The position numbers were made by a program, and so were the translations under genes. This document shows, piece by piece, positions 1 to 64,000 of a stretch of DNA of 64,000 nucleotides (position 1 is the stretch's first letter; the number at the start of each line of letters is the position of its first letter). Under the pieces are notes generated by a model, which saw nothing but the letters and a program-made list of their open reading frames with translations, was not told where the DNA came from and did no database searches. The stretch spans positions 186,001 to 250,000 of the forward strand of contig JAEUMT010000027.1 in assembly GCA_016791365.1 (NCBI GenBank). Reading direction: 5' to 3'. Origin of the DNA: Hyphomonadaceae bacterium (lineage in GTDB: Bacteria > Pseudomonadota > Alphaproteobacteria > Caulobacterales > Aquidulcibacteraceae).

Positions 1-1747
1 GCGCGCGCCGTTCGACGATGCGTCCCGTGTCGGGGTCCTTCACCTCGATACGCTGCGGCAAGCCGCTGAGTTCGAGTAAGTACGATCGAAGGCCGAAATC
101 GAAATCCTTCCACGCACATTGGCTGAACGTGTAGCGATTAGACGAGTTGCCGAGCACGGCCGCCGCCAATCCCCAGGTCGTCTTGGCGGGATCGGCGCGA
201 CGCAGGCCGTGTTTTTTCTCTTCGGTATCGAGACCACGCGCCACGTTGTCGGAAATAGCTGAGAAGTATTCGAACGACGCGGCAAACTCCGCGGCGCCAC
301 GCTTTGGCAAAGCCTCACTGACGTTCTCGACCGCCTTGTTGTTCGAGGACGCGACGATGATTTCGAAGCCTTTCAGCTTCGAATCGACCGCGTGATGGCG
401 GCATGGCGTCTGGTTGATCCGCTGGGTGTGACTCGTCTTGGAGAAAGCGTCCTCGGGACTTGCGAACTCGATCAACCGCTCAGCGCGTTCGACCACTTTG
501 GCGGCGATGAGATCGCGCAGCAGCGTAGTCTTGCCAGTGCCTGGCGGGCCATTCACTGCCAAGAGATCGAGGCGTTCGCTCGCGTTGACAGCCGCCTGTT
601 GAAGTAACACGAGGGGATGCCCTCCCTTCGATGGCCATGCGCCCAACGGCGTTGCGTTCGGCGCCAACATCTCGTCAGCGAGGATGTCGTTGCGCCTGAC
701 ATCTTTCCGTGCAGTCGCTGTGGTTAGGCCCAGGTATTTCGCGAGAAGTTTCGGAACCGCACCACGCTCGACTGTTGCAAGCGCCCAAGCCAAGTCGTTC
801 AGGAAGAAACTTCCCATCGGCGGCGGTTCAGGTGGCTCCTCCGCCCGAAACCAGTGATAGACGCGAATGGCGAAGTGCGGCTCGACGACGAGCTCGCTGG
901 GCAATCGCAATTCCGCGATCAGCTTCTGGAACGCGTTCGCAACTATCTGGCGCGTCAGCGGGAGAACATCGCCCTCTTCCTCGTCGGTTCTGGTGATCCA
1001 CGCCGTCACGGCCTCACGCAGACGTTCTTCGTGCTTGGGCCAATCGCTCAGGGCCTTCAGATTGCGTTCGAGCGCGAACGGCAAACCCCAGGCGAAGCTG
1101 GAGACAGAAACGCTATCCGCTCCGATCGGCACGCCCTTGTTGTCGAGCGTCACGATGCAGATGGGTGCATAGCCAGGCGTTGGGCCGCTATTTTCGTTGT
1201 AGTCCTTGAAGGCTGCGAGCAGCGCCGAGGTCGCCTCTTCCATCCGGACTGCGCCCAAGACGAGCTGATAGAAGAGACGCCTATTAGGACGCGCGGGTTC
1301 ACCGCGCTCCCATGGCAGCGTTCCTTTGGCATCCAATTCCGCAATGCGATTTTCGGAGCCATCGGCGATGTCGCTTGGACGCCGATAAATCGACGCCGGC
1401 GACAACACTTCCATGGCGGTCCAAGCGCGGAGCACGCTCGCCGCATCGTCACGAGAAATGCCGGGCGATGCTGGCGGCGGGCTCGATCCGATCGCGTGGG
1501 GCTTTCGCCATGTCCCGTCACGCACTGGCGCGCGCGGCGGCGGCAATTCTTCGGCGCCAGCGGCCTCCTCTTCTGCGATGTCTGGTTCTGGCTCCGGCGT
1601 TGATTCTTCCGCCTCGATGGCGTCAGTCGCCTCGGGCTCGGAGTCCAGGCGCTTCAGGGTGCGCGTGATGGATGCTGCCAAGCGATTGTTGCGGGGCCGG
1701 TCCCGGCGCTCGGCGAGTTCGTCGAGACTGCTGTAGCTTTTGAACAT
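1..1747 (-). CDS. SF1 (DNA2/NAM7-like) AAA helicase, partial, C-terminus beyond window
   Basis: A single open minus-strand frame runs from an ATG at 1747 to the left edge (at least 582 codons, no stop). Around residue 399 is a clear Walker A, GPPGTGKTT, preceded by a Q-rich QQAAVN stretch and followed about 40 residues later by VASSNNKAVENV, the helicase motif Ia region of DNA2/NAM7-type superfamily 1 enzymes. The upstream part has a conserved-looking RAWTAMEVLSP segment and an acidic, Pro/Glu-rich linker. The usual role of such proteins is ATP-dependent nucleic-acid unwinding or remodelling; the substrate is unknown. The DEAD-box-like motif II and the C-terminal RecA lobe lie outside the window. 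The start is uncertain: an overlapping frame supplies a plausible N-terminus (ATG 1820 or 1826) that would need a one-base shift near 1720. The gene lies beyond the 3' end of a tRNA gene, a common island position. Confidence 0.8.
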   Translation of the reverse strand, partial: MFKSYSSLDELAERRDRPRNNRLAASITRTLKRLDSEPEATDAIEAEESTPEPEPDIAEEEAAGAEELPPPRAPVRDGTWRKPHAIGSSPPPASPGISRDDAASVLRAWTAMEVLSPASIYRRPSDIADGSENRIAELDAKGTLPWERGEPARPNRRLFYQLVLGAVRMEEATSALLAAFKDYNENSGPTPGYAPICIVTLDNKGVPIGADSVSVSSFAWGLPFALERNLKALSDWPKHEERLREAVTAWITRTDEEEGDVLPLTRQIVANAFQKLIAELRLPSELVVEPHFAIRVYHWFRAEEPPEPPPMGSFFLNDLAWALATVERGAVPKLLAKYLGLTTATARKDVRRNDILADEMLAPNATPLGAWPSKGGHPLVLLQQAAVNASERLDLLAVNGPPGTGKTTLLRDLIAAKVVERAERLIEFASPEDAFSKTSHTQRINQTPCRHHAVDSKLKGFEIIVASSNNKAVENVSEALPKRGAAEFAASFEYFSAISDNVARGLDTEEKKHGLRRADPAKTTWGLAAAVLGNSSNRYTFSQCAWKDFDFGLRSYLLELSGLPQRIEVKDPDTGRIVERRA

Positions 1748-2293
1748 CGCCCTCGGCTTTGGCCTCCAGGAAGATCTGCTCAAGGACGTCGATCGTGGCG
1801 TGCAAAAATGGGCGCGTCATTGGCATCCGTTGTCGCGCAACTTTGAGGACGACGGCCGGCGCGGTCAATCCGCGCCGTCACGCTACCGGCGTTTGTTGTC
1901 GCATCACGCAGCGCGATCACTGACTTCGGAAATGCCCGACTAAATCCGCTAGCGAGATCCTGCACTGGCAAAGCTCCTGCCTTTCGCCTTCCTAGCGCCC
2001 GACTTGGTGGCGCAGATTCTGGAGTGCCGGCGGCTACAGACGTTAACGCTAACAGCGAACCGCTGCCCCTCGACTGGGCGGGCCAGCGCGCTCGGTTTGC
2101 CTCGTTCGCCTGATGCAGGCGGCGGCGAATAGCTAACTTTCGATACGGCGAGAGAGACGGGCGCTCAGAAGCGCCATGTCGCGCTTTCACACCGCCACCA
2201 TGCTGTCTCTGACCACCTGTTGTTTGGAATAGTGCCGCGAAGTTCGCCGCTTGCCGCGAGCGCGCCGCTTACGGCGGGCGCGTATAAAATGGA
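1748..2293. other. Unassigned stretch between helicase and tRNA-Ala
   Basis: About 545 bases with no convincing intact gene. On the minus strand two short open frames overlap out of register: one (about 2190-1780) contains a protein-like segment, PKSVIALRDATTNAGSV, and the next (from about 1826) reads MPMTRPFLHATIDVLEQIF before running out of frame into the helicase. This pattern fits a decayed or frameshifted 5' end of the helicase gene or of a small upstream gene, but no family is recognised. No promoter, terminator or repeat was identified with confidence. Confidence 0.35.
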
Positions 2294-2369
2294 TGGTGGA
2301 CCCTAGCGGGATCGAACCGCTGACCTCCTGCATGCCATGCAGGCGCTCTCCCAGCTGAGCTAAGGGCCC
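2294..2369 (-). tRNA. tRNA-Ala (anticodon GGC)
   Basis: Read on the minus strand this is a full 76-nt cloverleaf. The 7-bp acceptor stem GGGCCCT pairs with AGGGTCC (one G-U), there is a D-arm with AGCTCAGCTGGGAGAGC, an anticodon stem CCTGC/GCAGG around the loop ATGGCAT (anticodon GGC, reads GCC alanine codons), a TPsiC arm with GGTTCGATCCC, and an encoded 3' CCA. The 3' end faces the helicase region at the left edge, the usual target side for site-specific island integration. Confidence 0.97.
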
Positions 2370-2465
2370 ATCTCACGGTGCGTTCGAACGAATCCGAACA
2401 CCCCGCTTTTGGGAAGGGCGGAACCTAGTCCCCGCCCCTTTTGAGTTCAAGACGCGAAGCGCGCT

Positions 2466-2969
2466 TTAGCGGCTCTCGTCTTCGTCGTCGCCGCCGGAAA
2501 TATCGCCGATCTCGTCTTCCGGGAACTCTTCTTCGTCTTCGAGCATCGGGACGGAATCATCGTCAGCGGCGTCATCGCCGAGGTCGGCCTCTTCCTCGGA
2601 GAAGCCTTCCGGCAGTTCGTCATCGTCCGACTTCTTGGTGTCGTCGGTATCGTCGTCATCGTCGGTTACAAGCGGTTCCGCGTCCGCCTCGGCGTCGATT
2701 TCAGCGGTTTCCTCGGACTCCTCGTCCTCTTCATCCTCATCATCGCCGGCGGCGCGGGCCTTCTTCGCCTTCAGATCCTCATCTTCATCGTCATATGCCG
2801 GATCGTTGGCGGTCACGCGGGAACGACCGCGGCGAGCGCGTACGCCCTCTTCGGCGGGGTCGAAGCTGGTGGTGCATTTCGGGCAAACGGCGGGTCGACG
2901 GTTCAAATCATAGAACTTCGCGCCGCAGCTCGGGCAGCTCTGCTTAGCGCCCAAATCGGTCTTGCCCAA
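2466..2969 (-). CDS. TIGR02300 family 'FYDLN' acidic zinc-ribbon protein
   Basis: A 167-residue protein of the TIGR02300 family, common in alphaproteobacteria and of unknown function. The N-terminus carries a zinc ribbon, CPSC at about residues 12-15 and CPKC at about 28-31, flanking the signature FYDLN. The rest is a long Asp/Glu-rich low-complexity tail, which suggests a disordered acidic region. The start is chosen as TTG at 2969 because AAGGAG lies six bases upstream and the resulting N-terminus (xGKTDLGAKQ) fits the family; an upstream in-frame ATG at 3029 would only add residues without family character. It is divergent from aroA, with about 125 bases between them. The acidic tail has unusual composition, but the family typically shows it. 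Confidence 0.85.
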   Translation of the reverse strand: MGKTDLGAKQSCPSCGAKFYDLNRRPAVCPKCTTSFDPAEEGVRARRGRSRVTANDPAYDDEDEDLKAKKARAAGDDEDEEDEESEETAEIDAEADAEPLVTDDDDDTDDTKKSDDDELPEGFSEEEADLGDDAADDDSVPMLEDEEEFPEDEIGDISGGDDEDESR

Positions 2970-3094
2970 AAGGCTCTCCTTCGTCTCGCCTGGGTGGCCT
3001 ACCCACGCGGGGCGCTCGCTTGCCACCATCGGGCGCGCCTGTCAAAAGCTTTGTCCGCCCAAGGTTTTCGAGCGTCTTAAGAAGAGTTGCAGCC

Positions 3095-4402
3095 ATGCGT
3101 CTCAAGGCGCGATTTGCAGGACCATTGCAGGGCAGCATCCGCCCGCCGGGGGATAAGTCGATCTCCCACCGGGCGCTCATTATGGGCGCCCTGGCGGAAG
3201 GCGAAACCCGAATCGAATGCCTGCTGGAAGGCGAGGATGTCCGGCACACGGCGGCGGCTGTCCGTCTGCTTGGCGCCAAGGTCGACCGGCGCGACGACGG
3301 CATCTGGACCGTGACCGGCGCGAACGGCTTTAGCCAGCCCAGCGAAACCATCGATTGCGGCAATTCGGGCACCGGCGCGCGGCTGCTTATCGGGGCGGCG
3401 GCGAGCTACAAACTAAGCGCACGGTTCGATGGCGATCAGTCCCTGCGTAAGCGACCGATGAACCGGGTGATTGCGCCGCTGTCGCAGATGGGCGCGCGCT
3501 TCGACAGTCCGCAAAACCGCTTGCCGCTGATCGTCCACGGCGGAGCGCTGAAAGGGATCACGTATCGCTCGCCGGTATCGTCGGCGCAGGTGAAATCCGC
3601 GGTGCTGTTGGCGGGGCTGCACGCCGAGGGCGAGACCGTGCTCATTGAGCCGGAGCGCTCACGCGACCACACCGAGCGGATGCTCGCGGTGTTCGGCGCG
3701 GACATCGATCGCGTCGAAGTCGATGGCGCCCTGCATCCGCGCGTACGACCCAGCAAACTCAAAGGCGTCAATATCTACGTGCCAGGCGATCCCTCGTCGG
3801 CGGCGTTTCCGGTGGCGGCCGCGCTTATCGTGGCAAAATCCGAGGTTCGGATTGAGGACATGCTGGTCAACCCTCTCCGGCTCGGCTTCTTCGAGACGCT
3901 GCTCGAGATGGGCGCCAATATTGTCTATGAAGAGCGCCACGATCCGATCGGCGAACCGATCGCCAATCTTGTCGTGAAAGCGTCAAAGCTGCACGGCGCG
4001 ACGCCGCCGGCGAAACGCGCGCCGGCCATGATCGACGAATTTCCGATCCTCGCCGCGGTGGCGGCGTTTGCAGAAGGCGAAACACGCATCACCGGCGCCG
4101 CCGAATTGCGCGTGAAAGAAAGTGACCGGATTACATTGATGGTTGAAGGCCTGCGCGCGTGCGGCGTTGAAGCCGAAGAATTGCCGGATGGCCTGGTCGT
4201 GAATGGCCGCGGGCCCAAAAGCGTCCGCGGCGGCGCTGAAATCCGCACATTGGGCGATCACCGCATTGCGATGTCGTTCCTGGTGCTGGGGCTTGGGTCG
4301 AAAGAGCCGGTAACCGTCGATGACGCCGACATGATAGCCACCTCGTTCCCGGGATTCGCAGCCTTCATGCAGAATTTGGGCGCAGATATTGTCGGGCTTT
4401 AA
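3095..4402 (+). CDS. aroA: 3-phosphoshikimate 1-carboxyvinyltransferase (EPSP synthase)
   Basis: Cytoplasmic enzyme of the shikimate pathway that transfers the enolpyruvyl group of PEP to shikimate 3-phosphate. The 435-residue length is normal. The N-terminal GDKSISHRALIMGAL (residues 19-33) holds the Lys/Ser substrate-binding residues, and NSGTGARLL and the C-terminal LGDHRIAMSF are further EPSP synthase signatures. ATG at 3095 is preferred over in-frame codons upstream because the protein then begins MRLKARFAG, directly before the PPGDKS motif. In related genomes aroA is followed directly by cmk and rpsA; here an ~8 kb block of unrelated genes separates them. Identification is secure. Confidence 0.97.
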   Translation: MRLKARFAGPLQGSIRPPGDKSISHRALIMGALAEGETRIECLLEGEDVRHTAAAVRLLGAKVDRRDDGIWTVTGANGFSQPSETIDCGNSGTGARLLIGAAASYKLSARFDGDQSLRKRPMNRVIAPLSQMGARFDSPQNRLPLIVHGGALKGITYRSPVSSAQVKSAVLLAGLHAEGETVLIEPERSRDHTERMLAVFGADIDRVEVDGALHPRVRPSKLKGVNIYVPGDPSSAAFPVAAALIVAKSEVRIEDMLVNPLRLGFFETLLEMGANIVYEERHDPIGEPIANLVVKASKLHGATPPAKRAPAMIDEFPILAAVAAFAEGETRITGAAELRVKESDRITLMVEGLRACGVEAEELPDGLVVNGRGPKSVRGGAEIRTLGDHRIAMSFLVLGLGSKEPVTVDDADMIATSFPGFAAFMQNLGADIVGL

Positions 4403-4481
4403 CGCGCGCTAAACCACGCTCCTACCGCGCTCCGTTAACGACATCTCTGCATACTCCGCGCAAAACAAGACGGGTGGGGCT

Positions 4482-6770
4482 ATGCGTGCATCGATCCTGC
4501 GCGCGCTCATTGCGAGCGTGTGCGCATTCTGCGTTGTGGACGTTGCTGTGGCTCAGCAACGACCGGCGCCGGAAACCGATTGGATCGTGCGCGGCGAAGC
4601 CCTCGCCCGCCGGATTGAAGCCGGCAACCTTATCATCACCGACGATGTGAAGCGCCAGCGCGCGCTTTCGGCGCGCGGCCTCACGGACGAAGCGCGTCTG
4701 ATGGCGCTCTACGATATGGCGGCTGACGAATACATCGCGTCGAACGCGGACGCGGCCGCAACGGCGCTTGCGGCGCTGGAGCAGGAAGCGCGCGCACAAT
4801 CGAACGCGCGTTTCATGGCGATGGCCGGAATGCTGCGCGCGTACGCACCGGCGCTCGACGGCGATTACGTCGCCGCGCGTTCCAATCTCGCCGGCGCGCT
4901 GGCGACCGTCACTGACCCTTATGTGCGCGCCAGCGGTGAGCGTCTGCGCGCGTATGCGCTGACCGATTTGGGTATGTTCGGCAACTCGCTGGAAGCGGCG
5001 CGCGCCGGCCTGTTGCACCTGCCCGATACGCCGGAAACGCGCCCGTTGCGTTCCGGTTTGCACGACGCGATGGCCTACAATTCGGTGCGCGTCGGCGATT
5101 ACGAGACGGCTCTGACCCACCTGGAGCGCACCGTTGAACTTGACACACTGGCGAGCCGCCCGATCGACGGCGCGGTCATCATCAACAACATTGCTGGCAT
5201 GTTCGCACAAGCAGGCGCGGCTGAAGAATCCATCCGCCTGGCACGCATCCATCGCAACGTGGTGGGCGCGATCAACGACCCGACATCGCAATTCTTCACC
5301 GGGATGCTCTGCGCGCGCGTGCATTTTCTGGCCGGCGATTATCCGAGCGCCCTCCACTGCGCCGATGAAGCCGGCAAAATAGAAGGCGCGCCCGTTGAAT
5401 ACCTGACGCGGATGCTGGTGTATCGTGTGCACGCGCTGGCGCGCCTTGGACGCGGCGCCGACGCGCGCGCCGCGATGCAGGAATTGCGGCATATGGCGGC
5501 CGAGCGCGGCGACCCGGGGCTGACCGAGAAGCTGGACGTCATCGAACCGGAAATCCTCAATGCCGAAGGCCGTTACGCCGACGCGTTCACGGCCATGCTG
5601 CGCGCTCACGAAGCGTCCGAACGAAACCAGATGACGCGCTTCAACGCCGGCGTCCGCGAATTGCGCGCGACGATGGAAAGTGAAGTTGCGCAGGCCGAGG
5701 CGCGCGCCGAGGCGCAGGCGATTCAGTCCGACTTGCAGGCGCAGACGCTGAAAATGATGACGCTGGCGATGGTGCTGGCGGGCGGCTGCGTGGTCGGCCT
5801 TATGGTCATCGCGTTCCTGATCTACCGCAGCCGTCGCAACATGATGCGCGCGGTCGGCCGCGCCGAAGAAGTGCTCGCGCGCCGCGGCGCCGACACGCCC
5901 GCCAATGACAGCGGCAAACGGCAAGGCCCGACGGCGCGCCTTGCGCACATCCTCGACGAAATCGAACGTCGCGACGTGGAGCTGAAGCGCGCGTTCCAGG
6001 ACCTGGAAGCGGCGCGGGCGACGGCCGAACAGGCGAACGTCGCCAAGTCACAGTTTCTCGCCACCATGAGCCACGAACTGCGCACGCCGCTGAATGCGAT
6101 CATCGGCTATGGCGAGATGCTCATGGAAACCGCGGATGAGCGCGGCGACAGCCAGGACCGCGACGATCTTGTTCGCATCCACGGCGCGGCGCATCGCCTG
6201 CTGTCAATGATCAACGACGTACTGGATCTTTCGAAGATCGAGGCCGGCGCAGCGATTGTCGCGGCGGATAAAGTTGATCTTGACGCTCTCATCAACGAGA
6301 CGGTCGCAACCGTAAAACCCGCCGCGGCCGCAAATGGCAGCAGCATTGCCGTTGAAGCGCCGCCAGAGCTCGGCGGCCTCGAAACGGATGGCTTCAAGCT
6401 TAGCCAGTGCTTGTTGAACCTGATGTCCAACGCGGCAAAGTTCACCAAGGACGGCCAGATCAAGCTGGTGGTTGAGCGCGACAGCGATTGGGTGACGTTC
6501 CACGTCATCGACACGGGCATTGGCATTTCGCCTGACGCTCAGACGCGCCTGTTCCAACCCTTCGTGCAGGCCGACGCGACGACGACGCGCGCCTACGGCG
6601 GCACCGGGCTGGGCCTCGCGATCACCCGCCGGCTGGCGCGACTGCTCGGCGGCGACGTCACGCTGAAGAGCGCTGTTGGTCAGGGTTCTGCGTTTACGCT
6701 GCGTGTTCCCACGCGTCCGGCGCCGGAACTTGAAGTTCCAGCCAACGATGAGGCGCGCAACGCAGCGTGA
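4482..6770 (+). CDS. Sensor histidine kinase with large N-terminal helical sensor region
   Basis: A 762-residue two-component sensor kinase. Residues 1-24 look like a signal peptide or first membrane helix (ending VAVAQQ). Residues ~30-420 are alanine-rich and helical, with a spacing suggestive of TPR repeats, so a periplasmic TPR-like sensor is likely. A transmembrane helix lies at about 426-450 ([16 protein letters not shown]...), followed by a coiled linker. HisKA has SHELRTPLN with phospho-acceptor His531, and the HATPase domain has the N box ([11 protein letters not shown], ~645), DTGIGIS (~677) and GGTGLGLAI (~706). There is no receiver domain and no adjacent response regulator, so it is an orphan. 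It sits between aroA and a small secreted protein. ATG 4482 is preceded by GGTGGGG. Confidence 0.9.
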
Positions 6771-6831
6771 TCGATTTCAACTGAACTCTCTGCTCCCATG
6801 CGCGTTGTTGCGCGCATAGAGGAGCATTCCA

Positions 6832-7296
6832 ATGAGAAAGTTCGTTGTAGCGGCGGTGTTGGCGCTCGGGGTGTCAGCAGGCGCGATCGCTTACGCGCAA
6901 GGCAAGGGTGAGCCTGGCGATCAGGGCGTACGCGCAACGCCTATGGACACTTACGCTGAAAGCGCGGTCATGGAACCGCGCGGTGAAATTGATGCCAGCG
7001 ATGCGCGGAGCCTGGCGAGCGATCAGGCCGTCGGCGAAGCGCGGCGGTATTATCGCGCGCAGTGCAACGAGTATGAATCGGCTGGCTTCTGCGAATGCGT
7101 CACCGCCGGCGTCGCGCAAGCTTTGATGCCTGACGAAGTCCGCATCGCGGCGCGCACGATCGGTGAGCGCATCAACGCCGAGGGCGACGCTGCTATTTCC
7201 AGCCAGTCAGACACGACAACCGCGATGAGCTCGGCCGAGCGCATCGAGCAGGTTGAGGGGCACTACGCTGAGGCTTGCGCTCAGTACCGCGGCTAA
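6832..7296 (+). CDS. Small secreted hypothetical protein with four cysteines
   Basis: 154 residues, no recognised family. Residues 1-23 form a classical signal peptide (MRKFVVAAVLALGVSAGAIAYAQ, cleavage after AYA), so the product is probably periplasmic. The mature part is acidic, with Cys residues in AQCNEY, GFCECV and EACAQY that could form two disulfides. ATG 6832 has GAGGAG nine bases upstream (agaggagcattcca). Between it and the kinase upstream is a 7-bp inverted repeat (ATGCGCG...CGCGCAT, about 6798-6817). It may be co-transcribed with the kinase. Its stop codon overlaps the stop of the convergent symporter gene (CTAA, 7293-7296). Confidence 0.7.
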   Translation: MRKFVVAAVLALGVSAGAIAYAQGKGEPGDQGVRATPMDTYAESAVMEPRGEIDASDARSLASDQAVGEARRYYRAQCNEYESAGFCECVTAGVAQALMPDEVRIAARTIGERINAEGDAAISSQSDTTTAMSSAERIEQVEGHYAEACAQYRG

Positions 7297-8552
7297 GGGG
7301 CCGGCGATCCTTCATCCTTGCGCGGCTCGTTTCGCGCGAGGATGGAGGTGGCGGCCAAATCGCCCGTCACGTTGCCCAGCGTGCGGAAAATATCCGGGAT
7401 AATCTCAACGGCGATCAGAATGCCCAGCACTTCCGTTGGCACGCCAAGCGCTAAACATATCGGCGCGATCGAAGCGATGAAGGACACCTGCCCCGGCAGC
7501 CCGACCGCGGCGATGCTGACGGCGTAGGCCACAACGACCGCGCTCACGATCTGAATCAAGGATGGTTCGAGATTGTAGAGGTGCGCGATGAAAAAGCAGA
7601 CGGCGAGATTCGCGACAGGGCTGGTGAAGCGGAAGATGGCGACGGCGAGCGGCAGAATGACATCGGCGACACGAGGTGAAATTTGCAGGCCACGCAAAGC
7701 GGCCTCCAACATTGCCGGAAGCGACGCCAGAGAAGATTGCGTCGAGGCGGCGATCGCCCACACCGGCGTCGCCGCCGACGTGAAGCGCGCAATCGGCTGA
7801 CCGCCCCAGGTTATGGCGATGAGCCAGGCAATGACGGTTGAACCAGCGGTGACGCCGGTGACGATGACGACATATTGCGCAAGCGTGCCGGCGGCCGAGA
7901 AACCGGCGTGAAGACCAACACCCAGCGCAAGCGCAAAAACGCCAATCGGCCCCGCCAATAGAACCCAATGGACGATCCGGATCATGGCCTCGGAGACGGC
8001 CCGGAAAAAGTTGACGATCTGCGCGCGCATTTCAGGCGCGAGGGTCGCCGCCGCGAAACCAAAGAAGATCGAAAACACGACAAGCGCGAGCATGCCGTCT
8101 TCGGCGGCGGCTTTAATTGGGTTGTAGGGCGCGAGGCCTTGCAGCCATGAGGCGAAGGTTGGCGGCTCGCTGATCGTGACGGCTTGATCGCCGACGCCGG
8201 CGACAAACGCATCGGCGGCGGCGCGATCCAGCGGCCAGGCGGCAAGCCAACCATTGGTGACAAGAACGCTGTACGTCGCGGCGAAGAAAAGCAGCACGGT
8301 GAACAGGCCGATGCCGCGCGCGACGAGACCGCCGGTTTTGGCGGTGTCGGCCACGGAGGCGATGGCGGTGATCAACAGCGAGACAACAAGCGGGACGACC
8401 GTCATTCGCAGGGTGTTGAGCCAAAGTCCCCCGAACGGCTCAATGACGCCGCTGATGCTGAGCAGTGTGGGATCGCCACTGGCGCGAATGAACGCACCGG
8501 CGGCCAAGCCGGCGACAAGCGATAGCAAGACAAGAATCGAAATGAACTTCAC
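7293..8552 (-). CDS. Dicarboxylate:cation symporter (DAACS family)
   Basis: A 419-residue inner-membrane transporter of the sodium/proton:dicarboxylate (SDF, DAACS) family, which imports C4-dicarboxylates or acidic amino acids. Hydrophobic helices occur throughout. The N-terminal LNTLRMTVVPLVVSLLITAIASV, the mid-protein serine-rich re-entrant segment (AIAASTQSSLASLPAML, ~275-291) and GLPGQVSFIASIAPICLALGVP (~351) match the conserved HP1/HP2 regions. The family Asn-Met-Asp-Gly (NMDG) sequence is replaced here by VANLAVC, which makes the substrate uncertain. GTG start at 8552. It lies directly downstream of the flavin monooxygenase on the same strand. Family call is confident, substrate is not. 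Confidence 0.88.
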   Translation of the reverse strand: MKFISILVLLSLVAGLAAGAFIRASGDPTLLSISGVIEPFGGLWLNTLRMTVVPLVVSLLITAIASVADTAKTGGLVARGIGLFTVLLFFAATYSVLVTNGWLAAWPLDRAAADAFVAGVGDQAVTISEPPTFASWLQGLAPYNPIKAAAEDGMLALVVFSIFFGFAAATLAPEMRAQIVNFFRAVSEAMIRIVHWVLLAGPIGVFALALGVGLHAGFSAAGTLAQYVVIVTGVTAGSTVIAWLIAITWGGQPIARFTSAATPVWAIAASTQSSLASLPAMLEAALRGLQISPRVADVILPLAVAIFRFTSPVANLAVCFFIAHLYNLEPSLIQIVSAVVVAYAVSIAAVGLPGQVSFIASIAPICLALGVPTEVLGILIAVEIIPDIFRTLGNVTGDLAATSILARNEPRKDEGSPAP

Positions 8553-8606
8553 GCGCGACCCCGGGAGAGCGAGATCGACGGTCGTAGCCGATGCTGCAGC
8601 GCAGCG

Positions 8607-10109
8607 CTACTCTGCCGCGACGGCCTGACGCGTGACAGGCGCCATGGCCGCCGGCGCGTTTCGCCTGCTGAACTTGAGCACGCCGTCTTCGATCTGGCCG
8701 AAGCGCAAGTCCATCATGTCGTGGACATAGGACTGGTTCTGTTTCCACGGCGCTTTTGTCATTTGCTTGGGCAGCAGGTGCTCGGCGCGCGCGAAATAGC
8801 CTGACGAGAAATCCGCAAACGGCTTGTCCTCGTGCGGGCCCTCGGCGACACGCGGCGTCGCCGATCCCAAACCATACATGTCGAGATAATTGATCAAGCG
8901 ACAAACATATTCGTTGATCAGGTCCGCGCGCAGCGTCCACGACGCGTTGGTGTAGCCGAAGACGAACGCCATATTCGGCGCGTCCGAGAGCATCGCGCCC
9001 TTGTAGGTGTAGCTCTTGCCAACATCGACCTTCCTGCCGTCGACCGAAATCTCGGCGCCGCCGAGCATGCGCAGGTTCAACCCCGTCGCGGTGATGATGA
9101 TGTCGGCCTCAAGCTCCTTGCCGGATTTGAGCTTCAGCCCCTTCTCGGTGAAGCGCTCGATATGGTCAGTCTCGATCGAAGCTTTGCCGGATTTGATCGC
9201 CAGGAACATGTCATTGTCCGGCACCAGGCAAAGGCGCTGCTCCCACGGATTGTAGGGCGGCGTGAAATGCGTCTCCATGTCGTAGTCGGGGCCGAGTTGC
9301 TCGCGGATGAGACCAAGCAGGCGCTCGCGCGTCTTGGCCGGGCGATTACGCGCCAGACGGAAGAAGATTTGCTGGAAGATGATCTTCCGGAAGCGGGTCA
9401 TGTCGTACGCCAGCTGGCGCGGTAGATTCTTGCGACCCCAATTCGCCAGCGTATCTTCGGCGGGCATCGAGACCATGTAAGTCGGCGTGCGCTGGAGCAT
9501 GGTCACGTGCGCGGCTTTGTCGGCCATTGAAGGCACGAGCGTCACGGCGGTGGCGCCCGAACCGATCACGACCACGCGCTTGCCGGCGTAGTCCAGGTCC
9601 TCCGGCCAGTGCTGCGGATGGATGATCCGGCCCTTGAACGCCTCCGTGCCCTGCCAGGCCGGCAGGAAGCCTTCCTCGTAATTGTAATAGCCGGCGCAAA
9701 CGTGAAAGAAGGTGCAGGTGAAGCGCTTCAGAACGCCGTCGTGCTCGACCTCGACCGTCCAGAGCTGATCCGCGGATGACCAGTTCGCGCTCACCACGCG
9801 ATGCTTGAAACGAATGTGCTTGTCGATGCCGTTCTCGGCGGCGGTTTCGTGGACGTATTTCCAGATCGACGGGCCGTCGGCGATCGCTTTCTCTTCCGTC
9901 CAGGGTTTGAACGAATAGCCGAGCGTGAACATGTCGCTGTCCGAGCGAATGCCGGGATAGCGGAAGAGATCCCAGGTGCCGCCCATATCGGCGCGGTTCT
10001 CGAGGATGACGAAAGACTTGTTCGGACAATTCTTCTTGAGGAAATATCCCGCGCCGACGCCGGATATGCCCGCGCCTACAACGACAACGTCGAAATGTTC
10101 AGTGCTCAT
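8607..10109 (-). CDS. Flavin-containing (Baeyer-Villiger type) monooxygenase
   Basis: A 500-residue class B flavoprotein monooxygenase. The FAD-binding Rossmann motif VGAGISGVGAGY is at residues ~11-22, and GGTWDLFRYPGIRSDSD follows at ~43-59. The Baeyer-Villiger fingerprint FxGxxxHxxxW(P) is present as FKGRIIHPQHWP at ~156-167, and the NADPH Rossmann motif VVVIGSGATA at ~178. Such enzymes insert oxygen into ketones, or oxidise S/N centres, using NADPH and O2; the physiological substrate cannot be told. ATG at 10109. It is on the same strand as the hybrid kinase upstream (gap 55) and the symporter downstream (gap 54), so the three could be co-transcribed. Confidence 0.9.
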   Translation of the reverse strand: MSTEHFDVVVVGAGISGVGAGYFLKKNCPNKSFVILENRADMGGTWDLFRYPGIRSDSDMFTLGYSFKPWTEEKAIADGPSIWKYVHETAAENGIDKHIRFKHRVVSANWSSADQLWTVEVEHDGVLKRFTCTFFHVCAGYYNYEEGFLPAWQGTEAFKGRIIHPQHWPEDLDYAGKRVVVIGSGATAVTLVPSMADKAAHVTMLQRTPTYMVSMPAEDTLANWGRKNLPRQLAYDMTRFRKIIFQQIFFRLARNRPAKTRERLLGLIREQLGPDYDMETHFTPPYNPWEQRLCLVPDNDMFLAIKSGKASIETDHIERFTEKGLKLKSGKELEADIIITATGLNLRMLGGAEISVDGRKVDVGKSYTYKGAMLSDAPNMAFVFGYTNASWTLRADLINEYVCRLINYLDMYGLGSATPRVAEGPHEDKPFADFSSGYFARAEHLLPKQMTKAPWKQNQSYVHDMMDLRFGQIEDGVLKFSRRNAPAAMAPVTRQAVAAE

Positions 10110-10164
10110 CGTTTGAATCCGCGCGTTTGCGGGCGCGGTGTCAAGGCGGACGCGAGGGAAAGTG

Positions 10165-12285
10165 TCAGGCGTCCAGCAATGAACGCACGGTCGCGGCGAG
10201 CTGGCCGCCGCGGTATGGCTTCGACAAGAACCGCGCGCCCGCTTGCACGAGGCCGTTCCGCATGACCGACGCGTCAGCGTAGCCCGATGTGAACAAGACC
10301 TTCACGTCCGGCCGCATCTTGAGGGCGTGCTCGGCGACGTCCTTACCGGTCAAATTGCCCGGCATGACCATGTCGGTGAGGATGAGATCGATCGACGCGT
10401 CGCCATCCAGCACGGTGAGCGCCTCGGCGCCATTTATCGCCTCGATAACGGCATAGCCGCGCTCACGCAGGCTGGCCGTTGCCAGCTGACGCACCTGGGC
10501 GTCGTCTTCGACAACGAGAATGGCCTCCGTCCCCCGCGACGCCGCGCTATCGGTCCCGACAGGCGCCTCCTCCGCGCTGTTTGAATCCCGCGGCAGATAA
10601 AGCCGTACGGTCGTACCGTGACCGACTTCGCTATAGATTTTGACGTGGCCTTTTGACTGGCGCGCAAAGCCGTACACCATCGAGAGGCCCAGGCCCGACC
10701 CCTTGCCGACTTCCTTGGTTGTGAAGAACGGTTCAAGCGCACGTTCACGAACCTCGGGCGACATGCCGACGCCAGTGTCCGTGACCGCGAGCGCGACGTA
10801 GTCTCCCACCGTCACGTCGGGGTTTTGCGCGGCGTAGCTTTCATCCAAGTGCGCGTTGTGGGTTTCAACGGTTAGTTTGCCGCCCTCCGGCATCGCGTCG
10901 CGCGCATTGATTGCGAGATTCAGCAGCGCACTTTCCACTTGCGCGCGATCCGCGTGAGCGCGCCACAGATTTGGCGCGAGCACGAATTCCGACTCCACCT
11001 GCGCGCCCAGCGAGCGACGCAGCATGTCGCCCATCGCCATGATTGTTGAGTTCACGTCCACCGCCGCCAATTGCAGCGCCTGACGGCGCGAGAAGGCGAG
11101 CAATTGCTTGATCAGGTTCGTGGCGTTGTCGGCGGCGTAGAGAATGGACTCCACGCGCGGACGAATGTCGTCCGAAACGCGGGTCAGCAGAGAATCCGCC
11201 GAGCCTATGATGACGGTCAGCAGGTTGTTGAAATCGTGCGCGACCCCGCCGGTGAGCTGACCGAGCGACTCCAGCCGATGCGCCTCGGATGATCGCAATT
11301 GCTGCTGCAACAGCGCCGCTTCCGCGGACGCGCGCGCTTCGAGTTGGCGCAGCATGAGCGCGACCGCGAGGCAAAACGCGATCAGCACGCCCGCCAGAAT
11401 CAGCCCGCCGAACAGCACTTCCTGCCGCCAAGAAGAGAGCGCCTGATTTTGACTGAGCGACGTTGCGACGATGAGGCCGGTATCGCGGACCGAAGCATAG
11501 GATGTGATCATCGGCGGACCGCCCTGAATGAGGGGCGCGATGAAAGCGCCTGTCGGGCTGCCGGCGCGATAGAGGCTGAAAACTTCGTCGTCGCTCACCG
11601 GATCACCGATCAAGTGAGGCTGTTCGAGCATCATGACGCCGCTCTCGTGCAGAACACGGACTGTGCCGCCCTCCGTATCGATGCTGCCGTAAAACTCCCG
11701 CAAGGATTCAGCGCTGAACGCCGCCACCACAGCGCCAGTGACGCGGCCGTTCGTCATCAAACGCCGGGCGAACGGCATGATCATGCCCTCGTGGTAGGGC
11801 GACTCGAACGGCGGCTCCTTGATAAGCTCGGGCGCGGACGCCGCCGTCAGCGACGCTACGATCGCACCCTGACGGTGACCGCCCACGATAGGCTCGAGGG
11901 TCGAGTGACGGATGACGCCGTTGGCGTCGACGATTGTCAGCGAGACGACCGTGCTCGCCCCTGCCCGCGCCGCCTGCAGGACGTTCAGCCAGCGCGCGCT
12001 ATCGCCGCTCGGACCTCCCAGGCGATCACTTTGCACGGCGATTTGAGAGAGGCGCGATTCCATCGCGCCCATGGTGCGTTCCAGGTGGGCGCTCAAGATC
12101 GTGCTGTAACTCTGGGAGCGGTCCTTTGCCGCCTCGATCGCGTTCTGGCGCAGGATAGCGAAACTGCCAAACGCAACGGCGACGACGAAGACACAAAAGA
12201 GCGCCGCAAACACAAGCACACGCCGGCGCAGGTCCGTGTAAGACGGCGCGTCCGGCAATGCTTGTCTTGCTCGCGCAGCTTCCAT
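10165..12285 (-). CDS. Hybrid sensor histidine kinase with receiver domain
   Basis: 706 residues. A transmembrane helix at ~22-45 and a second at ~288-312 bracket a ~240-residue periplasmic sensor with Cache-like character. HisKA reads [11 protein letters not shown] with phospho-acceptor His350, followed by the HATPase with [17 protein letters not shown] and [15 protein letters not shown]-terminal receiver has VVEDD near its start, the phospho-acceptor Asp638 (LILTDMVMP) and the conserved Lys of SKPYR. This H-D-F-N-N type of hybrid kinase passes phosphate to its own receiver, then usually to an Hpt or DNA-binding partner; none is adjacent. It is divergent from cmk. ATG at 12285. The signal sensed is unknown. 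Confidence 0.92.
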
Positions 12286-12395
12286 GAAACCCGGCAGCCC
12301 CTCCTTGCAATCACTCGTGTAGCAACCGCTTCTCTTGCTGCGCCAGCGGATTTTAGCGGGCTGGTCTTGGGCCGCGCCTCTGCTAGACAGCGGCC

Positions 12396-13028
12396 ATGAT
12401 TATCGCCGTCGATGGGCCGACTGCTTCCGGAAAGGGCACCGTCGCCAAGAACTTAGCGGAGCATTACGGGTTGAAGCGGCTCGACACCGGCTCGCTCTAT
12501 CGCGCCGTGGGTCTGGCTGTCCTGGATGCCGGTGGCGACCCCGCTGATGTAAAAAACGCAGTTGCGGCGGCCGAGGCGCTCGACCTTAGCGCGATCGATG
12601 AGCACCGCATCCGCTCCAGCGCGGCCGGACTCGCGGCATCGAAGGTTGCCGTCATCCCTGAGGTGCGCGCCGTCTTGCGACGAGCCCAGCAGGTCTTCGC
12701 CAGCGACCCGCAGGGCGCGGTGCTGGATGGGCGCGACATAGGCACGGTGATTTGCCCCAACGCCGACGTGAAGCTGTTCGTCACGGCCTCGCTCGCGGAG
12801 CGCACACGCCGGCGGCTGGCGGAACTCCGCGGCAGGGGTGAAGCGATCAATTTCGAAGAATTGCAGGCTCAGATTGCCGAACGCGACGAGCGCGACATGA
12901 GCCGCAAAGATTCGCCGCTCTTTCAGGCGCCGGACGCGCACCTTCTTGATACGACCTCCCTCTCCATCGAGGCCGCGGCGCAGGCCGCCTATGCCATCGT
13001 GGATGCCGCAATCGCGGCCCGCGGCTGA
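12396..13028 (+). CDS. cmk: Cytidylate kinase
   Basis: A 210-residue cytoplasmic (d)CMP kinase making (d)CDP from ATP. The P-loop GPTASGKGT is at residues 7-15, DTGSLYRA follows at ~30, LDGRDIGTVI at ~110 and RDERDMSRKDSPL at ~165, all family signatures. Length is typical. It is followed by rpsA, the classical cmk-rpsA arrangement, with a 187-base structured gap. ATG 12396 follows immediately after a short promoter-bearing interval shared with the divergent hybrid kinase. Confidence 0.97.
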   Translation: MIIAVDGPTASGKGTVAKNLAEHYGLKRLDTGSLYRAVGLAVLDAGGDPADVKNAVAAAEALDLSAIDEHRIRSSAAGLAASKVAVIPEVRAVLRRAQQVFASDPQGAVLDGRDIGTVICPNADVKLFVTASLAERTRRRLAELRGRGEAINFEELQAQIAERDERDMSRKDSPLFQAPDAHLLDTTSLSIEAAAQAAYAIVDAAIAARG

Positions 13029-13115
13029 GTTTCGGGCGCATCCTCGCTTGCTGCCAGGGGCCGCCCTATCTATAGAGAGCCCGCGTTCCTGAGGGTTTTT
13101 CAGACCCCGGGCCGC

Positions 13116-13186
13116 TTGGCGTTACCTAAGCCAAATCGAAGGACGGCCCCATGGTGGGGCCGAGACCGCCGGATCCAACCGGTTGG
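13116..13186 (+). promoter_or_regulatory. Structured rpsA leader with three inverted repeats
   Basis: Between cmk and rpsA are three inverted repeats in tandem: TTGGC...GCCAA (13116-13134), a perfect 8-bp stem CGGCCCCA-TGG-TGGGGCCG (13144-13162), and the 12-bp palindrome CCAACCGGTTGG (13175-13186). None is followed by a T-run, so they are not simple terminators. A cis-acting leader for autoregulation of ribosomal protein S1 is an inference; no named RNA family is claimed. Confidence 0.45.
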
Positions 13187-13215
13187 CCCTTATCATTGTT
13201 GGAGTTGAATTACGT

Positions 13216-14919
13216 ATGGCGTCTCAAACGCAAAACCCATCCATGAACCCCACGCGCGACGATTTCGCCGCGATGCTCGATCAGAGCCTGGGTTCAAAAG
13301 GCATGATCGAAGGCCGCGTAATGCCGGCCACCGTGGTTGCGATCGAACACGACTTCGTCGTCGTCGACATTGGCCTCAAGACCGAAGGCCGCATCCCGCT
13401 CCGTGAATTCCTCGTCGATGACGGCGCCGGCACGCCGAAGGTCGGCGACATTGTCGAAGTCTATCTCGACCGTATCGAAAACGCGCTCGGCGACGCTGTC
13501 ATCAGCCGCGAGAAGGCGCGCCGCGAAGAAGCCTGGACGCGTCTCGAGAAATCATTCGCTGCACAAGAGGCAGTCAACGGCGCGCTCGTTGGCCGCGTGA
13601 AGGGCGGCTTCACTGTCGACCTCGGCGGCGCCAACGCGTTCCTGCCAGGTTCGCAAGTGGACATCCGTCCGGTGCGCGACGTCGGCCCGCTGATGAACAT
13701 CGTGCAGCCGTTCGCGATTCTGAAGATGGACCGCCAGCGCGGCAACATCGTCGTGTCACGCCGCGCCGTGCTCGAAGAAAGCCGCGCTTCGGAACGCGCC
13801 GAAATCGTCGGCCAGCTGCAGGAAGGCGAAATCCGCGAAGGCGTGGTCAAGAACATCACCGATTACGGCGCGTTCGTTGACCTCGGCGGCATCGACGGCC
13901 TGTTGCACGTCACCGACATGAGCTGGAAGCGCGTCTCCCACCCGAGCCAAGTGCTCAACGTGGGCGACACGGTGAAAGTCCAGATCGTGAAGATCAATCC
14001 GGACACCCAGCGCATTTCGCTCGGCATGAAGCAATTGCTGACCGATCCGTGGGATGGCGTTGACGCCAAATACCCGGCCGGCGGCAAGTTCACCGGCCGC
14101 GTCACCAACATCACGGACTACGGCGCGTTCGTTGAACTTGAGCCAGGCGTTGAAGGCCTGGTCCACGTCAGCGAAATGAGCTGGACCAAGAAGAACCTGC
14201 ATCCGTCGAAAATCCTCAGCACGTCTCAGGAAGTCGACGTGCAAGTGCTCGATGTGGACGGCGAAAAGCGCCGTATCTCGCTCGGCATCAAGCAAGTGCA
14301 GGCCAATCCGTGGGATGCGTTCATCGCTGAACATCCGGCTGGTTCGGTCATCGAAGGCGAGATCAAGAACATCACCGAATTCGGTCTGTTCGTTGGCCTC
14401 ACCGCCGAACTCGACGGCATGGTCCACCTTTCGGACATCGCCTGGGACGTTCAGGGTGAAGAAGCCCTGGCCCGTTTCAACAAGGGCGACATGGTCAAGG
14501 CGAAGGTTCTCGACGTGGACGTCGAGAAGGAACGCATCTCGCTTGGCATCAAGCAAGTCGACAGCGACCCGATGGCCGATGCGGACTTTAAGCGCGGTCA
14601 GATCATCACGGCGGAAGTCGTTGATGTGGCGACCGGCGGCATCGAAGTGTCGTTCGGCGAAGGCAACGCGCTGCGCACCTTCATCCGCAAGTCGGACCTC
14701 TCGCGCGATCGCCAGGAGCAACGCACCGAACGTTTCTCGGTCGGTGATCGTCTCGACGCGATGGTGACCGGCTTCGACAAGTCGAGCCGCAAGGTCTCGC
14801 TGTCGGTGAAGGCGATGGAGCTGGCGGACGAAAAGGAAGCCATTGCCCAGTTCGGTTCGTCGGACTCAGGCGCCTCGCTCGGCGACATCCTTGGCGCCGC
14901 GTTGAAGGACAAGAAGTAA
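13216..14919 (+). CDS. rpsA: 30S ribosomal protein S1
   Basis: 567 residues containing six S1/OB-fold repeats, the normal architecture for proteobacterial S1. Repeats are visible by the recurring ITDYGAFVDLGGIDGLLHVTDMSW, ITDYGAFVELEPGVEGLVHVSEMSW and ITEFGLFVGLTAELDGMVHLSDIAW pattern, each with a downstream RISLGxKQ. S1 binds mRNA upstream of the start codon and helps it dock on the 30S subunit. ATG 13216 gives MASQTQNPSMNPTRDDFAAML and has GGAG eleven bases upstream; an in-frame TTG at 13183 is less likely. It is followed by a strong terminator and ihfB. Confidence 0.97.
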   Translation: MASQTQNPSMNPTRDDFAAMLDQSLGSKGMIEGRVMPATVVAIEHDFVVVDIGLKTEGRIPLREFLVDDGAGTPKVGDIVEVYLDRIENALGDAVISREKARREEAWTRLEKSFAAQEAVNGALVGRVKGGFTVDLGGANAFLPGSQVDIRPVRDVGPLMNIVQPFAILKMDRQRGNIVVSRRAVLEESRASERAEIVGQLQEGEIREGVVKNITDYGAFVDLGGIDGLLHVTDMSWKRVSHPSQVLNVGDTVKVQIVKINPDTQRISLGMKQLLTDPWDGVDAKYPAGGKFTGRVTNITDYGAFVELEPGVEGLVHVSEMSWTKKNLHPSKILSTSQEVDVQVLDVDGEKRRISLGIKQVQANPWDAFIAEHPAGSVIEGEIKNITEFGLFVGLTAELDGMVHLSDIAWDVQGEEALARFNKGDMVKAKVLDVDVEKERISLGIKQVDSDPMADADFKRGQIITAEVVDVATGGIEVSFGEGNALRTFIRKSDLSRDRQEQRTERFSVGDRLDAMVTGFDKSSRKVSLSVKAMELADEKEAIAQFGSSDSGASLGDILGAALKDKK

Positions 14920-14949
14920 GACTGTAAGCCGCTACCAACGGCAGGATTG

Positions 14950-14979
14950 GGGCTCAGCGGCAACGCTGGGCCCTTTTTC
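14950..14979 (+). terminator. Rho-independent terminator of rpsA
   Basis: A 9-bp stem GGGCTCAGC / GCTGGGCCC (one U-G pair) with the loop GGCAAC, followed by TTTTTCTT. It starts 30 bases after the rpsA stop and lies before ihfB. Confidence 0.9.
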
Positions 14980-15062
14980 TTGGCCTTTTCAAACCACTGG
15001 GTGTTGACGCCGGGCTCCGCGCGGTCCTTTTATCTCCTGCACGGGGAACCAAGGGGTCGCAC

Positions 15063-15353
15063 ATGTTGCGCTCGGAGCTAGTCAATAAGCTTCAAGAAGA
15101 AATGGCGCCGCTCAAGGCTGCGGAAATCGAGCACGCGGTCGACATCATTCTTGACGAAGTATCGGTCGCGCTCGCCACCGGGGGCCGCGTCGAACTGCGG
15201 GGCTTCGGCGCGTTCTCGGTCCGCAAGCGGGACGCCCGCACCGGCCGCAATCCGCGTACGGGCGCGACCGTGAAGGTCTCGGCCAAGAAGGTCCCCTTCT
15301 TCAAGCCCGGCAAGGAGCTGCGGCTCAAGGTCAATGGCGGCGAGGAGCCGTAG
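15063..15353 (+). CDS. ihfB: Integration host factor subunit beta
   Basis: A 96-residue nucleoid protein of the HU/IHF fold. It shows the N-terminal dimerisation helices (MLRSELVNKLQEEMAPLKAAEIEHAV), the GRVELRGFGAFSVRKRDARTGRNPRTG beta-arm with the conserved RNPRTG, and the C-terminal KKVPFFKPGKELR typical of IHF-beta rather than HU. It pairs with IHF-alpha (not in the window) to bend DNA sharply. The position directly after rpsA is the standard rpsA-ihfB order. ATG 15063. Confidence 0.95.
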   Translation: MLRSELVNKLQEEMAPLKAAEIEHAVDIILDEVSVALATGGRVELRGFGAFSVRKRDARTGRNPRTGATVKVSAKKVPFFKPGKELRLKVNGGEEP

Positions 15354-15424
15354 AACGCCGCCCCGGCGCATGGAACCGTTAGGCCCCACGTCCGTTGTTC
15401 CCTATCGGGGTGGGAAAAGCAGGC

Positions 15425-16861
15425 ATGAGCATCGATAAAATAACGCCCGAGCCGGTCCCCTCTGAGACCGAGCTTATGGCGGCGCGGCTCGCCGCGATCG
15501 TCGCCAACTCCGACGACGCCATCATCTCCAAGACCCTCAACGGGCACATCACGTCTTGGAATGCCGGCGCGGCGCGCATTTTCGGCTACACGCCCGAGGA
15601 GATGATCGGCCAGCATATTTCCAAGATCATCCCGCCCAATCTCATGGACGAGGAAAGAGAAATTATCTCGCGCCTGGCGAACGGCGAACGGATTGAACAC
15701 TTCGAAACGGTGCGGGTGGCCAAGGACGGCAGACTGGTCGACATCTCGCTGACCGTTTCGCCCATGCGCGATTCCAGCGGACGAATTATCGGCGCTTCGA
15801 AGGTCGCGCGCGATGTCAGCGATCGCAAGCGCGCCGAAGAAACGCAGCGCCTGCTGATCGACGAGCTCAACCACCGCATCAAGAACACGCTGGCGACGGT
15901 GCAGGCGATCGCGACGCAAACGCTCCGGCGCGCGGCGACGCCGAATGATTTCGTCAACAGCTTCAACGGACGCATCAAAGCGCTTGCCCGCGCGCATGGG
16001 CTGTTGACCGGGGGCTCGTTCCAGGGTGCGGCGATCACTGACCTGGTGCGCGAACAACTGCTGCTTGGCGGCGAAGAAGATCAACGTATTTCGTGGACTG
16101 GGCCGGCGCTGACTCTGGAAGCGCAGCCTGCGCTCCACATGGCGCTCATCCTGCACGAGCTCGGCACCAATGCACGCAAACACGGCGCGCTGTCGCGGCC
16201 ACAAGGGCGCGTCGCCGTTCGTTGGCAGGTGCAGGAGGATGGCGCGCGCGCGCTGCATCTCCACTGGCGCGAGGCCGGCGGGCCGCCGGTCACCGCGCCA
16301 AGCGCCAAGGGGTTCGGCTCGGTGCTGATTGAAAACAGCCTGCGCGCGCACGGCGGCGAAGTCACCGTCAACTATGCCGAGGGCGGATTGAGCTGCGAGA
16401 TCAACCTGCCGCTGCCGCTGCTCACGCACCCAATCGGCGCCCCTGCCCGCGACGCCGGCCAATTCAGCCCGCCACTGACGGGCAACGGCATTCGGGGACG
16501 GCGTGTGCTCATCGTTGAAGACGAACCGCTCATCGGCATGGTGCTGACGGATTTTCTCGAAGACGCCGGCTGCGCGGTCGTCGGCCCCGCACAGAGCGCC
16601 GATACGGCGAAACAAATGGCGTCGGACGAAGCGATCGACGCGGCGCTGGTCGATGGCAATCTGGCCGGCCGGCCGGTCGATGACATCGTTGCGGCGCTGC
16701 ACGCGCGGCACATCCCATTTGCGTTCGTCACAGGATACGGGCGCGAAGCCTTGCCGCCGGGCTTCGATCACGCGCCGATTGTCGAAAAGCCGTTCACGCA
16801 GGAATTGGTCGTGACGACGCTTGAGCACTTGCTGAACAATGTCGTCCAGCTGCGGCCCTAG
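15425..16861 (+). CDS. PAS-HWE histidine kinase fused to a receiver domain
   Basis: 478 residues, no membrane segment, so a soluble sensor. A PAS domain spans about 20-140 (SDDAIISKTLNGHITSWNAGAARIFGY start, plus a PAC-like end DVSDRKRAEE). The kinase core is HWE type: ELNHRIKNTLATVQA with phospho-acceptor His150, the His-containing N box ILHELGTNARKHGALS, and the W-x-E of LHWREAG. A C-terminal receiver starts GRRVLIVEDEPLIGMVL with phospho-acceptor Asp410 (ALVDGNLAG). HWE kinases in alphaproteobacteria often feed general stress or light responses; the PAS lacks the photoreceptor NCRFLQ motif, so blue-light sensing is not supported. ATG 15425 is used rather than the upstream TTG 15395. Confidence 0.92.
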   Translation: MSIDKITPEPVPSETELMAARLAAIVANSDDAIISKTLNGHITSWNAGAARIFGYTPEEMIGQHISKIIPPNLMDEEREIISRLANGERIEHFETVRVAKDGRLVDISLTVSPMRDSSGRIIGASKVARDVSDRKRAEETQRLLIDELNHRIKNTLATVQAIATQTLRRAATPNDFVNSFNGRIKALARAHGLLTGGSFQGAAITDLVREQLLLGGEEDQRISWTGPALTLEAQPALHMALILHELGTNARKHGALSRPQGRVAVRWQVQEDGARALHLHWREAGGPPVTAPSAKGFGSVLIENSLRAHGGEVTVNYAEGGLSCEINLPLPLLTHPIGAPARDAGQFSPPLTGNGIRGRRVLIVEDEPLIGMVLTDFLEDAGCAVVGPAQSADTAKQMASDEAIDAALVDGNLAGRPVDDIVAALHARHIPFAFVTGYGREALPPGFDHAPIVEKPFTQELVVTTLEHLLNNVVQLRP

Positions 16862-16864
16862 CGA

Positions 16865-17470
16865 CTAGGCGACCTTCGGTCGCGCCACACCCTTCATCCA
16901 CGCCGCGAGCTTCAACAGCACCGCGCCGCCAAGAAGCGAGAGCGTCGGAATCGCCAGCCATGGTTTGTCTTCGAGACGGCCGAGATACGAGACAAAGAAT
17001 ATCCCCGCGATGACGATGCCGCCCAACGTGTGCAGCATCTTCCAATTGCGCGGCCCAAGCGTGCGGACCGACCAATCATTCGACGTCAGCGCCATTAGCG
17101 CGACCATCACGTAGCCGAAGCCGCCGCCATAGATCGTCGTGAGACTGCGCGGCGTCGCGAAGACGAGCACTGCGATCAGCAATGCGCCAAGGTGGACGAA
17201 GTGCGCGGCGGCGAAGCCCAAACCCACCGCGCGCCGACGGCGCAGCAGCACCGTGCGCCAACCACCGGGCCATAGTTTCGCGAGCGCCGAAGCCGACCAG
17301 GCGGTGATGAACCAGAAGAACGAAAAGCGCGCGGTGAGACGCGCCGCCGCCGCCGCGCCGTCGGCGGTCCAACCGCCCTCAAGCGCAAATCCCAATACAG
17401 CGATAGCGGCAGCGACAAACGCCGAAACCGCAACGATCCTTGACGTTGAAACGCGGCGTTGGCCGGTCAT
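16865..17470 (-). CDS. Ferric-reductase-like six-helix membrane protein
   Basis: 201 residues with about six hydrophobic helices, resembling the ferric reductase-like transmembrane domain. Histidines that could bind b-type haem occur in AAHFVHLG and MLHTLGG. Similar proteins include MsrQ, the haem partner of periplasmic methionine-sulfoxide reductase, but no MsrP gene is adjacent and the match is only at fold level. ATG 17470 is chosen because GGGGGAAAG lies just upstream; an in-frame TTG at 17497 is weaker. It converges on the HWE kinase, with three bases between the stops. Confidence 0.7.
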   Translation of the reverse strand: MTGQRRVSTSRIVAVSAFVAAAIAVLGFALEGGWTADGAAAAARLTARFSFFWFITAWSASALAKLWPGGWRTVLLRRRRAVGLGFAAAHFVHLGALLIAVLVFATPRSLTTIYGGGFGYVMVALMALTSNDWSVRTLGPRNWKMLHTLGGIVIAGIFFVSYLGRLEDKPWLAIPTLSLLGGAVLLKLAAWMKGVARPKVA

Positions 17471-17552
17471 GAGCTTTCCCCCAGTGTGACCTAGCAACGC
17501 GCGGCAAATCCTGCCATGGGCTCAGCGGTATCGTTTTGGCGGAGACACGCTT

Positions 17553-17972
17553 ATGTCCATGCTTAAGGAATTTCGGGAGTTTGCTCTTAAGGGCAATGTT
17601 GTTGACCTCGCCATCGGCGTGATCATCGGCGCCGCGTTCGGGACCATCGTCTCATCGCTGGTCGACGACATGATCATGCCGCTTGTCGGCGCCGTGACGG
17701 GCGGGCTCGATTTCTCGAACTACTTCCTACCGCTCTCAAGCGCGGTTACGGCGACGACTTTGGACGCGGCGCGTGAGCAAGGCGCCGTGTTCGCCTACGG
17801 GAAATTCCTGACGGCGGTGCTGAAATTCGCGATCGTCGCCTGGGTCATGTTCCTGATCATCCGCGCCATGAACGCAATGAAGCGCAAGCAGGAAGTCGCG
17901 CCGCCGCCGGTCGCGGAGACGCCGGCGGACATCAAGCTGCTCACGGAAATCCGCGATCTGCTGAAGAAGTGA
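17553..17972 (+). CDS. mscL: Large-conductance mechanosensitive channel MscL
   Basis: A 139-residue inner-membrane channel that opens under osmotic downshock. The N-terminal amphipathic helix [28 protein letters not shown] is highly diagnostic; TM1 runs ~16-45 and TM2 ~88-110 ([19 protein letters not shown]). A C-terminal helical bundle ends IRDLLKK. ATG 17553 with GGAGA upstream. It stands alone, divergent from the ferric-reductase-like gene. Confidence 0.97.
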
Positions 17973-18050
17973 AGGCGGCGGGCAATTGGCAGTGGGCGGC
18001 AGTGAAGCTGCTTGCGTACTGCCCGGGCCCTATTGCCTAGTGCCGCCACC

Positions 18051-18683
18051 ATGCCTGACGCGAAAATCTGCGGGATCACGACAATCGAAGCGCTCGACGC
18101 CGCCATCGAGGGCGGCGCGCGGTTCGTTGGATTTGTGACCTACCCAAGGAGCCCGCGTTTTTTGTCGATGGACAAGCTGGCGGCTTTGGCCGCGCGGGCG
18201 CGCGGGCGGGTGGAGACAGTGCTTGTCACGGTGGATGCCGACGACGCGCAGCTCGCGGCCGCGAACATTGCGGCTCAGCCCGATTGGATTCAGCTCCACG
18301 GCCGTGAGAACCCCAAGCGGGCCGCCGAAGTGCGCCCCTTCGCGCGGCGCGGGCTGATAAAGGCTGTCGGCATCGCCAGGCACGAGGATTTCGCGACCCT
18401 CCCGCCCTATTATCCGTTGGTCGACTTCTTTCTGTTCGACGCCCAGGTCCCGCGGGGCGGTCTGCCGGGGGGCAATGCGCTGCCGTTTGACTGGGGCGTC
18501 ATGTCAGGGGCGCGGATCGACCGGCCCTGGTTCCTGGCGGGGGGGCTAAACCCCAGCAACGTCAAAGAAGCGATTCAGGTATCCGGCGCCGACCTTGTGG
18601 ATGTCTCCTCTGGTGTGGAAAGCAGCCCGGGCCTAAAGGACCCCAACCTGATCGCCCAATTCCTGGCGGCTGTGGAAGTTTAA
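18051..18683 (+). CDS. trpF: Phosphoribosylanthranilate isomerase
   Basis: A 210-residue TIM-barrel enzyme for the third step of tryptophan synthesis, isomerising PRA to CdRP. The N-terminal KICGIT holds the catalytic Cys7, and [23 protein letters not shown] includes the catalytic Asp. [12 protein letters not shown] and [14 protein letters not shown] are phosphate-binding and C-terminal signatures. ATG 18051 gives [10 protein letters not shown]. It begins the trpF-trpB-X-trpA-accD operon, with 10 bases to trpB. Confidence 0.97.
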
Positions 18684-18693
18684 ATCCTCCCCC

Positions 18694-19938
18694 ATGGACG
18701 TGCGCCGCAACTGGCAGGATCTACCCGACGCCGAGGGCCGTTTTGGCCAGTACGGCGGGCGGTTCGTCGCCGAAACTCTGATGCCGCTGGTGCTCGATCT
18801 GGAGCGCGAGTACCGCGCCGCGCAGGCAGACCCCGCCTTCGCGGCGACCATGGCGGACTTCTGGACCCATTATGTGGGCCGGCCCTCGCCTCTCTATTTT
18901 GCTGAGCGCCTAACTGAGCATCACGCCAAAGAAGCCGAGGCCAAAGGCCTCGGAGGGGCGGCGAAGATTTACTTCAAGCGCGACGAACTCAATCACACCG
19001 GCGCGCACAAGATCAATAATTGTCTCGGCCAAGTGCTGCTGGCGCTGCGCATGGGCAAGACGCGGATCATCGCGGAAACCGGCGCAGGTCAGCACGGCGT
19101 GGCGACGGCGACAGTGTGCGCGCGCTTAGGGCTTCCGTGCGTCGTGTTCATGGGCGCTACGGATATCGAACGCCAGAAGCCGAACGTGTTTCGGATGAAG
19201 CTGCTGGGCGCGGACGTGCGGCCGGTGACGAGCGGCGCGGCGACGCTGAAAGACGCGATGAACGAAGCGCTCCGCGATTGGGTGACCAATGTCGCGGACA
19301 CGTTCTACTGCATCGGCACGGCGGCTGGTCCGCACCCCTATCCGGAAATGGTGCGCGAGTTTCAAAGCGTGATCGGCCGCGAAGCGCGCGAACAGATTTT
19401 GGAGCGCGAAGGCCGTTTGCCGGATGCGGTGATGGCGTGCATCGGCGGCGGGTCAAATGCGATTGGCCTGTTTCATCCGTTCATCGCGGATGAAAGTGTG
19501 CGCTTGATCGGCGTTGAAGCGGCAGGCCACGGCATCGACGATCGCTTCGAGCACAGCGCAGCCATCAATGGCGGACGCCCCGGCGTTCTACATGGCAACC
19601 GCACATATTTGCTGCAGAACGAGGACGGCCAAATCTTGGAAGGCCACTCGATCAGCGCAGGCCTCGATTATCCTGGCGTCGGCCCGGAACATTCCTATCT
19701 GGCTGACATCGGCCGCGCGCAATACCTCAGCGCGACCGACACCGAAGCGCTCGAAGCGTTCCAATTGTGCGCGAAACTTGAGGGCATTCTGCCGGCGTTG
19801 GAACCATCTCATGCGCTGGCGCGTGTTGGAGATGTGGCGCGCGAGATCGGCCGTGACGGCGTGCTCATCATGAACCTCTGCGGGCGTGGGGATAAGGACG
19901 TGTTTACCGTCGCGGACGCGCTAGGAGTGAAGCTTTGA
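18694..19938 (+). CDS. trpB: Tryptophan synthase beta subunit
   Basis: 414 residues. PLP enzyme condensing indole with L-serine; forms the alpha2-beta2 complex with TrpA. The PLP lysine is Lys106 in [26 protein letters not shown] and the phosphate-binding [10 protein letters not shown] are present, as is the C-terminal GRGDKD. Length and start (ATG 18694) are normal. Its TGA stop overlaps the TTG start of a small secreted-protein gene (TTGA, 19935-19938), so the expected direct trpB-trpA junction is interrupted. Confidence 0.98.
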
Positions 19939-20369
19939 AACAATTCATTTGGACCGCGGCGCTGATGCTTTTTGGCGTGTGCGCTTCGGCGCATGCGCAG
20001 GAGCAACGGCTCATGCCAGACTCGCTCAATCTCGAGATCGTCGATGGCTCGATTGTGCCGGAAGATTGCATGTATCCAGCCTCGATCGCCGACACGACGC
20101 GGTTTGAGATTGCCTGCGTGACCATGCCCGCTCTCATCGGCGCCGACATCAGCTCGCAGTATATTGGGCAGCTCGGCGCGCAAGGGTGGCGTCAAGGCAA
20201 TTACGTGCCTGGCGGCATGACGGCCGTACGCACGGACGAGAACAATTGCCGCCGCGTGCTGAACATCTTCCCGAGCAACTATCCGCCGGGCGATGAAAAC
20301 GCGCAGGTGAACGTGCTGTGGTTCGCGCTCGACCGCGCGCCACGCTGCAATGAGGCGCAACCAGGTTGA
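19935..20369 (+). CDS. Secreted protein of unknown function embedded between trpB and trpA
   Basis: 144 residues, no family recognised. The signal peptide [22 protein letters not shown] predicts export, which is odd inside a cytoplasmic biosynthetic operon. The mature protein has four Cys (PEDCMY, EIACVT, NNCRRV, PRCNEA), so two disulfides are possible. TTG start at 19935 with AGGAG seven bases upstream; the start overlaps the trpB stop and the gene's own TGA overlaps the trpA TTG start, so translation is probably coupled on both sides. The clean frame, ribosome site and signal peptide support a real gene. Confidence 0.75.
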
Positions 20370-21193
20370 GCGCCCGCCTCGCCTCCCGCTTTGCCGCACT
20401 GAAACGCGAGGGCCGCGCGGGCCTTGTCGCGTATGTGATGGCGTCTGATCCCGATCACGAGACGTGCTTTGAGATTTTGCGCGGATTGCCGTCGGCTGGC
20501 GCGGACGTAATCGAGCTTGGTTTTCCATTCACCGATCCGATGGCGGACGGGCCGAGCATCCAGAAAGCGGCATTGCGCGCGCTGAAAGCCGGCGGTTCGC
20601 TAAAGCAAACGCTCGATCTCGCGCGCCGCTTCCGCGAGACCAACGCCGACACGCCGCTCATTCTGATGGGCTACGCCAATCCGATCGAGAGTATGGGCTA
20701 CGGCGCCTTCGCAAACGCGATGCAGGCGTCTGGCGCCGATGGCGCGATCGTTGTCGATCTGCCGCCGGAGGAAGATGCGCCGCTGCGCGCGGCGTTTGCA
20801 GCAAATGGCCTCTCGATCATCCGGCTTGCAACGCCCACTACAGATGAGCGGCGGTTAACCAAGGTGCTCGATGGCGCTTCGGGTTTCCTATATTATGTCT
20901 CGGTGGCTGGGGTCACAGGCGCGAACGCCGCGACCTCAGCTCAAGTGCGCGCAGCGGTGGAAAGACTGAAGCGCGCGACCGCCCTCCCCATCGCCGTGGG
21001 TTTCGGCGTGCGTGAGCCAGAAGCGGCCCGCGCCATTGCAGTAAACGCGGACGCCGTGGTTGTCGGCTCCGCGATTGTGGACGAAATTACCGCCGGGCCA
21101 GCGCCCCAGGCGGTTGAACGCGTCTTGCGCAAGGTCGCTCAATTGAGCGAAGCTGTGCGATCAGCGCGTGAACTTGAAGGAACACCCGCATGA
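20366..21193 (+). CDS. trpA: Tryptophan synthase alpha subunit
   Basis: A 275-residue TIM barrel that cleaves indole-3-glycerol phosphate to indole and G3P. The catalytic pair is Glu50 ([11 protein letters not shown]) and Asp61 (PMADGP). [11 protein letters not shown] and VGFGVREPE are phosphate-binding signatures. The TTG start at 20366 overlaps the stop of the secreted-protein gene (TTGA), so it depends on translational coupling or on a weak start. Its TGA overlaps the accD ATG (ATGA, 21190-21193). Confidence 0.97.
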
Positions 21194-22161
21194 ACTGGCT
21201 GTCGAACTTTGCGCGGCCCGGCTTGTCAAAGAAGAAGCCGGAAGAAGCGCGCGAGACGCCCGACAATCTCTGGATCAAGGATCCGCTCTCGGGCGATCTG
21301 ATCTATCGCGCCGAGCTTGAAGCGGCCGATTGGGTGACGCCTTCTGGCTTCCACATGCGCATCGGGCCAGAAGCGCGCTTCAAGATCATGTTCGATGAGC
21401 AAGCGTGGCAGAAGATTCCGCTGCCGAAGGTCACGCCTGACCCACTGAAGTTCAAGGACGACAAGAAGTATGTCGATCGCCTCAAGGGCGCGCGGGCCAA
21501 AGTTGGCCGCGAAGACACGATGGAAGCCGGCTATGGCCGCATCGGCGGCGCGCACGCTGTCGTGCTGGTGCAGGATTTTGAATTCATGGGCGGCTCACTC
21601 GGCATGGCCGCGGGCGAAGCCTTCATTGCTGCGGCGGAAGCTGCCGTGCGCCGCAAGGCGGCGATGATCATGGTGACGTCATCGGGCGGCGCACGCATGC
21701 AGGAAGGCATTCTCTCGCTGATGCAAATGCCGCGCACGACGTTGGCGATCCAGATGCTGCGCGAAGCTGGGCTTCCCTATCTCGTGGTGCTGGCTGATCC
21801 GACGACAGGCGGCGTGACCGCGTCGTACGCAATGCTGGGCGACGTGCATATTGCCGAGCCTGGCGCGCTCATCGGCTTCGCCGGTCCGCGCGTCATAGAG
21901 CAGACCATTCGCCAGAAGCTGCCGGAAGGCTTCCAGCGCTCGGAATATCTGCTCGACAAGGGCATGGTCGACATGGTGGTCGATCGCCGTCAGTTGAAGG
22001 CGACGGTTGCGACGCTGCTCTCGGTGCTCATGCACAAGCGCGCGGCGGTGCAAGGCGATAGCGGCGAGACAGCCGATTTCGTCGATGCCAATGTCGAAGA
22101 ACTGCCGAAGGGCAAGCGCAAGGCTGGCAAACAACAGCCGACCGCGAAAGCGGCCGAGTAA
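21190..22161 (+). CDS. accD: Acetyl-CoA carboxylase carboxyltransferase subunit beta, zinc ribbon lost
   Basis: 323 residues. AccD with AccA transfers the carboxyl group from biotin to acetyl-CoA, the first step of fatty acid synthesis. The crotonase-fold core is intact: [39 protein letters not shown] and [12 protein letters not shown]. The N-terminal zinc ribbon (CxxC...CxxC in E. coli) is degenerate: the expected positions read [12 protein letters not shown] and WVTPSGFHM, and the protein contains no cysteine at all. A reduced ribbon is known in some alphaproteobacteria, so this is likely functional. ATG 21190 overlaps the trpA stop. Confidence 0.96.
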
Positions 22162-22236
22162 CCACGCCGCTGGCGACTGCCCTCATACAAGGGTGTTTAT
22201 GGGCGCCGGCCTCGCCGCTTTCGCGACGCTCCGGGA

Positions 22237-23532
22237 ATGGGTGTCGTGGACGATCCGGTTCAGCAGAAGTTTGTCGAGCTGTTCGGCCCTGAGTTCGGGC
22301 ACGGGAAGCCGTTCGATCTGAACCTGCTGCGCGGAGCGCTCGAGGCGCTGGGCTCGCCGCAACTGGCGCTGCCCCCGGTGATCCACGTCGCCGGCACCAA
22401 CGGCAAGGGCTCGACCATCGCGTTCATGAGCGCAATCGCCGAGGCCGCGGGGCTGAAAGTGCATGCCTTCACCAAGCCGCATCTCTTTCAACTGAACGAA
22501 CGCTTCGTCGTCTCCAGCCGCTTTGCCGACGATCGCGCGCTGCTCGGGGTCGCGGACGATGTCGCGCGTGTTGCGCCGGCGCTCACGCAATTTGACGCGC
22601 AGGTGGCGACCGCTTTCCTTCTCTTTCGTGAGCACCACGCGGCGTTGACGTTCATCGAAACCGGCATGGGCGGGCGCGCCGATTCCACCAATTTGATCGC
22701 CTCACCCGCCGCAAGCGTGATCACGCCCATCGGCCTGGATCACCAAGATGCGTTGGGCGAAACCCTCGCGGACATCGCTGCGCACAAGGCAGGCATCATC
22801 AAACCCGGCGCGCCAACAATCGTCGCGCGGCAATCTCCCGAAGCAATGGCGGTGATTGAGGCGCGCGCCGCGGATGTTGGCGCGCCATTGTTTCGCTGCG
22901 GCGTCGAGTGGGACGCCCATGCAAGTCACGGCCGCCTCGTCGTGCAAACCGAAACGCGGGCCCTCGATCTGCCGCTGCCATCGCTGCACGGACGCCACCA
23001 GATCGACAATGCCGGCCTCGCGTGCGCAGCCTTGCTCTACGCCAACGCGGTGCAAATCGAAGACGCCGCGTTCGCGGCCGGCCTGGAAAGCGCGGCATGG
23101 CCGGCGCGCCTCCAACCGCTTACGCGCGGCGCTTTGAGCGCGCCCATTCGGGCCAAGGGCGGTGAAGTCTGGGTCGATGCGGGGCACAATGCGGACGCAG
23201 CGGCAGCGCTGGCGCGGGCGCTGAACGACATGAGGGCGCGGCGCGGCGGCGAGAGCACCGTGATCGTCGGCCTGCGCAAGCGAAAGGACGCCGCTGCTTT
23301 CATCGGCGCGATCGCGCCAGGCGCCGATCGCATCATCGCCGTTCCGCTCAGCGACGAGCACGTTGCTCCGCCTTACATCGCGTCACTCGCGCACCGGTTC
23401 GACACGCGCGCGCAAACCGCTGCGTCGCTGACCGAGGCCATGCAAGACGCGGCGCAGTCGCCTGCGCCGCGTGTGCTGATCTGTGGTTCATTTTTGCTGG
23501 CCGCCGAAGCGTTGGCGGCCGAGAACGCTTAA
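22237..23532 (+). CDS. folC: Bifunctional folylpolyglutamate/dihydrofolate synthase
   Basis: A 431-residue Mur-ligase-like enzyme adding glutamate to dihydropteroate and folates. The P-loop VAGTNGKGST is at ~51-60, FTKPHLFQLNERF and FIETGMGGRADSTN follow, and DHQDALGETLADIAAHKAGIIKPG is diagnostic. The C-terminal lobe contains VWVDAGHNADAA. ATG 22237. There are 75 bases after accD, the conventional accD-folC order. It converges on trxA across a two-hairpin palindromic element. Confidence 0.95.
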   Translation: MGVVDDPVQQKFVELFGPEFGHGKPFDLNLLRGALEALGSPQLALPPVIHVAGTNGKGSTIAFMSAIAEAAGLKVHAFTKPHLFQLNERFVVSSRFADDRALLGVADDVARVAPALTQFDAQVATAFLLFREHHAALTFIETGMGGRADSTNLIASPAASVITPIGLDHQDALGETLADIAAHKAGIIKPGAPTIVARQSPEAMAVIEARAADVGAPLFRCGVEWDAHASHGRLVVQTETRALDLPLPSLHGRHQIDNAGLACAALLYANAVQIEDAAFAAGLESAAWPARLQPLTRGALSAPIRAKGGEVWVDAGHNADAAAALARALNDMRARRGGESTVIVGLRKRKDAAAFIGAIAPGADRIIAVPLSDEHVAPPYIASLAHRFDTRAQTAASLTEAMQDAAQSPAPRVLICGSFLLAAEALAAENA

Positions 23533-23533
23533 C

Positions 23534-23585
23534 TTGGATCGCGGGCCTAAAGGCCCGCATGCGCGTCTGAAGACGCGCGGTCCAA
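23534..23585. repeat. Palindromic intergenic element (copy A), likely bidirectional terminator
   Basis: Two adjacent perfect hairpins, GCGGGCC-TAAA-GGCCCGC and GCGCGTCT-GA-AGACGCGC, bounded by the terminal inverted repeat TTGGATC...GGTCCAA. It sits between the convergent folC and trxA stops and shares layout (TGGAnCGC ends, GCAT at the inner end of each half) with elements at 51981-52049, 56365-56439 and 57718-57781. Confidence 0.7.
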
Positions 23586-23590
23586 ATAAA

Positions 23591-23911
23591 TCAGACGCTC
23601 TCGTTCAGCCACTCGACGATCTTGGACTTCGGCATGGCGCCAACTTTCGTCGACGCGACCTTGCCATCCTTGAACACCATGAGCGTCGGGATGCCGCGCA
23701 CGCCATACTTGCCCGGCGTCATCGGATTATCATCGATGTTGAGCTTCACGACTTGAACACGATCGCCCATTTCGGCGGCGATCTCTTCAAGCGCCGGACC
23801 GATCTGCTTGCACGGGCCGCACCATTCCGCCCAGAAGTCCACGAGGACCGGACGGCCTGATTTCAGCACGTCGGCATCGAAACTATCGTCGGAAACTTTG
23901 TTGGTGGCCAC
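23591..23911 (-). CDS. trxA: Thioredoxin
   Basis: A 106-residue cytoplasmic disulfide reductant with the active site WCGPC (Cys31, Cys34), the buried Asp in VDFWAEWC, and the cis-Pro in RGIPTLMVF. GTG start at 23911 with AAGGAG nine bases upstream. It is the last gene of the minus-strand tsaE-amgK-murU-addB-addA-trxA series (69 bases after addA). Confidence 0.96.
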   Translation of the reverse strand: MATNKVSDDSFDADVLKSGRPVLVDFWAEWCGPCKQIGPALEEIAAEMGDRVQVVKLNIDDNPMTPGKYGVRGIPTLMVFKDGKVASTKVGAMPKSKIVEWLNESV

Positions 23912-23980
23912 GGACTTTGCTCCTTCGGAACCGTGAAAATCGTTGATGGCATGTAGGGCGCGCCGGTTAAGGATTCAACC

Positions 23981-26900
23981 TCAGGCGAACGTAGCGAAAA
24001 CATCGTCCAGACGGCTGTCCGGCAACTCCATAAGGTGAGGTTTTTCAGTCCAAAGCAGCGCGCAGGAGACGGTTTTGGCGGGAAAAATCTTGCGCAGAAC
24101 TTCACGGTAAAGTGCGAGTTGCATGACGTACGAATCAGGCGCCTCGGCGGCATCCGTTGGCGCTGGGCGATCGGTTTTGAAATCGAGCACGAGCACGCGA
24201 TCGCGCTCCACCGCGAGACGGTCGACAACGCCGCGAATGGCCTTGCCGCGCACTTCGCCGATTATCGGCGCCTCGGCGCGGCTTGTGGGAGAGAACACGG
24301 CGGCAAAGCGCGTATCGTTGATCACGGACAGTGCTTCGCGCGCGAATTGAGCCGCCTCGGCGTCTTCGACACCTTGTCGCGTCAGCCACGCCAATGCCGA
24401 GGTTTCACGTTTGTCCGGCGCGAGTTCAGGCAAGCGCTCAAGCAAGCCGTGAATGAGACGGCCGCGGCGGAAGCGCTTCTGCCCTTCGCCGCGCGGCGAG
24501 AACAACGCCGGATCGATGCGGTGCAGCCGCGAGGGCGCGGCAATCTCGATGCGCGCGGCGCCAGGCGCCGGCGTGTGCGCCCAAGCCGGCATCGCGACAA
24601 TGTCTTCTGGCGCCAAAGCCAGAGCGTCGGCGATCCGCGGTTTGCCAAGCCGCAGACCCTCGCCGAACGGCGTCGCGATTTTCTCCGCGCCGAGTCGCTC
24701 CAGCGCCTCATGCACGGCAGCGCGCCAGCTCACATCGGGCGCTTCGGCGTTTCGCCATTGCGGACCGCAGACGATCAACCGGTCACGCGCGCGTGTCATC
24801 GCCACATAGAGCAGCCGCCAATGCTCGCCGAGCATGCGTTCCTTGTGCGCGGCGCGCGCTTCGGCGCTCGGCTCATCATCCCCTCTTGCGCTGAACGACA
24901 CAAAGGGCCCAGCGTCATTGTCGAACAGCAGCCCGTTATCCGGCGTATCGCCAACGTCGCCGGTTGAATCCGGCAAGATAACGACCGGCGCCTCCAGACC
25001 CTTGGCGCCGTGGACGGTCATCACGCGGATGGCGCCCGTTTCAGCTTCGAGCTCACGCTTGATCTGCTGCGCATCGAGTTCGATGTCGTATAGAAAGCGC
25101 TGCAGAGTCGGCGCGACGTGATGCGGAAGTTTCAGAGCGCGCTGCAACAGCTCTTCCAGCGGATCACGCGTTTCGGGTCCGAGGCGCGAGAAGATGCGCA
25201 GCCACCCTGACTTGCCGTCATGCTGCGTTTCCAGCGCCCAACTCAGGAATGCAAACGGATCGGCGCCGCGACGCTTCGTGAGTTCACGCACGAACGCCTG
25301 CGCGGGCGCATACCTCGCTTCGGTGCTCGCGAGCAGACCATCGATCAGCCGTGTAGCGCCACGCTCATAAGCCAGCGGGAATATATCATCATCATCGCTG
25401 ATGAGATTGCACCACGGGCCTTTCAGCACGCACGCGAGCGAAAGATCGTCGGCCGGATCAAGCGCCACTTGCATAAGCGCCAGGCAATCCTGCACCGCGA
25501 GTTCATCGCGCAACACCATGCGGTCGGCGCCGGCGACAGGAAGCTTCTCGCGCTTGAACGCCTTGATCAGCTCGCGGAAAATCGCGCCGCGTTTGCGCAC
25601 CAGCGCCAGCACGTCGCCTGCCCGCACCGGGCGAAGCACACCTTTGTCCCAAACCGCTTCACGCGTCTCAATCATCGCCTTCACGTGTTTGGCAATGCGC
25701 CTGGCGAGCACGACATGGGCGCTACTCTCGCGCTCCATGTCCATCGGCGCGTCCCAGGGCGCCGCGTCCGCGACGGCGGGCTTTGGCGTCAGAGGCCAAA
25801 CCTCGACGACGCCAGGCTCTTTGGCGCGCGCGGCGAGGTGGACGATCTCGTCGTGGGCGCCGGGGCCAGCCACCAGCGGCTTGCCCTTCATCGTTTCATC
25901 GACAACGCGCAGGATTTCCGGAGACGAACGGAAGGATGTGCGCAGTTCGGGGGCGGCGAATTTCTTTTCGGCCGTGTGCACGCGGGCCGAGAGATTCTGC
26001 GCCTCCGCGAGGAAGCGCTCGGGATCGGCGCCTTGGAAAGCGTAGATGCTCTGCTTGGGATCGCCGACCGAGAACACCGTGCGTTCGCGATCGCGCGCGC
26101 CGAGACCGGCAAAGAACTCGTTCTGCAACGGCGTGATCAGATCCCACTGCGCGGGACTGGTGTCCTGGCCTTCGTCGATCAGGATGTGATCCAAGCCGCC
26201 GTCAAGCTTGTAGAGCACCCACGGCGCGGCTTCGGAGTGCTGCAACAGACGCTGCGCATTCTCGATGAGATCGTCGAAATCGAGAACACCCGAGCGTGTC
26301 TTGGCCTGCGCATAGGCTTCATCCAGCTTGAGCGCGAGCGCCAGCGCGGCAATCGCGTCCTCCGCGCGCTCGATGGCGTTCAGGGTATCGCGCGCTTCGA
26401 CGACGGCTTCGGCGAAAGCGCGGAGGCGCGGCTCAAGCCACGAGTGCGTCGCTTGCGTTTTCTTGGTGACGAAGTTGGCGCGAAGCTTGCCGTCTGTCAG
26501 CGCGAAGGCGAAACAAGCGAGCATTGCCGCATCGCCATCATTGCGCTCGATGCAATCCAGGACTGCGCGCAGACGTTCGCCTGCTTTGCAATCATTGGCG
26601 CTGCCTTCGCAAAGCGCATTCGCCGCATCACGTAGTTCGCTCCAGCGCCAGCGCGCCAGAAATTCGCGTGTGTAGTCTTCCGCGTTCCGCGTGACGCCGT
26701 GCCGCTCACGCAGCTTCTGCGCGGCGAAAAGTTCGCCTTGGTGCTTTTGCGCGAAGCGATGAAACTCAGCGCGCCGCATCGCCAGACGATCAAGCAGGCC
26801 CTCGAGGTGATCGCTGTAGAGACGCTTGGCGAAACGGCGAAAAGCGTCCCGCTGGCCGCCATCGGCGAGCGCAGCTTTCGCCCGCGCGTCGGCGAGCAAA

Positions 26901-27364
26901 GCAGCGGACCGCGCTTCATCGGCGATGTCGAAACCCGGCGGCACCTGCGCTTCGAGCGGAAAGCGCGCCAGCAGACGTTCGCAGAATGCGTGGATCGTCT
27001 GAATCTTGAGACCGCCTGGCGTTTCGAGCGCTTGCGCGAAGAGCGCTCGCGCGCGGGCCAGATCAGCGCCGCCGGCGCCGAGCTTCTTGAGCTCAGCCGC
27101 CAGGCTCGCATCGTCCGCCACGCACCAGCCACCGAGGCGCTCAAACAAGCGACGCTGCATCTCCGCGGCGGCGGCCTTGGTATAGGTGATGCAGAGGAAC
27201 GCCGACGGCTTGGAGCCTTCAAGCAACAGCCGCGCAATGCGGTCGACGAGCACCTTTGTCTTGCCGGAGCCGGCGTTCGCGGTGACGAACACCGAGACAT
27301 GCGGGTGCGCCGCCTGCCCTTGCGCTTGCGTAGCTTCGGCGACGGCGTCGAGCGGGGCGGTCAT
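23981..27364 (-). CDS. addA: Double-strand break repair helicase-nuclease AddA
   Basis: 1127 residues. AddA is the UvrD-like helicase plus nuclease subunit of the AddAB complex, which resects double-strand ends for RecA. Walker A is FVTANAGSGKTKVLVDR (~27-43); FDDLIENAQRLL, ILIDEGQDTSPAQWDLI (motif II), SVGDPKQSIYAFQGADP and VMTVHGAKGLEAPVVILPD (motif V) follow in order. The C-terminal RecB-like nuclease has GVVDRLAVERDRVLVLDFKTD with the catalytic Asp and Lys. Its ATG overlaps the addB stop (ATGA, 27361-27364). Identification is secure. Confidence 0.96.
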   Translation of the reverse strand: MTAPLDAVAEATQAQGQAAHPHVSVFVTANAGSGKTKVLVDRIARLLLEGSKPSAFLCITYTKAAAAEMQRRLFERLGGWCVADDASLAAELKKLGAGGADLARARALFAQALETPGGLKIQTIHAFCERLLARFPLEAQVPPGFDIADEARSAALLADARAKAALADGGQRDAFRRFAKRLYSDHLEGLLDRLAMRRAEFHRFAQKHQGELFAAQKLRERHGVTRNAEDYTREFLARWRWSELRDAANALCEGSANDCKAGERLRAVLDCIERNDGDAAMLACFAFALTDGKLRANFVTKKTQATHSWLEPRLRAFAEAVVEARDTLNAIERAEDAIAALALALKLDEAYAQAKTRSGVLDFDDLIENAQRLLQHSEAAPWVLYKLDGGLDHILIDEGQDTSPAQWDLITPLQNEFFAGLGARDRERTVFSVGDPKQSIYAFQGADPERFLAEAQNLSARVHTAEKKFAAPELRTSFRSSPEILRVVDETMKGKPLVAGPGAHDEIVHLAARAKEPGVVEVWPLTPKPAVADAAPWDAPMDMERESSAHVVLARRIAKHVKAMIETREAVWDKGVLRPVRAGDVLALVRKRGAIFRELIKAFKREKLPVAGADRMVLRDELAVQDCLALMQVALDPADDLSLACVLKGPWCNLISDDDDIFPLAYERGATRLIDGLLASTEARYAPAQAFVRELTKRRGADPFAFLSWALETQHDGKSGWLRIFSRLGPETRDPLEELLQRALKLPHHVAPTLQRFLYDIELDAQQIKRELEAETGAIRVMTVHGAKGLEAPVVILPDSTGDVGDTPDNGLLFDNDAGPFVSFSARGDDEPSAEARAAHKERMLGEHWRLLYVAMTRARDRLIVCGPQWRNAEAPDVSWRAAVHEALERLGAEKIATPFGEGLRLGKPRIADALALAPEDIVAMPAWAHTPAPGAARIEIAAPSRLHRIDPALFSPRGEGQKRFRRGRLIHGLLERLPELAPDKRETSALAWLTRQGVEDAEAAQFAREALSVINDTRFAAVFSPTSRAEAPIIGEVRGKAIRGVVDRLAVERDRVLVLDFKTDRPAPTDAAEAPDSYVMQLALYREVLRKIFPAKTVSCALLWTEKPHLMELPDSRLDDVFATFA

Positions 27365-30315
27365 TCGTCACCCACTTCGTCGGCCCATTCCTTGCGGCGC
27401 GCGAGCAGGTCGTAGTCGTCGTAGGGCTTTAGGAACTGGACGCGCGGCTTTGAGTAGAACGCCTGCGCGGGGTCGGCGTACCGCGCGAGCAGCGCGCGCA
27501 AGGACGCCATCGCTTTTTCGGCAGCGAGCACAGGGCCGCCTTCCGCGTCGACGATTTGCGGCGCAGGCGTTGAGCCACCGAACCGCCAGTAGATCAACTC
27601 GGTCGGCGTGGCCTTCGGCACATCGTCGATCGAACCCGACATTAGCATCGCGGATTCCAGCAAAAGTTGCGGGCTTAAACCGGTGTTGACTTGCTCGTTC
27701 GTCGGCGGCTTGCCGGTCTTGAAATCGAGGATGGCGACGTGATCGGGGCCGATCTCAATGCGATCGGCGATGCCGGTGAGGATGACGCCATCGACCGGCA
27801 TCTTGCCATACTTCTCGCGATAGATGACGGCGCCGCGCGAAGAGCGCTCCTTAAACCAGGCGATCAGCGCCGCAACGGACGTAAGCAGGCGTTCGCGGTC
27901 AGCGGCGCGGCGTTCGGGTGCGATGCCGTGCCAGCGGAGTTCTTCGTCAAGTAAACGCGAGAGTTCCGCGGGATCGCTGCCGTCGCCGAAGCGTTCGATG
28001 GCGCGGTGAACGGCGGTGCCGCGCTCGGCGGGGCCTGCCTCGGCGCCGATTGGGTCGAGGTGATCCAGACTAAGGACGCGGCGCGCATACACCGCGTACG
28101 GGTCGCGGATCAGCGTTTCGACTTGGGTGACGCTGATCTGCGTGAGGCGCTTGCCGGCGGGCGGCCGCGGCTGCACCGGTTTGACCGGCGTGATCTCCGC
28201 GGGTCCGTCGAGTTTGTGCGCGAGCGCTGCATAGCGATTGGCGGACTCAAGTTCGGTCTTCGCGCCTTGCACCAGCGTTTTCAGGCGCCACAGCCAACGT
28301 GAGGCGAGCGTGGGCGATCCTTCGCGGCGGAGAGAGCGCGTAAGCACGACGTTCGGCGCATTTGCGAGCTGCGCGAAATCGTGCGCGGCGAGGCCGATGC
28401 GGGCGTCTTGCGACGGCAGGCCGAGTTTGTCACGCATGGCGCGGGAGAGAAACGGATCCTGCGCCGGCGGCGTCGGCCAGACGCCTTCGTTGAGGCCGGC
28501 GAGGATCATGAGATCGCGGCGCTGCAGGCGCGCTTCGAGCAAACCCCAAATGGCGACGCGTGCGTCGCCGCTGGATTGCACCGGGGCGATCTGATGATCA
28601 TCCATCAGGCGCAACAGCACGCGCGGCGCGGCGTACGCGTTGATGAGTCCGAGTTCGGCGCCAAATTGGTTTGCTTCACGCAGCAGGCGCGATGCGCTCT
28701 CGCCGTCGCGGCCCTGCCAGACGTCGTACCTGGTCAGGCTCTCGGCGGATTGGCTGAGCGCATCGGCGAAGGCGGCGAGCGTCACTTCCTTTTGCGACAT
28801 GATCTTGGTGAGCGGCGCGAGCGCTTGCGCCACTGCATCCACGATCGCGCGCGCGCGCGGCCAGTTCTTCACCGGCTCATCGGGATCGCGTTCACCGAGA
28901 TTGGCGAGATCAGCAAGCGTATCGTGGCGGCGGGCGCCGCGCAGGCCTTCGTGTTCGAGGATGGTGTAGCCGTAGGCGTCGCTGGCGATGCCGACGCGCG
29001 GGTGCTTTAGCAGTGCCGCGAACGCGACAGGTTCGGCCGGATCGTGGGCGAGTTCGCAGAGCAGCGCGATGAGGCGTCCGGCGTCAGTCTCGCGTAGCGG
29101 TGAGCCATGCGAGACGCTGGGTTCAATGCCCCAGCGGGCGAGCTTAGCTTCGATGCGGCGCGCAAGGCCGGCGTCGGGCGTAACGACAGCGGCGTTGCCG
29201 CCCGGCTCTTCCAGCTTTTCGCGCAGCATCAGCGCGATAGCGGTGGCTTCTTCGTCCTCGGTAGCGGCTTCGAGCAGGCGCAGGCCGCTGGCGCCGTGCT
29301 TCACAAACGCCGCTCCACCGATGGCGGTGAGGCGCGCGATCCAGTCGGCGGTTTTTTCCGCCGGCGCCAGCGCTTCGCGCATCAGCACACGGCGGGCGCG
29401 GCCTTTTTCGTCCTCGAATTTCAGCATCGGCACTTCGTGGCGCTCGACGTTAAGGGCCGCGAGCGTGTGCTTTAGCGCGTATTGCGGGTGCTGATCGCCG
29501 ATGAGCCGCCAGCTATCGTTATCGAGATCGACGTCGATGTTGGGCAGCACGACAACGCCCTTGGGCAAGCGCGAAACGACCTTCATCAGTTCGCGCGTGG
29601 TCGATTGCGAACCGGTGGAGCCGGCGATGATGATCGGGCGCTTGGGCGGATCGGCTTTCCAGCGCGCGGCAAGTTCGTGGCGGAGCGCGGCGCCGTGTTC
29701 AGCGGGATCGCTGACGCCCAACTCTTTCAGGTGCGCGGGCCAATAGGTCGCGATGATATCTAGGAAAGCGGCCGAGCTTGCCCAATGGCGGGCGAGATCG
29801 ATTTCCTCGACCAGCTTCGGGAGCTTCTTCCAATCGACTTTCTCAACGGTCGCGACGCTGTCGAGGAGTTTACCGAGTTCGTCGGCGAGCGCGATGGCGC
29901 GGGCGGGATCGTCGACGCCGTTTTCCGCGACAGAGCGGCGGCGGATGAGCGAGGCGAGTTGCATGCGCCGCTGCATCTTGTCGATCGGCGCAGGCAAGTC
30001 GGCGCTGATCGGATCGGCGCCCCAGATGTCGGGATCATCGTCGGCGTGCGGATCGCCGAGCGGGCGGATGGTGGGCAGCAACGCCGCGCCGCCGAGACGA
30101 TGCGCGAAGGCGTCGATCAGGCCGCGGGCTGAGCGGCGGTTGGGGAGCAGCACGAGTGCGTCGGCGAGCGCGAACGGATCGTCGTCGCGCTTCAACGCGG
30201 CGATCATGGCTTCGGCCAAGAGATCCAGAAATGGCTCGGACGCCGGTATCGCGCGTAACCGCGGCGCCGGGCCGCCGAACAGAGGTTCGGGCAGCCCGAG
30301 CGAGAGCGAACTCAC
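27361..30315 (-). CDS. addB: Double-strand break repair nuclease subunit AddB
   Basis: 984 residues, typical for alphaproteobacterial AddB. The N-terminal helicase-like region has only a degenerate P-loop (IIIAGSTGSQSTTREL at ~230), so AddB probably does not hydrolyse ATP. The C-terminal nuclease has ILTGIADRIEIG and VAILDFKTGKPP with the catalytic Asp-x-Lys. The four-cysteine Fe-S cluster of Bacillus AddB is absent, as expected for this group. GTG start at 30315 overlaps the murU stop (GTGA). Confidence 0.94.
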   Translation of the reverse strand: MSSLSLGLPEPLFGGPAPRLRAIPASEPFLDLLAEAMIAALKRDDDPFALADALVLLPNRRSARGLIDAFAHRLGGAALLPTIRPLGDPHADDDPDIWGADPISADLPAPIDKMQRRMQLASLIRRRSVAENGVDDPARAIALADELGKLLDSVATVEKVDWKKLPKLVEEIDLARHWASSAAFLDIIATYWPAHLKELGVSDPAEHGAALRHELAARWKADPPKRPIIIAGSTGSQSTTRELMKVVSRLPKGVVVLPNIDVDLDNDSWRLIGDQHPQYALKHTLAALNVERHEVPMLKFEDEKGRARRVLMREALAPAEKTADWIARLTAIGGAAFVKHGASGLRLLEAATEDEEATAIALMLREKLEEPGGNAAVVTPDAGLARRIEAKLARWGIEPSVSHGSPLRETDAGRLIALLCELAHDPAEPVAFAALLKHPRVGIASDAYGYTILEHEGLRGARRHDTLADLANLGERDPDEPVKNWPRARAIVDAVAQALAPLTKIMSQKEVTLAAFADALSQSAESLTRYDVWQGRDGESASRLLREANQFGAELGLINAYAAPRVLLRLMDDHQIAPVQSSGDARVAIWGLLEARLQRRDLMILAGLNEGVWPTPPAQDPFLSRAMRDKLGLPSQDARIGLAAHDFAQLANAPNVVLTRSLRREGSPTLASRWLWRLKTLVQGAKTELESANRYAALAHKLDGPAEITPVKPVQPRPPAGKRLTQISVTQVETLIRDPYAVYARRVLSLDHLDPIGAEAGPAERGTAVHRAIERFGDGSDPAELSRLLDEELRWHGIAPERRAADRERLLTSVAALIAWFKERSSRGAVIYREKYGKMPVDGVILTGIADRIEIGPDHVAILDFKTGKPPTNEQVNTGLSPQLLLESAMLMSGSIDDVPKATPTELIYWRFGGSTPAPQIVDAEGGPVLAAEKAMASLRALLARYADPAQAFYSKPRVQFLKPYDDYDLLARRKEWADEVGDE

Positions 30316-31025
30316 GCCGCCCTCGCCAATCGCGCTTCCGCTTGCTCGCGCGCTTGCGGATCGCCAACGTGCATCCAGAATCCGCCGAGCGGCGCGCCGT
30401 GAAGGCGACCTTCACTTTCCAGCTTGCGCCAGATGCGCATGAAGCCGAACGGTTCGAGCGGCTCGTCATCGACGATGCGCGGATCGATGATTTGCGCGCC
30501 GGTATAGGCCCACGGCGCGCTCGGCGCATCATCGCGGAACGAGAGCTTGCCGACTTCGTCCATGAAAAAGTCGCCCGCGCCTTCGAAGCCCAAGCATTGA
30601 TCCATCTGCGCCAGCATGAGCTTGGCGCCGTGCCTGGCGGGATTGAAGCTGTACGCCAGACGCGTCAGCGCGGAGCCGTTCCACTCTTCCCAAACGCTAT
30701 CGATGTTGCAGACGATGATCGGATCGTCGCCCAGCAGCGGCCGTGCCTGGCGGATGCCGCCGCCGGTTTCCATGAGTTGCGCGCGTTCGTCGGAGATCAC
30801 GATCTCAATGTCTGTGCGGCGCTTGAGGTGCGCTTCGAGCAAGTCGGCGAAGGCGTGCACGTTCACGACGGCGCGCTTCACGCCGGCGGCAACGAGGCGA
30901 TCCAAATTGTGATCGATCAGCGTTTTGCCGCCGACGGTGACGAGCGCTTTGCAGCGATCATTAGTGAGTGGGCGCATGCGAGTGCCGAGACCCGCGGCGA
31001 GCACCATGGCTGTGTGCGGGATCAA
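30312..31025 (-). CDS. murU: N-acetylmuramate alpha-1-phosphate uridylyltransferase (MurU)
   Basis: 237 residues. Nucleotidyltransferase with the signature AMVLAAGLGTRMRPLT at the N-terminus and the metal-binding VCNIDSVWEEW. MurU makes UDP-MurNAc from MurNAc-1-P, bypassing de novo MurA/MurB, in the recycling route known from Pseudomonas and Caulobacter. The adjacent upstream AmgK-like kinase makes the substrate, which supports MurU over a generic sugar nucleotidyltransferase. The TTG start at 31025 (MIPHTAMVLAAG) overlaps the amgK stop (TTGA); longer in-frame starts would lie wholly inside amgK. Confidence 0.88.
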   Translation of the reverse strand: MIPHTAMVLAAGLGTRMRPLTNDRCKALVTVGGKTLIDHNLDRLVAAGVKRAVVNVHAFADLLEAHLKRRTDIEIVISDERAQLMETGGGIRQARPLLGDDPIIVCNIDSVWEEWNGSALTRLAYSFNPARHGAKLMLAQMDQCLGFEGAGDFFMDEVGKLSFRDDAPSAPWAYTGAQIIDPRIVDDEPLEPFGFMRIWRKLESEGRLHGAPLGGFWMHVGDPQAREQAEARLARAA

Positions 31026-32110
31026 GCCGCCTTCTCCAAATACGGACGCGCAACATCGTTCACGAACGCACGCGCGTCGGCGAGTGACGGATGCTCCAAG
31101 GTTCGGCCGAGGTGGCCCCACATGCGCGGCATGAAGGCGAGATAGCGCGGCTTGTTATCGCGCGAGGTGAGACGCGAGAAAATGCCGAGGATACGCATCG
31201 TGTTGATGGCGCCGAGCACGGCGAGTTCGCGCTGGAACTCAGCTTCGCTGGCGCCGCTGGCTTCGAGATAGGCGCGGACGGCAGCTTCGTGCGCAGCGGG
31301 GCTCACGTCGCGGCGGGCGTCGTGCAGCAACATGGAAAAGTCCCAGCCGCGCCAACCACGGATTGCGTCCTGGAAATCCAGCAGGCCGACACGCTGCAGG
31401 CCTCTGCGGTTCGGCAGCCAGAGCAGATTTTCGGCGTGATAGTCGCGGATCGTGAAGACGCGCGGGAAGCCGAGGGCTTTCACGATCAGACTGTCGCGGA
31501 CTTTTTCCCAGCGTGCGCGAGCGGCGTCATCGATGCGGACGTCGGCGGCGCGCGGCAGCCATTCGACGAACAAGTCCGCATTCACTTCAAGCGCGAGCGC
31601 GTCGTAATCGAGCAGCGGCCAGGTGGCGGCGCCTACGCCTTCGAGGCGCGATGGCGCGGGCGGCGAGCCGTGCACATGCGCAAGGACTCGCGCTGCTTCT
31701 TCATAGAGCGGGATTTCATCGGCACCGTCGGCGAGGATGTTGGCGAAGAGATCGTCGCCCAGGTCTTCGATCACCGCGTAGCCGGCCTCGCAGTCAGCGC
31801 CGAAGATTTTCGGCGGCGCGAGGCCGATGCTTTCGAGATAGTTGGCGACAGCGACAAACGCTTCGACGCGCGAAGCGGCCAGACGCGCCGTTGCATTCCA
31901 GCCCATCGTGCGGCGCTCAGCCGGCGTTGCGCCTGGCGGGCACGGCTTGCTTTCGGCGCTAGGCGGCGCGTCCATCAGCATGGCGCGGCGATCGCCGAGC
32001 CGCAGACGCTCGTAGCGGCGCGTGGAGGCATCGCCGGCCAGCGGCGTGCGTTCGGCCGTGTCAAAGCCGGTCTCCGCCAACAGGCGCGCGAGCGCTTCAG
32101 ATCGATCCAA
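31022..32110 (-). CDS. amgK: Anomeric MurNAc/GlcNAc kinase (AmgK)
   Basis: 362 residues of the aminoglycoside-phosphotransferase (APH) fold. The catalytic loop is IRDYHAENLLWL (Asp and Asn) and the metal-binding segment is VGLLDFQDA. AmgK phosphorylates the anomeric carbon of MurNAc and GlcNAc from muropeptides, and MurU uses the product. TTG start at 32110 (MDRSEALARLL) with GGAGAG upstream, overlapping tsaE by 14 bases. Neighbours tsaE and murU match the conserved order in Caulobacterales. A different APH substrate is possible but less likely. Confidence 0.87.
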   Translation of the reverse strand: MDRSEALARLLAETGFDTAERTPLAGDASTRRYERLRLGDRRAMLMDAPPSAESKPCPPGATPAERRTMGWNATARLAASRVEAFVAVANYLESIGLAPPKIFGADCEAGYAVIEDLGDDLFANILADGADEIPLYEEAARVLAHVHGSPPAPSRLEGVGAATWPLLDYDALALEVNADLFVEWLPRAADVRIDDAARARWEKVRDSLIVKALGFPRVFTIRDYHAENLLWLPNRRGLQRVGLLDFQDAIRGWRGWDFSMLLHDARRDVSPAAHEAAVRAYLEASGASEAEFQRELAVLGAINTMRILGIFSRLTSRDNKPRYLAFMPRMWGHLGRTLEHPSLADARAFVNDVARPYLEKAA

Positions 32111-32561
32111 GCTTTGCTCTCCATGCGCCGTGAGCGGTGAGAGCGGCTGTGCGGCCCTCGCCTTCCGGCTTCAATTCCACGTCGAGACGATCGGCCGGCA
32201 GCTGTCCGCCCAATCGTTCCGGCCACTCAATCAAACAGGCGGCGCTCGCGAACGCGTCCTCCAGGCCGAGCTCCCAAGCGTCGTCCGGCTGTTTCAGCCG
32301 GTAGAGGTCGACATGCCAGAGTTCGCCACGTTCGCCATCATAGGTCTGAACCAGGGTGTAAGTGGGGCTGGGGACTTCGTCCGCGTAGCCCGTCCAGGCC
32401 TCGATGGCGCCCCGCGCCAGCGTGGTTTTGCCCGCGCCAAGATTGCCGCTGAGGCAGATCACATCGCCGGCTCCGATCCGCTCACCCAGGCGGCGGCCGA
32501 AGGCGAGCGTCGCCATGGCGTCCGGCAGCGCGATGGCGCGCGAATCGGGGGCGGTTTGCAT
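32097..32561 (-). CDS. tsaE: tRNA threonylcarbamoyladenosine biosynthesis ATPase TsaE
   Basis: 154 residues. Walker A is GNLGAGKTTLARG (~39-51), followed by VPSPTYTLVQTY and the HVDLYRL that binds Mg/nucleotide, and LIEWPERLG. TsaE supports TsaB/TsaD in making t6A on ANN-decoding tRNAs; those partners are not in the window. ATG 32561 is used: the frame stays open upstream to 33605 but that part lies opposite the ferredoxin reductase and has no TsaE character. Confidence 0.94.
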   Translation of the reverse strand: MQTAPDSRAIALPDAMATLAFGRRLGERIGAGDVICLSGNLGAGKTTLARGAIEAWTGYADEVPSPTYTLVQTYDGERGELWHVDLYRLKQPDDAWELGLEDAFASAACLIEWPERLGGQLPADRLDVELKPEGEGRTAALTAHGAWRAKLGSI

Positions 32562-32648
32562 GCTCAAGACGCGAAATTGCCCTCCGGGCAGCGCGGCATC
32601 AAGGGCGGCTTGCGTGCGCGCCGCAGAGGCTCCAAACACTAAGCCGCT

Positions 32649-33890
32649 GTGAGTACGGGTGAAATCAGACGCGTCATCATCATCGGCGCCGGCCAGGCCG
32701 GCGGCGAGACGGCGCAACGTCTGCGTCAGGGCGGTTTCGAGGGCGAGATCACGCTGATCGGCGAGGAGCCGACGGCGCCCTATCAGCGCCCGCCGCTGTC
32801 GAAGGCGTATCTCAAGGGCGATCTGGACATCGACCGGCTGATGCTGCGGCCCGCGTCGGTTTACGCCGAAGAGCGCGTGGCGCTGCTGACCAGAACGCGC
32901 GCAGTCTGGATTGATCGCGCCAATCGCAAGGTGCGGGTCGAGGGCGGGCGTGAGCTGCCGTACGATGCGCTGGTCTTGGCGACGGGTGCGAAGCCGCGAA
33001 AGCTGCCGCTGGTCGGCGCCGATCTCGATGGCGTTTATCTCTTCCGCACAGCCGCCGATGTGGATCGCGTGCGCGAACGATTTGCATCTGGCGCGAAGCT
33101 GATCGTGATTGGCGCGGGATATATTGGTCTGGAAGTCGCGGCTGTCGCGCGCCAATGCGGGCTCGACGTTACAATTGTCGAGACGGCGGTGCGGCCGCTG
33201 GCGCGTGTGACGAGCCCCGAAGTTGCGGGCTTCTTTCTCGATGAACACACACGCCAGGGCGTGCGCTTCGTGCTTGGGGGCCAGCCTGCCGTGATCAAAG
33301 GCGCCGATCGCGTCACCGGGGTTGGCCTCACTGATGGCGCCGAACTGCCCGCGGACCTGGTCATCGCCGGCATCGGCGTGACGCCAGACATCGCGATCGC
33401 GGAACAGTGCGGGCTCACGGTCGGCAACGGCATCATCACTGATCGCCAGTGCCGCACCTCCGATCCCAACATCTTCGCCATCGGCGATTGCGCGGCGCGG
33501 CCGATGGTCCATTACGAAGGCCGGATCGCGCGGCTGGAGAGCGTCCACAACGCGGTCGAAGGCGCGAAGATCGTGGCCGCCACGCTGACCGGCGGCAAGG
33601 AGCACACCGAGGAAGCGCCGTGGTTCTGGTCAGACCAGTACGACCTCAAGCTGCAGATCGCCGGCCTCTTCCACGGCCATGATCACGTCGTCTTCCGTGG
33701 CGTCATGGCTGACCGGGCGTTCGCGGCGTTCTACTACAAGGGCGAAAAGCTGATTGCCGTGGATGCGGTGAACCGGCCGGCGGAGTATCTGGGCGCGAAA
33801 ATGTTGATCCAGACCAATCGGACACTTCCGCCGTCTGTTATTGAGGACATGTCGCGGCCGATGAAGGAACTGGTCGCGAGCGCGCGCTGA
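32649..33890 (+). CDS. FAD/NAD-dependent ferredoxin reductase (rubredoxin/putidaredoxin reductase type)
   Basis: 413 residues. FAD-binding [13 protein letters not shown] at ~10, the SKAYLKG segment, NAD-binding [15 protein letters not shown] at ~150, and [10 protein letters not shown] for the flavin. A C-terminal reductase domain follows. This group moves electrons from NAD(P)H to small ferredoxins serving P450s or ring hydroxylases. The next gene (gap 8) is a matching [2Fe-2S] ferredoxin, so they are likely partners; no terminal oxygenase is in the window. GTG start at 32649. Confidence 0.92.
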
Positions 33891-33898
33891 GGATTGAA

Positions 33899-34219
33899 AT
33901 GCCGAAGATTACGTACATTGAGAGCAACGGCAAGGAACACGTCGTCGATGCTCCCGTCGGCCAGACGGTGATGGAGGCGGCGGTGAAGCACGCGGTGCCC
34001 GGCATCGACGCCGATTGCGGCGGCGCCTGCGCATGCGCGACGTGCCATGTGTATGTCGATCCGGAGTGGTTGGCGAAAACAGGCGAACAAAACTCGATGG
34101 AGCAATCCATGCTCGATTTCGCCAACGACGTAGAAGATAATTCGCGCCTCTCCTGCCAGATCAAAGTGTCGGCGGAGTTGGATGGCCTGGTGGTCCGGCT
34201 GCCGAAGAGCCAGCACTGA
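33899..34219 (+). CDS. [2Fe-2S] ferredoxin, adrenodoxin type
   Basis: 106 residues. Cluster ligands fit C-x5-C-x2-C plus a distal Cys: Cys40, Cys46 and Cys49 in [13 protein letters not shown], and Cys86 in SRLSCQI. An extra Cys44 lies inside the loop. The C-terminal [16 protein letters not shown] is typical of vertebrate-type/putidaredoxin-like ferredoxins. It is the likely electron acceptor of the reductase just upstream. ATG 33899. Confidence 0.94.
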
Positions 34220-34220
34220 G

Positions 34221-34667
34221 TTGCGCAACATCCCGCCACCGCTTTGGGCTTTGCTCTTGCTGGCGGCGACATATGGGCTGAGCCTGGTCCCCGGCCTCAA
34301 CACATTGCCTGATTATCCGACGCGGCCTGTCGGGCTGATCGTCATCGGCGGCGCATTGGCGATCCTGTTCGGCGCGATGCTGCAGTTTCGCTTGGCGAAT
34401 ACGCAATTGCTGCCGAACTCACCGACGAACAACGCGCTCGTTACAGGCGGAATTTTCGGGATCACGCGCAATCCCATGTATCTCGCGATGACGCTGTTCT
34501 GCCTTGGCGGGGCCCTCTGGTTTGGGCGGCCGGTCATGCTGCTGGCCCCTCTGCTGATGTTCTCCGTCGCGAATTGGGCGTTCATCCCGTTCGAGGAAGC
34601 GAAGATGCGCCGCCAGTTCCCTGACACGTTCGACGCATATTGCCGACGCGTGCGGCGCTGGATTTGA
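34221..34667 (+). CDS. Isoprenylcysteine carboxyl methyltransferase-like membrane protein
   Basis: 148 residues with about four membrane helices. The GIFGITRNPMYLAMTLFCLGGALWFG segment and the C-terminal FEEAKMRRQFPDTFDAYCRRVRRWI match the ICMT/PEMT-like methyltransferase family, which uses SAM at the membrane. The bacterial substrates are mostly unknown. TTG start at 34221, one base after the ferredoxin stop, is preferred because a longer reading would overlap ferredoxin by 38 bases and adds non-membrane residues. Confidence 0.83.
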   Translation: MRNIPPPLWALLLLAATYGLSLVPGLNTLPDYPTRPVGLIVIGGALAILFGAMLQFRLANTQLLPNSPTNNALVTGGIFGITRNPMYLAMTLFCLGGALWFGRPVMLLAPLLMFSVANWAFIPFEEAKMRRQFPDTFDAYCRRVRRWI

Positions 34668-34746
34668 CATAGGCGCGACGCCGGCGGTCCATATTGGGTT
34701 GCGCCTACGCGCCTGCTTCTGCCACGGTGTCCGCCGGAGGGTTTGG

Positions 34747-36138
34747 ATGCGGGCGTTTCTTCTTGCACTTGCGATCACAGCATTTGGCGGCGCGGCCGCG
34801 GCGCAGGAGCTGGCGCCGGATCGCGCGCGGTTCCGCGCCATTTATGAAGAGCTGGTCGAGATCGACACCTCGCCAAGCACCGGATCATGCACGCGCGCGG
34901 TGAACGCGATGCTCGTGCATTTGCGGGCCGCCGGTTATTCCGACAGCGACGCGCAAGTGATCATCCCGCAGAACGCGCCGGACGACGGGAACCTCGTCGC
35001 CATATTGCGGGGCTCGTCGAGCCGCGCCGTGCTGCTGATGGCGCACATCGATGTCGTCGACGCACGCCGCGAGGACTGGGAGCGCGATCCATTCACGCTG
35101 GTCGAAGAGAACGGATACTTCTACGCCCGCGGCTCCGCTGACGATAAAGCGATGGCGGCCGTCTTTCTCGATCTGATGATCCGGTTGCGTGAAGAGAATT
35201 TCCGCCCGCGCCGCACGTTAAAGCTCGCCCTCACCTGCGGTGAAGAAACGTCAAACCGCGTGAATGGCATTGACTATCTCGTGCGCAATCATCGCCAGTG
35301 GGTGCAAGCCGATTTCGCCATCAACGAGGGCGCCGGCGGCATGCTCTCGACCAGCGGCCAGCCGATCGCGCTGAATGTCCAGGCTGGCGAGAAAATCCAC
35401 CAGGTCATGACGCTGACCGTCACCAATCCGGGCGGCCACTCGTCGCGGCCGGTGCCGGACAACGCGATCTATCGCCTGAGCCGCGCCTTGGAGCGGTTGT
35501 CCGCCCACAATTTCCCTGTTGAGCTGACGCCTGTCACGCGCACCTTCTTCGAGCGCATGGCGCCGATCGTTGGCGGCGCGACGGGCGAAGCGATGGCGGC
35601 GCTGGCGCGCAATCCGCGCGATGCGGAAGCAGCCGCGATCCTTGCGCGTGATCCGTCGCACAACGCTATCATGCGCACGACGTGCGTGGCGACACAGCTT
35701 GAAGCGGGCCATGCGCCGAACGCTCTGCCGCAGCGCGCTGTCGCGACGCTTTCGTGCCGTGTTCTGCAGGGACATACGCCCGAGGAAGTGCAAACGGCTC
35801 TGCAAGCGGCGGTTGGCGATCCGGAAGTTGAGGTCGGCATTGTACGCCGCCGCGACGGTTCGCGTCCGCCCCGCCTCACCCGCCAGGTCATGGGGCCAGT
35901 TGAGCGTACCGCGGCGCGCATGTGGCCGGGCGTGCCGATCATTCCAACGATGACTCCGGGCGCGACTGACGGCCGTTTTCTCAACAATGCCGGCATCCCG
36001 ACCTATGGCATGAGCGGCATGTTCTCGGCGCCGGGAGAAAGCAACGCGCACGGCCTCAACGAGAAAATCCGCGTGCAGTCGCTTTATGAAGGACGCGACT
36101 TCCTCGAGAGCATCGTGCGCGAATACGCGCGGCAATAA
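34747..36138 (+). CDS. M20 family metallopeptidase, secreted
   Basis: 463 residues. A signal peptide (MRAFLLALAITAFGGAAAAQE) points to the periplasm. Zinc ligands and catalytic residues of M20 peptidases are visible: LMAHIDVVD (His, Asp), ARGSADDKAM (Asp), TCGEETSN (catalytic Glu-Glu), the dimerisation-domain GGHSSRPVPDNAI, and the C-terminal ESNAHGLNEK (His). Such enzymes cleave dipeptides or N-acyl amino acids. ATG 34747 has GGAGGG upstream. It converges on divL. Confidence 0.9.
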   Translation: MRAFLLALAITAFGGAAAAQELAPDRARFRAIYEELVEIDTSPSTGSCTRAVNAMLVHLRAAGYSDSDAQVIIPQNAPDDGNLVAILRGSSSRAVLLMAHIDVVDARREDWERDPFTLVEENGYFYARGSADDKAMAAVFLDLMIRLREENFRPRRTLKLALTCGEETSNRVNGIDYLVRNHRQWVQADFAINEGAGGMLSTSGQPIALNVQAGEKIHQVMTLTVTNPGGHSSRPVPDNAIYRLSRALERLSAHNFPVELTPVTRTFFERMAPIVGGATGEAMAALARNPRDAEAAAILARDPSHNAIMRTTCVATQLEAGHAPNALPQRAVATLSCRVLQGHTPEEVQTALQAAVGDPEVEVGIVRRRDGSRPPRLTRQVMGPVERTAARMWPGVPIIPTMTPGATDGRFLNNAGIPTYGMSGMFSAPGESNAHGLNEKIRVQSLYEGRDFLESIVREYARQ

Positions 36139-36200
36139 CAAAGCCCGCAGCGTTCCGTGCGCTGGAAACCGGCGCAGGCCGCCAGGTAACTTGTCCTGGC

Positions 36201-38624
36201 TTAAGCGGCCTTGCGCGAAGGCGGCGGCGGCGGGCCCGCTTGCGGCGCATGCGCCGGCAGGTGGCAAACCACTGTCACGCCGCGTCCCGGCTCACTCGTC
36301 AGCGCGACCCAACCGCCGTGCATTTCAACGAACGAACGCACGAGCGCGAGGCCGAGGCCCGCGCCGCGACGATCGCCGGATTCGAAGCTATCGAATGCGC
36401 GGGCTTGCTGCTCGTAGGCCATGCCCTTGCCGGTGTCGGCGACGGTGAGCCGCACAACACCGTCGAGACGCTCGGCTGAGACGGTGATGGTGTCGCCGCG
36501 CTCGGTGTGACGGAGCGCGTTCGAGAGCAGGTTCACGATCACTTGGGTGATGCGCTTTGGATCGGCGTTGATCTCGCCGATCTTCGGATCGCATTTGATC
36601 TTGATCGGCACCTCGGTGTCGCGCGCCTTCGAAGCGGCCATCTGCACCGATTCAGAGATCGTTGCGTAAATGTCCATCGGCGACATATCGAGCTGGACGT
36701 TGCCGGCTTCGACCATGGCGACATCGAGGATGTTGTCGATCAGCTTCGAGAGCGAGCCCGAGGCTTCGATGATCGAACCCACCTGCTCGATCTGGCGATC
36801 GTTGAGCGGGCCGAAAACCTTGTGCGCCAGCAATTCGGCGTTGCCGAAAATGGCCTGCAGCGGATTGCGCAACTGGTAGGACACGTTCTCGACGAACTGG
36901 CCTTTGAGCTTATCGGCCTGTTCAAACGCTTCGGCGCGCTCGCGCAGCGCTTCTTCAACGCGGCGATCGGCGGTGATGTCCTGGAATGCGACAAGCGTCG
37001 CCCCGTCCGGCAGGGGGCGGGTGAGGAATTTCAGCACGCTCTCGTCGCTGCGGCGCATTTCACCTCGGAATTCGGTGCGCGCTTCGGGCGACGGATCGGT
37101 GATGCGGGCGCGCACTTGGGCCCAGGTGGCGCGATCGTGGAACAGGTGTTCACAAGCGCCGACGACCTTATCAAACGCCATTTCATTTTCGACAGCGCCC
37201 GGCTCAAGCCGCCACATCGCGCCGAAGGCGGCGTTGTGAAGCTTCAAACGGCCGTCGAGGCCGAACACCACAACGGCTTCATGCAGCTTGTCGAGTGCAG
37301 CCTTCTGCGTTTGCAGCAGCGCGTCGTACGAGCTTTTCAGCGCGACTTCGTTGGTGATGTCCGAGAAGATCAGCAGCATGCCGCCGCCCGGGTGCGGCTG
37401 GCGCGCGATACGCAGCATGCGGCTGTCAGGCAGCACCCAGAAATCTTCCGGCAGCTCTTCATGCTCCTGATACAGCGCCAACTCGCGCGCGCGCCATTCA
37501 GCGTAGTTCGCGTGCGCCGGCAGCTTGCGCTTTTCTTTCAGATAATCCAGCCACGCCGCATGTGACGGGCGATCCTGCAGGAAAGCGGGATCGAGGCCCC
37601 ACATCTTCTCGAACGAGAGATTGTGGAACACGAGCCGCTTGCCTTGATCGAAGACCGCGATGCCTTCGGCAAGATGGTTCAGCGTTTCGTCGTGCGCACG
37701 CTGTTGGCGGGTCATCTGATCGTTCGCCGCTTCGCTGTCGGTCACGTCAACGGCAAGGCCAGCAGCGCCGCCGGCCACCGGCGACATGCGCAGACGCAAC
37801 GTACGGAGCTGACCGCCGACAACGGCGGAGCGCGTTTCTTCGACCGCTTCGCCGGTCTCGATCGCCTTGCGTGCGAGGTCGGTCGCGCCCTGATCGAGTT
37901 GCAGATTACGGTCGACGGCTTGCGAGAGCGATTTGGCTTCAAGCGCGCTGAGATAATTGGGATTCGCCCATTGCAGCTTGAGGCCGCCATCGACGCGCCA
38001 CGCCATGAACGGCGCCTCGTTCCACATTTCGAGGAACGCCGCGGGATCGCGCGCGATAACTTCGGTAGCGCCATCGATGCGGCCGCCAGCGCCGCCCTCT
38101 TCCACGCCGCGGACACTGGCGTCGAGAATCCAAACAACAGCGCGCGCGCCGGCGGTACGGCCGTCAACCTCGACATAGACGCCATCCGGCGTCGCGATGG
38201 TGAGCGAGAACGGTGCGCCCTCACGGCGCAAACGCTGTAGCGCGGGCGCAAGACGCGTCATCACGCCGGTGGCGCCGCGCGCATCAAAGCCCGAGAGACC
38301 TTGCAGAATCCGGATGGCGGGTTCGGCGGCAATGGCCGTACCCGAAAAGCGCAGCAGCGAAGCAAGAGCCAGCGGGCTGCCGTAAATGCGCGGCTTGCCC
38401 CAATCGGTTTCGCTGTCGGCGAGCGTGTCTTCCCAGATCAGCACGACGCCCGGGTGCGCGCCGAACACGGCATCGGCCCAGGCGACGGTGTCTTCGAGCT
38501 CGCGCGAGCGCTTCTTCCACGCTTCAACGCCGCCGCGCGCGCCTTCGGTCACGCGCATCGCCCAAAGCAACGCTGCGATCGCAATCGCGGCCGAGCCAGC
38601 CGCTACGAGCAAGCTTCCGTCCAA
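36201..38624 (-). CDS. divL: DivL-type cell-cycle sensor (Tyr-substituted histidine kinase)
   Basis: 807 residues. One N-terminal membrane helix (~5-22), then several PAS-like domains (about 190-300, 320-440 and 450-575), a DHp domain and an HATPase. At the phospho-acceptor position the sequence is NVSYQLRNPLQAIFG, so Tyr583 replaces the usual His, the hallmark of Caulobacter DivL. The ATPase keeps NLLSNALRHT, ADTGKGMAY and RGAGLGLALVRSF. In Caulobacter DivL regulates CckA, hence CtrA, through DivK. The TTG start at 38624 has AGGGG upstream. The nearby tsaE/addAB and ahcY fit the Caulobacterales neighbourhood. Confident. Confidence 0.9.
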   Translation of the reverse strand: MDGSLLVAAGSAAIAIAALLWAMRVTEGARGGVEAWKKRSRELEDTVAWADAVFGAHPGVVLIWEDTLADSETDWGKPRIYGSPLALASLLRFSGTAIAAEPAIRILQGLSGFDARGATGVMTRLAPALQRLRREGAPFSLTIATPDGVYVEVDGRTAGARAVVWILDASVRGVEEGGAGGRIDGATEVIARDPAAFLEMWNEAPFMAWRVDGGLKLQWANPNYLSALEAKSLSQAVDRNLQLDQGATDLARKAIETGEAVEETRSAVVGGQLRTLRLRMSPVAGGAAGLAVDVTDSEAANDQMTRQQRAHDETLNHLAEGIAVFDQGKRLVFHNLSFEKMWGLDPAFLQDRPSHAAWLDYLKEKRKLPAHANYAEWRARELALYQEHEELPEDFWVLPDSRMLRIARQPHPGGGMLLIFSDITNEVALKSSYDALLQTQKAALDKLHEAVVVFGLDGRLKLHNAAFGAMWRLEPGAVENEMAFDKVVGACEHLFHDRATWAQVRARITDPSPEARTEFRGEMRRSDESVLKFLTRPLPDGATLVAFQDITADRRVEEALRERAEAFEQADKLKGQFVENVSYQLRNPLQAIFGNAELLAHKVFGPLNDRQIEQVGSIIEASGSLSKLIDNILDVAMVEAGNVQLDMSPMDIYATISESVQMAASKARDTEVPIKIKCDPKIGEINADPKRITQVIVNLLSNALRHTERGDTITVSAERLDGVVRLTVADTGKGMAYEQQARAFDSFESGDRRGAGLGLALVRSFVEMHGGWVALTSEPGRGVTVVCHLPAHAPQAGPPPPPSRKAA

Positions 38625-38831
38625 TGCCGACCCCTAATTCCATCTTTGCGGCGAAACGAATCGCCGAGCCCCAAGGGCATTTTCCCGGTTTGCGCGCACG
38701 TTTGCACGCGCGTGCCTGTCCGGGCCGGTTAACAAAATGCTAAAAGGGTGAACGGCGGGTTAAGTTAAGAAATATCAATTGGTTAACGTTGCGGCTTGAT
38801 TGCGAGTAGCTTTTAGGCTACAAACACTCCG
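38625..38831. promoter_or_regulatory. divL / toxin-antitoxin divergent promoter region
   Basis: A 207-base gap that is AT-richer than its surroundings, with several TTAA tetramers (38729, 38760-38769 and around 38783). TTAA-N7-CTAA at 38729-38743 is one base from the CtrA consensus TTAA-N7-TTAA. CtrA control is only a suggestion. No -35/-10 pair was assigned. Confidence 0.3.
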
Positions 38832-39140
38832 ATGATCCCGACGGTTGAGACGGAGGCGTTTCGAACCTGGCTCAGCGGCCTTCGCGATCGCCAAGCGGTC
38901 GCGCGCATCAACACTCGGATCATGCGGCTTCGCCTGGGCAATCCTGGCGACGTCGCATCAGTCGGCGATGGCGTCAGCGAATTGCGGTTGATGTTCGGGC
39001 CGGGATACCGCGTCTATTTTGCGACCCGAGGTCAGGAGCTAATTCTGCTACTCGCCGGCGGCGATAAGGGTACGCAGGCGAATGATATCAAGGCGGCCAA
39101 GAAATTGTGGACCGCCTGGAAGGAAGAGAACGATGGCTAA
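38832..39140 (+). CDS. RelE/HigB-like toxin (TIGR02683 addiction-module killer)
   Basis: 102 residues of the RelE/ParE superfamily, TIGR02683 type. Diagnostic stretches are FRTWLSGLRDRQAVARINTRIMRLRLGNPGDVASVG, GVSELRLMFGPGYRVYF and LILLLAGGDKGTQANDIKAAKKLW. Toxins of this group cleave mRNA on the ribosome; the catalytic set was not verified. It overlaps the antitoxin start by 8 bases, in the toxin-first order typical of higBA. ATG 38832. Confidence 0.9.
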   Translation: MIPTVETEAFRTWLSGLRDRQAVARINTRIMRLRLGNPGDVASVGDGVSELRLMFGPGYRVYFATRGQELILLLAGGDKGTQANDIKAAKKLWTAWKEENDG

Positions 39141-39432
39141 GGTCAAAACCTTCACCCATGACGCCGCGAATTACGTCGAGAACGCGGAAGACGCAGTGTT
39201 GCTGTTGGAAACCGCGCTTGAGGATGGCGATCCGCGTGTTGTTGCCGAAGCGATCGGGGCCATCGCGCGCTCCCGGGGCATGGCGGAAATAGCCGAGGCC
39301 ACCGGTCTTTCGCGCGAGAGCCTGTATCGAGCGCTGAGCGCGAATGGCAATCCAACTTTGAGCACCACGCTGGAGGTGCTGCGGGCGTTGAACTTGCGAT
39401 TGACCGTCACGCCACGAGATCACGCAGCTTAG
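39133..39432 (+). CDS. HTH antitoxin (TIGR02684 addiction-module antidote)
   Basis: 99 residues. The C-terminal part is a helix-turn-helix, AEIAEATGLSRESLYRALSANGNPTLSTTLEVLRAL, the hallmark of TIGR02684 antidotes, which bind the toxin and repress the pair's promoter. The start is ATG 39133 (MAKVKTFTHDAA), with AAGGAAGAG just upstream. Its stop overlaps the stop of the convergent TonB-like gene (TTAG, 39429-39432). Confidence 0.9.
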   Translation: MAKVKTFTHDAANYVENAEDAVLLLETALEDGDPRVVAEAIGAIARSRGMAEIAEATGLSRESLYRALSANGNPTLSTTLEVLRALNLRLTVTPRDHAA

Positions 39433-40142
39433 CTGCCGCGGTGCTGCAGTTTTTCAACAGCTTGCTGAGCCGCCACGAGCGTTGGACGTAGCTTGCGCGC
39501 GCGGCGGCCGGTGTCACGGGCGTTCGAGGCGCCGTTGATCCGGAAGACGAACGGCATCTTGTAGCTCGCGCCAAAGCGGATGTGCACGTCCTTCGGCTTG
39601 AATCTCGCGTGCAACAGAGCTTCGCGCGCGGCGTCGTAGAACACGTCGGACGGCCAGGCGTCGACACAATTGATGTTCTTTGCCCGCCCATCGGCGCCGA
39701 CCTCAAACTCGGCGACGGCGACACCTTCAACGCCAAGCCGGCGCGCCAGCCTCGGATACCGCGCGCGCAATGGCCCGACGACATCCCAAGGCATGTCGGA
39801 ATGATCAGCCTCCTCCTCGGCTAGGAGTTGGCGGACGGACTTTTCCTCGGGCGCATGCCAGATCACGCAACATGGCCCAATCGGCAGGCGCTGTTGCACA
39901 CGCTGCATCTCGCGCCGCTCGCGCAGCTTGTCACGCAGCCATTCGGCGGCGTTGGTCACAACGATGACGAGAACCAAAACCGCGGCGCCGGCGACAAGAA
40001 GAGCCACACCGCCACTCAGGCCTTGCGCGCGCAGGATGCCGCTAATCGCCAGGTGCGCCAGGACGACCACGCCGAACAACGCCGCGTAAAACAGCGCGCG
40101 CATCGCCCATGTCGATAAGGTGCGGGTCGTACGGATGAGCAT
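39429..40142 (-). CDS. TonB C-terminal-domain membrane protein
   Basis: 237 residues. Two hydrophobic helices at about 15-37 and 42-64 precede a charged linker. The region YPRLARRLGVEGVAVAEFEVGADGRAKNINCV...FYDAAREALLHARFKP is a TonB C-terminal fold as in energy transducers. Unlike canonical TonB there are two membrane helices, no Pro-rich spacer and a C-terminal basic tail. ExbB/ExbD are not adjacent, so real energy transduction is unproven. Several Met codons near the N-terminus leave the start uncertain. Confidence 0.75.
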   Translation of the reverse strand: MLIRTTRTLSTWAMRALFYAALFGVVVLAHLAISGILRAQGLSGGVALLVAGAAVLVLVIVVTNAAEWLRDKLRERREMQRVQQRLPIGPCCVIWHAPEEKSVRQLLAEEEADHSDMPWDVVGPLRARYPRLARRLGVEGVAVAEFEVGADGRAKNINCVDAWPSDVFYDAAREALLHARFKPKDVHIRFGASYKMPFVFRINGASNARDTGRRARKLRPTLVAAQQAVEKLQHRGS

Positions 40143-40272
40143 GTGCGAGCTTCTGGTTCCCGCTTCCTTCTATCCGGCCGGCTCAGCTATGAGCAACGAT
40201 GGTAAGGCAGTTTGCGCGAGATCAAGGATCGGCGTGGCCATCGGACCATGGTTTTGACGGAGGCGGTCGCGA

Positions 40273-40662
40273 ATGCTGGAGATAACAGCCTGTCGGGCTA
40301 TGCTTGCGGCGCTACTATTGAGCGCATCGTGTGCTCTGGCGGCGTGCGCAACAGCGGACACGCCCGCGACGACCGCCTCCAGCGACGCGCTTGAAAGCGC
40401 GCGCATTGAGCGCGGGCAACATCTGGCGGTGACGAATTGCTCCGGCTGCCATGCCATCGGGCGCTCCGGTGACAGCCGCCATCCAATGGCGCCGCCGTTC
40501 CGTCAGCTGTCGCGGAACTATCATGTCAACGAGCTTGAGGAAGCGTTCGCCGAGGGCGTGCTCGTCGGACATCCTGACATGCCGGAGTTTACCCTCTCAC
40601 CCGAAGACGTGGATTCACTGCTGAGCTATATTCAGAGCGTGCAGGAACGCCGCGGCGCCTAG
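40273..40662 (+). CDS. Small c-type cytochrome, probable lipoprotein
   Basis: 129 residues with one haem motif, CSGCH (Cys56, Cys59, His60). A distal Met in GHPDMPEFTLSPEDVDSLLSYI is the probable sixth haem ligand, as in class I cytochromes c. The N-terminus is a signal peptide ending ALAACATAD, which could be a lipobox (Cys at ~25), so membrane anchoring is possible. Electron partners are not apparent nearby. ATG 40273. Confidence 0.88.
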   Translation: MLEITACRAMLAALLLSASCALAACATADTPATTASSDALESARIERGQHLAVTNCSGCHAIGRSGDSRHPMAPPFRQLSRNYHVNELEEAFAEGVLVGHPDMPEFTLSPEDVDSLLSYIQSVQERRGA

Positions 40663-40712
40663 CGGCAGCCAAGGCTCGCTGCAGCGTATGGCGATCGGTG
40701 CGGAGGCGCGGG

Positions 40713-41591
40713 ATGGGGCTCGATGACGATGTCGCGGCGCGTGCTGTGACGATCTTCGAAGATCGGGAGCGGCAGGAACGGCGTGCAGGTCGGGTGAGCT
40801 TCTGGATTCTGCTGTTCGCGGGCGCCTGCGGCGGCGTCTATTTGGCGTTGCGCTACGAGAGTTTCCGCTCCGGCGTCAGTTTGATTTTCTTCGCGCTTCT
40901 CGTGATTATGTTGGCGGTTTCGGCGCGGTGGCGACCTTGGGCGCGCACAGGCTTGATGCGCGACTCGATCCTGCAAGCGGCGGCGGAGCAGCAACGCGAC
41001 CCGCCGGACGTGAGGTCAAGCGCAGCCGCCAAGACCATTCTCGAACACGGCCAGGCGGTGCGCCTGACAATGGCAGAGCATGCGCGACGAGAACAAGCGC
41101 AACAACAGCATGACGACGAACGCCGCGCCACCGAACAGCGCGCCGCCGATGAAGCACGCTATGCGGAGTTTGTGCGCCAGGCCGCTGCCGGCGCGCCGCT
41201 GCCCTTCGCACTCTGGGCGGAGCAGAAGAGCAAGGAAGAGCTTTGGGGCTTGAGCGTCGGCGCACTGCTGCGGGCGCTCGACGCCGCATACGGCGGACGT
41301 CGAATCGTCGATGGATTCTTCCAGCGCCAGATCGGGCACATCGTTCTGTCGGACGTGGAGCGTGTGCAAAAGCAGCTGGAGCGATCACAAGGCGAAACGC
41401 TCTATGAGCTTGCGAAGAACCGCCTACGCCTCGAAGCCAACCTTCGCGAGCGCAAACGCCGGTCCGAAGTTCTCGAACACATAGATGGCTTATGGGATCA
41501 GTGGGACGATGCGCGCCGCACGAGCAACACGCCGCGCGCAAACCGCATAGAGGCGGAGATTGATCGCCTCTACGCGTCATTGCGCCGATAA
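40713..41591 (+). CDS. Membrane-anchored coiled-coil protein, function unknown
   Basis: 292 residues, no family recognised. Two membrane helices at ~29-46 and ~53-70, then a long charged region with Gln/Glu/Arg-rich heptads (about 85-145) and again near the C-terminus (ERKRRSEVLEHIDGLWDQWDD), which suggests coiled coils in the cytoplasm. ATG 40713 is preferred over 40698 because GGAGG precedes it. It ends just before the shared terminator with ahcY. Confidence 0.7.
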   Translation: MGLDDDVAARAVTIFEDRERQERRAGRVSFWILLFAGACGGVYLALRYESFRSGVSLIFFALLVIMLAVSARWRPWARTGLMRDSILQAAAEQQRDPPDVRSSAAAKTILEHGQAVRLTMAEHARREQAQQQHDDERRATEQRAADEARYAEFVRQAAAGAPLPFALWAEQKSKEELWGLSVGALLRALDAAYGGRRIVDGFFQRQIGHIVLSDVERVQKQLERSQGETLYELAKNRLRLEANLRERKRRSEVLEHIDGLWDQWDDARRTSNTPRANRIEAEIDRLYASLRR

Positions 41592-41603
41592 CGTCCGCGG
41601 TGA

Positions 41604-41645
41604 ATACGCTCCCCGGTCGAAGCCTAGCTTGGCCGGGGAGCGTAT
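41604..41645. terminator. Bidirectional hairpin between 40713-gene and ahcY
   Basis: A perfect 13-bp inverted repeat, ATACGCTCCCCGG and CCGGGGAGCGTAT, around a 16-base loop that itself contains AAGC-CTA-GCTT. It lies between two convergent stop codons. There is no T-run, so termination may be weak or need Rho. Confidence 0.75.
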
Positions 41646-41648
41646 GAC

Positions 41649-43046
41649 TTAGTAGCGATAGTGATCCGGCTTGAACGGGCCGGCGGTGGGCACGCCGATA
41701 TAGTCGGCCTGCTCTTTGCTGAGCTTGGTGAGCTTCACGCCGAGCTTTTCGAGGTGAAGCGTCGCGACCTTCTCATCGAGATGCTTCGGCAGCGTATAGA
41801 CTTCGTTCTTGTAGGACTTGCCGTTCGTCCAAAGCTCGATTTGCGCGAGCGTCTGGTTGGTGAACGAGGCCGACATCACGAAGCTCGGGTGGCCGGTGGC
41901 GTTGCCGAGGTTCACGAGGCGACCTTCGGAGAGCACGATGATCTTCTTGCCGTCCGGGAATTCCACGTGGTGGACTTGCGGCTTAATCTCGTCCCACTTG
42001 AAGTTCTTCAGACCGGCGATTTGGATTTCGCTGTCGAAGTGGCCGATGTTCGCGACGATGGCGTTGTTCTTCATCGCGCGCATGTGGTCGACGGTGAGGA
42101 CGTCCTTGTTGCCGGTGGCGGTGACGAAGATGTCGGCGTGCGGGGCAGCCTCTTCCATGGTGACAACCTGGTAGCCTTCCATCGCCGCCTGCAGCGCGCA
42201 GATCGGATCGACTTCGGTGACCATCACGCGCGCGCCGCCCTGGCGGAGCGAGGCGGCCGAGCCCTTGCCGACATCGCCATAGCCGGCGACGACCGCGACT
42301 TTGCCGGAGAGCATGACGTCGGTGCCGCGGCGGATGGCGTCGACGAGTGACTCACGGCAGCCATAGAGGTTGTCGAACTTCGACTTGGTCACGCTGTCGT
42401 TGACGTTGATCGCCGGGAACGGCAGCTCGCCTTTCTTGGCCATTTCGTACAGGCGATGCACGCCTGTCGTGGTTTCTTCCGAAACGCCCTTCACGCTTTC
42501 GCGGATGGATTTGTAGAAGCCGGGCTTGACAGCCATGTACTTCCGGATCGTGCCGAAGAGCGCTTCTTCCTCTTCATTCGAGTGGTGCGCGATGAAGTCC
42601 GGATCGTTTTCCGCCTTCGGGCCGAGCACGCAGAGCAAGGTCGCATCGCCGCCGTCATCGAGGATCATGTTGGCGTACTGGCCGTTCGGCCACTGGAAGA
42701 TGCGGTGGGTGTAATCCCAGTACTCTTCGAGGCTCTCGCCCTTCACGGCGAACACCGGCGTGCCCTTGGCGGCGATGGCGGCGGCGGCGTGATCCTGCGT
42801 CGAGAAGATGTTGCACGAGGCCCAGCGCACTTCGGCGCCGAGGGCTTGCAGCGTCTCGATCAGCACGGCCGTTTGGATGGTCATGTGCAGCGAGCCGGCG
42901 ATGCGCGCGCCCTTCAGCGGCTGCTTCGGGCCATACTCTTTGCGCACGGCCATGAGACCCGGCATTTCGGTCTCGGCGATTTCGATTTCCTTGCGGCCCC
43001 AGTCAGCGAGGCTGAGATCTTTGACGACGTAATCCTTAGCGCTCAT
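41649..43046 (-). CDS. ahcY: Adenosylhomocysteinase (SAH hydrolase)
   Basis: 465 residues. Hydrolyses S-adenosylhomocysteine to adenosine and homocysteine, using bound [93 protein letters not shown] and the C-terminal YKPDHYRY-like end (PFKPDHYRY) are diagnostic. The bacterial insertion region is present, so the length is normal. ATG 43046 with AAGGAGGG upstream. It is preceded by an SAH riboswitch, a direct link between substrate level and expression. Confidence 0.98.
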
Positions 43047-43065
43047 CGCGCGCCCTCCTTCGAGA

Positions 43066-43151
43066 GTTCGCGAGCGTCGTTTCCAAAGTGGAAGCTACCC
43101 GAGCCTGGCGGCCAAGAAAGTCTTTGGGCCGTCGCAACGCTCCTCGGGAGG
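43066..43151 (-). promoter_or_regulatory. SAH riboswitch upstream of ahcY
   Basis: Read on the minus strand the leader contains CCCGAGGAGCGTTGCGAC, then GGCCGCCAGGCTCGGG, then AACGACGCTCGCG. This order matches the SAH riboswitch consensus: conserved GAGGAGCG...UGCGAC, GCCAGGCUCGG closing the hairpin, and the 3' ACGNCGCUC strand that completes P1 and the pseudoknot. The 3' edge lies 20 bases from the ahcY start, near its ribosome site. SAH binding usually turns expression on. Confidence 0.92.
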
Positions 43152-43216
43152 CGGGCGCGGTTTAGCAAAGGCGCCAGCGGCTTGCAAACCGCCCTCTGCG
43201 CATGGTTGATACGAAA

Positions 43217-43243
43217 GAGCCGCCAGGCAAGGCCCGGCGGCTC
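43217..43243 (-). terminator. Rho-independent terminator after the mechanosensitive-channel gene
   Basis: On the minus strand an 11-bp stem with one internal mismatch, GAGCCGCC-G-GGC / GCC-T-GGCGGCTC, loop CTT, followed by TTTCGTAT. It lies 27 bases downstream of that gene's stop and upstream of the ahcY riboswitch. Confidence 0.75.
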
Positions 43244-43269
43244 AATCTTTTCAACACTTTGCGCAAGCG

Positions 43270-44523
43270 TTACGTGCCGCTGGTCCAGCGATCGAGGAGA
43301 CGCTTCGCAGCGTCACGCCCGCCGACGCCAAAGGCGATCGCCACCGCTACCGCGACCGACCCCAGGATCAGGCCGAAGGCGAGTGCGATGATGTTGTTGG
43401 CGAGCCCCATGAAGGAGAGACCAACCGCCGTCGCCAGGATGATCACGCCCCAACGCACAAGCGTTGAGATGATCTCTGACGATGGCTTGCCTTCGCGTGA
43501 AGAAGCGGCGGCGAGGATGTTCGCCAGCAGAATGCCAAGTGCGATGATAACAGCGCCGAAGAGCACGCTGCTCGCGAGTTCGAGCACGCGGGTCAGCATT
43601 GCCGCCATGGCCGCGAACTCAAGCAGGCGGGCCGCTTCCACGGCCGCGAACAGGACGATCCCGACGAGAACCGCCAAGCCGATCATCTTTGATGGCGGGA
43701 ACTTCGAGAAGTTGATGGTGTCGACGCCAGGCGTCAGATCCATCTTCTCGCGGCCGACGCGGATTGGCTCCGCATTGGCGATGCTCGAAATGATGTCGTC
43801 GAAGCCGATGGCCTTCAGGCCCTCTTCGATCAACGTCATGACCCAGCGGCCGATCAGGTAGGCGATGAAGATAATCAGCGCCGCGCCGATAACACGCGGG
43901 ATCGTCAGCAAGATGCTTTGCAGCATATCGCGCGCGGGGTTGGAGATCGCTTCGATGTCGAGCACGTCAAGCGCCGCGATCGCCACCGGGATGATGATCA
44001 ACGTGAAAGCCAGGAGACCCAGCAAGCGCGCCAGACCCGGGCCCTTCGGCGTGTGCGTGAGGCCCGCATCGATCAAGCGGCGATCCAGCTCAACGGCTTC
44101 AACCGTCGCTTCGACCATGCGCCGCACGATTGTCGCGAGCATGAAGCCGATGAAGAAGATGAGAGCCGCGCCGACCACGTTCGGCAGATAGGCCAGGAAG
44201 CCCGCGACCATGCCGTTCAATGGCGCGACGACCGCGTTCATATCGAGCACGTTGAGCGCGGCGATGAGGCCTAGCAGCCAGACCAGCCAATAACCGACTT
44301 CGCCAATGCGTTCGCCAACATCGACCGTCGGCTTTGCACTCGCGGCGCCCGCGCCATCGCGGCGTGAGAAGAACGGGATGCGGTCGACGCCTTTGGCGAT
44401 CGCCCATTTTACCGCCTTCGCCGCAAAATGCGCGACGACGACAATGACAAGCGCCAACAGGATGCGCGGTCCCCAAACCGTGATCCAGTTCATCATGGCG
44501 TCTTGATTGGCAGATGTAATCAT
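43270..44523 (-). CDS. Mechanosensitive channel-like protein with conserved TM-helix repeats
   Basis: 417 residues, mostly hydrophobic, with repeated units resembling the conserved TM-helix repeat of small-conductance mechanosensitive channel relatives: LPNVVGAALIFFIGFMLATIVRRMVEATV and IPRVIGAALIIFIAYLIGRWVMTLIEEGLKAIGF are clear repeats. The C-terminal VSVAVAIAFGVGGRDAAKRLL-like end (SVAVAVAIAFGVGGRDAAKRLL) is family-typical. A role in osmotic release is an inference. ATG 44523. It precedes ahcY but is separated by a terminator and riboswitch. Confidence 0.83.
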   Translation of the reverse strand: MITSANQDAMMNWITVWGPRILLALVIVVVAHFAAKAVKWAIAKGVDRIPFFSRRDGAGAASAKPTVDVGERIGEVGYWLVWLLGLIAALNVLDMNAVVAPLNGMVAGFLAYLPNVVGAALIFFIGFMLATIVRRMVEATVEAVELDRRLIDAGLTHTPKGPGLARLLGLLAFTLIIIPVAIAALDVLDIEAISNPARDMLQSILLTIPRVIGAALIIFIAYLIGRWVMTLIEEGLKAIGFDDIISSIANAEPIRVGREKMDLTPGVDTINFSKFPPSKMIGLAVLVGIVLFAAVEAARLLEFAAMAAMLTRVLELASSVLFGAVIIALGILLANILAAASSREGKPSSEIISTLVRWGVIILATAVGLSFMGLANNIIALAFGLILGSVAVAVAIAFGVGGRDAAKRLLDRWTSGT

Positions 44524-44667
44524 TAGAGCAGCCTCCCTCGCCGAGGTGCGTTGAAGATGCCCCTACGATCACCGGAACGCACGCAATTCATAGGATTTGC
44601 GCGCTTTAGGCGTGCATAATGAATGCTGCATCCGCGAGATATTCGCGCCGAAGGCGCGCGCGCCGCC

Positions 44668-45531
44668 TTAGTTCAACGCTTCGGGGAATGCCGGCAGCGC
44701 CGCGAAGTCTTCCATCACGTGCTGGCGAACCACACGCGCGCCGGTTTCGCTGGAAATGCGCTCCAGCTTTCCCTGGGACGCGACGGTCTGGGCGCGATCG
44801 GTGTTGAACGTCGGCACCAGGCGGCGCTCGCGGCTCTCGGCAAGGTGGTACATGTCGCCCGCAAGCAGAACCGGGCCGGCATTCGGCAGACGCACCAGCA
44901 GCATGGTGTGGCCCGGCGTGTGGCCCGGCGCCTGGATAATGGTCACAGAGCCGTCCCCGAATACGTCATAGTCGCCATCGCCCTCGATGACGCGGGTCTG
45001 CGCGTTCTCAAGCTGATTGTAATTGTTGAAGTCGGTCGGATCGGCGCGATGCTCCGCGTCGAACATTCGCGCACGCTCATCGGCGTCAACGATCCATGTG
45101 GACGCCGCAAACAAATTGCCGTTGCCGGTGTGATCGGAGTGCATGTGCGAGAAAGACACGAACTCGACATCGCCAGGTGCGAGATTGAGCTGCGCCAGCT
45201 GCGCTGTCAGTTTCACCGGGACGACAAAGTGCGCCGGAAATGATTCCGGCGTGAGACCGTTTGGCATATCCGCAATGGCTTCCGGGAGACCTGTGTCCCA
45301 GATCAAATCACCATCCGGATGGCGGATCAAATAACACGGCACGATAAGCTCGCGGCTCTGCCCGTTTACCGAGCCGTCATCGGCGAACATGCCGACGTCG
45401 CCAAACGTCGAATGACCACAATCCATCGCATAAAGCTGAATCGCGGGAGCTTCCGCGGCTTGCTCTGCGCGAGGGACGCACGCGGCCAGCGCCATGATCA
45501 AAGCCAATATTGATGCGCGCGTTTTGATCAT
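44668..45531 (-). CDS. Metallo-beta-lactamase-fold lipoprotein, AHL-lactonase-like
   Basis: 287 residues. Signal peptide with a lipobox (ALAACVPRAE). The zinc motif HxHxDH is FSHMHSDHTGN (~127-132), followed by GHTPGHTMLLV and LAGDMYHL (bridging Asp). The layout and DTGLPE segment resemble N-acyl homoserine lactonases, but bacterial relatives with this signal peptide are not proven lactonases, so substrate is open. ATG 45531. Next gene on the same strand, upstream, is SemiSWEET. Confidence 0.85.
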   Translation of the reverse strand: MIKTRASILALIMALAACVPRAEQAAEAPAIQLYAMDCGHSTFGDVGMFADDGSVNGQSRELIVPCYLIRHPDGDLIWDTGLPEAIADMPNGLTPESFPAHFVVPVKLTAQLAQLNLAPGDVEFVSFSHMHSDHTGNGNLFAASTWIVDADERARMFDAEHRADPTDFNNYNQLENAQTRVIEGDGDYDVFGDGSVTIIQAPGHTPGHTMLLVRLPNAGPVLLAGDMYHLAESRERRLVPTFNTDRAQTVASQGKLERISSETGARVVRQHVMEDFAALPAFPEALN

Positions 45532-45555
45532 TTCGCGAAGGCCCCCTCGCGCTCT

Positions 45556-45834
45556 TCAACCGCGCCCGTCGCCGAAACGCAAGCGCAGAATGAGGATGAC
45601 GATCACCAGCAAAAGGCAGACTGCATTCGCCAGCGCAACGGGCCACGAATTGCTCAGCACGCCGTAGATGACCCAGCAACAAAACCCAAGAGTTGTCACC
45701 GCGTACATGCCAAGCGAGACGCTGCTCGCGTCCCGCTCCTTCAACATCTTCATGATCTGCGGCACGAAGCTCGCCATGGAACACAGACCGGCGATGATGC
45801 CGAACGTGTTGGCAAGCCATTGCGGCGCGTCCAT
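45556..45834 (-). CDS. SemiSWEET family sugar transporter
   Basis: 92 residues, three helices, one triple-helix bundle. The PQ-loop motif is SFVPQIMKMLKERDASSVSLGMYAVTTLGFCCWVIYGV. SemiSWEETs act as dimers moving sugars across the inner membrane. ATG 45834. It lies five bases downstream of glsB and 24 upstream of the lactonase-like gene; a small operon is likely. Confidence 0.92.
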   Translation of the reverse strand: MDAPQWLANTFGIIAGLCSMASFVPQIMKMLKERDASSVSLGMYAVTTLGFCCWVIYGVLSNSWPVALANAVCLLLVIVILILRLRFGDGRG

Positions 45835-45839
45835 TGCCG

Positions 45840-46094
45840 CTAAGCGCGTTTCAGAACGCGCACGAGCAACAAGAGAACCACAGCGCCGATGAATGCTGTG
45901 AAAATCGAATTGATGATGCCGGCGCCAATGGCGACGCCAAGCGTGCCAAACAACCAGCCGCCGAGAAACGCACCAAGGATACCGATGATGATGTTGCCGA
46001 CGAGGCCAAAGCCAAAGCCGCGTACGACAAGACCTGCGAGCCAGCCGGCGAGAGCGCCGACCAGAATCCAGATGAGAATAGTTTCGACTGTCAT
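45840..46094 (-). CDS. GlsB/YeaQ/YmgE family stress-response membrane protein
   Basis: 84 residues, three helices. The Gly-rich FGLVGNIIIGILGAFLGGWLFGTLGVAIGAGIINSIFTAFIGAVVLL is characteristic of the transglycosylase-associated/GlsB family, which is often induced by stress but has no defined activity. ATG 46094 with GGAGGAAAC upstream. Confidence 0.92.
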   Translation of the reverse strand: MTVETILIWILVGALAGWLAGLVVRGFGFGLVGNIIIGILGAFLGGWLFGTLGVAIGAGIINSIFTAFIGAVVLLLLVRVLKRA

Positions 46095-46157
46095 GTTTCC
46101 TCCACTGCGCGCCTCAACGCAGGTGGGAACTTCTTGTTCCGCAAGGGCCCCGACTGA

Positions 46158-47837
46158 CTAGCCGCCGATGACGCGCAGGCATTGCGCCAGGCGCTCGCCC
46201 TCAAGATCTTCCGCCAGCGCCAGGCGTTGCTGTGTGAACGTACCGTGGCCGCGCGGCATGTACCGGATCGTCCGCTCGCTAGCGCCATCGCGCACGACGT
46301 AGGCGATTTCCAGCTCGGCATTGCCTATCTCGCCCGCATCGCGCCGGACGAGCGTCATGCCATCGCGAATGCCCGCGGCGTACGCGGGCAAGCCCGGATC
46401 AACACCGGCAATGATATCGTTATTCGCCTGCGTCGCATCGATGTCGAAACCGCGATGGAAGGTGGGGGTTTCGCGCGTCAGAATGCGTCCGCACGGGGCC
46501 AGCAAATCCTCGGGCAGCGTGATGAACGTCCCCTGGTCGATGTAGGTCCGGATGTCCGCGGCAGGGTCCAGCCCCAGCGCCCGGGCCGACGCGATAAAAT
46601 TCTCAACCGCGTATTGCTCTCCCGCTTGAGCGCGCGTCCGCATATCGCGGACGACCTCATCCAGGCTATGGTTGTCGCGGCGCAATCGCGCATCCCATAT
46701 CAGCGCAAGAAAACGCCCGCGTTGATACGGCAATTTTTGAGTGTCCCGATCAGTCCAGAAATTCGCGAGAACTTGCGCGTTGCTTGCCGTGCGCGCCGGC
46801 GATTGGGCGTAAGCACGCAGCGCGTCATTCAGGTCAGCCGCATATTGCGCCGCAGTCCACTGGCCGCCGCGCACCATAAGGCGCGCCGTATAGAAATCCG
46901 TGAAGCCCTCAGAGAGCCAATATTGAAGCGCCTCATCGTCCTGAGGCAGGCCGCCGACCTGCGACGAAATCCAGGTGTGAAAACTCTCATGCGCCAAGGT
47001 TCGCGCGATTGGTCCGGATTGTGCGTTGGGTGTCGCGAAGAAGGCAAAAGCATCATCGAGTCCGGTGCCGCCGATTGAGATCCAACCCTCCGGCCCTTCC
47101 AGGTGAAGGACCGTGACCAGATATGGCGTCGCATCATCGCTCCAGAACGCGCGCTCGCTTGAAAGAATGTTGGCCGCTTGGCTCAGAAACTCAGCGTCGC
47201 TGAATTGCCAATTTCCCCGAATGGCAAGACGAACATTGCTGCGCGCATCACGCAAAATGCGAAAGTCGCCCGCAACGATGACGCTCGACCAGACGTCGCC
47301 CAGACGCAAATCCGCGTGCTCGAGGTCTGACGCGTAGGTCCAGTCGCGCGGCAGGTTTCGCACACGGACGCGAACACGCGACTGTGGACTTGCATCGCTT
47401 GGCGTCACCACGATGGCGTTGCCGATCAGGTGGAAATAGGTGGGCTGGATGGTCGGGCGATAGACATTGCCAATCTCGGCGCGCGGAACGCCGTCCCAAT
47501 CCTGGATGACCCTGTAGCGCACATGAAGGCGCGCGCCAGGCCGATGCGAAACCACGCGCTCGGTTGGGCCGGCGCCATTTCGCAGTGTCCCGCCGGAAAC
47601 AACTTCCAGCTGTTCGATCCCCCGCCAAAGCTCGCCCTGTCCGCCCCACTCATCGGGCAAGCGCAAGCCCGTTTCGCCATCGGCCTCGCCGTGGAAGCGG
47701 AGATCGATCTGGACGGCGTTAAGCGCGCCATCCTGAATGACGGGCGCGAGCGTGTACTCAATCCGCTCGGGCGCCGTGGCGCCAACACAGAAAATCACGG
47801 CGCCAGCAACGCCGATTGCCTGGATGAAAGAACGCAT
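46158..47837 (-). CDS. M61-like (glycyl aminopeptidase-type) secreted metallopeptidase
   Basis: 559 residues with a signal peptide (MRSFIQAIGVAGAVIFCVGATA). The zinc motif HExxH appears as TLAHESFHTW (~282-286), with the third ligand Glu probably in YWLSEGFTDFYTARLMV, the gluzincin pattern of M1/M61. A C-terminal region (DIIAGVDPGLPAYAAGIRDGMTLVRRDAGE) looks like a PDZ domain, common in M61. ATG 47837 with GGGGAAAC upstream. Identity at family level is good, substrate unknown. Confidence 0.85.
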   Translation of the reverse strand: MRSFIQAIGVAGAVIFCVGATAPERIEYTLAPVIQDGALNAVQIDLRFHGEADGETGLRLPDEWGGQGELWRGIEQLEVVSGGTLRNGAGPTERVVSHRPGARLHVRYRVIQDWDGVPRAEIGNVYRPTIQPTYFHLIGNAIVVTPSDASPQSRVRVRVRNLPRDWTYASDLEHADLRLGDVWSSVIVAGDFRILRDARSNVRLAIRGNWQFSDAEFLSQAANILSSERAFWSDDATPYLVTVLHLEGPEGWISIGGTGLDDAFAFFATPNAQSGPIARTLAHESFHTWISSQVGGLPQDDEALQYWLSEGFTDFYTARLMVRGGQWTAAQYAADLNDALRAYAQSPARTASNAQVLANFWTDRDTQKLPYQRGRFLALIWDARLRRDNHSLDEVVRDMRTRAQAGEQYAVENFIASARALGLDPAADIRTYIDQGTFITLPEDLLAPCGRILTRETPTFHRGFDIDATQANNDIIAGVDPGLPAYAAGIRDGMTLVRRDAGEIGNAELEIAYVVRDGASERTIRYMPRGHGTFTQQRLALAEDLEGERLAQCLRVIGG

Positions 47838-47908
47838 GTTTCCCCGCTTGGTCACTAGCGGACAGATGCAGAGATTGCGGCGAAGGCAGGGCAAGAGCCC
47901 AAGACCCG

Positions 47909-48184
47909 CTATTCCTCTTCGTAAAATCTCGCCGCGATCAGCGTCTCAACCGCTGTCATCGCCTCTTCCGCCTGTGGGCCGCGGGTCTCGACCTCGACCT
48001 CGTCGCCGATGCCGGCGCCCAGCATCATCAGGTCCATGAGCGACCGTGCGTCGGCCTCATCGGACTCCCGCCGTACGCTGATGCGCGTGGTGTCATAGCT
48101 CAAGGCGAGCTCGGCCAGCTTGCGTGAGGCCCGCGCGTGCAAGCCCTTCTTGTTCACGATCTGCAGGGTGCGCGTGATGCTCAT
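47909..48184 (-). CDS. Phosphocarrier protein HPr
   Basis: 91 residues. The phospho-acceptor His lies in NKKGLHARASRKL (His16 or near) and the regulatory Ser in EADARSLMDLMMLGAG. HPr carries phosphate from EI; with a mannose-type EIIA and no EIIB/EIIC nearby the PTS is probably regulatory. ATG 48184 is used: the frame continues upstream to 48310 only inside the EIIA gene. Confidence 0.95.
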   Translation of the reverse strand: MSITRTLQIVNKKGLHARASRKLAELALSYDTTRISVRRESDEADARSLMDLMMLGAGIGDEVEVETRGPQAEEAMTAVETLIAARFYEEE

Positions 48185-48209
48185 GCGTGCCGGTTCCTGG
48201 CGACCCGAT

Positions 48210-48617
48210 TTAGGCCGCGCCGCCGGCAAGCTCAACCGAGGCCACTCGAATGTAGCGCCGCCCAGCGTCCTGTGCGGCCAAAGCGGCCTCAGGCAAACTG
48301 ACCTTGTCACGAACCTCAGCGAGCTTGATCAGCATCGGCAGATTCACGCCGGCAATTACTTCCGTTTTCACCTGATTGATCACCGATATCGCGAGATTCG
48401 ACGGCGTGCCCCCGAACATGTCGGTCAGGATCACAACGCCATCGCCATGCTCGACGGCCCGCACCGCGTCGATGATGTCGCCGCGCCGCTCTTCCATGTT
48501 GTCATTGGGGCCGATGGCGATTGCGCGCATCTGATCCTGGGGCCCGAGAACGTGCTCCGCCGCGGCGACAAATTCGTCAGCCAAGCGGCCGTGAGACACC
48601 ACCACGACGCCGATCAT
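48210..48617 (-). CDS. PTS EIIA component, mannose family
   Basis: 135 residues. Phospho-acceptor His in VVVSHGRLADEF (His9), then ILTDMFGGTPSNLA, the fold signature. Mannose-type EIIA downstream of ChvG in alphaproteobacteria usually belongs to a regulatory, sugar-permease-free PTS. The gene order would normally include hprK between chvG and this gene; here there are only 112 bases with no coding capacity. ATG 48617. Confidence 0.94.
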   Translation of the reverse strand: MIGVVVVSHGRLADEFVAAAEHVLGPQDQMRAIAIGPNDNMEERRGDIIDAVRAVEHGDGVVILTDMFGGTPSNLAISVINQVKTEVIAGVNLPMLIKLAEVRDKVSLPEAALAAQDAGRRYIRVASVELAGGAA

Positions 48618-48729
48618 TCACTACTCCCGCCACCCGCCAGAGGGCTTGGATAAGGGGTCCGTCCTTACGCCTTCGCGCGTGCGGGAGAAAGGGAAAGCCG
48701 CACCGCGATTGCAGTTTTCGACGGACGAA

Positions 48730-50460
48730 CTAGCCCGCAAGCGGCATTTCCACCACTAAACGAGCGCCGCCGCTCTCCCCACGGCCCAGGCCGTCCTTGT
48801 TCTGCGCGTAGATCCGGCCGCCGTAGGAGGTGATGATCTGGCGCGCGATCGACAGGCCGAGGCCGGAATTGTTGCCGAACGCGGCGCCCTTGGGACGCTG
48901 GGTGTAGAAGCGCTCAAACACGGTCTCGAGGTTTTCCGGAGGTATGCCGGGGCCCTGGTCATCGACCACTGCCCGCACGATCGCCCCATCCTTGCTGCGC
49001 TCAATTTCAGCCGTCACGGCGACGAGGCCGCCTTGCGGGCTGAACGAGCGCGCATTGTCGATGAGGTTGCGGAAGACCTGGCCCAGCGGCCCGGCCTGTC
49101 CCATCACGATGAGGCCCTCCGGGCGCTGCCCGCTAAAAGCCACGGTCACCGGCGCCGGTTCGTCAGCCGGCGCCGCGTAGGCGCGCGTCAGTTCAAACAA
49201 CAACTGGCCGATATCGATGCGCGTCAAATCAGACTTTGCTGTTTCAGCTTCGATGCGGCTGGCGCGGGCGATGTCGGTGATCAATCGATCAAGCCGCTGC
49301 ACGTCCTGCGCGACAATGCCCAGCATCTGCGCCTGCTGCTCCGGCGTCGTCGCCGCGCGCGCCGAGGCGACAGCGGACTGAATGGACGCCAGCGGATTTT
49401 TGATCTCGTGACTGACGTCGGCGGCGAAGCGCTCGTTCGCGTCGATGCGGTCGGCGAGCGCCCCGGTCATGGCTTCCAGCGAATGCGCGAGCGCGCCGAT
49501 TTCGTCGTTGCGATGCGACACTTCCGGCAGCGCCAAGCGCGTCGCGCCGGTGAGCCGAAGCGAATCCGCCGCGCCGGCAAGCTTGCGCAACGGGCGGGCG
49601 ATAAACAGCGCCAGAAGCAAGGATGACAGGAAGATCGCAATCGTCGCGCCGATCATGAACGGAATCATGCTCGCGCGCTCGGCGACGAGAATGCGCTCCA
49701 CGTCGGCGCTCTCCGTCGTCACCGTACCCATTACCTGCTGAACGCGCCGCAACGGCACGGTCACGGAGACAACCCGCTCGCCCCGTTCATTGAGGCGCTC
49801 GCCATTGACGATTTCACCGCGCACCGCGCGTCGCTGCTCATCCGCCAATGATGTCGTGGGGCGCCATGGCGTCAGGCGCAGATACTCGACTTGCCGAGCG
49901 GCGCTTTCGATCTTCTCGCCTAAACTCTGATCACCGGTAATCGGCGTCTCGCGGATATCGTCATAAATGACATCGCTATCGGCGATGAGACGTTGTTCTG
50001 TATCGAACACGCGCACGCGCGGGCGACCAACGCCCGGACGCGCGCCCTCCGCGATCGGCGGCAGGATGCGGTGCAGCACCGTGCGAACCGCGCTCTCGTT
50101 GATGTAAGGATACGGATCGCCCTCGACGGTGCCGGTCTCGATCAGCAAATTGGTGATGAGCTCGCCCTGCGTGCGCAGATTGCGGAACTGCGCCTCGGTC
50201 AGGCCGGCGCGCATTTCCGTCAACAGCAAGACGCCCAGGATCAGGACGGCAAGACCGACGAAATTCCAGATGAAGATGATACGGGCGATGCGCGATCTGA
50301 GGATCGCGCGAAAAATCCCGTCAGGCCTCGTTGTACCTGTAGCCGACGCCGTAGAGCGTTTCGATCGCGTCGAACTCGCCGTCGATGTCGCGGAATTTCT
50401 TGCGGAGCCGCTTGATGTGGCTGTCGATGGTTCTGTCGTCGACATAGACTTGGTCGTCAT
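48730..50460 (-). CDS. chvG: ChvG-type envelope-stress histidine kinase
   Basis: About 500-576 residues. From the expected N-terminus near [27 protein letters not shown] comes TM1, a periplasmic sensor (~200 residues), TM2 with HAMP ([22 protein letters not shown]), HisKA with [15 protein letters not shown] (His351 in the longest numbering) and HATPase ([33 protein letters not shown]). It is the sensor for the acidic-pH and cell-wall regulator ChvI. The start is abnormal: no ATG/GTG/TTG exists near the usual N-terminus, so the longest reading (ATG 50460) overlaps chvI by 140 bases and has a Ser/Thr-rich, unlikely leader. A rare ATT at about 50312 is possible. Confidence 0.88.
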
Positions 50461-51019
50461 AAGCTGCGTCCATCAGCTGGTCGCGGCTTTTAACGTAGCC
50501 GGGACGCTGCGCGAGCGCTTGGAGGATGAGGAATTCGGTGACGGTGAGACGAACCTGTTCGCCTTTCCAGGTACAGGCATGACGGTTCGGATCGAGCGTG
50601 AGTTCGCCGCGTACGATGGGCTTCTTGTCACTGGCCGCCTCCGCTCCCGGCGTACCGGCGCGCGTGCGGCGCAACAGCGCCTTCACCCGCTCGCTGAGCA
50701 GGCGTTGAGAGAATGGCTTTTTGATGTAGTCGTCAGCGCCAACGTTGAAACCGACGACTTCGTCCATCTCGTCGTCCTTGGACGTGAGGAAGATCACCGG
50801 CAGATTCGAGCCTTGGCGCAGACGGCGCAGCACTTCGACCCCGTCCATGCGCGGCATCTTGATGTCGAGGATGGCGATATCCGGCGGCGTCTCGGCCAAG
50901 GCGGCGAGCGCGGTCGCGCCGTCCGTATAGGTGCGCACGGTGTAGCCTTCGCCCTCGAACAGGACTTTCAGGGAGGCGAGGATGTTCTCGTCGTCGTCGA
51001 CAAGGGCGATGGTCGGCAT
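50321..51019 (-). CDS. chvI: ChvI-type OmpR-family response regulator
   Basis: 232 residues. Receiver with ALVDDDENI, phospho-acceptor Asp52 ([13 protein letters not shown]) and the conserved Lys of IKKPFSQ, then a winged helix ([30 protein letters not shown]...[16 protein letters not shown], ending [12 protein letters not shown]). It controls envelope, acid and nutrient adaptation in alphaproteobacteria. ATG 51019. Partner kinase chvG follows, overlapping or abutting. Confidence 0.95.
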
Positions 51020-51174
51020 GGGAGGGTCGCGAATCCTGACTTTACCGTAATGAACTGGTACGGGCCTTCTTAGCCGTCAATGGGCGGCGACGCTAGCGCG
51101 CAGGTTTCACGGGCTTGTGTGCGGGGCGCAAGCGGCCCCAGACGCGATAAGCGGCGAAATTGGGGAGGTTTCAG

Positions 51175-51546
51175 ATGACAGCGTTTTGGCGCGGGCTGTT
51201 TGCACTTGCTGCTTGTTACAATTTGACGGTGGGCGGCGCGATGATGGCGGCGCCTACGCAGGTGGCCGGACAGCTTGGCGTTTCCGGAACCGGTGCGGCC
51301 TACGCGATCTTGATGGTTGGCTTGATGATCGCCGTCTTCGGCGTCGGCTACGCCATGGTGTCGGCGGCGCCAGCGAAGAACCGGGGCATCGTCTGGATCG
51401 GCGTCGTTGGGAAGATTGGCGCGGCGGTGCTGGCGGCGGTGCAGTTCAAGGCGGGGGTCATCCCCTTCAACACCTTCCTTCTGGGAATGGGCGACTTGGT
51501 GTTTGTGGCGCTGTTCGCACTCTTCCTCTGGCGCGGGCCGCGCTAG
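51175..51546 (+). CDS. Small four-helix membrane protein of unknown function
   Basis: 123 residues with about four hydrophobic helices (FWRGLFALAACYNLTVGGAMMAAP, YAILMVGLMIAVFGVGYAMVSA, NRGIVWIGVVGKIGAAVLAAVQF, LLGMGDLVFVALFALFLW). No named family recognised. ATG 51175 with GGGGAGG upstream. Stop overlaps the convergent GFA gene stop (CTAG, 51543-51546). Confidence 0.75.
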   Translation: MTAFWRGLFALAACYNLTVGGAMMAAPTQVAGQLGVSGTGAAYAILMVGLMIAVFGVGYAMVSAAPAKNRGIVWIGVVGKIGAAVLAAVQFKAGVIPFNTFLLGMGDLVFVALFALFLWRGPR

Positions 51547-51941
51547 CCGTCGCCGCGGGATTTCTGAAACATGGGCAGGCCGTCGGCGAACTTGATCCAG
51601 GCGATGTCGTGGCTCAGCCACGAATGATGCGACGGCGGAAAGGCATCCGGATTGTCCAGTGTGGCGGTGGCGACGTCGATGTAGCTGTCGTCGTCGGTGC
51701 GGGCATAGGTGAGCTGCGTGCCGCATTGATTGCAGAATTGGCGCGCGACGTTGGCGGACGATGCGTAGTGCGCGGGTTTGCCGTTGGTGATTGTGAAAGC
51801 GTGCGGGTCGACGGTCAGCCACGCGACGACGGGCGCGCCGGAGACACGGCGGCAGGTTCGGCAATGGCAAATCATGCTTTGCCGCGGCGGCGCGGAAAGC
51901 GCGTAGCGGATCGCGCCGCAGTGGCAGGCGCCAGTGATCAT
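51543..51941 (-). CDS. GFA family glutathione-dependent enzyme-like protein
   Basis: 132 residues. CENP-V/GFA zinc-binding fold: Cys pairs in GACHCGAIRY, ICHCRTCRR and QFCNQCGTQL. The family includes glutathione-dependent formaldehyde-activating enzyme, but most members, including short ones like this, are uncharacterised. ATG 51941 with GGAGG five bases upstream; a longer reading from 52007 would enter the palindromic repeat. Confidence 0.88.
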   Translation of the reverse strand: MITGACHCGAIRYALSAPPRQSMICHCRTCRRVSGAPVVAWLTVDPHAFTITNGKPAHYASSANVARQFCNQCGTQLTYARTDDDSYIDVATATLDNPDAFPPSHHSWLSHDIAWIKFADGLPMFQKSRGDG

Positions 51942-51980
51942 CGTAGCCTCCATAACATGGGAACGCGCCGCTGGGCGGCG

Positions 51981-52049
51981 TATGCGGGGCGGAGCCCCGC
52001 GCTCCAACCTGGATGCGTTCGAATGCCGGCGGGGCGCCGCCGGTCCATA
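51981..52049. repeat. Palindromic intergenic element (copy B)
   Basis: Two half-units in tandem: ATGCGGGGC-GGA-GCCCCGC-GCTCCA and ATGCCGGCGG...CGCCGGTCCATA. Ends match the TATGGA/TCCATA family of copies C and D. It lies immediately downstream of the polA stop on the minus strand, so it may act as its terminator. Confidence 0.65.
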
Positions 52050-55019
52050 CTAGTGCGCCGCGCCCCAGGTTGCGCCAGCTTTCGCTTCCACGGTCAGCGG
52101 CACGCTTAGAATAGCCGCGGGCTCGGGCGCCGCTTCCATCACGTCTTTCGCGAGCTTGCACAGCTTCTCCGCCTCTTCCTGCGGCGCTTCGAAGACGAGT
52201 TCGTCGTGCACTTGCAGCAGCATGCGTGACTTGAGCTTGGCGTTCGCCAGCGCGGGCGGCAGGCGGACCATGGCGCGGCGGATGATATCGGCGGCGGCGC
52301 CCTGGAGCGGCGCGTTGATCGACTGGCGTTCGCCGAAGGCGCGTTCGCTTGGGTTCTTCGACTGAATGCCTTTGACCCAGATGCGGCGGCCGAAAATGGT
52401 TTTCACGTAGCCGTTGGCGCGCGCGAAGGTTTTGGTTTCTTCCATGTAGTCGCGGATGCCGGGGAAGCGTTCGAAGTATTTCTTGATGTAGGCGCCGGCT
52501 TCTTCGCGCGCGATGCCGAGATTGCGGGCGAGGCCGAAGGCGCTGATGCCGTAGATAATGCCGAAATTGATCGCCTTGGCGTTGGCGCGGATGTCTTTCG
52601 GCATGCCTTCGATGGGCACGCCAAACATTTCCGACGCCGTGCGCGCGTGAATGTCGATGCCGTCGGCGAAGGCTTGCTTCAACTGCGGAATGTCGGCGAC
52701 GTGCGCGAGCAGACGGAGTTCGATCTGGCTGTAGTCGGCGCTGACAAGGACGTTGCCCTTCTCAGCGATGAACGCCTCGCGAATGCGGCGACCCTCTTCG
52801 GTGCGGATCGGGATGTTCTGCAGGTTCGGGTCGTTGGAGGCGAGACGGCCAGTGGTGCTGGCGGCGAGCGCGTAGGTGGTGTGAACGCGCCGGGTTTCGG
52901 GATTGACCGCGGCTTGCAGCGCTTCGGTGTAGGTGGAGCGCAGTTTTGAGAGCTGGCGCCATTCCAGCACTTTCGCCGGCAAGTCGTGCTGTTCGGCGAG
53001 GTCTTCGAGGATGGAAGCGTCTGTGGACCAGGCGCCGGTCTTGGTTTTGCTGCCGCCGGGGAGTTTCAGTTCGTCAAACAGAATTTCGCCGAGTTGCTTC
53101 GGCGAGCCGAGATTGAATTCCTTGTTCGCGAGGCCATAGGCCTCTGACTCGTATTGCAGCATGCGCTGCGCGAAATCGCCGGAGAGACGCGAGAGCATTT
53201 GCGGATCGATCTTCACGCCTTCGCGCTCCATCGCGGTGAGGATCGCAGGCAGCGGGCGTTCGAGCGTTTCATAGACGGTGATGAGCCGATTGCTTGCCAG
53301 TTCGGATTTGAGCTTGCGGTGCAGGCGCAGTGCGGCGTCGGCGTATTCGCACGAATACGCGGCGGCGCGTTCGATCGGGACGAGGGCGAAGCTTTGCTGC
53401 GCTTTGCCTTTGCCGGCGACATCGCTGTAGGGGGTGAGCGCGTGGCCGATGTGCTTTTCGATCAGCGAGATTTTGTCGTGATCATCGAGGCCGCCATAGA
53501 GCGTGTATGAGGCCAGCATCGGATCATCGTAGGGCGCGAGCGCGATTCCGTGCTTGGCGAAGAGCGCGATGTCCCATTTGACGTTGATGCCGATCTTGGC
53601 GACGGCGGGGTCTTCGAGCAGCGGCTGCAGCGCGGCGAGTACGGTGGTCAGCGCAATCTGCTCGCCTCCCCCGCCCCCTTGCGGGGCGAGCGCCTGGGGG
53701 TGGGGGGCGTTCAAACGATCAAACGCCTGTGCGTTTGCTCCGCCCCCCCTCCCCTGCCCCTCCCCCACAAGGGGGGAGGGGATTTCGCTTGCAAACAACT
53801 CACCCGCGCGCGGATCAGGCGCACGATGTGAGAGCGGGATATAGATCGCATCGTTCGCGGCGATGGACAGCGACACGCCGACGAGTTGCGCGCGCGCGGC
53901 ATCGAAGGAATCCGCTTCGGTGTCGATGCCGATGGCGCCGGCAAGTTTGGCACGGCGGATATAATCTTCGAGCGTCGGCAGATCGCGGACGATTTTGTAA
54001 GCGTCGCGTTTGAACTCGCGTTCGATCTCTTCGACCACGGGGCCAGTGCGTGCGCCGTCATCGGCATGTGCCGGCGCGGGCGCAGGCGCGGCGCTCGCAT
54101 AGCTGGCGACGATCTGGACGCCCTTCTCTTTCGCGAAATGCTCGCGCACACGGCGGCCGAGCGTACGAAACTCCATCGCGTCGATGAATTGCAGCAGCAT
54201 CGATGGGTCGGGCTCGCGCAGTGCGAAGGTTTCCCACTTCTCTTCGACATCGACGTCATCTTTCAGCGTGACGAGTTCGCGCGAGAGGCGGATTTGGTCG
54301 GCGAAGTTGATCAGCGTTTCGCGGCGCTTTTGTTGTTTGATTTCGTTGGCGCGTTCCAGGATGGCGTCGAGTGAGCCGAATGTGGTGATGAGTTCGGCGG
54401 CGGTCTTCGGGCCGATCCCGGGCGCGCCAGGGACGTTATCAGTCGAATCGCCAATGAGAGCTTGAGCGTCGATGACCTTATCGGGACCCACGCCGAATTT
54501 TTCCATGACGGCGTCGAGACCGAGAATGCGGTTCTTCATCGGATCATAGAGTTGGATGATCCCATCGACGATGAGCTGCATCAGGTCCTTGTCGGATGAG
54601 ACAATGCGTACGCTCGCGCCGCTCGCGGCGGCCTGGCGCGCATAAGTGGCGATGAGATCGTCGGCTTCAAAGCCACCCATTTCGATGCAGGGCAGATTGA
54701 AGGCGCGCGTGGCGTCGCGGATCAGCGGAAATTGTGGAACGAGATCTTCGGGCGCCGGCGGGCGATGTGCCTTGTATTCAGGATAGAGTTTGTTGCGGAA
54801 CGTGACTTCGCTTTTGTCGAAGATCACCGCGAGGTGCGTTGGCGCTTCAGCGCCTTTCATCTCCTCCAGGAACTTCCACAACATGTTGCAGAAGCCGGCG
54901 ACGGCGCCAACGGAGAGCCCATCGCTCGCGCGCGTCAGCGGCGGCAGCGCGTGGTAGGCGCGGAAAATGTAGGCCGAGCCGTCGATGAGGTAGAGGCGCG
55001 GAGCGTCTTTTTTAGCCAT
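52050..55019 (-). CDS. polA: DNA polymerase I
   Basis: 989 residues. The 5'-3' exonuclease (1-~290) has LIDGSAYIFRAYHALPP and DKDLMQLI. The 3'-5' exonuclease is intact: IGIDTEADS (Asp, Glu), KIGINVKWD (Asp) and YSCEYAD (Tyr, Asp). Polymerase motifs include SADYSQIELRLLAH (motif A, ~758), RANAKAINFGIIYGIS (motif B) and QVHDELVFE (motif C, ~935). Between the exonuclease strands, residues ~410-449 are a Gly/Pro-rich insertion encoded by a palindromic repeat. ATG 55019. Used in Okazaki-fragment processing and repair. Confidence 0.97.
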   Translation of the reverse strand: MAKKDAPRLYLIDGSAYIFRAYHALPPLTRASDGLSVGAVAGFCNMLWKFLEEMKGAEAPTHLAVIFDKSEVTFRNKLYPEYKAHRPPAPEDLVPQFPLIRDATRAFNLPCIEMGGFEADDLIATYARQAAASGASVRIVSSDKDLMQLIVDGIIQLYDPMKNRILGLDAVMEKFGVGPDKVIDAQALIGDSTDNVPGAPGIGPKTAAELITTFGSLDAILERANEIKQQKRRETLINFADQIRLSRELVTLKDDVDVEEKWETFALREPDPSMLLQFIDAMEFRTLGRRVREHFAKEKGVQIVASYASAAPAPAPAHADDGARTGPVVEEIEREFKRDAYKIVRDLPTLEDYIRRAKLAGAIGIDTEADSFDAARAQLVGVSLSIAANDAIYIPLSHRAPDPRAGELFASEIPSPLVGEGQGRGGGANAQAFDRLNAPHPQALAPQGGGGGEQIALTTVLAALQPLLEDPAVAKIGINVKWDIALFAKHGIALAPYDDPMLASYTLYGGLDDHDKISLIEKHIGHALTPYSDVAGKGKAQQSFALVPIERAAAYSCEYADAALRLHRKLKSELASNRLITVYETLERPLPAILTAMEREGVKIDPQMLSRLSGDFAQRMLQYESEAYGLANKEFNLGSPKQLGEILFDELKLPGGSKTKTGAWSTDASILEDLAEQHDLPAKVLEWRQLSKLRSTYTEALQAAVNPETRRVHTTYALAASTTGRLASNDPNLQNIPIRTEEGRRIREAFIAEKGNVLVSADYSQIELRLLAHVADIPQLKQAFADGIDIHARTASEMFGVPIEGMPKDIRANAKAINFGIIYGISAFGLARNLGIAREEAGAYIKKYFERFPGIRDYMEETKTFARANGYVKTIFGRRIWVKGIQSKNPSERAFGERQSINAPLQGAAADIIRRAMVRLPPALANAKLKSRMLLQVHDELVFEAPQEEAEKLCKLAKDVMEAAPEPAAILSVPLTVEAKAGATWGAAH
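53671..53790. repeat. Palindromic repeat inserted in frame within polA
   Basis: About 120 bases with G/C-only arms: CGCCTCCCCCGCCCCCTTGC-like at one end and CCCTCCCC...GGGGGGAGGGG at the other, plus an inner AAACGCCTGTGCGTTT. It encodes about 40 residues including SPLVGEGQGRGGG and PQALAPQGGGGGE, with no counterpart in normal PolA, and keeps the frame open. Confidence 0.85.
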
Positions 55020-55049
55020 GCGCCTATCTAGGCGCTCCGCGCGTTTAGG

Positions 55050-55850
55050 TCACCCGCCAAAGAGCTTGTTGTAGTCCGGCGGACTGCCGCGGCGTTGCCA
55101 GAGAGCGTCGGAATCACCGTCGCGCAGGAAATCTTCGGCGGCCTCGCGGGCGGCAGCCATGGCGATGTTGAAGAGACCGGTGGCGGCGCTGAGGCGGTGA
55201 ACGCCGAGCGCGCGCAAGTGCGTTGCGTCCGGCGCTTCGGGGCGCGCCATGATATTAAGCGGCAGCTTCGTGCCGTCGACTATGGCGCTGATTTGCGGCC
55301 CGTATGCGATGCCAGGCACAAACAAGCCGCTGCCGCCCGCCTGCTCAATGGCGGCGGCGCGACGCAGCGTTTCTTCGACTGCTTGTTCTCGCTCAACGAG
55401 AGATTTCAAAAAGACATCGGTGCGCGCGTTGATGAAGAGGTTGACGCCCTTCTTCTCGGCCGCCGCGCGAATGGCTTCGATCTTCCTCAGATGCAATTCG
55501 TGCGGCTGCTTGCCGTCTTCGAGATTGATGCCGACGGCGCCCGCATCGATCAGCTTCGCGACGTTTTCCGCCGCCTCTTTCGGATCATCCGAATAGCCGC
55601 CCTCAGCGTCGCATGTGATTGGAATGGTGACGGCGCGGGCGATGCCTTCAACAACGGCAACAAGGTTGGCGATCGGGAAATGGTGGCCGTCGGCATAACC
55701 CTGCGCCCAAGCCACGGCGGCGCTTGATGTGGCGATCGCTTTGGCGCCGGCGTCCTGCACGATACGCGCCGAAGCCGCGTCCCACGCATTGGGCAAAATC
55801 AGCAACCCTTCATGAAGCTTGTGGAATGTTGCGGCGGTTTCTGCGGACAT
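55050..55850 (-). CDS. Isocitrate lyase/PEP mutase superfamily protein
   Basis: 266 residues, TIM-barrel superfamily of PEP mutase and 2-methylisocitrate lyase. Signatures: LPNAWDAASARIV, SSAAVAWAQGYADG, ITCDAEGGYSDDP (Mg-binding acidic set), GINLEDGKQPHELHLRK and NARTDVFL. The catalytic KKCGH of true isocitrate lyases is not seen, so a C-C or C-P lyase of another type is likely. ATG 55850 (MSAETAATF) with AGGAG eight bases upstream; an in-frame ATG at 55871 is also possible. Confidence 0.88.
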   Translation of the reverse strand: MSAETAATFHKLHEGLLILPNAWDAASARIVQDAGAKAIATSSAAVAWAQGYADGHHFPIANLVAVVEGIARAVTIPITCDAEGGYSDDPKEAAENVAKLIDAGAVGINLEDGKQPHELHLRKIEAIRAAAEKKGVNLFINARTDVFLKSLVEREQAVEETLRRAAAIEQAGGSGLFVPGIAYGPQISAIVDGTKLPLNIMARPEAPDATHLRALGVHRLSAATGLFNIAMAAAREAAEDFLRDGDSDALWQRRGSPPDYNKLFGG

Positions 55851-55989
55851 GGCGCGTATCTCCTCGGTCATTGCACTATAGCACGATCCACATTTCCACC
55901 TCGCTGTTTTCGGACTTCCACCTTTTCTTTTTCGCGCGCGGTTGCGCGAGCCGCGAAGCACTCCAATCTAATCCGGTCCGGAGGATTCC

Positions 55990-56364
55990 ATGTTCGACCA
56001 TCTCTCGCTTGGCGTGCGCGATCTCGAAGCGGCGGCGCAATTCTATGACGCGCTGTTCGCGCCGCTTGGCCATTCCAAGACGTGGTCGAAAGAGAATGAG
56101 CTCGCGTACGGCCGCGATGGCACGCGTCTGTTCCGGCTCTATCCAACGAACGGCGATCGCATTGCGGGCTTGGGCGCGCAGATCGCGTTCCGCGCCACGT
56201 CAGAGCAGGAAGTGGATGAAGCTTATCTCGCCGCGCTCGAACACGGCGCGACAACAGTGCGCGCGGCCGGTCTGCATCTGGACATCGGCCCGGACTATTA
56301 CGGCGCGGTGGCGCTCGATCCCGATGGCAACAAGATCGAGATCGTCGTCGGTGCAATGCACTAA
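55990..56364 (+). CDS. VOC family (glyoxalase/bleomycin-resistance fold) protein
   Basis: 124 residues, vicinal-oxygen-chelate fold. MFDHLSLGVRDLEAAAQFYDALFAPLG at the start and YYGAVALDPDGNKIEIVVGAMH at the end are typical; metal ligands would be the first His and the C-terminal Glu. Substrate unknown. ATG 55990, divergent from the lyase gene and followed one base later by a palindromic element. Confidence 0.9.
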   Translation: MFDHLSLGVRDLEAAAQFYDALFAPLGHSKTWSKENELAYGRDGTRLFRLYPTNGDRIAGLGAQIAFRATSEQEVDEAYLAALEHGATTVRAAGLHLDIGPDYYGAVALDPDGNKIEIVVGAMH

Positions 56365-56439
56365 TATGGAGCGCGGGCGTCCTCGCCCGCATTCTTCTTC
56401 TTCGGTTTAGCACGCGGGCGAGGACGCCCGCGCTCCATA
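56365..56439. repeat. Palindromic intergenic element (copy C), perfect 26-bp inverted repeat
   Basis: Arms 56365-56390 and 56414-56439 are exact reverse complements (TATGGAGCGCGGGCGTCC... and its mirror), around a 23-base loop. Outer ends are TATGGA/TCCATA. It sits between two convergent genes and starts right after the VOC stop, so it probably ends both transcripts. Confidence 0.85.
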
Positions 56440-56443
56440 GCGA

Positions 56444-56677
56444 TCAGTGATCGTCGCCCGCGCCGTGCGCGAGGACGAAGCGGCGGTCGCAATAGCCGCA
56501 TTCGACGAAATTCTCTTCGCCCATGTCGTAGAACACGACCGGATGGCCCAGCGCGCCGCCGCCGCCGTCGCACTTCACGCGGCGCGACGTGACTTCAATG
56601 ATCTCCGGCGCGGGGATCGCGTCAGGATCGCCTGGGGTTGAAGCGTCGGTTCTCGGATTGTCGTGAAGTTTCGACAT
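56444..56677 (-). CDS. Zinc-finger (zf-CHCC, NDUFS6-like) protein
   Basis: 77 residues. The CHCC zinc finger reads VKCDGG...GALGHPVVFYDM...NFVECGYCDRRFVL (Cys, His, Cys, Cys), the pattern of the small zinc protein related to complex I subunit NDUFS6. The bacterial role is not established here. ATG 56677; the open frame upstream to 56866 overlaps the divergent ABC gene and is not considered coding. Confidence 0.88.
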   Translation of the reverse strand: MSKLHDNPRTDASTPGDPDAIPAPEIIEVTSRRVKCDGGGGALGHPVVFYDMGEENFVECGYCDRRFVLAHGAGDDH

Positions 56678-56769
56678 TTCTGGTCGCGGCCTGGGTTGAA
56701 GCGGATAAAGCGCGCTCGTAACTAAAGCGCATCGCGCGCCCGCGCAATGCGGGCCAGCCCAGGTATTCC

Positions 56770-57714
56770 ATGCCAACATCACAAACGCCGCCCGAGTTCG
56801 CCATCGAGGCGCGCGGCCTCGATAAAACCTATCGCGCCCAAGGTAAGGGCGCGGCGGTCCACGCACTGAAAGCCATCGATCTCGCCATCCCGCGCGGCTC
56901 GTTCTTCGGCCTGCTTGGGCCGAACGGCGCCGGCAAATCGACCTTCATCAACATTCTGGGCGGTCTCGTCGTGAAGAGCGGCGGGACGGCCTCGATTTGG
57001 GGGCACGACATCGACGCCGATCCGATGAACGCGCGCGGCGCGATCGGGATCGTGCCGCAAGAACTGAACATGGACCCGTTCTTCTCCCCCGGCGAAGCGT
57101 TGGAGATTCAGGCGGGCTATTACGGCGTGCCGAAAGCCGAGCGCCGCACGGAGGAGATCCTTCGCGCCGTCGGGCTCTGGGATAAGCGCGATGCGTATGC
57201 GCGGACGCTTTCAGGCGGCATGAAGCGCCGATTGCTCGTTGCCAAGGCTATGGTGCACGGCCCGCCTGTGCTGGTCCTCGATGAGCCGACCGCAGGCGTG
57301 GACGTGGAGTTGCGGCGCCAGCTTTGGGATTATGTGCGCTCTCTGCATGCGAGCGGCGTGACGATCGTGCTGACGACACACTATCTCGAAGAAGCGCAAG
57401 AGCTCTGCGATACGATCGCGATCATCAACCACGGCAACGTGATCGCGTGCGAGCCGACGCATAAGTTGATCTCACGCCTCGATCAGAAGACTTTGGTGGT
57501 GACGCCACAATCGCCGGTGACGCCGCCACTCAAGGGCTTTGAAGACATCACGTTCGCGATGAAAAACACGGGCGCGTTCGCGCTGACCTATCGGACCAGC
57601 GAACATTCAGTTGAAGAATTGCTGGATCGCGTGCGCGCGGCGGGCGTGACGATCAAGGATCTTTCGATCCAAGAGCCTGACCTCGAAGATGTGTTCGTGG
57701 AGCTGACGGCGTAG
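56770..57714 (+). CDS. ABC transporter ATP-binding protein (ABC-2 type exporter)
   Basis: 314 residues. Walker A GPNGAGKST (~50-58), Q-loop VPQELNMDPF, signature TLSGGMKRRLLVAKAM, Walker B VLVLDEPTAGVD and the H-loop TTHYLEE. The C-terminal extension (EHSVEELLDRVRAAGVTIKDLSIQEPDLEDVFVELTA) is typical of drug/polysaccharide ABC-2 exporters. Normally an ABC-2 permease gene follows; here a palindromic element and an aldo/keto reductase do, so the permease is elsewhere. ATG 56770. Confidence 0.94.
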   Translation: MPTSQTPPEFAIEARGLDKTYRAQGKGAAVHALKAIDLAIPRGSFFGLLGPNGAGKSTFINILGGLVVKSGGTASIWGHDIDADPMNARGAIGIVPQELNMDPFFSPGEALEIQAGYYGVPKAERRTEEILRAVGLWDKRDAYARTLSGGMKRRLLVAKAMVHGPPVLVLDEPTAGVDVELRRQLWDYVRSLHASGVTIVLTTHYLEEAQELCDTIAIINHGNVIACEPTHKLISRLDQKTLVVTPQSPVTPPLKGFEDITFAMKNTGAFALTYRTSEHSVEELLDRVRAAGVTIKDLSIQEPDLEDVFVELTA

Positions 57715-57717
57715 CAA

Positions 57718-57781
57718 TATGGACCGCCGGCGTCCCCCCGGCCGGCTCCGGAGAATGCCGGCGGGACGCCGGCGGTCCATA
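57718..57781. repeat. Palindromic intergenic element (copy D)
   Basis: A 64-bp near-perfect inverted repeat: TATGGACCGCCGGCGTCCC at the left, its mirror GGGACGCCGGCGGTCCATA at the right, with a short spacer CTCCGGAGA. It begins three bases after the ABC ATPase stop. The left arm differs from the right by one base in 25. Confidence 0.85.
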
Positions 57782-57797
57782 GGGACGGAGTTTCGCG

Positions 57798-58781
57798 ATG
57801 AAGTATGTGAACCTCGGCAAAACTGGCCTCAAAGTCTCGCGCATCTGCCTTGGCACGATGGCCTATGCGAACGGCGCAGGCGGCGCGCACCCTTGGGCGC
57901 TGAGCGAAGACGCATCGCAGCCGTTTTACAAACGCGCGTTTGAGGCCGGGATCAATTTCTACGACACGGCTAATGTCTATTCGTTCGGCACGAGCGAGGA
58001 ATTTCTTGGCCGCGCGGTGAAAAAATACGCCAAGCGGGACGAGGTGGTGATCGCCACGAAGGTGCATGGCGAAATGCGTCCCGGCGATCCAAACGGCAAA
58101 GGGCTCTCGCGCAAGGCGATTCTTGGCGAGATTGATCTGAGCTTGAAGCGGCTCGGCACTGATTATGTCGATCTCTACCAAATCCATCGCCTCGATCCGG
58201 AGACGCCGATCGAGGAAACACTCGAGGCGCTGTATGATGTCGTGAAGAGCGGCAAGGCGCGCTATATCGGCGCGTCATCCATGTATGCGTGGCAATTCAT
58301 GCAGGCGCTGGCGCTGCAGAGCGCGCATGGCTGGTCGCGTTTCATCTCGATGCAGAACCATCTGAACCTGCTCTACCGCGAAGAAGAGCGCGAGATGCTG
58401 CCGCTCTGCCGGGATCAGGGCATTGGCGTCATTCCGTGGTCGCCGCTGGCGCGCGGGCGATTAGCGCGGGGACCGGATGAAAAGACCGAGCGCAGCGAGA
58501 CCGATAAGTTTGGAACTTATCTCTATCGCAAGACGGTCGAGGCGGATCGCGCCGTGATTGATCGTGTTGGCGAAGTGGCCGCCGGGCGCGGTGTTTCGCG
58601 CGGACAAGTGGCGCTGGCTTGGCACTTCGCGAAACCGGGCGTCACCGCGCCAATCGTGGGCGCAACGAAGATTGAGCAACTGGAAGACGCGATCGCCGCT
58701 GTCGACATCACGTTGAGCGCCGAAGACGTGAAGCGCCTGGAAGAGCCGTACGTGCCCCACCCTGTTGCCGGATTTTTTTGA
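57798..58781 (+). CDS. Aldo/keto reductase
   Basis: 327 residues. NADPH-dependent (alpha/beta)8 barrel; the catalytic tetrad is visible as FYDTANVYSFG (Asp, Tyr), VIATKVHG (Lys) and YQIHRLDP (His). The cofactor site includes VIPWSPLARGRL and PIVGATKIEQLEDAI. Reduces aldehydes or ketones; no specific substrate. ATG 57798 with GGACGGAG upstream. First gene of a four-gene operon (gap 12 to the next). Confidence 0.95.
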   Translation: MKYVNLGKTGLKVSRICLGTMAYANGAGGAHPWALSEDASQPFYKRAFEAGINFYDTANVYSFGTSEEFLGRAVKKYAKRDEVVIATKVHGEMRPGDPNGKGLSRKAILGEIDLSLKRLGTDYVDLYQIHRLDPETPIEETLEALYDVVKSGKARYIGASSMYAWQFMQALALQSAHGWSRFISMQNHLNLLYREEEREMLPLCRDQGIGVIPWSPLARGRLARGPDEKTERSETDKFGTYLYRKTVEADRAVIDRVGEVAAGRGVSRGQVALAWHFAKPGVTAPIVGATKIEQLEDAIAAVDITLSAEDVKRLEEPYVPHPVAGFF

Positions 58782-58793
58782 AGGCCGAAGATC

Positions 58794-59075
58794 ATGTGCC
58801 GCAACATCAAGACGCTGTTCAATTTCGATCCGCCGGCGACCGACAAGGAAATTCGTGACGCGTCGCTGCAGTTCGTGCGCAAACTCTCGGGCTACAATGC
58901 ACCCTCGAAGGCGAATGAAGACGCGTTCAATGCGGCCGTCGATGAAGTGTTCGACGCCGCCAAGCGGCTACTGACGTCGCTCGAGACGAATGCGCCGCCG
59001 AAGGATCGTGAAATCGAAGCGGCGAAGGCAAAAGCGCGCAGTGCCGAACGCTTCGGCAAACCGGCGGAGGCGTGA
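58794..59075 (+). CDS. DUF2277 family protein
   Basis: 93 residues, whole-length match to DUF2277: MCRNIKTLFNFDPPATDKEIRDASLQFVRKLSGY...KANEDAFNAAVDEVFDAAKRLL...PPKDREIEAAKAKARSAERFG. Function unknown; the N-terminal Cys2 and helical pattern are conserved. ATG 58794. It is one base from the tautomerase gene. Confidence 0.92.
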   Translation: MCRNIKTLFNFDPPATDKEIRDASLQFVRKLSGYNAPSKANEDAFNAAVDEVFDAAKRLLTSLETNAPPKDREIEAAKAKARSAERFGKPAEA

Positions 59076-59076
59076 G

Positions 59077-59283
59077 ATGCCTTACGTGAACATCAAGATC
59101 ACCAAGACCGGCGCCACGGCTGAACAGAAGGCGGAGCTGGTCAAAGGCGCCACGGAATTGCTGCAGCGCGTTCTGAATAAAAATCCGGCGACGACGTTTG
59201 TGATCATCGAAGAAGTCGAGACCGACAATTGGGGCGTCGGCGGCGAAACGGTCACGGCGCGCAACGCCAAGGCGCCGCGATGA
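59077..59283 (+). CDS. 4-oxalocrotonate tautomerase family enzyme
   Basis: 68 residues. After Met removal Pro1 (PYVNIKITKTGATAEQKAELVKGATELLQRVLNKNPATTFVIIEEV) is the catalytic base, as in 4-OT enzymes. Such enzymes interconvert enol and keto forms; they often act in aromatic degradation but also as orphan detoxifiers. ATG 59077, one base after the previous stop; its TGA overlaps the next ATG (ATGA). Confidence 0.92.
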   Translation: MPYVNIKITKTGATAEQKAELVKGATELLQRVLNKNPATTFVIIEEVETDNWGVGGETVTARNAKAPR

Positions 59284-59759
59284 ACGCGCAATCGCTCGCG
59301 TTCTACATCGCGCTATCGACGGTCGGCGGCATTCTCATTCCGATCATGGCCGCGCTATCGGGCGGCCTCGGACGCACGATCGACAGCCCTTGGATGGCGG
59401 CCGCCATCGTGTCCGGCGGCGGCTTCGCGCTCACGCTGGCGTTCGCGCTTTTAAACGGCGGCGCGAATATTTCTTGGGACTCTCTGCAACAGGCAAAGCC
59501 AGCGCAACTTCTCGCCGGCGCGGGCTTTGCTTTCTATCTGCTCTCGATCACCTGGGTCGGCCCGCGCTTCGGCATCGGCAACGCGGTGATGTTCGTGCTT
59601 GCGGGGCAGATCCTCTCATCGGCAATGATCGATCACTTCGGTCTCTTTGGCGCGCCGCACAAACCAATCGACTTGCTGCGCGCGATCGGGCTGATCGTGA
59701 TGGCGACAGGCATTGTCATCGCGCAGATCGCCGCCAACAATGCGCGGCCGCAAGCTTAG
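59280..59759 (+). CDS. DMT superfamily (YdcZ/DUF606-type) membrane protein
   Basis: 159 residues with about five helices. The C-terminal VGPRFGIGNAVMFVLAGQILSSAMIDHFGLFGAPHKPIDLLRAIGLIVMATGIVIAQI is typical of DUF606/YdcZ half-size transporters. ATG 59280 overlaps the tautomerase stop. Stop overlaps the convergent lipoprotein stop (TTAG, 59756-59759). Confidence 0.88.
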   Translation: MNAQSLAFYIALSTVGGILIPIMAALSGGLGRTIDSPWMAAAIVSGGGFALTLAFALLNGGANISWDSLQQAKPAQLLAGAGFAFYLLSITWVGPRFGIGNAVMFVLAGQILSSAMIDHFGLFGAPHKPIDLLRAIGLIVMATGIVIAQIAANNARPQA

Positions 59760-60154
59760 AGCACGCAGACGGGCTCTTCAAAGTTTGAGGCGACGATGCC
59801 GTTGGCGTCTTCGGTGAAATCCAACGTCGTCCCCGCCCCGCAGCGTTCTTCGCGGGCGAAGGGGCGGCCGGTGCAGAGTTTCGTTGTCCCGCTCGCGTCG
59901 CGAAACCAGAACTCAGCTTCCGGCCGGCGCGGCACAACATAAGCACGGCGGAACGGTTGGCCCGCCGCGCTGCTGGTCCACGCGTCGCGATACGCTTGCG
60001 CGTTGTCCGGCTCGGGAATCTGCACCCACGCCGGTTCGCGCAACACACCGCAAAGTTCCCGGACGCGCACGTTTGCGGCTTCAGGCGCGGTGGAGAATGC
60101 GGCGCAGGCGCCGAGCGCGAGCAGCAACACCAATGCACCGAACATACGCACCAT
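59756..60154 (-). CDS. Hypothetical lipoprotein
   Basis: 132 residues, no family. Signal peptide with lipobox LALGACAAF (Cys ~17). The mature part has four more Cys (ELCGVL, KLCTGR, ERCGAG, PVCVL), so two disulfides are plausible. ATG 60154 with GGGGAG upstream; an in-frame ATG at 60145 is the alternative. Confidence 0.72.
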   Translation of the reverse strand: MVRMFGALVLLLALGACAAFSTAPEAANVRVRELCGVLREPAWVQIPEPDNAQAYRDAWTSSAAGQPFRRAYVVPRRPEAEFWFRDASGTTKLCTGRPFAREERCGAGTTLDFTEDANGIVASNFEEPVCVL

Positions 60155-60226
60155 GCCGTCCGCTCCCCTTGACGCTGGCCGCATTGAATCGGACGAACGC
60201 CCGGGCGTCGTCTCACAAGCGCGTGT

Positions 60227-60592
60227 TCAGATCGAAACGCGCCACGCGTCAGCGGTTACGCCAACAAGCGGAACGACCGCAATCGCGTCGGCCACTGCAA
60301 TGCTCCGGAGCGGTCCATTTGGAAATCGCGCCAACGCGTAGAGCGCCAGGAAGCCGAGAACGCTCAGCGCGGCCACAAGACTTGCGGCGCGACGCGCCTC
60401 CGGGGCATAGGCCGCATAGGCGCAAACAACGGCCACGGCCAGGAAGAGCACGCCGCGGTGCGCGAGAATAACGTCAAGGGCTGGACCCGCATCGACGCCA
60501 TACATGCGCCGCCGCAGCGCCGGCAAGAACGTGGCAAGCGCCGGCGGCGTATGGATGAGCGCCAACATCAGCCATGCCAGCGCAATCCACAT
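60227..60592 (-). CDS. Four-helix membrane protein of unknown function
   Basis: 121 residues with about four hydrophobic helices (MWIALAWLMLALIHTPPALATFLPAL..., VLFLAVAVVCAYAAYA, AASLVAALSVLGFLALYALA). No family recognised. ATG 60592 lies four bases after the methyltransferase stop, so the two are probably co-transcribed. Confidence 0.7.
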   Translation of the reverse strand: MWIALAWLMLALIHTPPALATFLPALRRRMYGVDAGPALDVILAHRGVLFLAVAVVCAYAAYAPEARRAASLVAALSVLGFLALYALARFPNGPLRSIAVADAIAVVPLVGVTADAWRVSI

Positions 60593-60596
60593 GCTG

Positions 60597-61259
60597 TTAA
60601 GCCGGACGCTCCGCGAGCACGCTGACGGCGAGCAGGCGCGGGCCATCCTGCACGCACCGCTCGTCAACGATGCGCCAGCCTTGCGCTTTCAGAAGCGCCG
60701 TCGCTTGTCCGATACGCTCCATGCCTCGGGCGGCGCCGGCGAAGTTGGTTGCGTTGTCATGACCGGCGGCGCGCTGCGTAATGACAAGACGGCCGCCTGG
60801 CGCGAGCACGCGCGCTATTTCGCGGAGCGCACGCGCGGGATCGGACCAGAACTGGAAACTGTTCACCGCGAAGGCGCGGTCGAACATTGAATCGCGGAAC
60901 GGCAGATCAGCCGCTTCCGCGCGCATGATCGCGGCGCGGCCTTCAAGGCAGGCGCCATGAACGGCGTGCGCGGCGTAGTGTGCGGCGGTTGCGGACTGAT
61001 CGATGCCCGCGACGAAACCCTGGCGCCCCACCCGCTTCAAGGCGGCGCGGACGCCCATGCCGGGACCGCAGCCGAGTTCGATGATGCTGTCGCCTGGCCG
61101 AGGCGAGAGGAGGTCAAGCGCCGCCTTGTTCTGGCCGCCGCCGGCGATCGCCATGGCCGTGAGGGCGACGCCCCCTAGCAACCCGCTCGGGTCACCCCAC
61201 ATGCAGCTCACGCCCTTGCAGCGTTCGCCTGAGCCGTTGGCCGCCATTGACGCGCGCAT
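60597..61259 (-). CDS. Class I SAM-dependent methyltransferase (UbiE/Methyltransf_11 type)
   Basis: 220 residues. SAM motif I is IIELGCGPGMGVRAAL (~58-73), then AEAADLPFRDSMFDRAFAVNSFQFW (motif post-I/II) and LAPGGRLVITQ (motif III). Small molecule methylation is likely, substrate unknown. ATG 61259 with GGGAGGGCGG upstream; a longer open frame to 61457 overlaps the divergent MarR gene. It is divergent from, and probably controlled by, the MarR-type regulator via two palindromes. Confidence 0.9.
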   Translation of the reverse strand: MRASMAANGSGERCKGVSCMWGDPSGLLGGVALTAMAIAGGGQNKAALDLLSPRPGDSIIELGCGPGMGVRAALKRVGRQGFVAGIDQSATAAHYAAHAVHGACLEGRAAIMRAEAADLPFRDSMFDRAFAVNSFQFWSDPARALREIARVLAPGGRLVITQRAAGHDNATNFAGAARGMERIGQATALLKAQGWRIVDERCVQDGPRLLAVSVLAERPA

Positions 61260-61274
61260 GCCGCCCTCCCAAAA

Positions 61275-61312
61275 TGACAACTTAGCTGTCAAATATGACA
61301 AGTGGGTTGTCA
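61275..61312. promoter_or_regulatory. Two 17-bp palindromic operators in the MarR/methyltransferase intergenic region
   Basis: TGACAACTTAGCTGTCA at 61275-61291 and TGACAAGTGGGTTGTCA at 61296-61312 share the arms TGACA...TGTCA. Their centres are exactly 21 bp apart, two helical turns, so two dimers would sit on one DNA face. The whole gap between the methyltransferase ATG and the regulator GTG is 54 bases, so binding would block both promoters. Confidence 0.78.
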
Positions 61313-61313
61313 A

Positions 61314-61757
61314 GTGAAAAAGCCGTCGCAAGCCTCCGCGGAGGACCTTTTGGACCTCTCGGTGGCAGTCATCGAATTTTATTTCCGCATCGAGGCGATC
61401 ACCGAGGCGCTTGCCGGGTTCGCGACCGCGGGCGGCGAATGGGGCACGCTGCGCCAACTCATCAAGGAAGGGCCGCAGACCGTGCCTGACATGGCGCGCT
61501 CGAAACCGGTGTCACGACAGCATTGCCAAACCATCGTCAACGTGCTGGAGGCGCAAGGCTTGGTCGAGTTCATCGACAATCCCAAGCACAAGACGTCCAA
61601 ACTGGTGCGCGCAACCAAAAGGGGGCGCACGCGGTTCGACTCCATGCGCAAGCAATTCCTGGCGGCGGCTGGCGCATACGCGCCGGCATTCACCGCGGCC
61701 GAAATCACGACGGCGACGGATGTTTGCCGGCGGGCGCGTGAGTTGATTCGAGTCTAG
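61314..61757 (+). CDS. MarR-type winged-helix transcriptional regulator
   Basis: 147 residues. Helical dimerisation region followed by a winged helix: GEWGTLRQLIKEGPQTVPDMARSKPVSRQHCQTIVNVLEAQGLVEFIDNPKHKTSKLVRATKRGRTRFD. The recognition helix is RQHCQTIVNVL and the wing has the Asp/Arg-like D-NP-KHKTS-L. GTG start at 61314, two bases after the second operator; starting at GTG 61302 would put the operator inside the coding region. Probable autorepressor and repressor of the methyltransferase gene. Ligand unknown. Confidence 0.87.
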   Translation: MKKPSQASAEDLLDLSVAVIEFYFRIEAITEALAGFATAGGEWGTLRQLIKEGPQTVPDMARSKPVSRQHCQTIVNVLEAQGLVEFIDNPKHKTSKLVRATKRGRTRFDSMRKQFLAAAGAYAPAFTAAEITTATDVCRRARELIRV

Positions 61758-62755
61758 CCGTCCGTGGCAAGCGCGGCGTCGAGCATTTCGACTAAGGTCA
61801 TTTGCCCATCGCCGAAGGCGTGAAGCTTCCAGTCGAAGCCGGCCAGGCGATCAACGGCAAACGCAAGCGCGATCCCTTCTTTCTGCGACCACCAGCGGCC
61901 GCGGCGCGCGAAGTCCGCCATCGCGACATCAGACTCGGCGCCCCCGCCAGCGGGGTGCGCCATCCATTGGTACGCGACCCACTGGCCTGAGCCTTCAAGC
62001 GTCAGCCAGGTATCCTCGGCCGCGGCGAGATAGCCATCGGCGCCGGCGTACCAGCGCGCCTGGCGCGCGCGCATCAGCTCCAGCGCTTCGCGTGCAAGCC
62101 GCCGCGCTTCCGCGTCGTCGCGTGTGGCGGTGATTTGGAAAAGCAACTCGGTTTCGCGCTCCACCGACGCCGCGAATTCCGCGTTTCCGCCGAACCGGTT
62201 CTGGATCATATCGTCGTTGATATCGTCGCCGGGAAGATGGCTCGCGGTTTCGATGGCGCTGATGCGGGCGCCGTAGGCGTCGAGCTGGGCGACGTGGGAG
62301 CCTTCGTGCAGCAGCACGCCGATCATCATTGTCTCTAGCCCAAGCGCGTCATTGGTCACGCCGGCAGCGCGCCAGACGCTTGGAGTCGACATGACGAAGA
62401 AGGCGCGGTCGGCGTCAGCGCCAGCGAAGGATGTCACGCCTGCCGGCATGGCTGCGCCGCCGGGAAGCGTGACCTCACCTGCGTGCGGCGTCGCAGTCCA
62501 GGTGACGTCGGCCACGTTCGCGGCGCTGAAGGCGTTCGGGCTGGCGAGCACGCAATCGTCATCGAAGAAGATCGCCCCAAACGCGCGCATGCCGGTGACG
62601 CCGGTGATTTCGTTTGCGGTGAAGCGCCAGGCGCTGAGCGCGCCGTTGATCCACTCGCGATCCTGGGCAGAGATATTGCAGGCCGGCGCGCTTGGCGCGG
62701 CGGGCGTGGCGCAAGCGATCAAGACCAGGGCCGCAGCCAGTATCGCAGGACGCAT
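61754..62755 (-). CDS. Lipoprotein with zincin-like HExxH motif, unknown family
   Basis: 333 residues. Signal peptide with a lipobox (VLIACATPA, Cys ~15). The motif LLHEGSHVAQLD (~149-153) has HExxH, and acidic residues follow (NAEFAASVERETELL, LTLEGSGQWVAYQWM). A metallopeptidase is possible, but no known family is matched and other zincin features are unverified. ATG 62755 with GGGGAGAGG upstream. Stop overlaps the MarR stop (CTAG, 61754-61757). Confidence 0.72.
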   Translation of the reverse strand: MRPAILAAALVLIACATPAAPSAPACNISAQDREWINGALSAWRFTANEITGVTGMRAFGAIFFDDDCVLASPNAFSAANVADVTWTATPHAGEVTLPGGAAMPAGVTSFAGADADRAFFVMSTPSVWRAAGVTNDALGLETMMIGVLLHEGSHVAQLDAYGARISAIETASHLPGDDINDDMIQNRFGGNAEFAASVERETELLFQITATRDDAEARRLAREALELMRARQARWYAGADGYLAAAEDTWLTLEGSGQWVAYQWMAHPAGGGAESDVAMADFARRGRWWSQKEGIALAFAVDRLAGFDWKLHAFGDGQMTLVEMLDAALATDG

Positions 62756-62868
62756 CGACCTCTCCCCTGGCCGCAAAACGAAAACGGCGGGCGCTTCGTA
62801 GCACGCCCGCCGTCTCGACAACCCCGGGATGGGGTCATTGTTCTTTATGCGTCGGTGACGCGATCCGC

Positions 62869-63276
62869 TTAGCGGCCGCCCATCACCTGGGCCTTCATCA
62901 CGGCCGACTGGCGGAACGCCAGCTTCTTCGACGCCTTGATCTTCACCGGCTCACCCGTTTGCGGGTTGCGGCCCATGCGGGCCTTGCGGGCGCGAACCAT
63001 GATCATGCCGATATCGCCGATCTTCACCTTGGCGCCCTTCAGGACGTAGGCCTTCACGACATCGGTGTAGCCTTCGACCATCGTCTTGGCTTCCGACTTC
63101 TTGATGCCCATGTGGTCGGCGATCGCTTGGAGCAGCGCGCTGGCGGTGACGGTCTTGCCGGCGACCGCGGTGACCTTCACGGCCTTCGCCGGGGTCGGAG
63201 CAGCCTTCTTCGCCGACTTGCGGACGGCGGACTTCTTCTTGGCCGGAGCCTTTTTCTTCGCAGCCTTTTTGGCCAT
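62869..63276 (-). CDS. HU family DNA-binding protein with Lys/Ala-rich N-terminal tail
   Basis: 135 residues, longer than the usual 90. Residues 1-~40 are a Lys/Ala/Pro-rich, histone H1-like tail (MAKKAAKKKAPAKKKSAVRK...). The HU core follows: ALLQAIADHMGIKKSEAKTMVEGYTDVVKAYVLKGAKVKIGDIGMIMVRARKARMGRNPQTGEPVKIKASKKLAFRQS, with the DNA-intercalating arm RNPQTGE. Nucleoid compaction is inferred. ATG 63276 with GAAGGGAAA upstream. Confidence 0.93.
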   Translation of the reverse strand: MAKKAAKKKAPAKKKSAVRKSAKKAAPTPAKAVKVTAVAGKTVTASALLQAIADHMGIKKSEAKTMVEGYTDVVKAYVLKGAKVKIGDIGMIMVRARKARMGRNPQTGEPVKIKASKKLAFRQSAVMKAQVMGGR

Positions 63277-63591
63277 GTGGTGTTTCCCTTCTCAAAGGTT
63301 GTCGTGTGGTTACTCAACGAACCGGCGTCAAATCAGGCTTTTTAGCCGCCCTTCTTCCCGCCGGCCTTCGAGTAGATGCCACTCAATTCTTGATGGAGCG
63401 TGACCGCGCCTCTCACAACGCACATCAAAAAGCGCGGTTTCATGCGGTTTTCGACGTTTGCGTCGGATTCCCTGACATGAGCGCCTCTGAGTCGCAACGC
63501 AAAAAAGCTGATTTACAGCGGTTTCCACACGCGCGATGGCCGCGCGTGTCGCCAAAACCCACATAAATCAACAAAAATGCGACGCCCCGCC
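63277..63591. other. 315-base intergenic region upstream of HU
   Basis: AT-richer than the surroundings, with A- and T-tracts. It contains a perfect 9-bp stem ACACGCGCG-ATGGC-CGCGCGTGT (63527-63549), which may end SDR transcription, though without a T-run. On the minus strand a TTGACG about 55 bases upstream of the HU ATG could be a -35. No gene is seen. It probably holds the HU promoter. Confidence 0.45.
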
Positions 63592-64000
63592 TCAGCGCAG
63601 GCCCATGCGGATGGCGCCGTCCAAGCGCACATCCTCACCGTTGAAGTACGAATTGCGAATCATTTCGAGAGCGAGAGATGCGTATTCCTGCGGGTTTCCG
63701 AGACGCTTCGGAAACGGAACACTCGCGGCCAACGCCTCTTTCACCTTCTCCGGCGCGCCCATCATCAACGGCGTTTCAAAAATGCCCGGCAGGATCGTGT
63801 TGATACGGATGCCCTCGCCCGAGAGATCGCGCGCGATCGGCAATGTCATGCCTACAACACCTCCTTTTGACGCGGAATACGCCGCTTGGCCGATCTGGCC
63901 GTCTTCGGCGGCGACGGATGCGGTCATCACCATTGCGCCGCGTTCACCGCTCTCAAGCGGGTCGAGCGTGAGGATGCCGGCGGCCGACTTCGCGATGCAG
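63592..64000 (-). CDS. Short-chain dehydrogenase/reductase, partial (N-terminus beyond window)
   Basis: The last ~136 residues of an SDR. The catalytic Tyr-x-x-x-Lys is [21 protein letters not shown], preceded by the Ser region [16 protein letters not shown]. The C-terminal [23 protein letters not shown]...[35 protein letters not shown] matches SDRs of the 3-hydroxyacyl-CoA dehydrogenase type 2 (HSD10) group, which work in fatty acid or branched-chain amino acid oxidation. The NAD-binding Rossmann start lies beyond position 64000. Confidence 0.92.

Follow-up and report, generated by a model that had tools for sequence, protein, structure and literature searches.

A dispersed palindromic repeat lies in frame within polA of a Hyphomonadaceae bacterium

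The polA gene in the window, as the whole stretch of 64,000 nucleotides analysed here from a Hyphomonadaceae bacterium is called, contains a genuine insert that keeps the frame and is specific to the lineage: a copy of a dispersed palindromic repeat, one of many such inserts in the genus. In our reading, to which a probability of about 0.88 is assigned, a non-autonomous dispersed palindromic repeat entered polA after the split from the nearest sequenced relatives and has been tolerated as a disordered loop. Direct support is provided by the repeat family, the in-frame state of the copy, its absence in close relatives, the predicted disorder of the loop and the many copies in coding sequence. 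During this process, a copy of the element, consisting of two terminal hairpins and a central stem, would have landed in polA within this lineage, at a predicted strand-helix loop of the 3'-5' exonuclease domain; the net change kept the frame, and the copy is stop-free in it. Since the frame is kept and the copy holds no stop, a loop of ~38 residues rich in Gly and Pro should be translated. This disordered loop would be made in the cell and tolerated by a PolA that presumably remains active, and copies in other frames or places would be removed by selection.

The polA element and its family

The polA gene is located at 52050-55019 on the minus strand and encodes a DNA polymerase I of 989 aa, assigned from the open reading frame, its translation, Pfam and the NCBIfam DNA polymerase I family. 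Pfam matches are 5_3_exonuc_N, 5_3_exonuc, DNA_pol_A_exo1 and DNA_pol_A. It can be seen that the reading frame is open through the insert and that each of the three expected domains (5'-3' exonuclease, 3'-5' exonuclease, polymerase) has its match, in agreement with the claim of the first-pass annotation that the frame had been left intact. The element occupies 53667-53781 on the minus strand, in frame, as PolA residues 414-451 (PSPLVGEG...PQGGGG), and scores 86.9 bits with nhmmer and 95.8 bits (E = 4.6e-13) with a covariance model, the polA copy itself being among the sequences from which both models were built. An earlier placement at 53671-53790 (residues ~410-449) had found the element, with ends that were off by 4 and 9 bp. 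The first terminal hairpin (53758-53780, minus strand, columns 2-24 of alignment A1) has a 9-bp stem and a 5-nt loop, with 9 of 9 pairs intact. Among the nine pairs of the second (53669-53691, minus strand, columns 102-124), one is broken (G-G) and one is U-G. Alignment and folding place between them a central region (53692-53757, minus strand), in which a G/C stem encloses a variable middle. The inverted arms had been described as G/C only, which is nearly true of the terminal hairpins and does not hold for the central part. Furthermore, the two halves of the element are imperfect inverted repeats of each other, 71% complementary over 51 nt, and each end is itself a hairpin.

Folding had been proposed as a check, and the polA element folds far better than dinucleotide shuffles on either strand (z = -6.8 and -5.2), with 0 of 200 shuffles as good. 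The predicted RNA fold reaches -89 kcal/mol. The minimum-energy fold of the polA copy is a single long hairpin, and three hairpins are formed in two of the three other copies folded; across the five folded sequences (the polA copy on both strands, the three others once each), z ranges from -5.2 to -6.8. At the protein level, an AlphaFold model obtained with 23 PolA sequences has a mean pLDDT of 80.5 and a pTM of 0.64. Residues 405-451 display pLDDT below 50 and no secondary structure, the adjacent blocks 381-400 and 451-470 are at 83-96, and the low-confidence loop is situated between a confidently predicted strand (390-395) and helix (457-468). Low pLDDT is also observed for residues 299-330 and 715-730. 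Residues 405-451 are predicted to be a disordered loop, and within the 3'-5' exonuclease domain the insert presumably separates exonuclease motif one from motif two, motifs that we take to be those of E. coli.

Other copies are dispersed through the genome of the window (a draft of 3.46 Mb in 65 contigs, 99.5% complete), and the search recommended in the first pass does retrieve them. BLAST with 53650-53810 returned 44 rows including the query itself (43 besides polA), several of which represent one place read on both strands because the element is a palindrome. The four best other copies show 79-82% DNA identity across about 105-120 bp, and two of them are located in argS and the helicase gene. 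With the covariance model at E <= 1e-3, 81 rows were merged into at least 43 distinct places, polA included, a number that is a floor because only 150 of 2266 candidates were scored. Both the model and alignment A1 were built from 17 full-length copies including polA; 18 copies were within the length and score limits, and L095:3129-3246 was left out. Copies are 86-156 bp long, mostly 104-156 bp, and their consensus opens with a 5' hairpin that has a stem of 9 bp and a loop of 5 nt, continues with a central G/C stem enclosing a variable part, and ends with a 3' hairpin that resembles the first in inverted form. Some copies, for example that in imuB, bear an extra small hairpin module. Among the 22 pairs of the aligned copies, 6 display pair-keeping changes on both sides, a value reached by 0 of 500 shuffles, with 0 to 3 for slid versions; the tally of pair types, by contrast, did not exceed that of shuffles (339 of 500). 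In the first hairpin, 7 of 9 pairs are invariant across the alignment, so they are uninformative for covariation. At one locus (L095, G000:C53:9000-23265), four copies, one of them in argS, lie within about 7 kb at 3129-9715.

Further repeats are present in the window. A second, different palindromic repeat at 56360-56445, just past a small ORF that is glyoxalase-like by eye, gave 57 BLAST rows in the same genome including itself, some near full length and many representing single arms of ~25-33 nt. Moreover, a G/C-rich, partly palindromic stretch of 29 nt occurs twice, at 52021-52049 and about 57753-57781, with 27 of 29 bases alike. The former directly abuts the 3' end of polA, and the stretch is perhaps a third repeat family.

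The PolA loop across the genus

PolA loci were compared from three outgroups and from the genus, where 27 of the 30 members (all but G003, G016 and G028) are covered. The proteins of G029, G004, G024 and G027 are 91-95% identical to that of the window and have no insert, which answers the comparison with close relatives proposed in the first pass; the insert is lineage-specific because it is absent in these four. Their loop is different and short, about 11 residues, so the polA junction reads as a replacement rather than a clean insertion. Residues conserved in relatives, together with a lack of other copies, had been set beforehand as the refuting outcome, and neither half of it held. In a FastTree phylogeny from which the loop was excluded, the PolA of the window groups with G029, G004 and G024 with a support of 0.977, the internal order being partly supported. 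The insert is absent in 21 of the 30 tips. Repeat-like residues are observed in the loop of the remaining nine, namely the window, G005, G012, G013 (short), G009, G025, G021, G011 and G017, the last being a short and doubtful remnant. In G011 the contig (L036) stops partway through the polA element, which illustrates how the repeat can interrupt an assembly; contig breaks of this type perhaps hide further coding copies.

This distribution bears on an older origin, by which one insertion in polA of the genus ancestor was inherited, lost many times and partly overwritten by gene conversion. Occupation of the same loop in several lineages is consistent with such a history, and the inserts in G009, G025 and G021 resemble one another most closely, at 0.71-0.79 (insert similarities, from 0.23 to 0.85, are given throughout as normalised local alignment scores with a maximum of 1 and are not identities), so inheritance after insertion does occur. 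However, a single ancestral gain demands 10 losses, against 6 changes under equal-cost parsimony (without G017, 1 gain and 8 losses against 5 changes). Moreover, the polA insert of the window is nearest to copies in other genes, namely lysE of G012 (0.73), ileS of G017 (0.70) and its own argS (0.61), and reaches only 0.23-0.40 with the polA inserts of six other species, although likeness to copies elsewhere in the genome is also what gene conversion would produce. A single old insertion is considered unlikely. Separate insertions at one PolA loop would be the simplest reading of the compared sequences, with inheritance plus gene conversion possible, and the loop looks like a recurrent insertion site that holds unlike repeat inserts in several lineages of the genus.

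Host genes and their loops in relatives

In the genome of the window, 15 of the 43 places (the latter count being a floor) lie in frame inside ORFs with coding-like codon use on both sides, as judged by a codon score trained on six window ORFs. Hosts associated with repair and replication are polA, uvrC, a ligase-associated DEXH helicase gene and a gene for an ImuB-like Y-family polymerase (Pfam IMS only); the remainder are argS, trmB, mnmC, rsmB, prmA, pdhB, pdhC, metH, asnB and the genes of an acyltransferase-3 protein and a chromate transporter. Curated families match both sides of the insert in 13 of the 15 hosts. In trmB and the ImuB-like gene the family match is on one side only and the opposite side aligns to relatives; both have a low codon score on one side and were kept for their Pfam matches. 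Three places (C5:28645, C51:15165 and C44:120612) were dropped despite a positive codon score on both sides, their scores being low and their ORFs having no Pfam match. A half copy in ileS lies outside the 43 places, and hosts number 16 with it counted. The other 28 places, sorted by codon score and not by annotation, comprise 18 that are flanked on either side by a coding-like ORF, 3 in open frames that precede a matched domain, and 7 for which a coding-like ORF was found on one side or none. The three in open frames (L090:1261-1372, L078:3023-3134 and L103:3072-3197) precede ThiG, Polyketide_cyc and peptidase M16, respectively, may be read as N-terminal extensions of these, and were left out of the coding count. 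Because 15 of 43 is far fewer than random landing would give in a genome assumed to be ~88% coding, copies inside genes seem to be removed unless harmless. The number of open frames per copy approximately matches the prediction from base composition, implying that the element is not evidently built for coding. Peptides from 34 in-frame copies, chosen for lying in open frames, consist of 20% Gly, 20% Pro and 0.1% Cys, with hardly any Trp or Met.

A single combined query for the 15 non-polA hosts (14 plus ileS) was run against five relatives to locate their orthologues, yielding 60 stretches (15 in G004, 15 in G027, 14 in G029, 13 in G005 and 3 in G009). For 5 of the 15 genes (argS, prmA, metH, rsmB and the acyltransferase gene), a short, alignable, repeat-free loop is observed in G004, G029 and G027 alike. 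The lhr site is filled in G029 and empty in G004 and G027, the uvrC loop holds an insert in G029, G027 and G005 but is short in G004, and pdhB of G029 is occupied as well. In trmB, G029 has an insert that matches that of the window's genome (0.85, normalised local alignment score) and is absent from G004. A short repeat-like insert is present in asnB of G029, and argS of G005 has kept a shortened insert. The sites in pdhC, mnmC, imuB and chrA are loops or linkers that vary anyway, and base-level alignment of eight genes displayed junctions that are not clean. In G005, the corresponding loops of lhr, pdhB, trmB and polA (L157, L159, L164 and L010) hold inserts that match the element family of the window poorly and are perhaps another repeat type.

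Under stricter filters, the element is matched in 28 of the 30 genomes of the genus, among them that of the window (none in G015 and G019), and in 14 of 31 other members of the family or order. A class-wide search of 240 genomes, with 15 candidates scored per genome, gave matches in at least 45 genomes including that of the window, the others being weaker. When 40 of the best-listed places in G020, G005, G012, G009, G017 and G029 were examined, 19 were in frame in genes, a proportion that estimates no genome-wide fraction as the places are high-scoring rows; all 19 ORFs have Pfam matches, and gene names beyond those of Pfam are our own reading. Recurrent hosts are uvrC and ileS (four each) and glyS and an lhr-type helicase gene (two each), and single hosts are metH, pdhB, pdhC, an ImuB-like gene, uvrD, a DnaE-type polymerase gene with a PHP domain and a LysE-type transporter gene. 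Those of uvrD and the DnaE-type polymerase are both in G009, both places examined in G029 are out of frame, and G020, a single contig of 3.86 Mb, carries in-frame gene copies too. Inserts in ileS are found at two sites, before the anticodon-binding domain in G020 and in the half copy of the window's genome (L178 and L086), and mid-protein in G005, G009 and G017 (L184, L199 and L205), the latter site being, we presume, the editing region. There is some chance, though on the low side, that the element repeatedly enters the same loops in separate lineages (polA, uvrC, the ligase-associated helicase gene, the ImuB-like gene, ileS, also pdhB/pdhC) through steered integration or conversion, or through selection, and not by mere tolerance.

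A benefit beyond toleration, through PolA activity, mRNA structure or repair, might also keep the insert in place. Hosts in the window's genome lean to replication and repair (polA, uvrC, the ligase-associated helicase and the ImuB-like gene), with uvrD and the DnaE-type polymerase in G009; tRNA-charging genes are represented by argS and the ileS half copy here and by ileS and glyS elsewhere; and insertion into shared loops is seen in more than one species. The same gene leaning is reported for REPs in the cited sections of PMC3733652. A binomial calculation for the repair genes gave 0.0006 or 0.007 when the class was taken as 2.5% or 5% of genes; it was formulated post hoc, with the class size assumed in place of a gene catalogue and the ileS half copy among the 16 hosts. 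Against a benefit, the peptide is predicted to be disordered, near relatives do without the insert, inserts differ and shrink (as in argS of G005), and the leaning was judged without a gene catalogue. Such a benefit appears rather improbable.

The remaining alternatives carry very little weight. An ordinary, variable G/P-rich loop arising from slippage would suit the differing loop lengths among species and the G/C-rich DNA, but is refuted by the genomic copies, given their identity to the insert and the hairpin covariation. An assembly artefact at the repeat might be suspected from the 65 contigs of the draft and the G011 contig ending inside the polA element; however, polA continues in the same contig and frame on either side of the element, where a mis-join at the repeat would unite different genes, and such inserts are seen in 15 genes of this genome as well as in other assemblies, including single-contig G020, which makes it scarcely credible. 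Removal of the element from the mRNA, or its skipping by the ribosome to give PolA without these residues, could draw on the very stable RNA fold, but is most improbable, as the open frame would be needless (an argument that is partly circular, the 34 copies having been picked for open frames) and an Rfam search of 53400-54000 gave nine hits, all far below the cut-offs. Tolerated insertion of the repeat in this lineage is retained as the best explanation.

Relation to known palindromic repeats and significance

Rickettsia palindromic elements (RPEs) were reportedly described by Ogata in 2000 and 2002. According to the cited sections of PMC3767692, RPEs are in frame in many genes, and R. japonica and its relatives hold different RPE types in the same genes. 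The present element resembles RPEs as portrayed in parts of PMC3767692 and PMC2229807, these being palindromes of ~100-150 bp, both intergenic and in frame in conserved genes, at the same sites in orthologues and sometimes of differing type. It is itself a dispersed palindrome of ~100-150 bp, in frame in conserved genes and absent from orthologues, and the analogy with RPEs drawn in the first-pass annotation fits in behaviour (dispersed, in frame, absent in relatives). Unlike RPEs, it resides in a Hyphomonadaceae/Caulobacterales host and is G/C-rich with three stems, the likeness drawn here being one of behaviour.

Repeats of the GTAG/CGTC type that lie inside genes in a wide range of bacteria, with DNA synthesis and repair genes prominent among the hosts, were described by Di Nocera 2013 (PMC3733652), whose cited sections name DNA polymerase I and tRNA synthetases as hosts of intragenic REPs. 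The element shares with these REPs its palindromes within ORFs, with repair/synthesis and tRNA synthetase genes among the hosts. REPs are given there as 20-40 bp, tagged, with CGTC stems nearly always starting with A/T pairs, whereas the element is ~115 bp, has C-G first pairs and is tag-free beside the hairpins. By the definition in the same sections, a CGTC REP has a stem of 8-9 bp with A-T as first and second pairs, a CGTC tag and a CCA tail (PMC3733652). The stem here is 9 bp, but its first two pairs are mainly C-G and neither tag nor tail is seen on inspecting alignment A1, and a CGTC REP was rejected. A RAYT-associated REP was likewise rejected: no copy is present within the examined flanks of three Y1_Tnp loci, one of which (L100) is cut by a contig end, and there is no tight co-occurrence, 7 of the 18 element-bearing genus members searched having no Y1_Tnp match, with some genomes incomplete. 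These searches tie no mobilising enzyme to the element. Over 31 sites with a model score of 60 or more, a target-site duplication of at least 5 nt was found at one (shuffled mean 0.68), and by this mark the element is not a MITE.

The CIRs of Caulobacter and Brucella (Chen and Shapiro 2003, summarised in the cited part of PMC2229807) are also similar, being ~110 bp with two hairpin arms and a linker and occurring in other Alphaproteobacteria too; they contain GANTC in a loop, were not found intragenically according to that summary, and have stops in all six frames. Unlike CIRs, 34 of 36 element copies are without GANTC and many copies are coding. With GANTC in only 2 of 36 copies and coding copies present, membership of the CIRs was rejected. 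RIME elements of rhizobia are mosaic palindromic repeats in Alphaproteobacteria, a likeness by description; the extra small hairpin module of some copies here, such as that in imuB, sets the present element apart. Among the open-licence papers listed for Terricaulis, Hyphomonadaceae and intragenic palindromes, no title concerns the element. The kind is already known, from RPEs and from intragenic REPs even in DNA polymerase I in the cited sections of PMC3733652; what is new is the element itself, the lineage in which it occurs and the fact that particular loops are occupied again and again.

Most of what is known of protein-coding palindromes comes from Rickettsia, whose intracellular life might account for them through weak selection; reports from other bacteria are sparser. 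Here, a new lineage and a new element are added to the few known cases, and such palindromes are found on a large scale, in core genes, in a presumably free-living genus with ordinary genomes of ~3-4 Mb. Empty, filled, shortened and differently filled sites occur among about 30 sequenced species, and this variety makes it testable how such repeats spread, how far core enzymes tolerate them and whether repair genes are truly favoured, as the 2013 report suggested.
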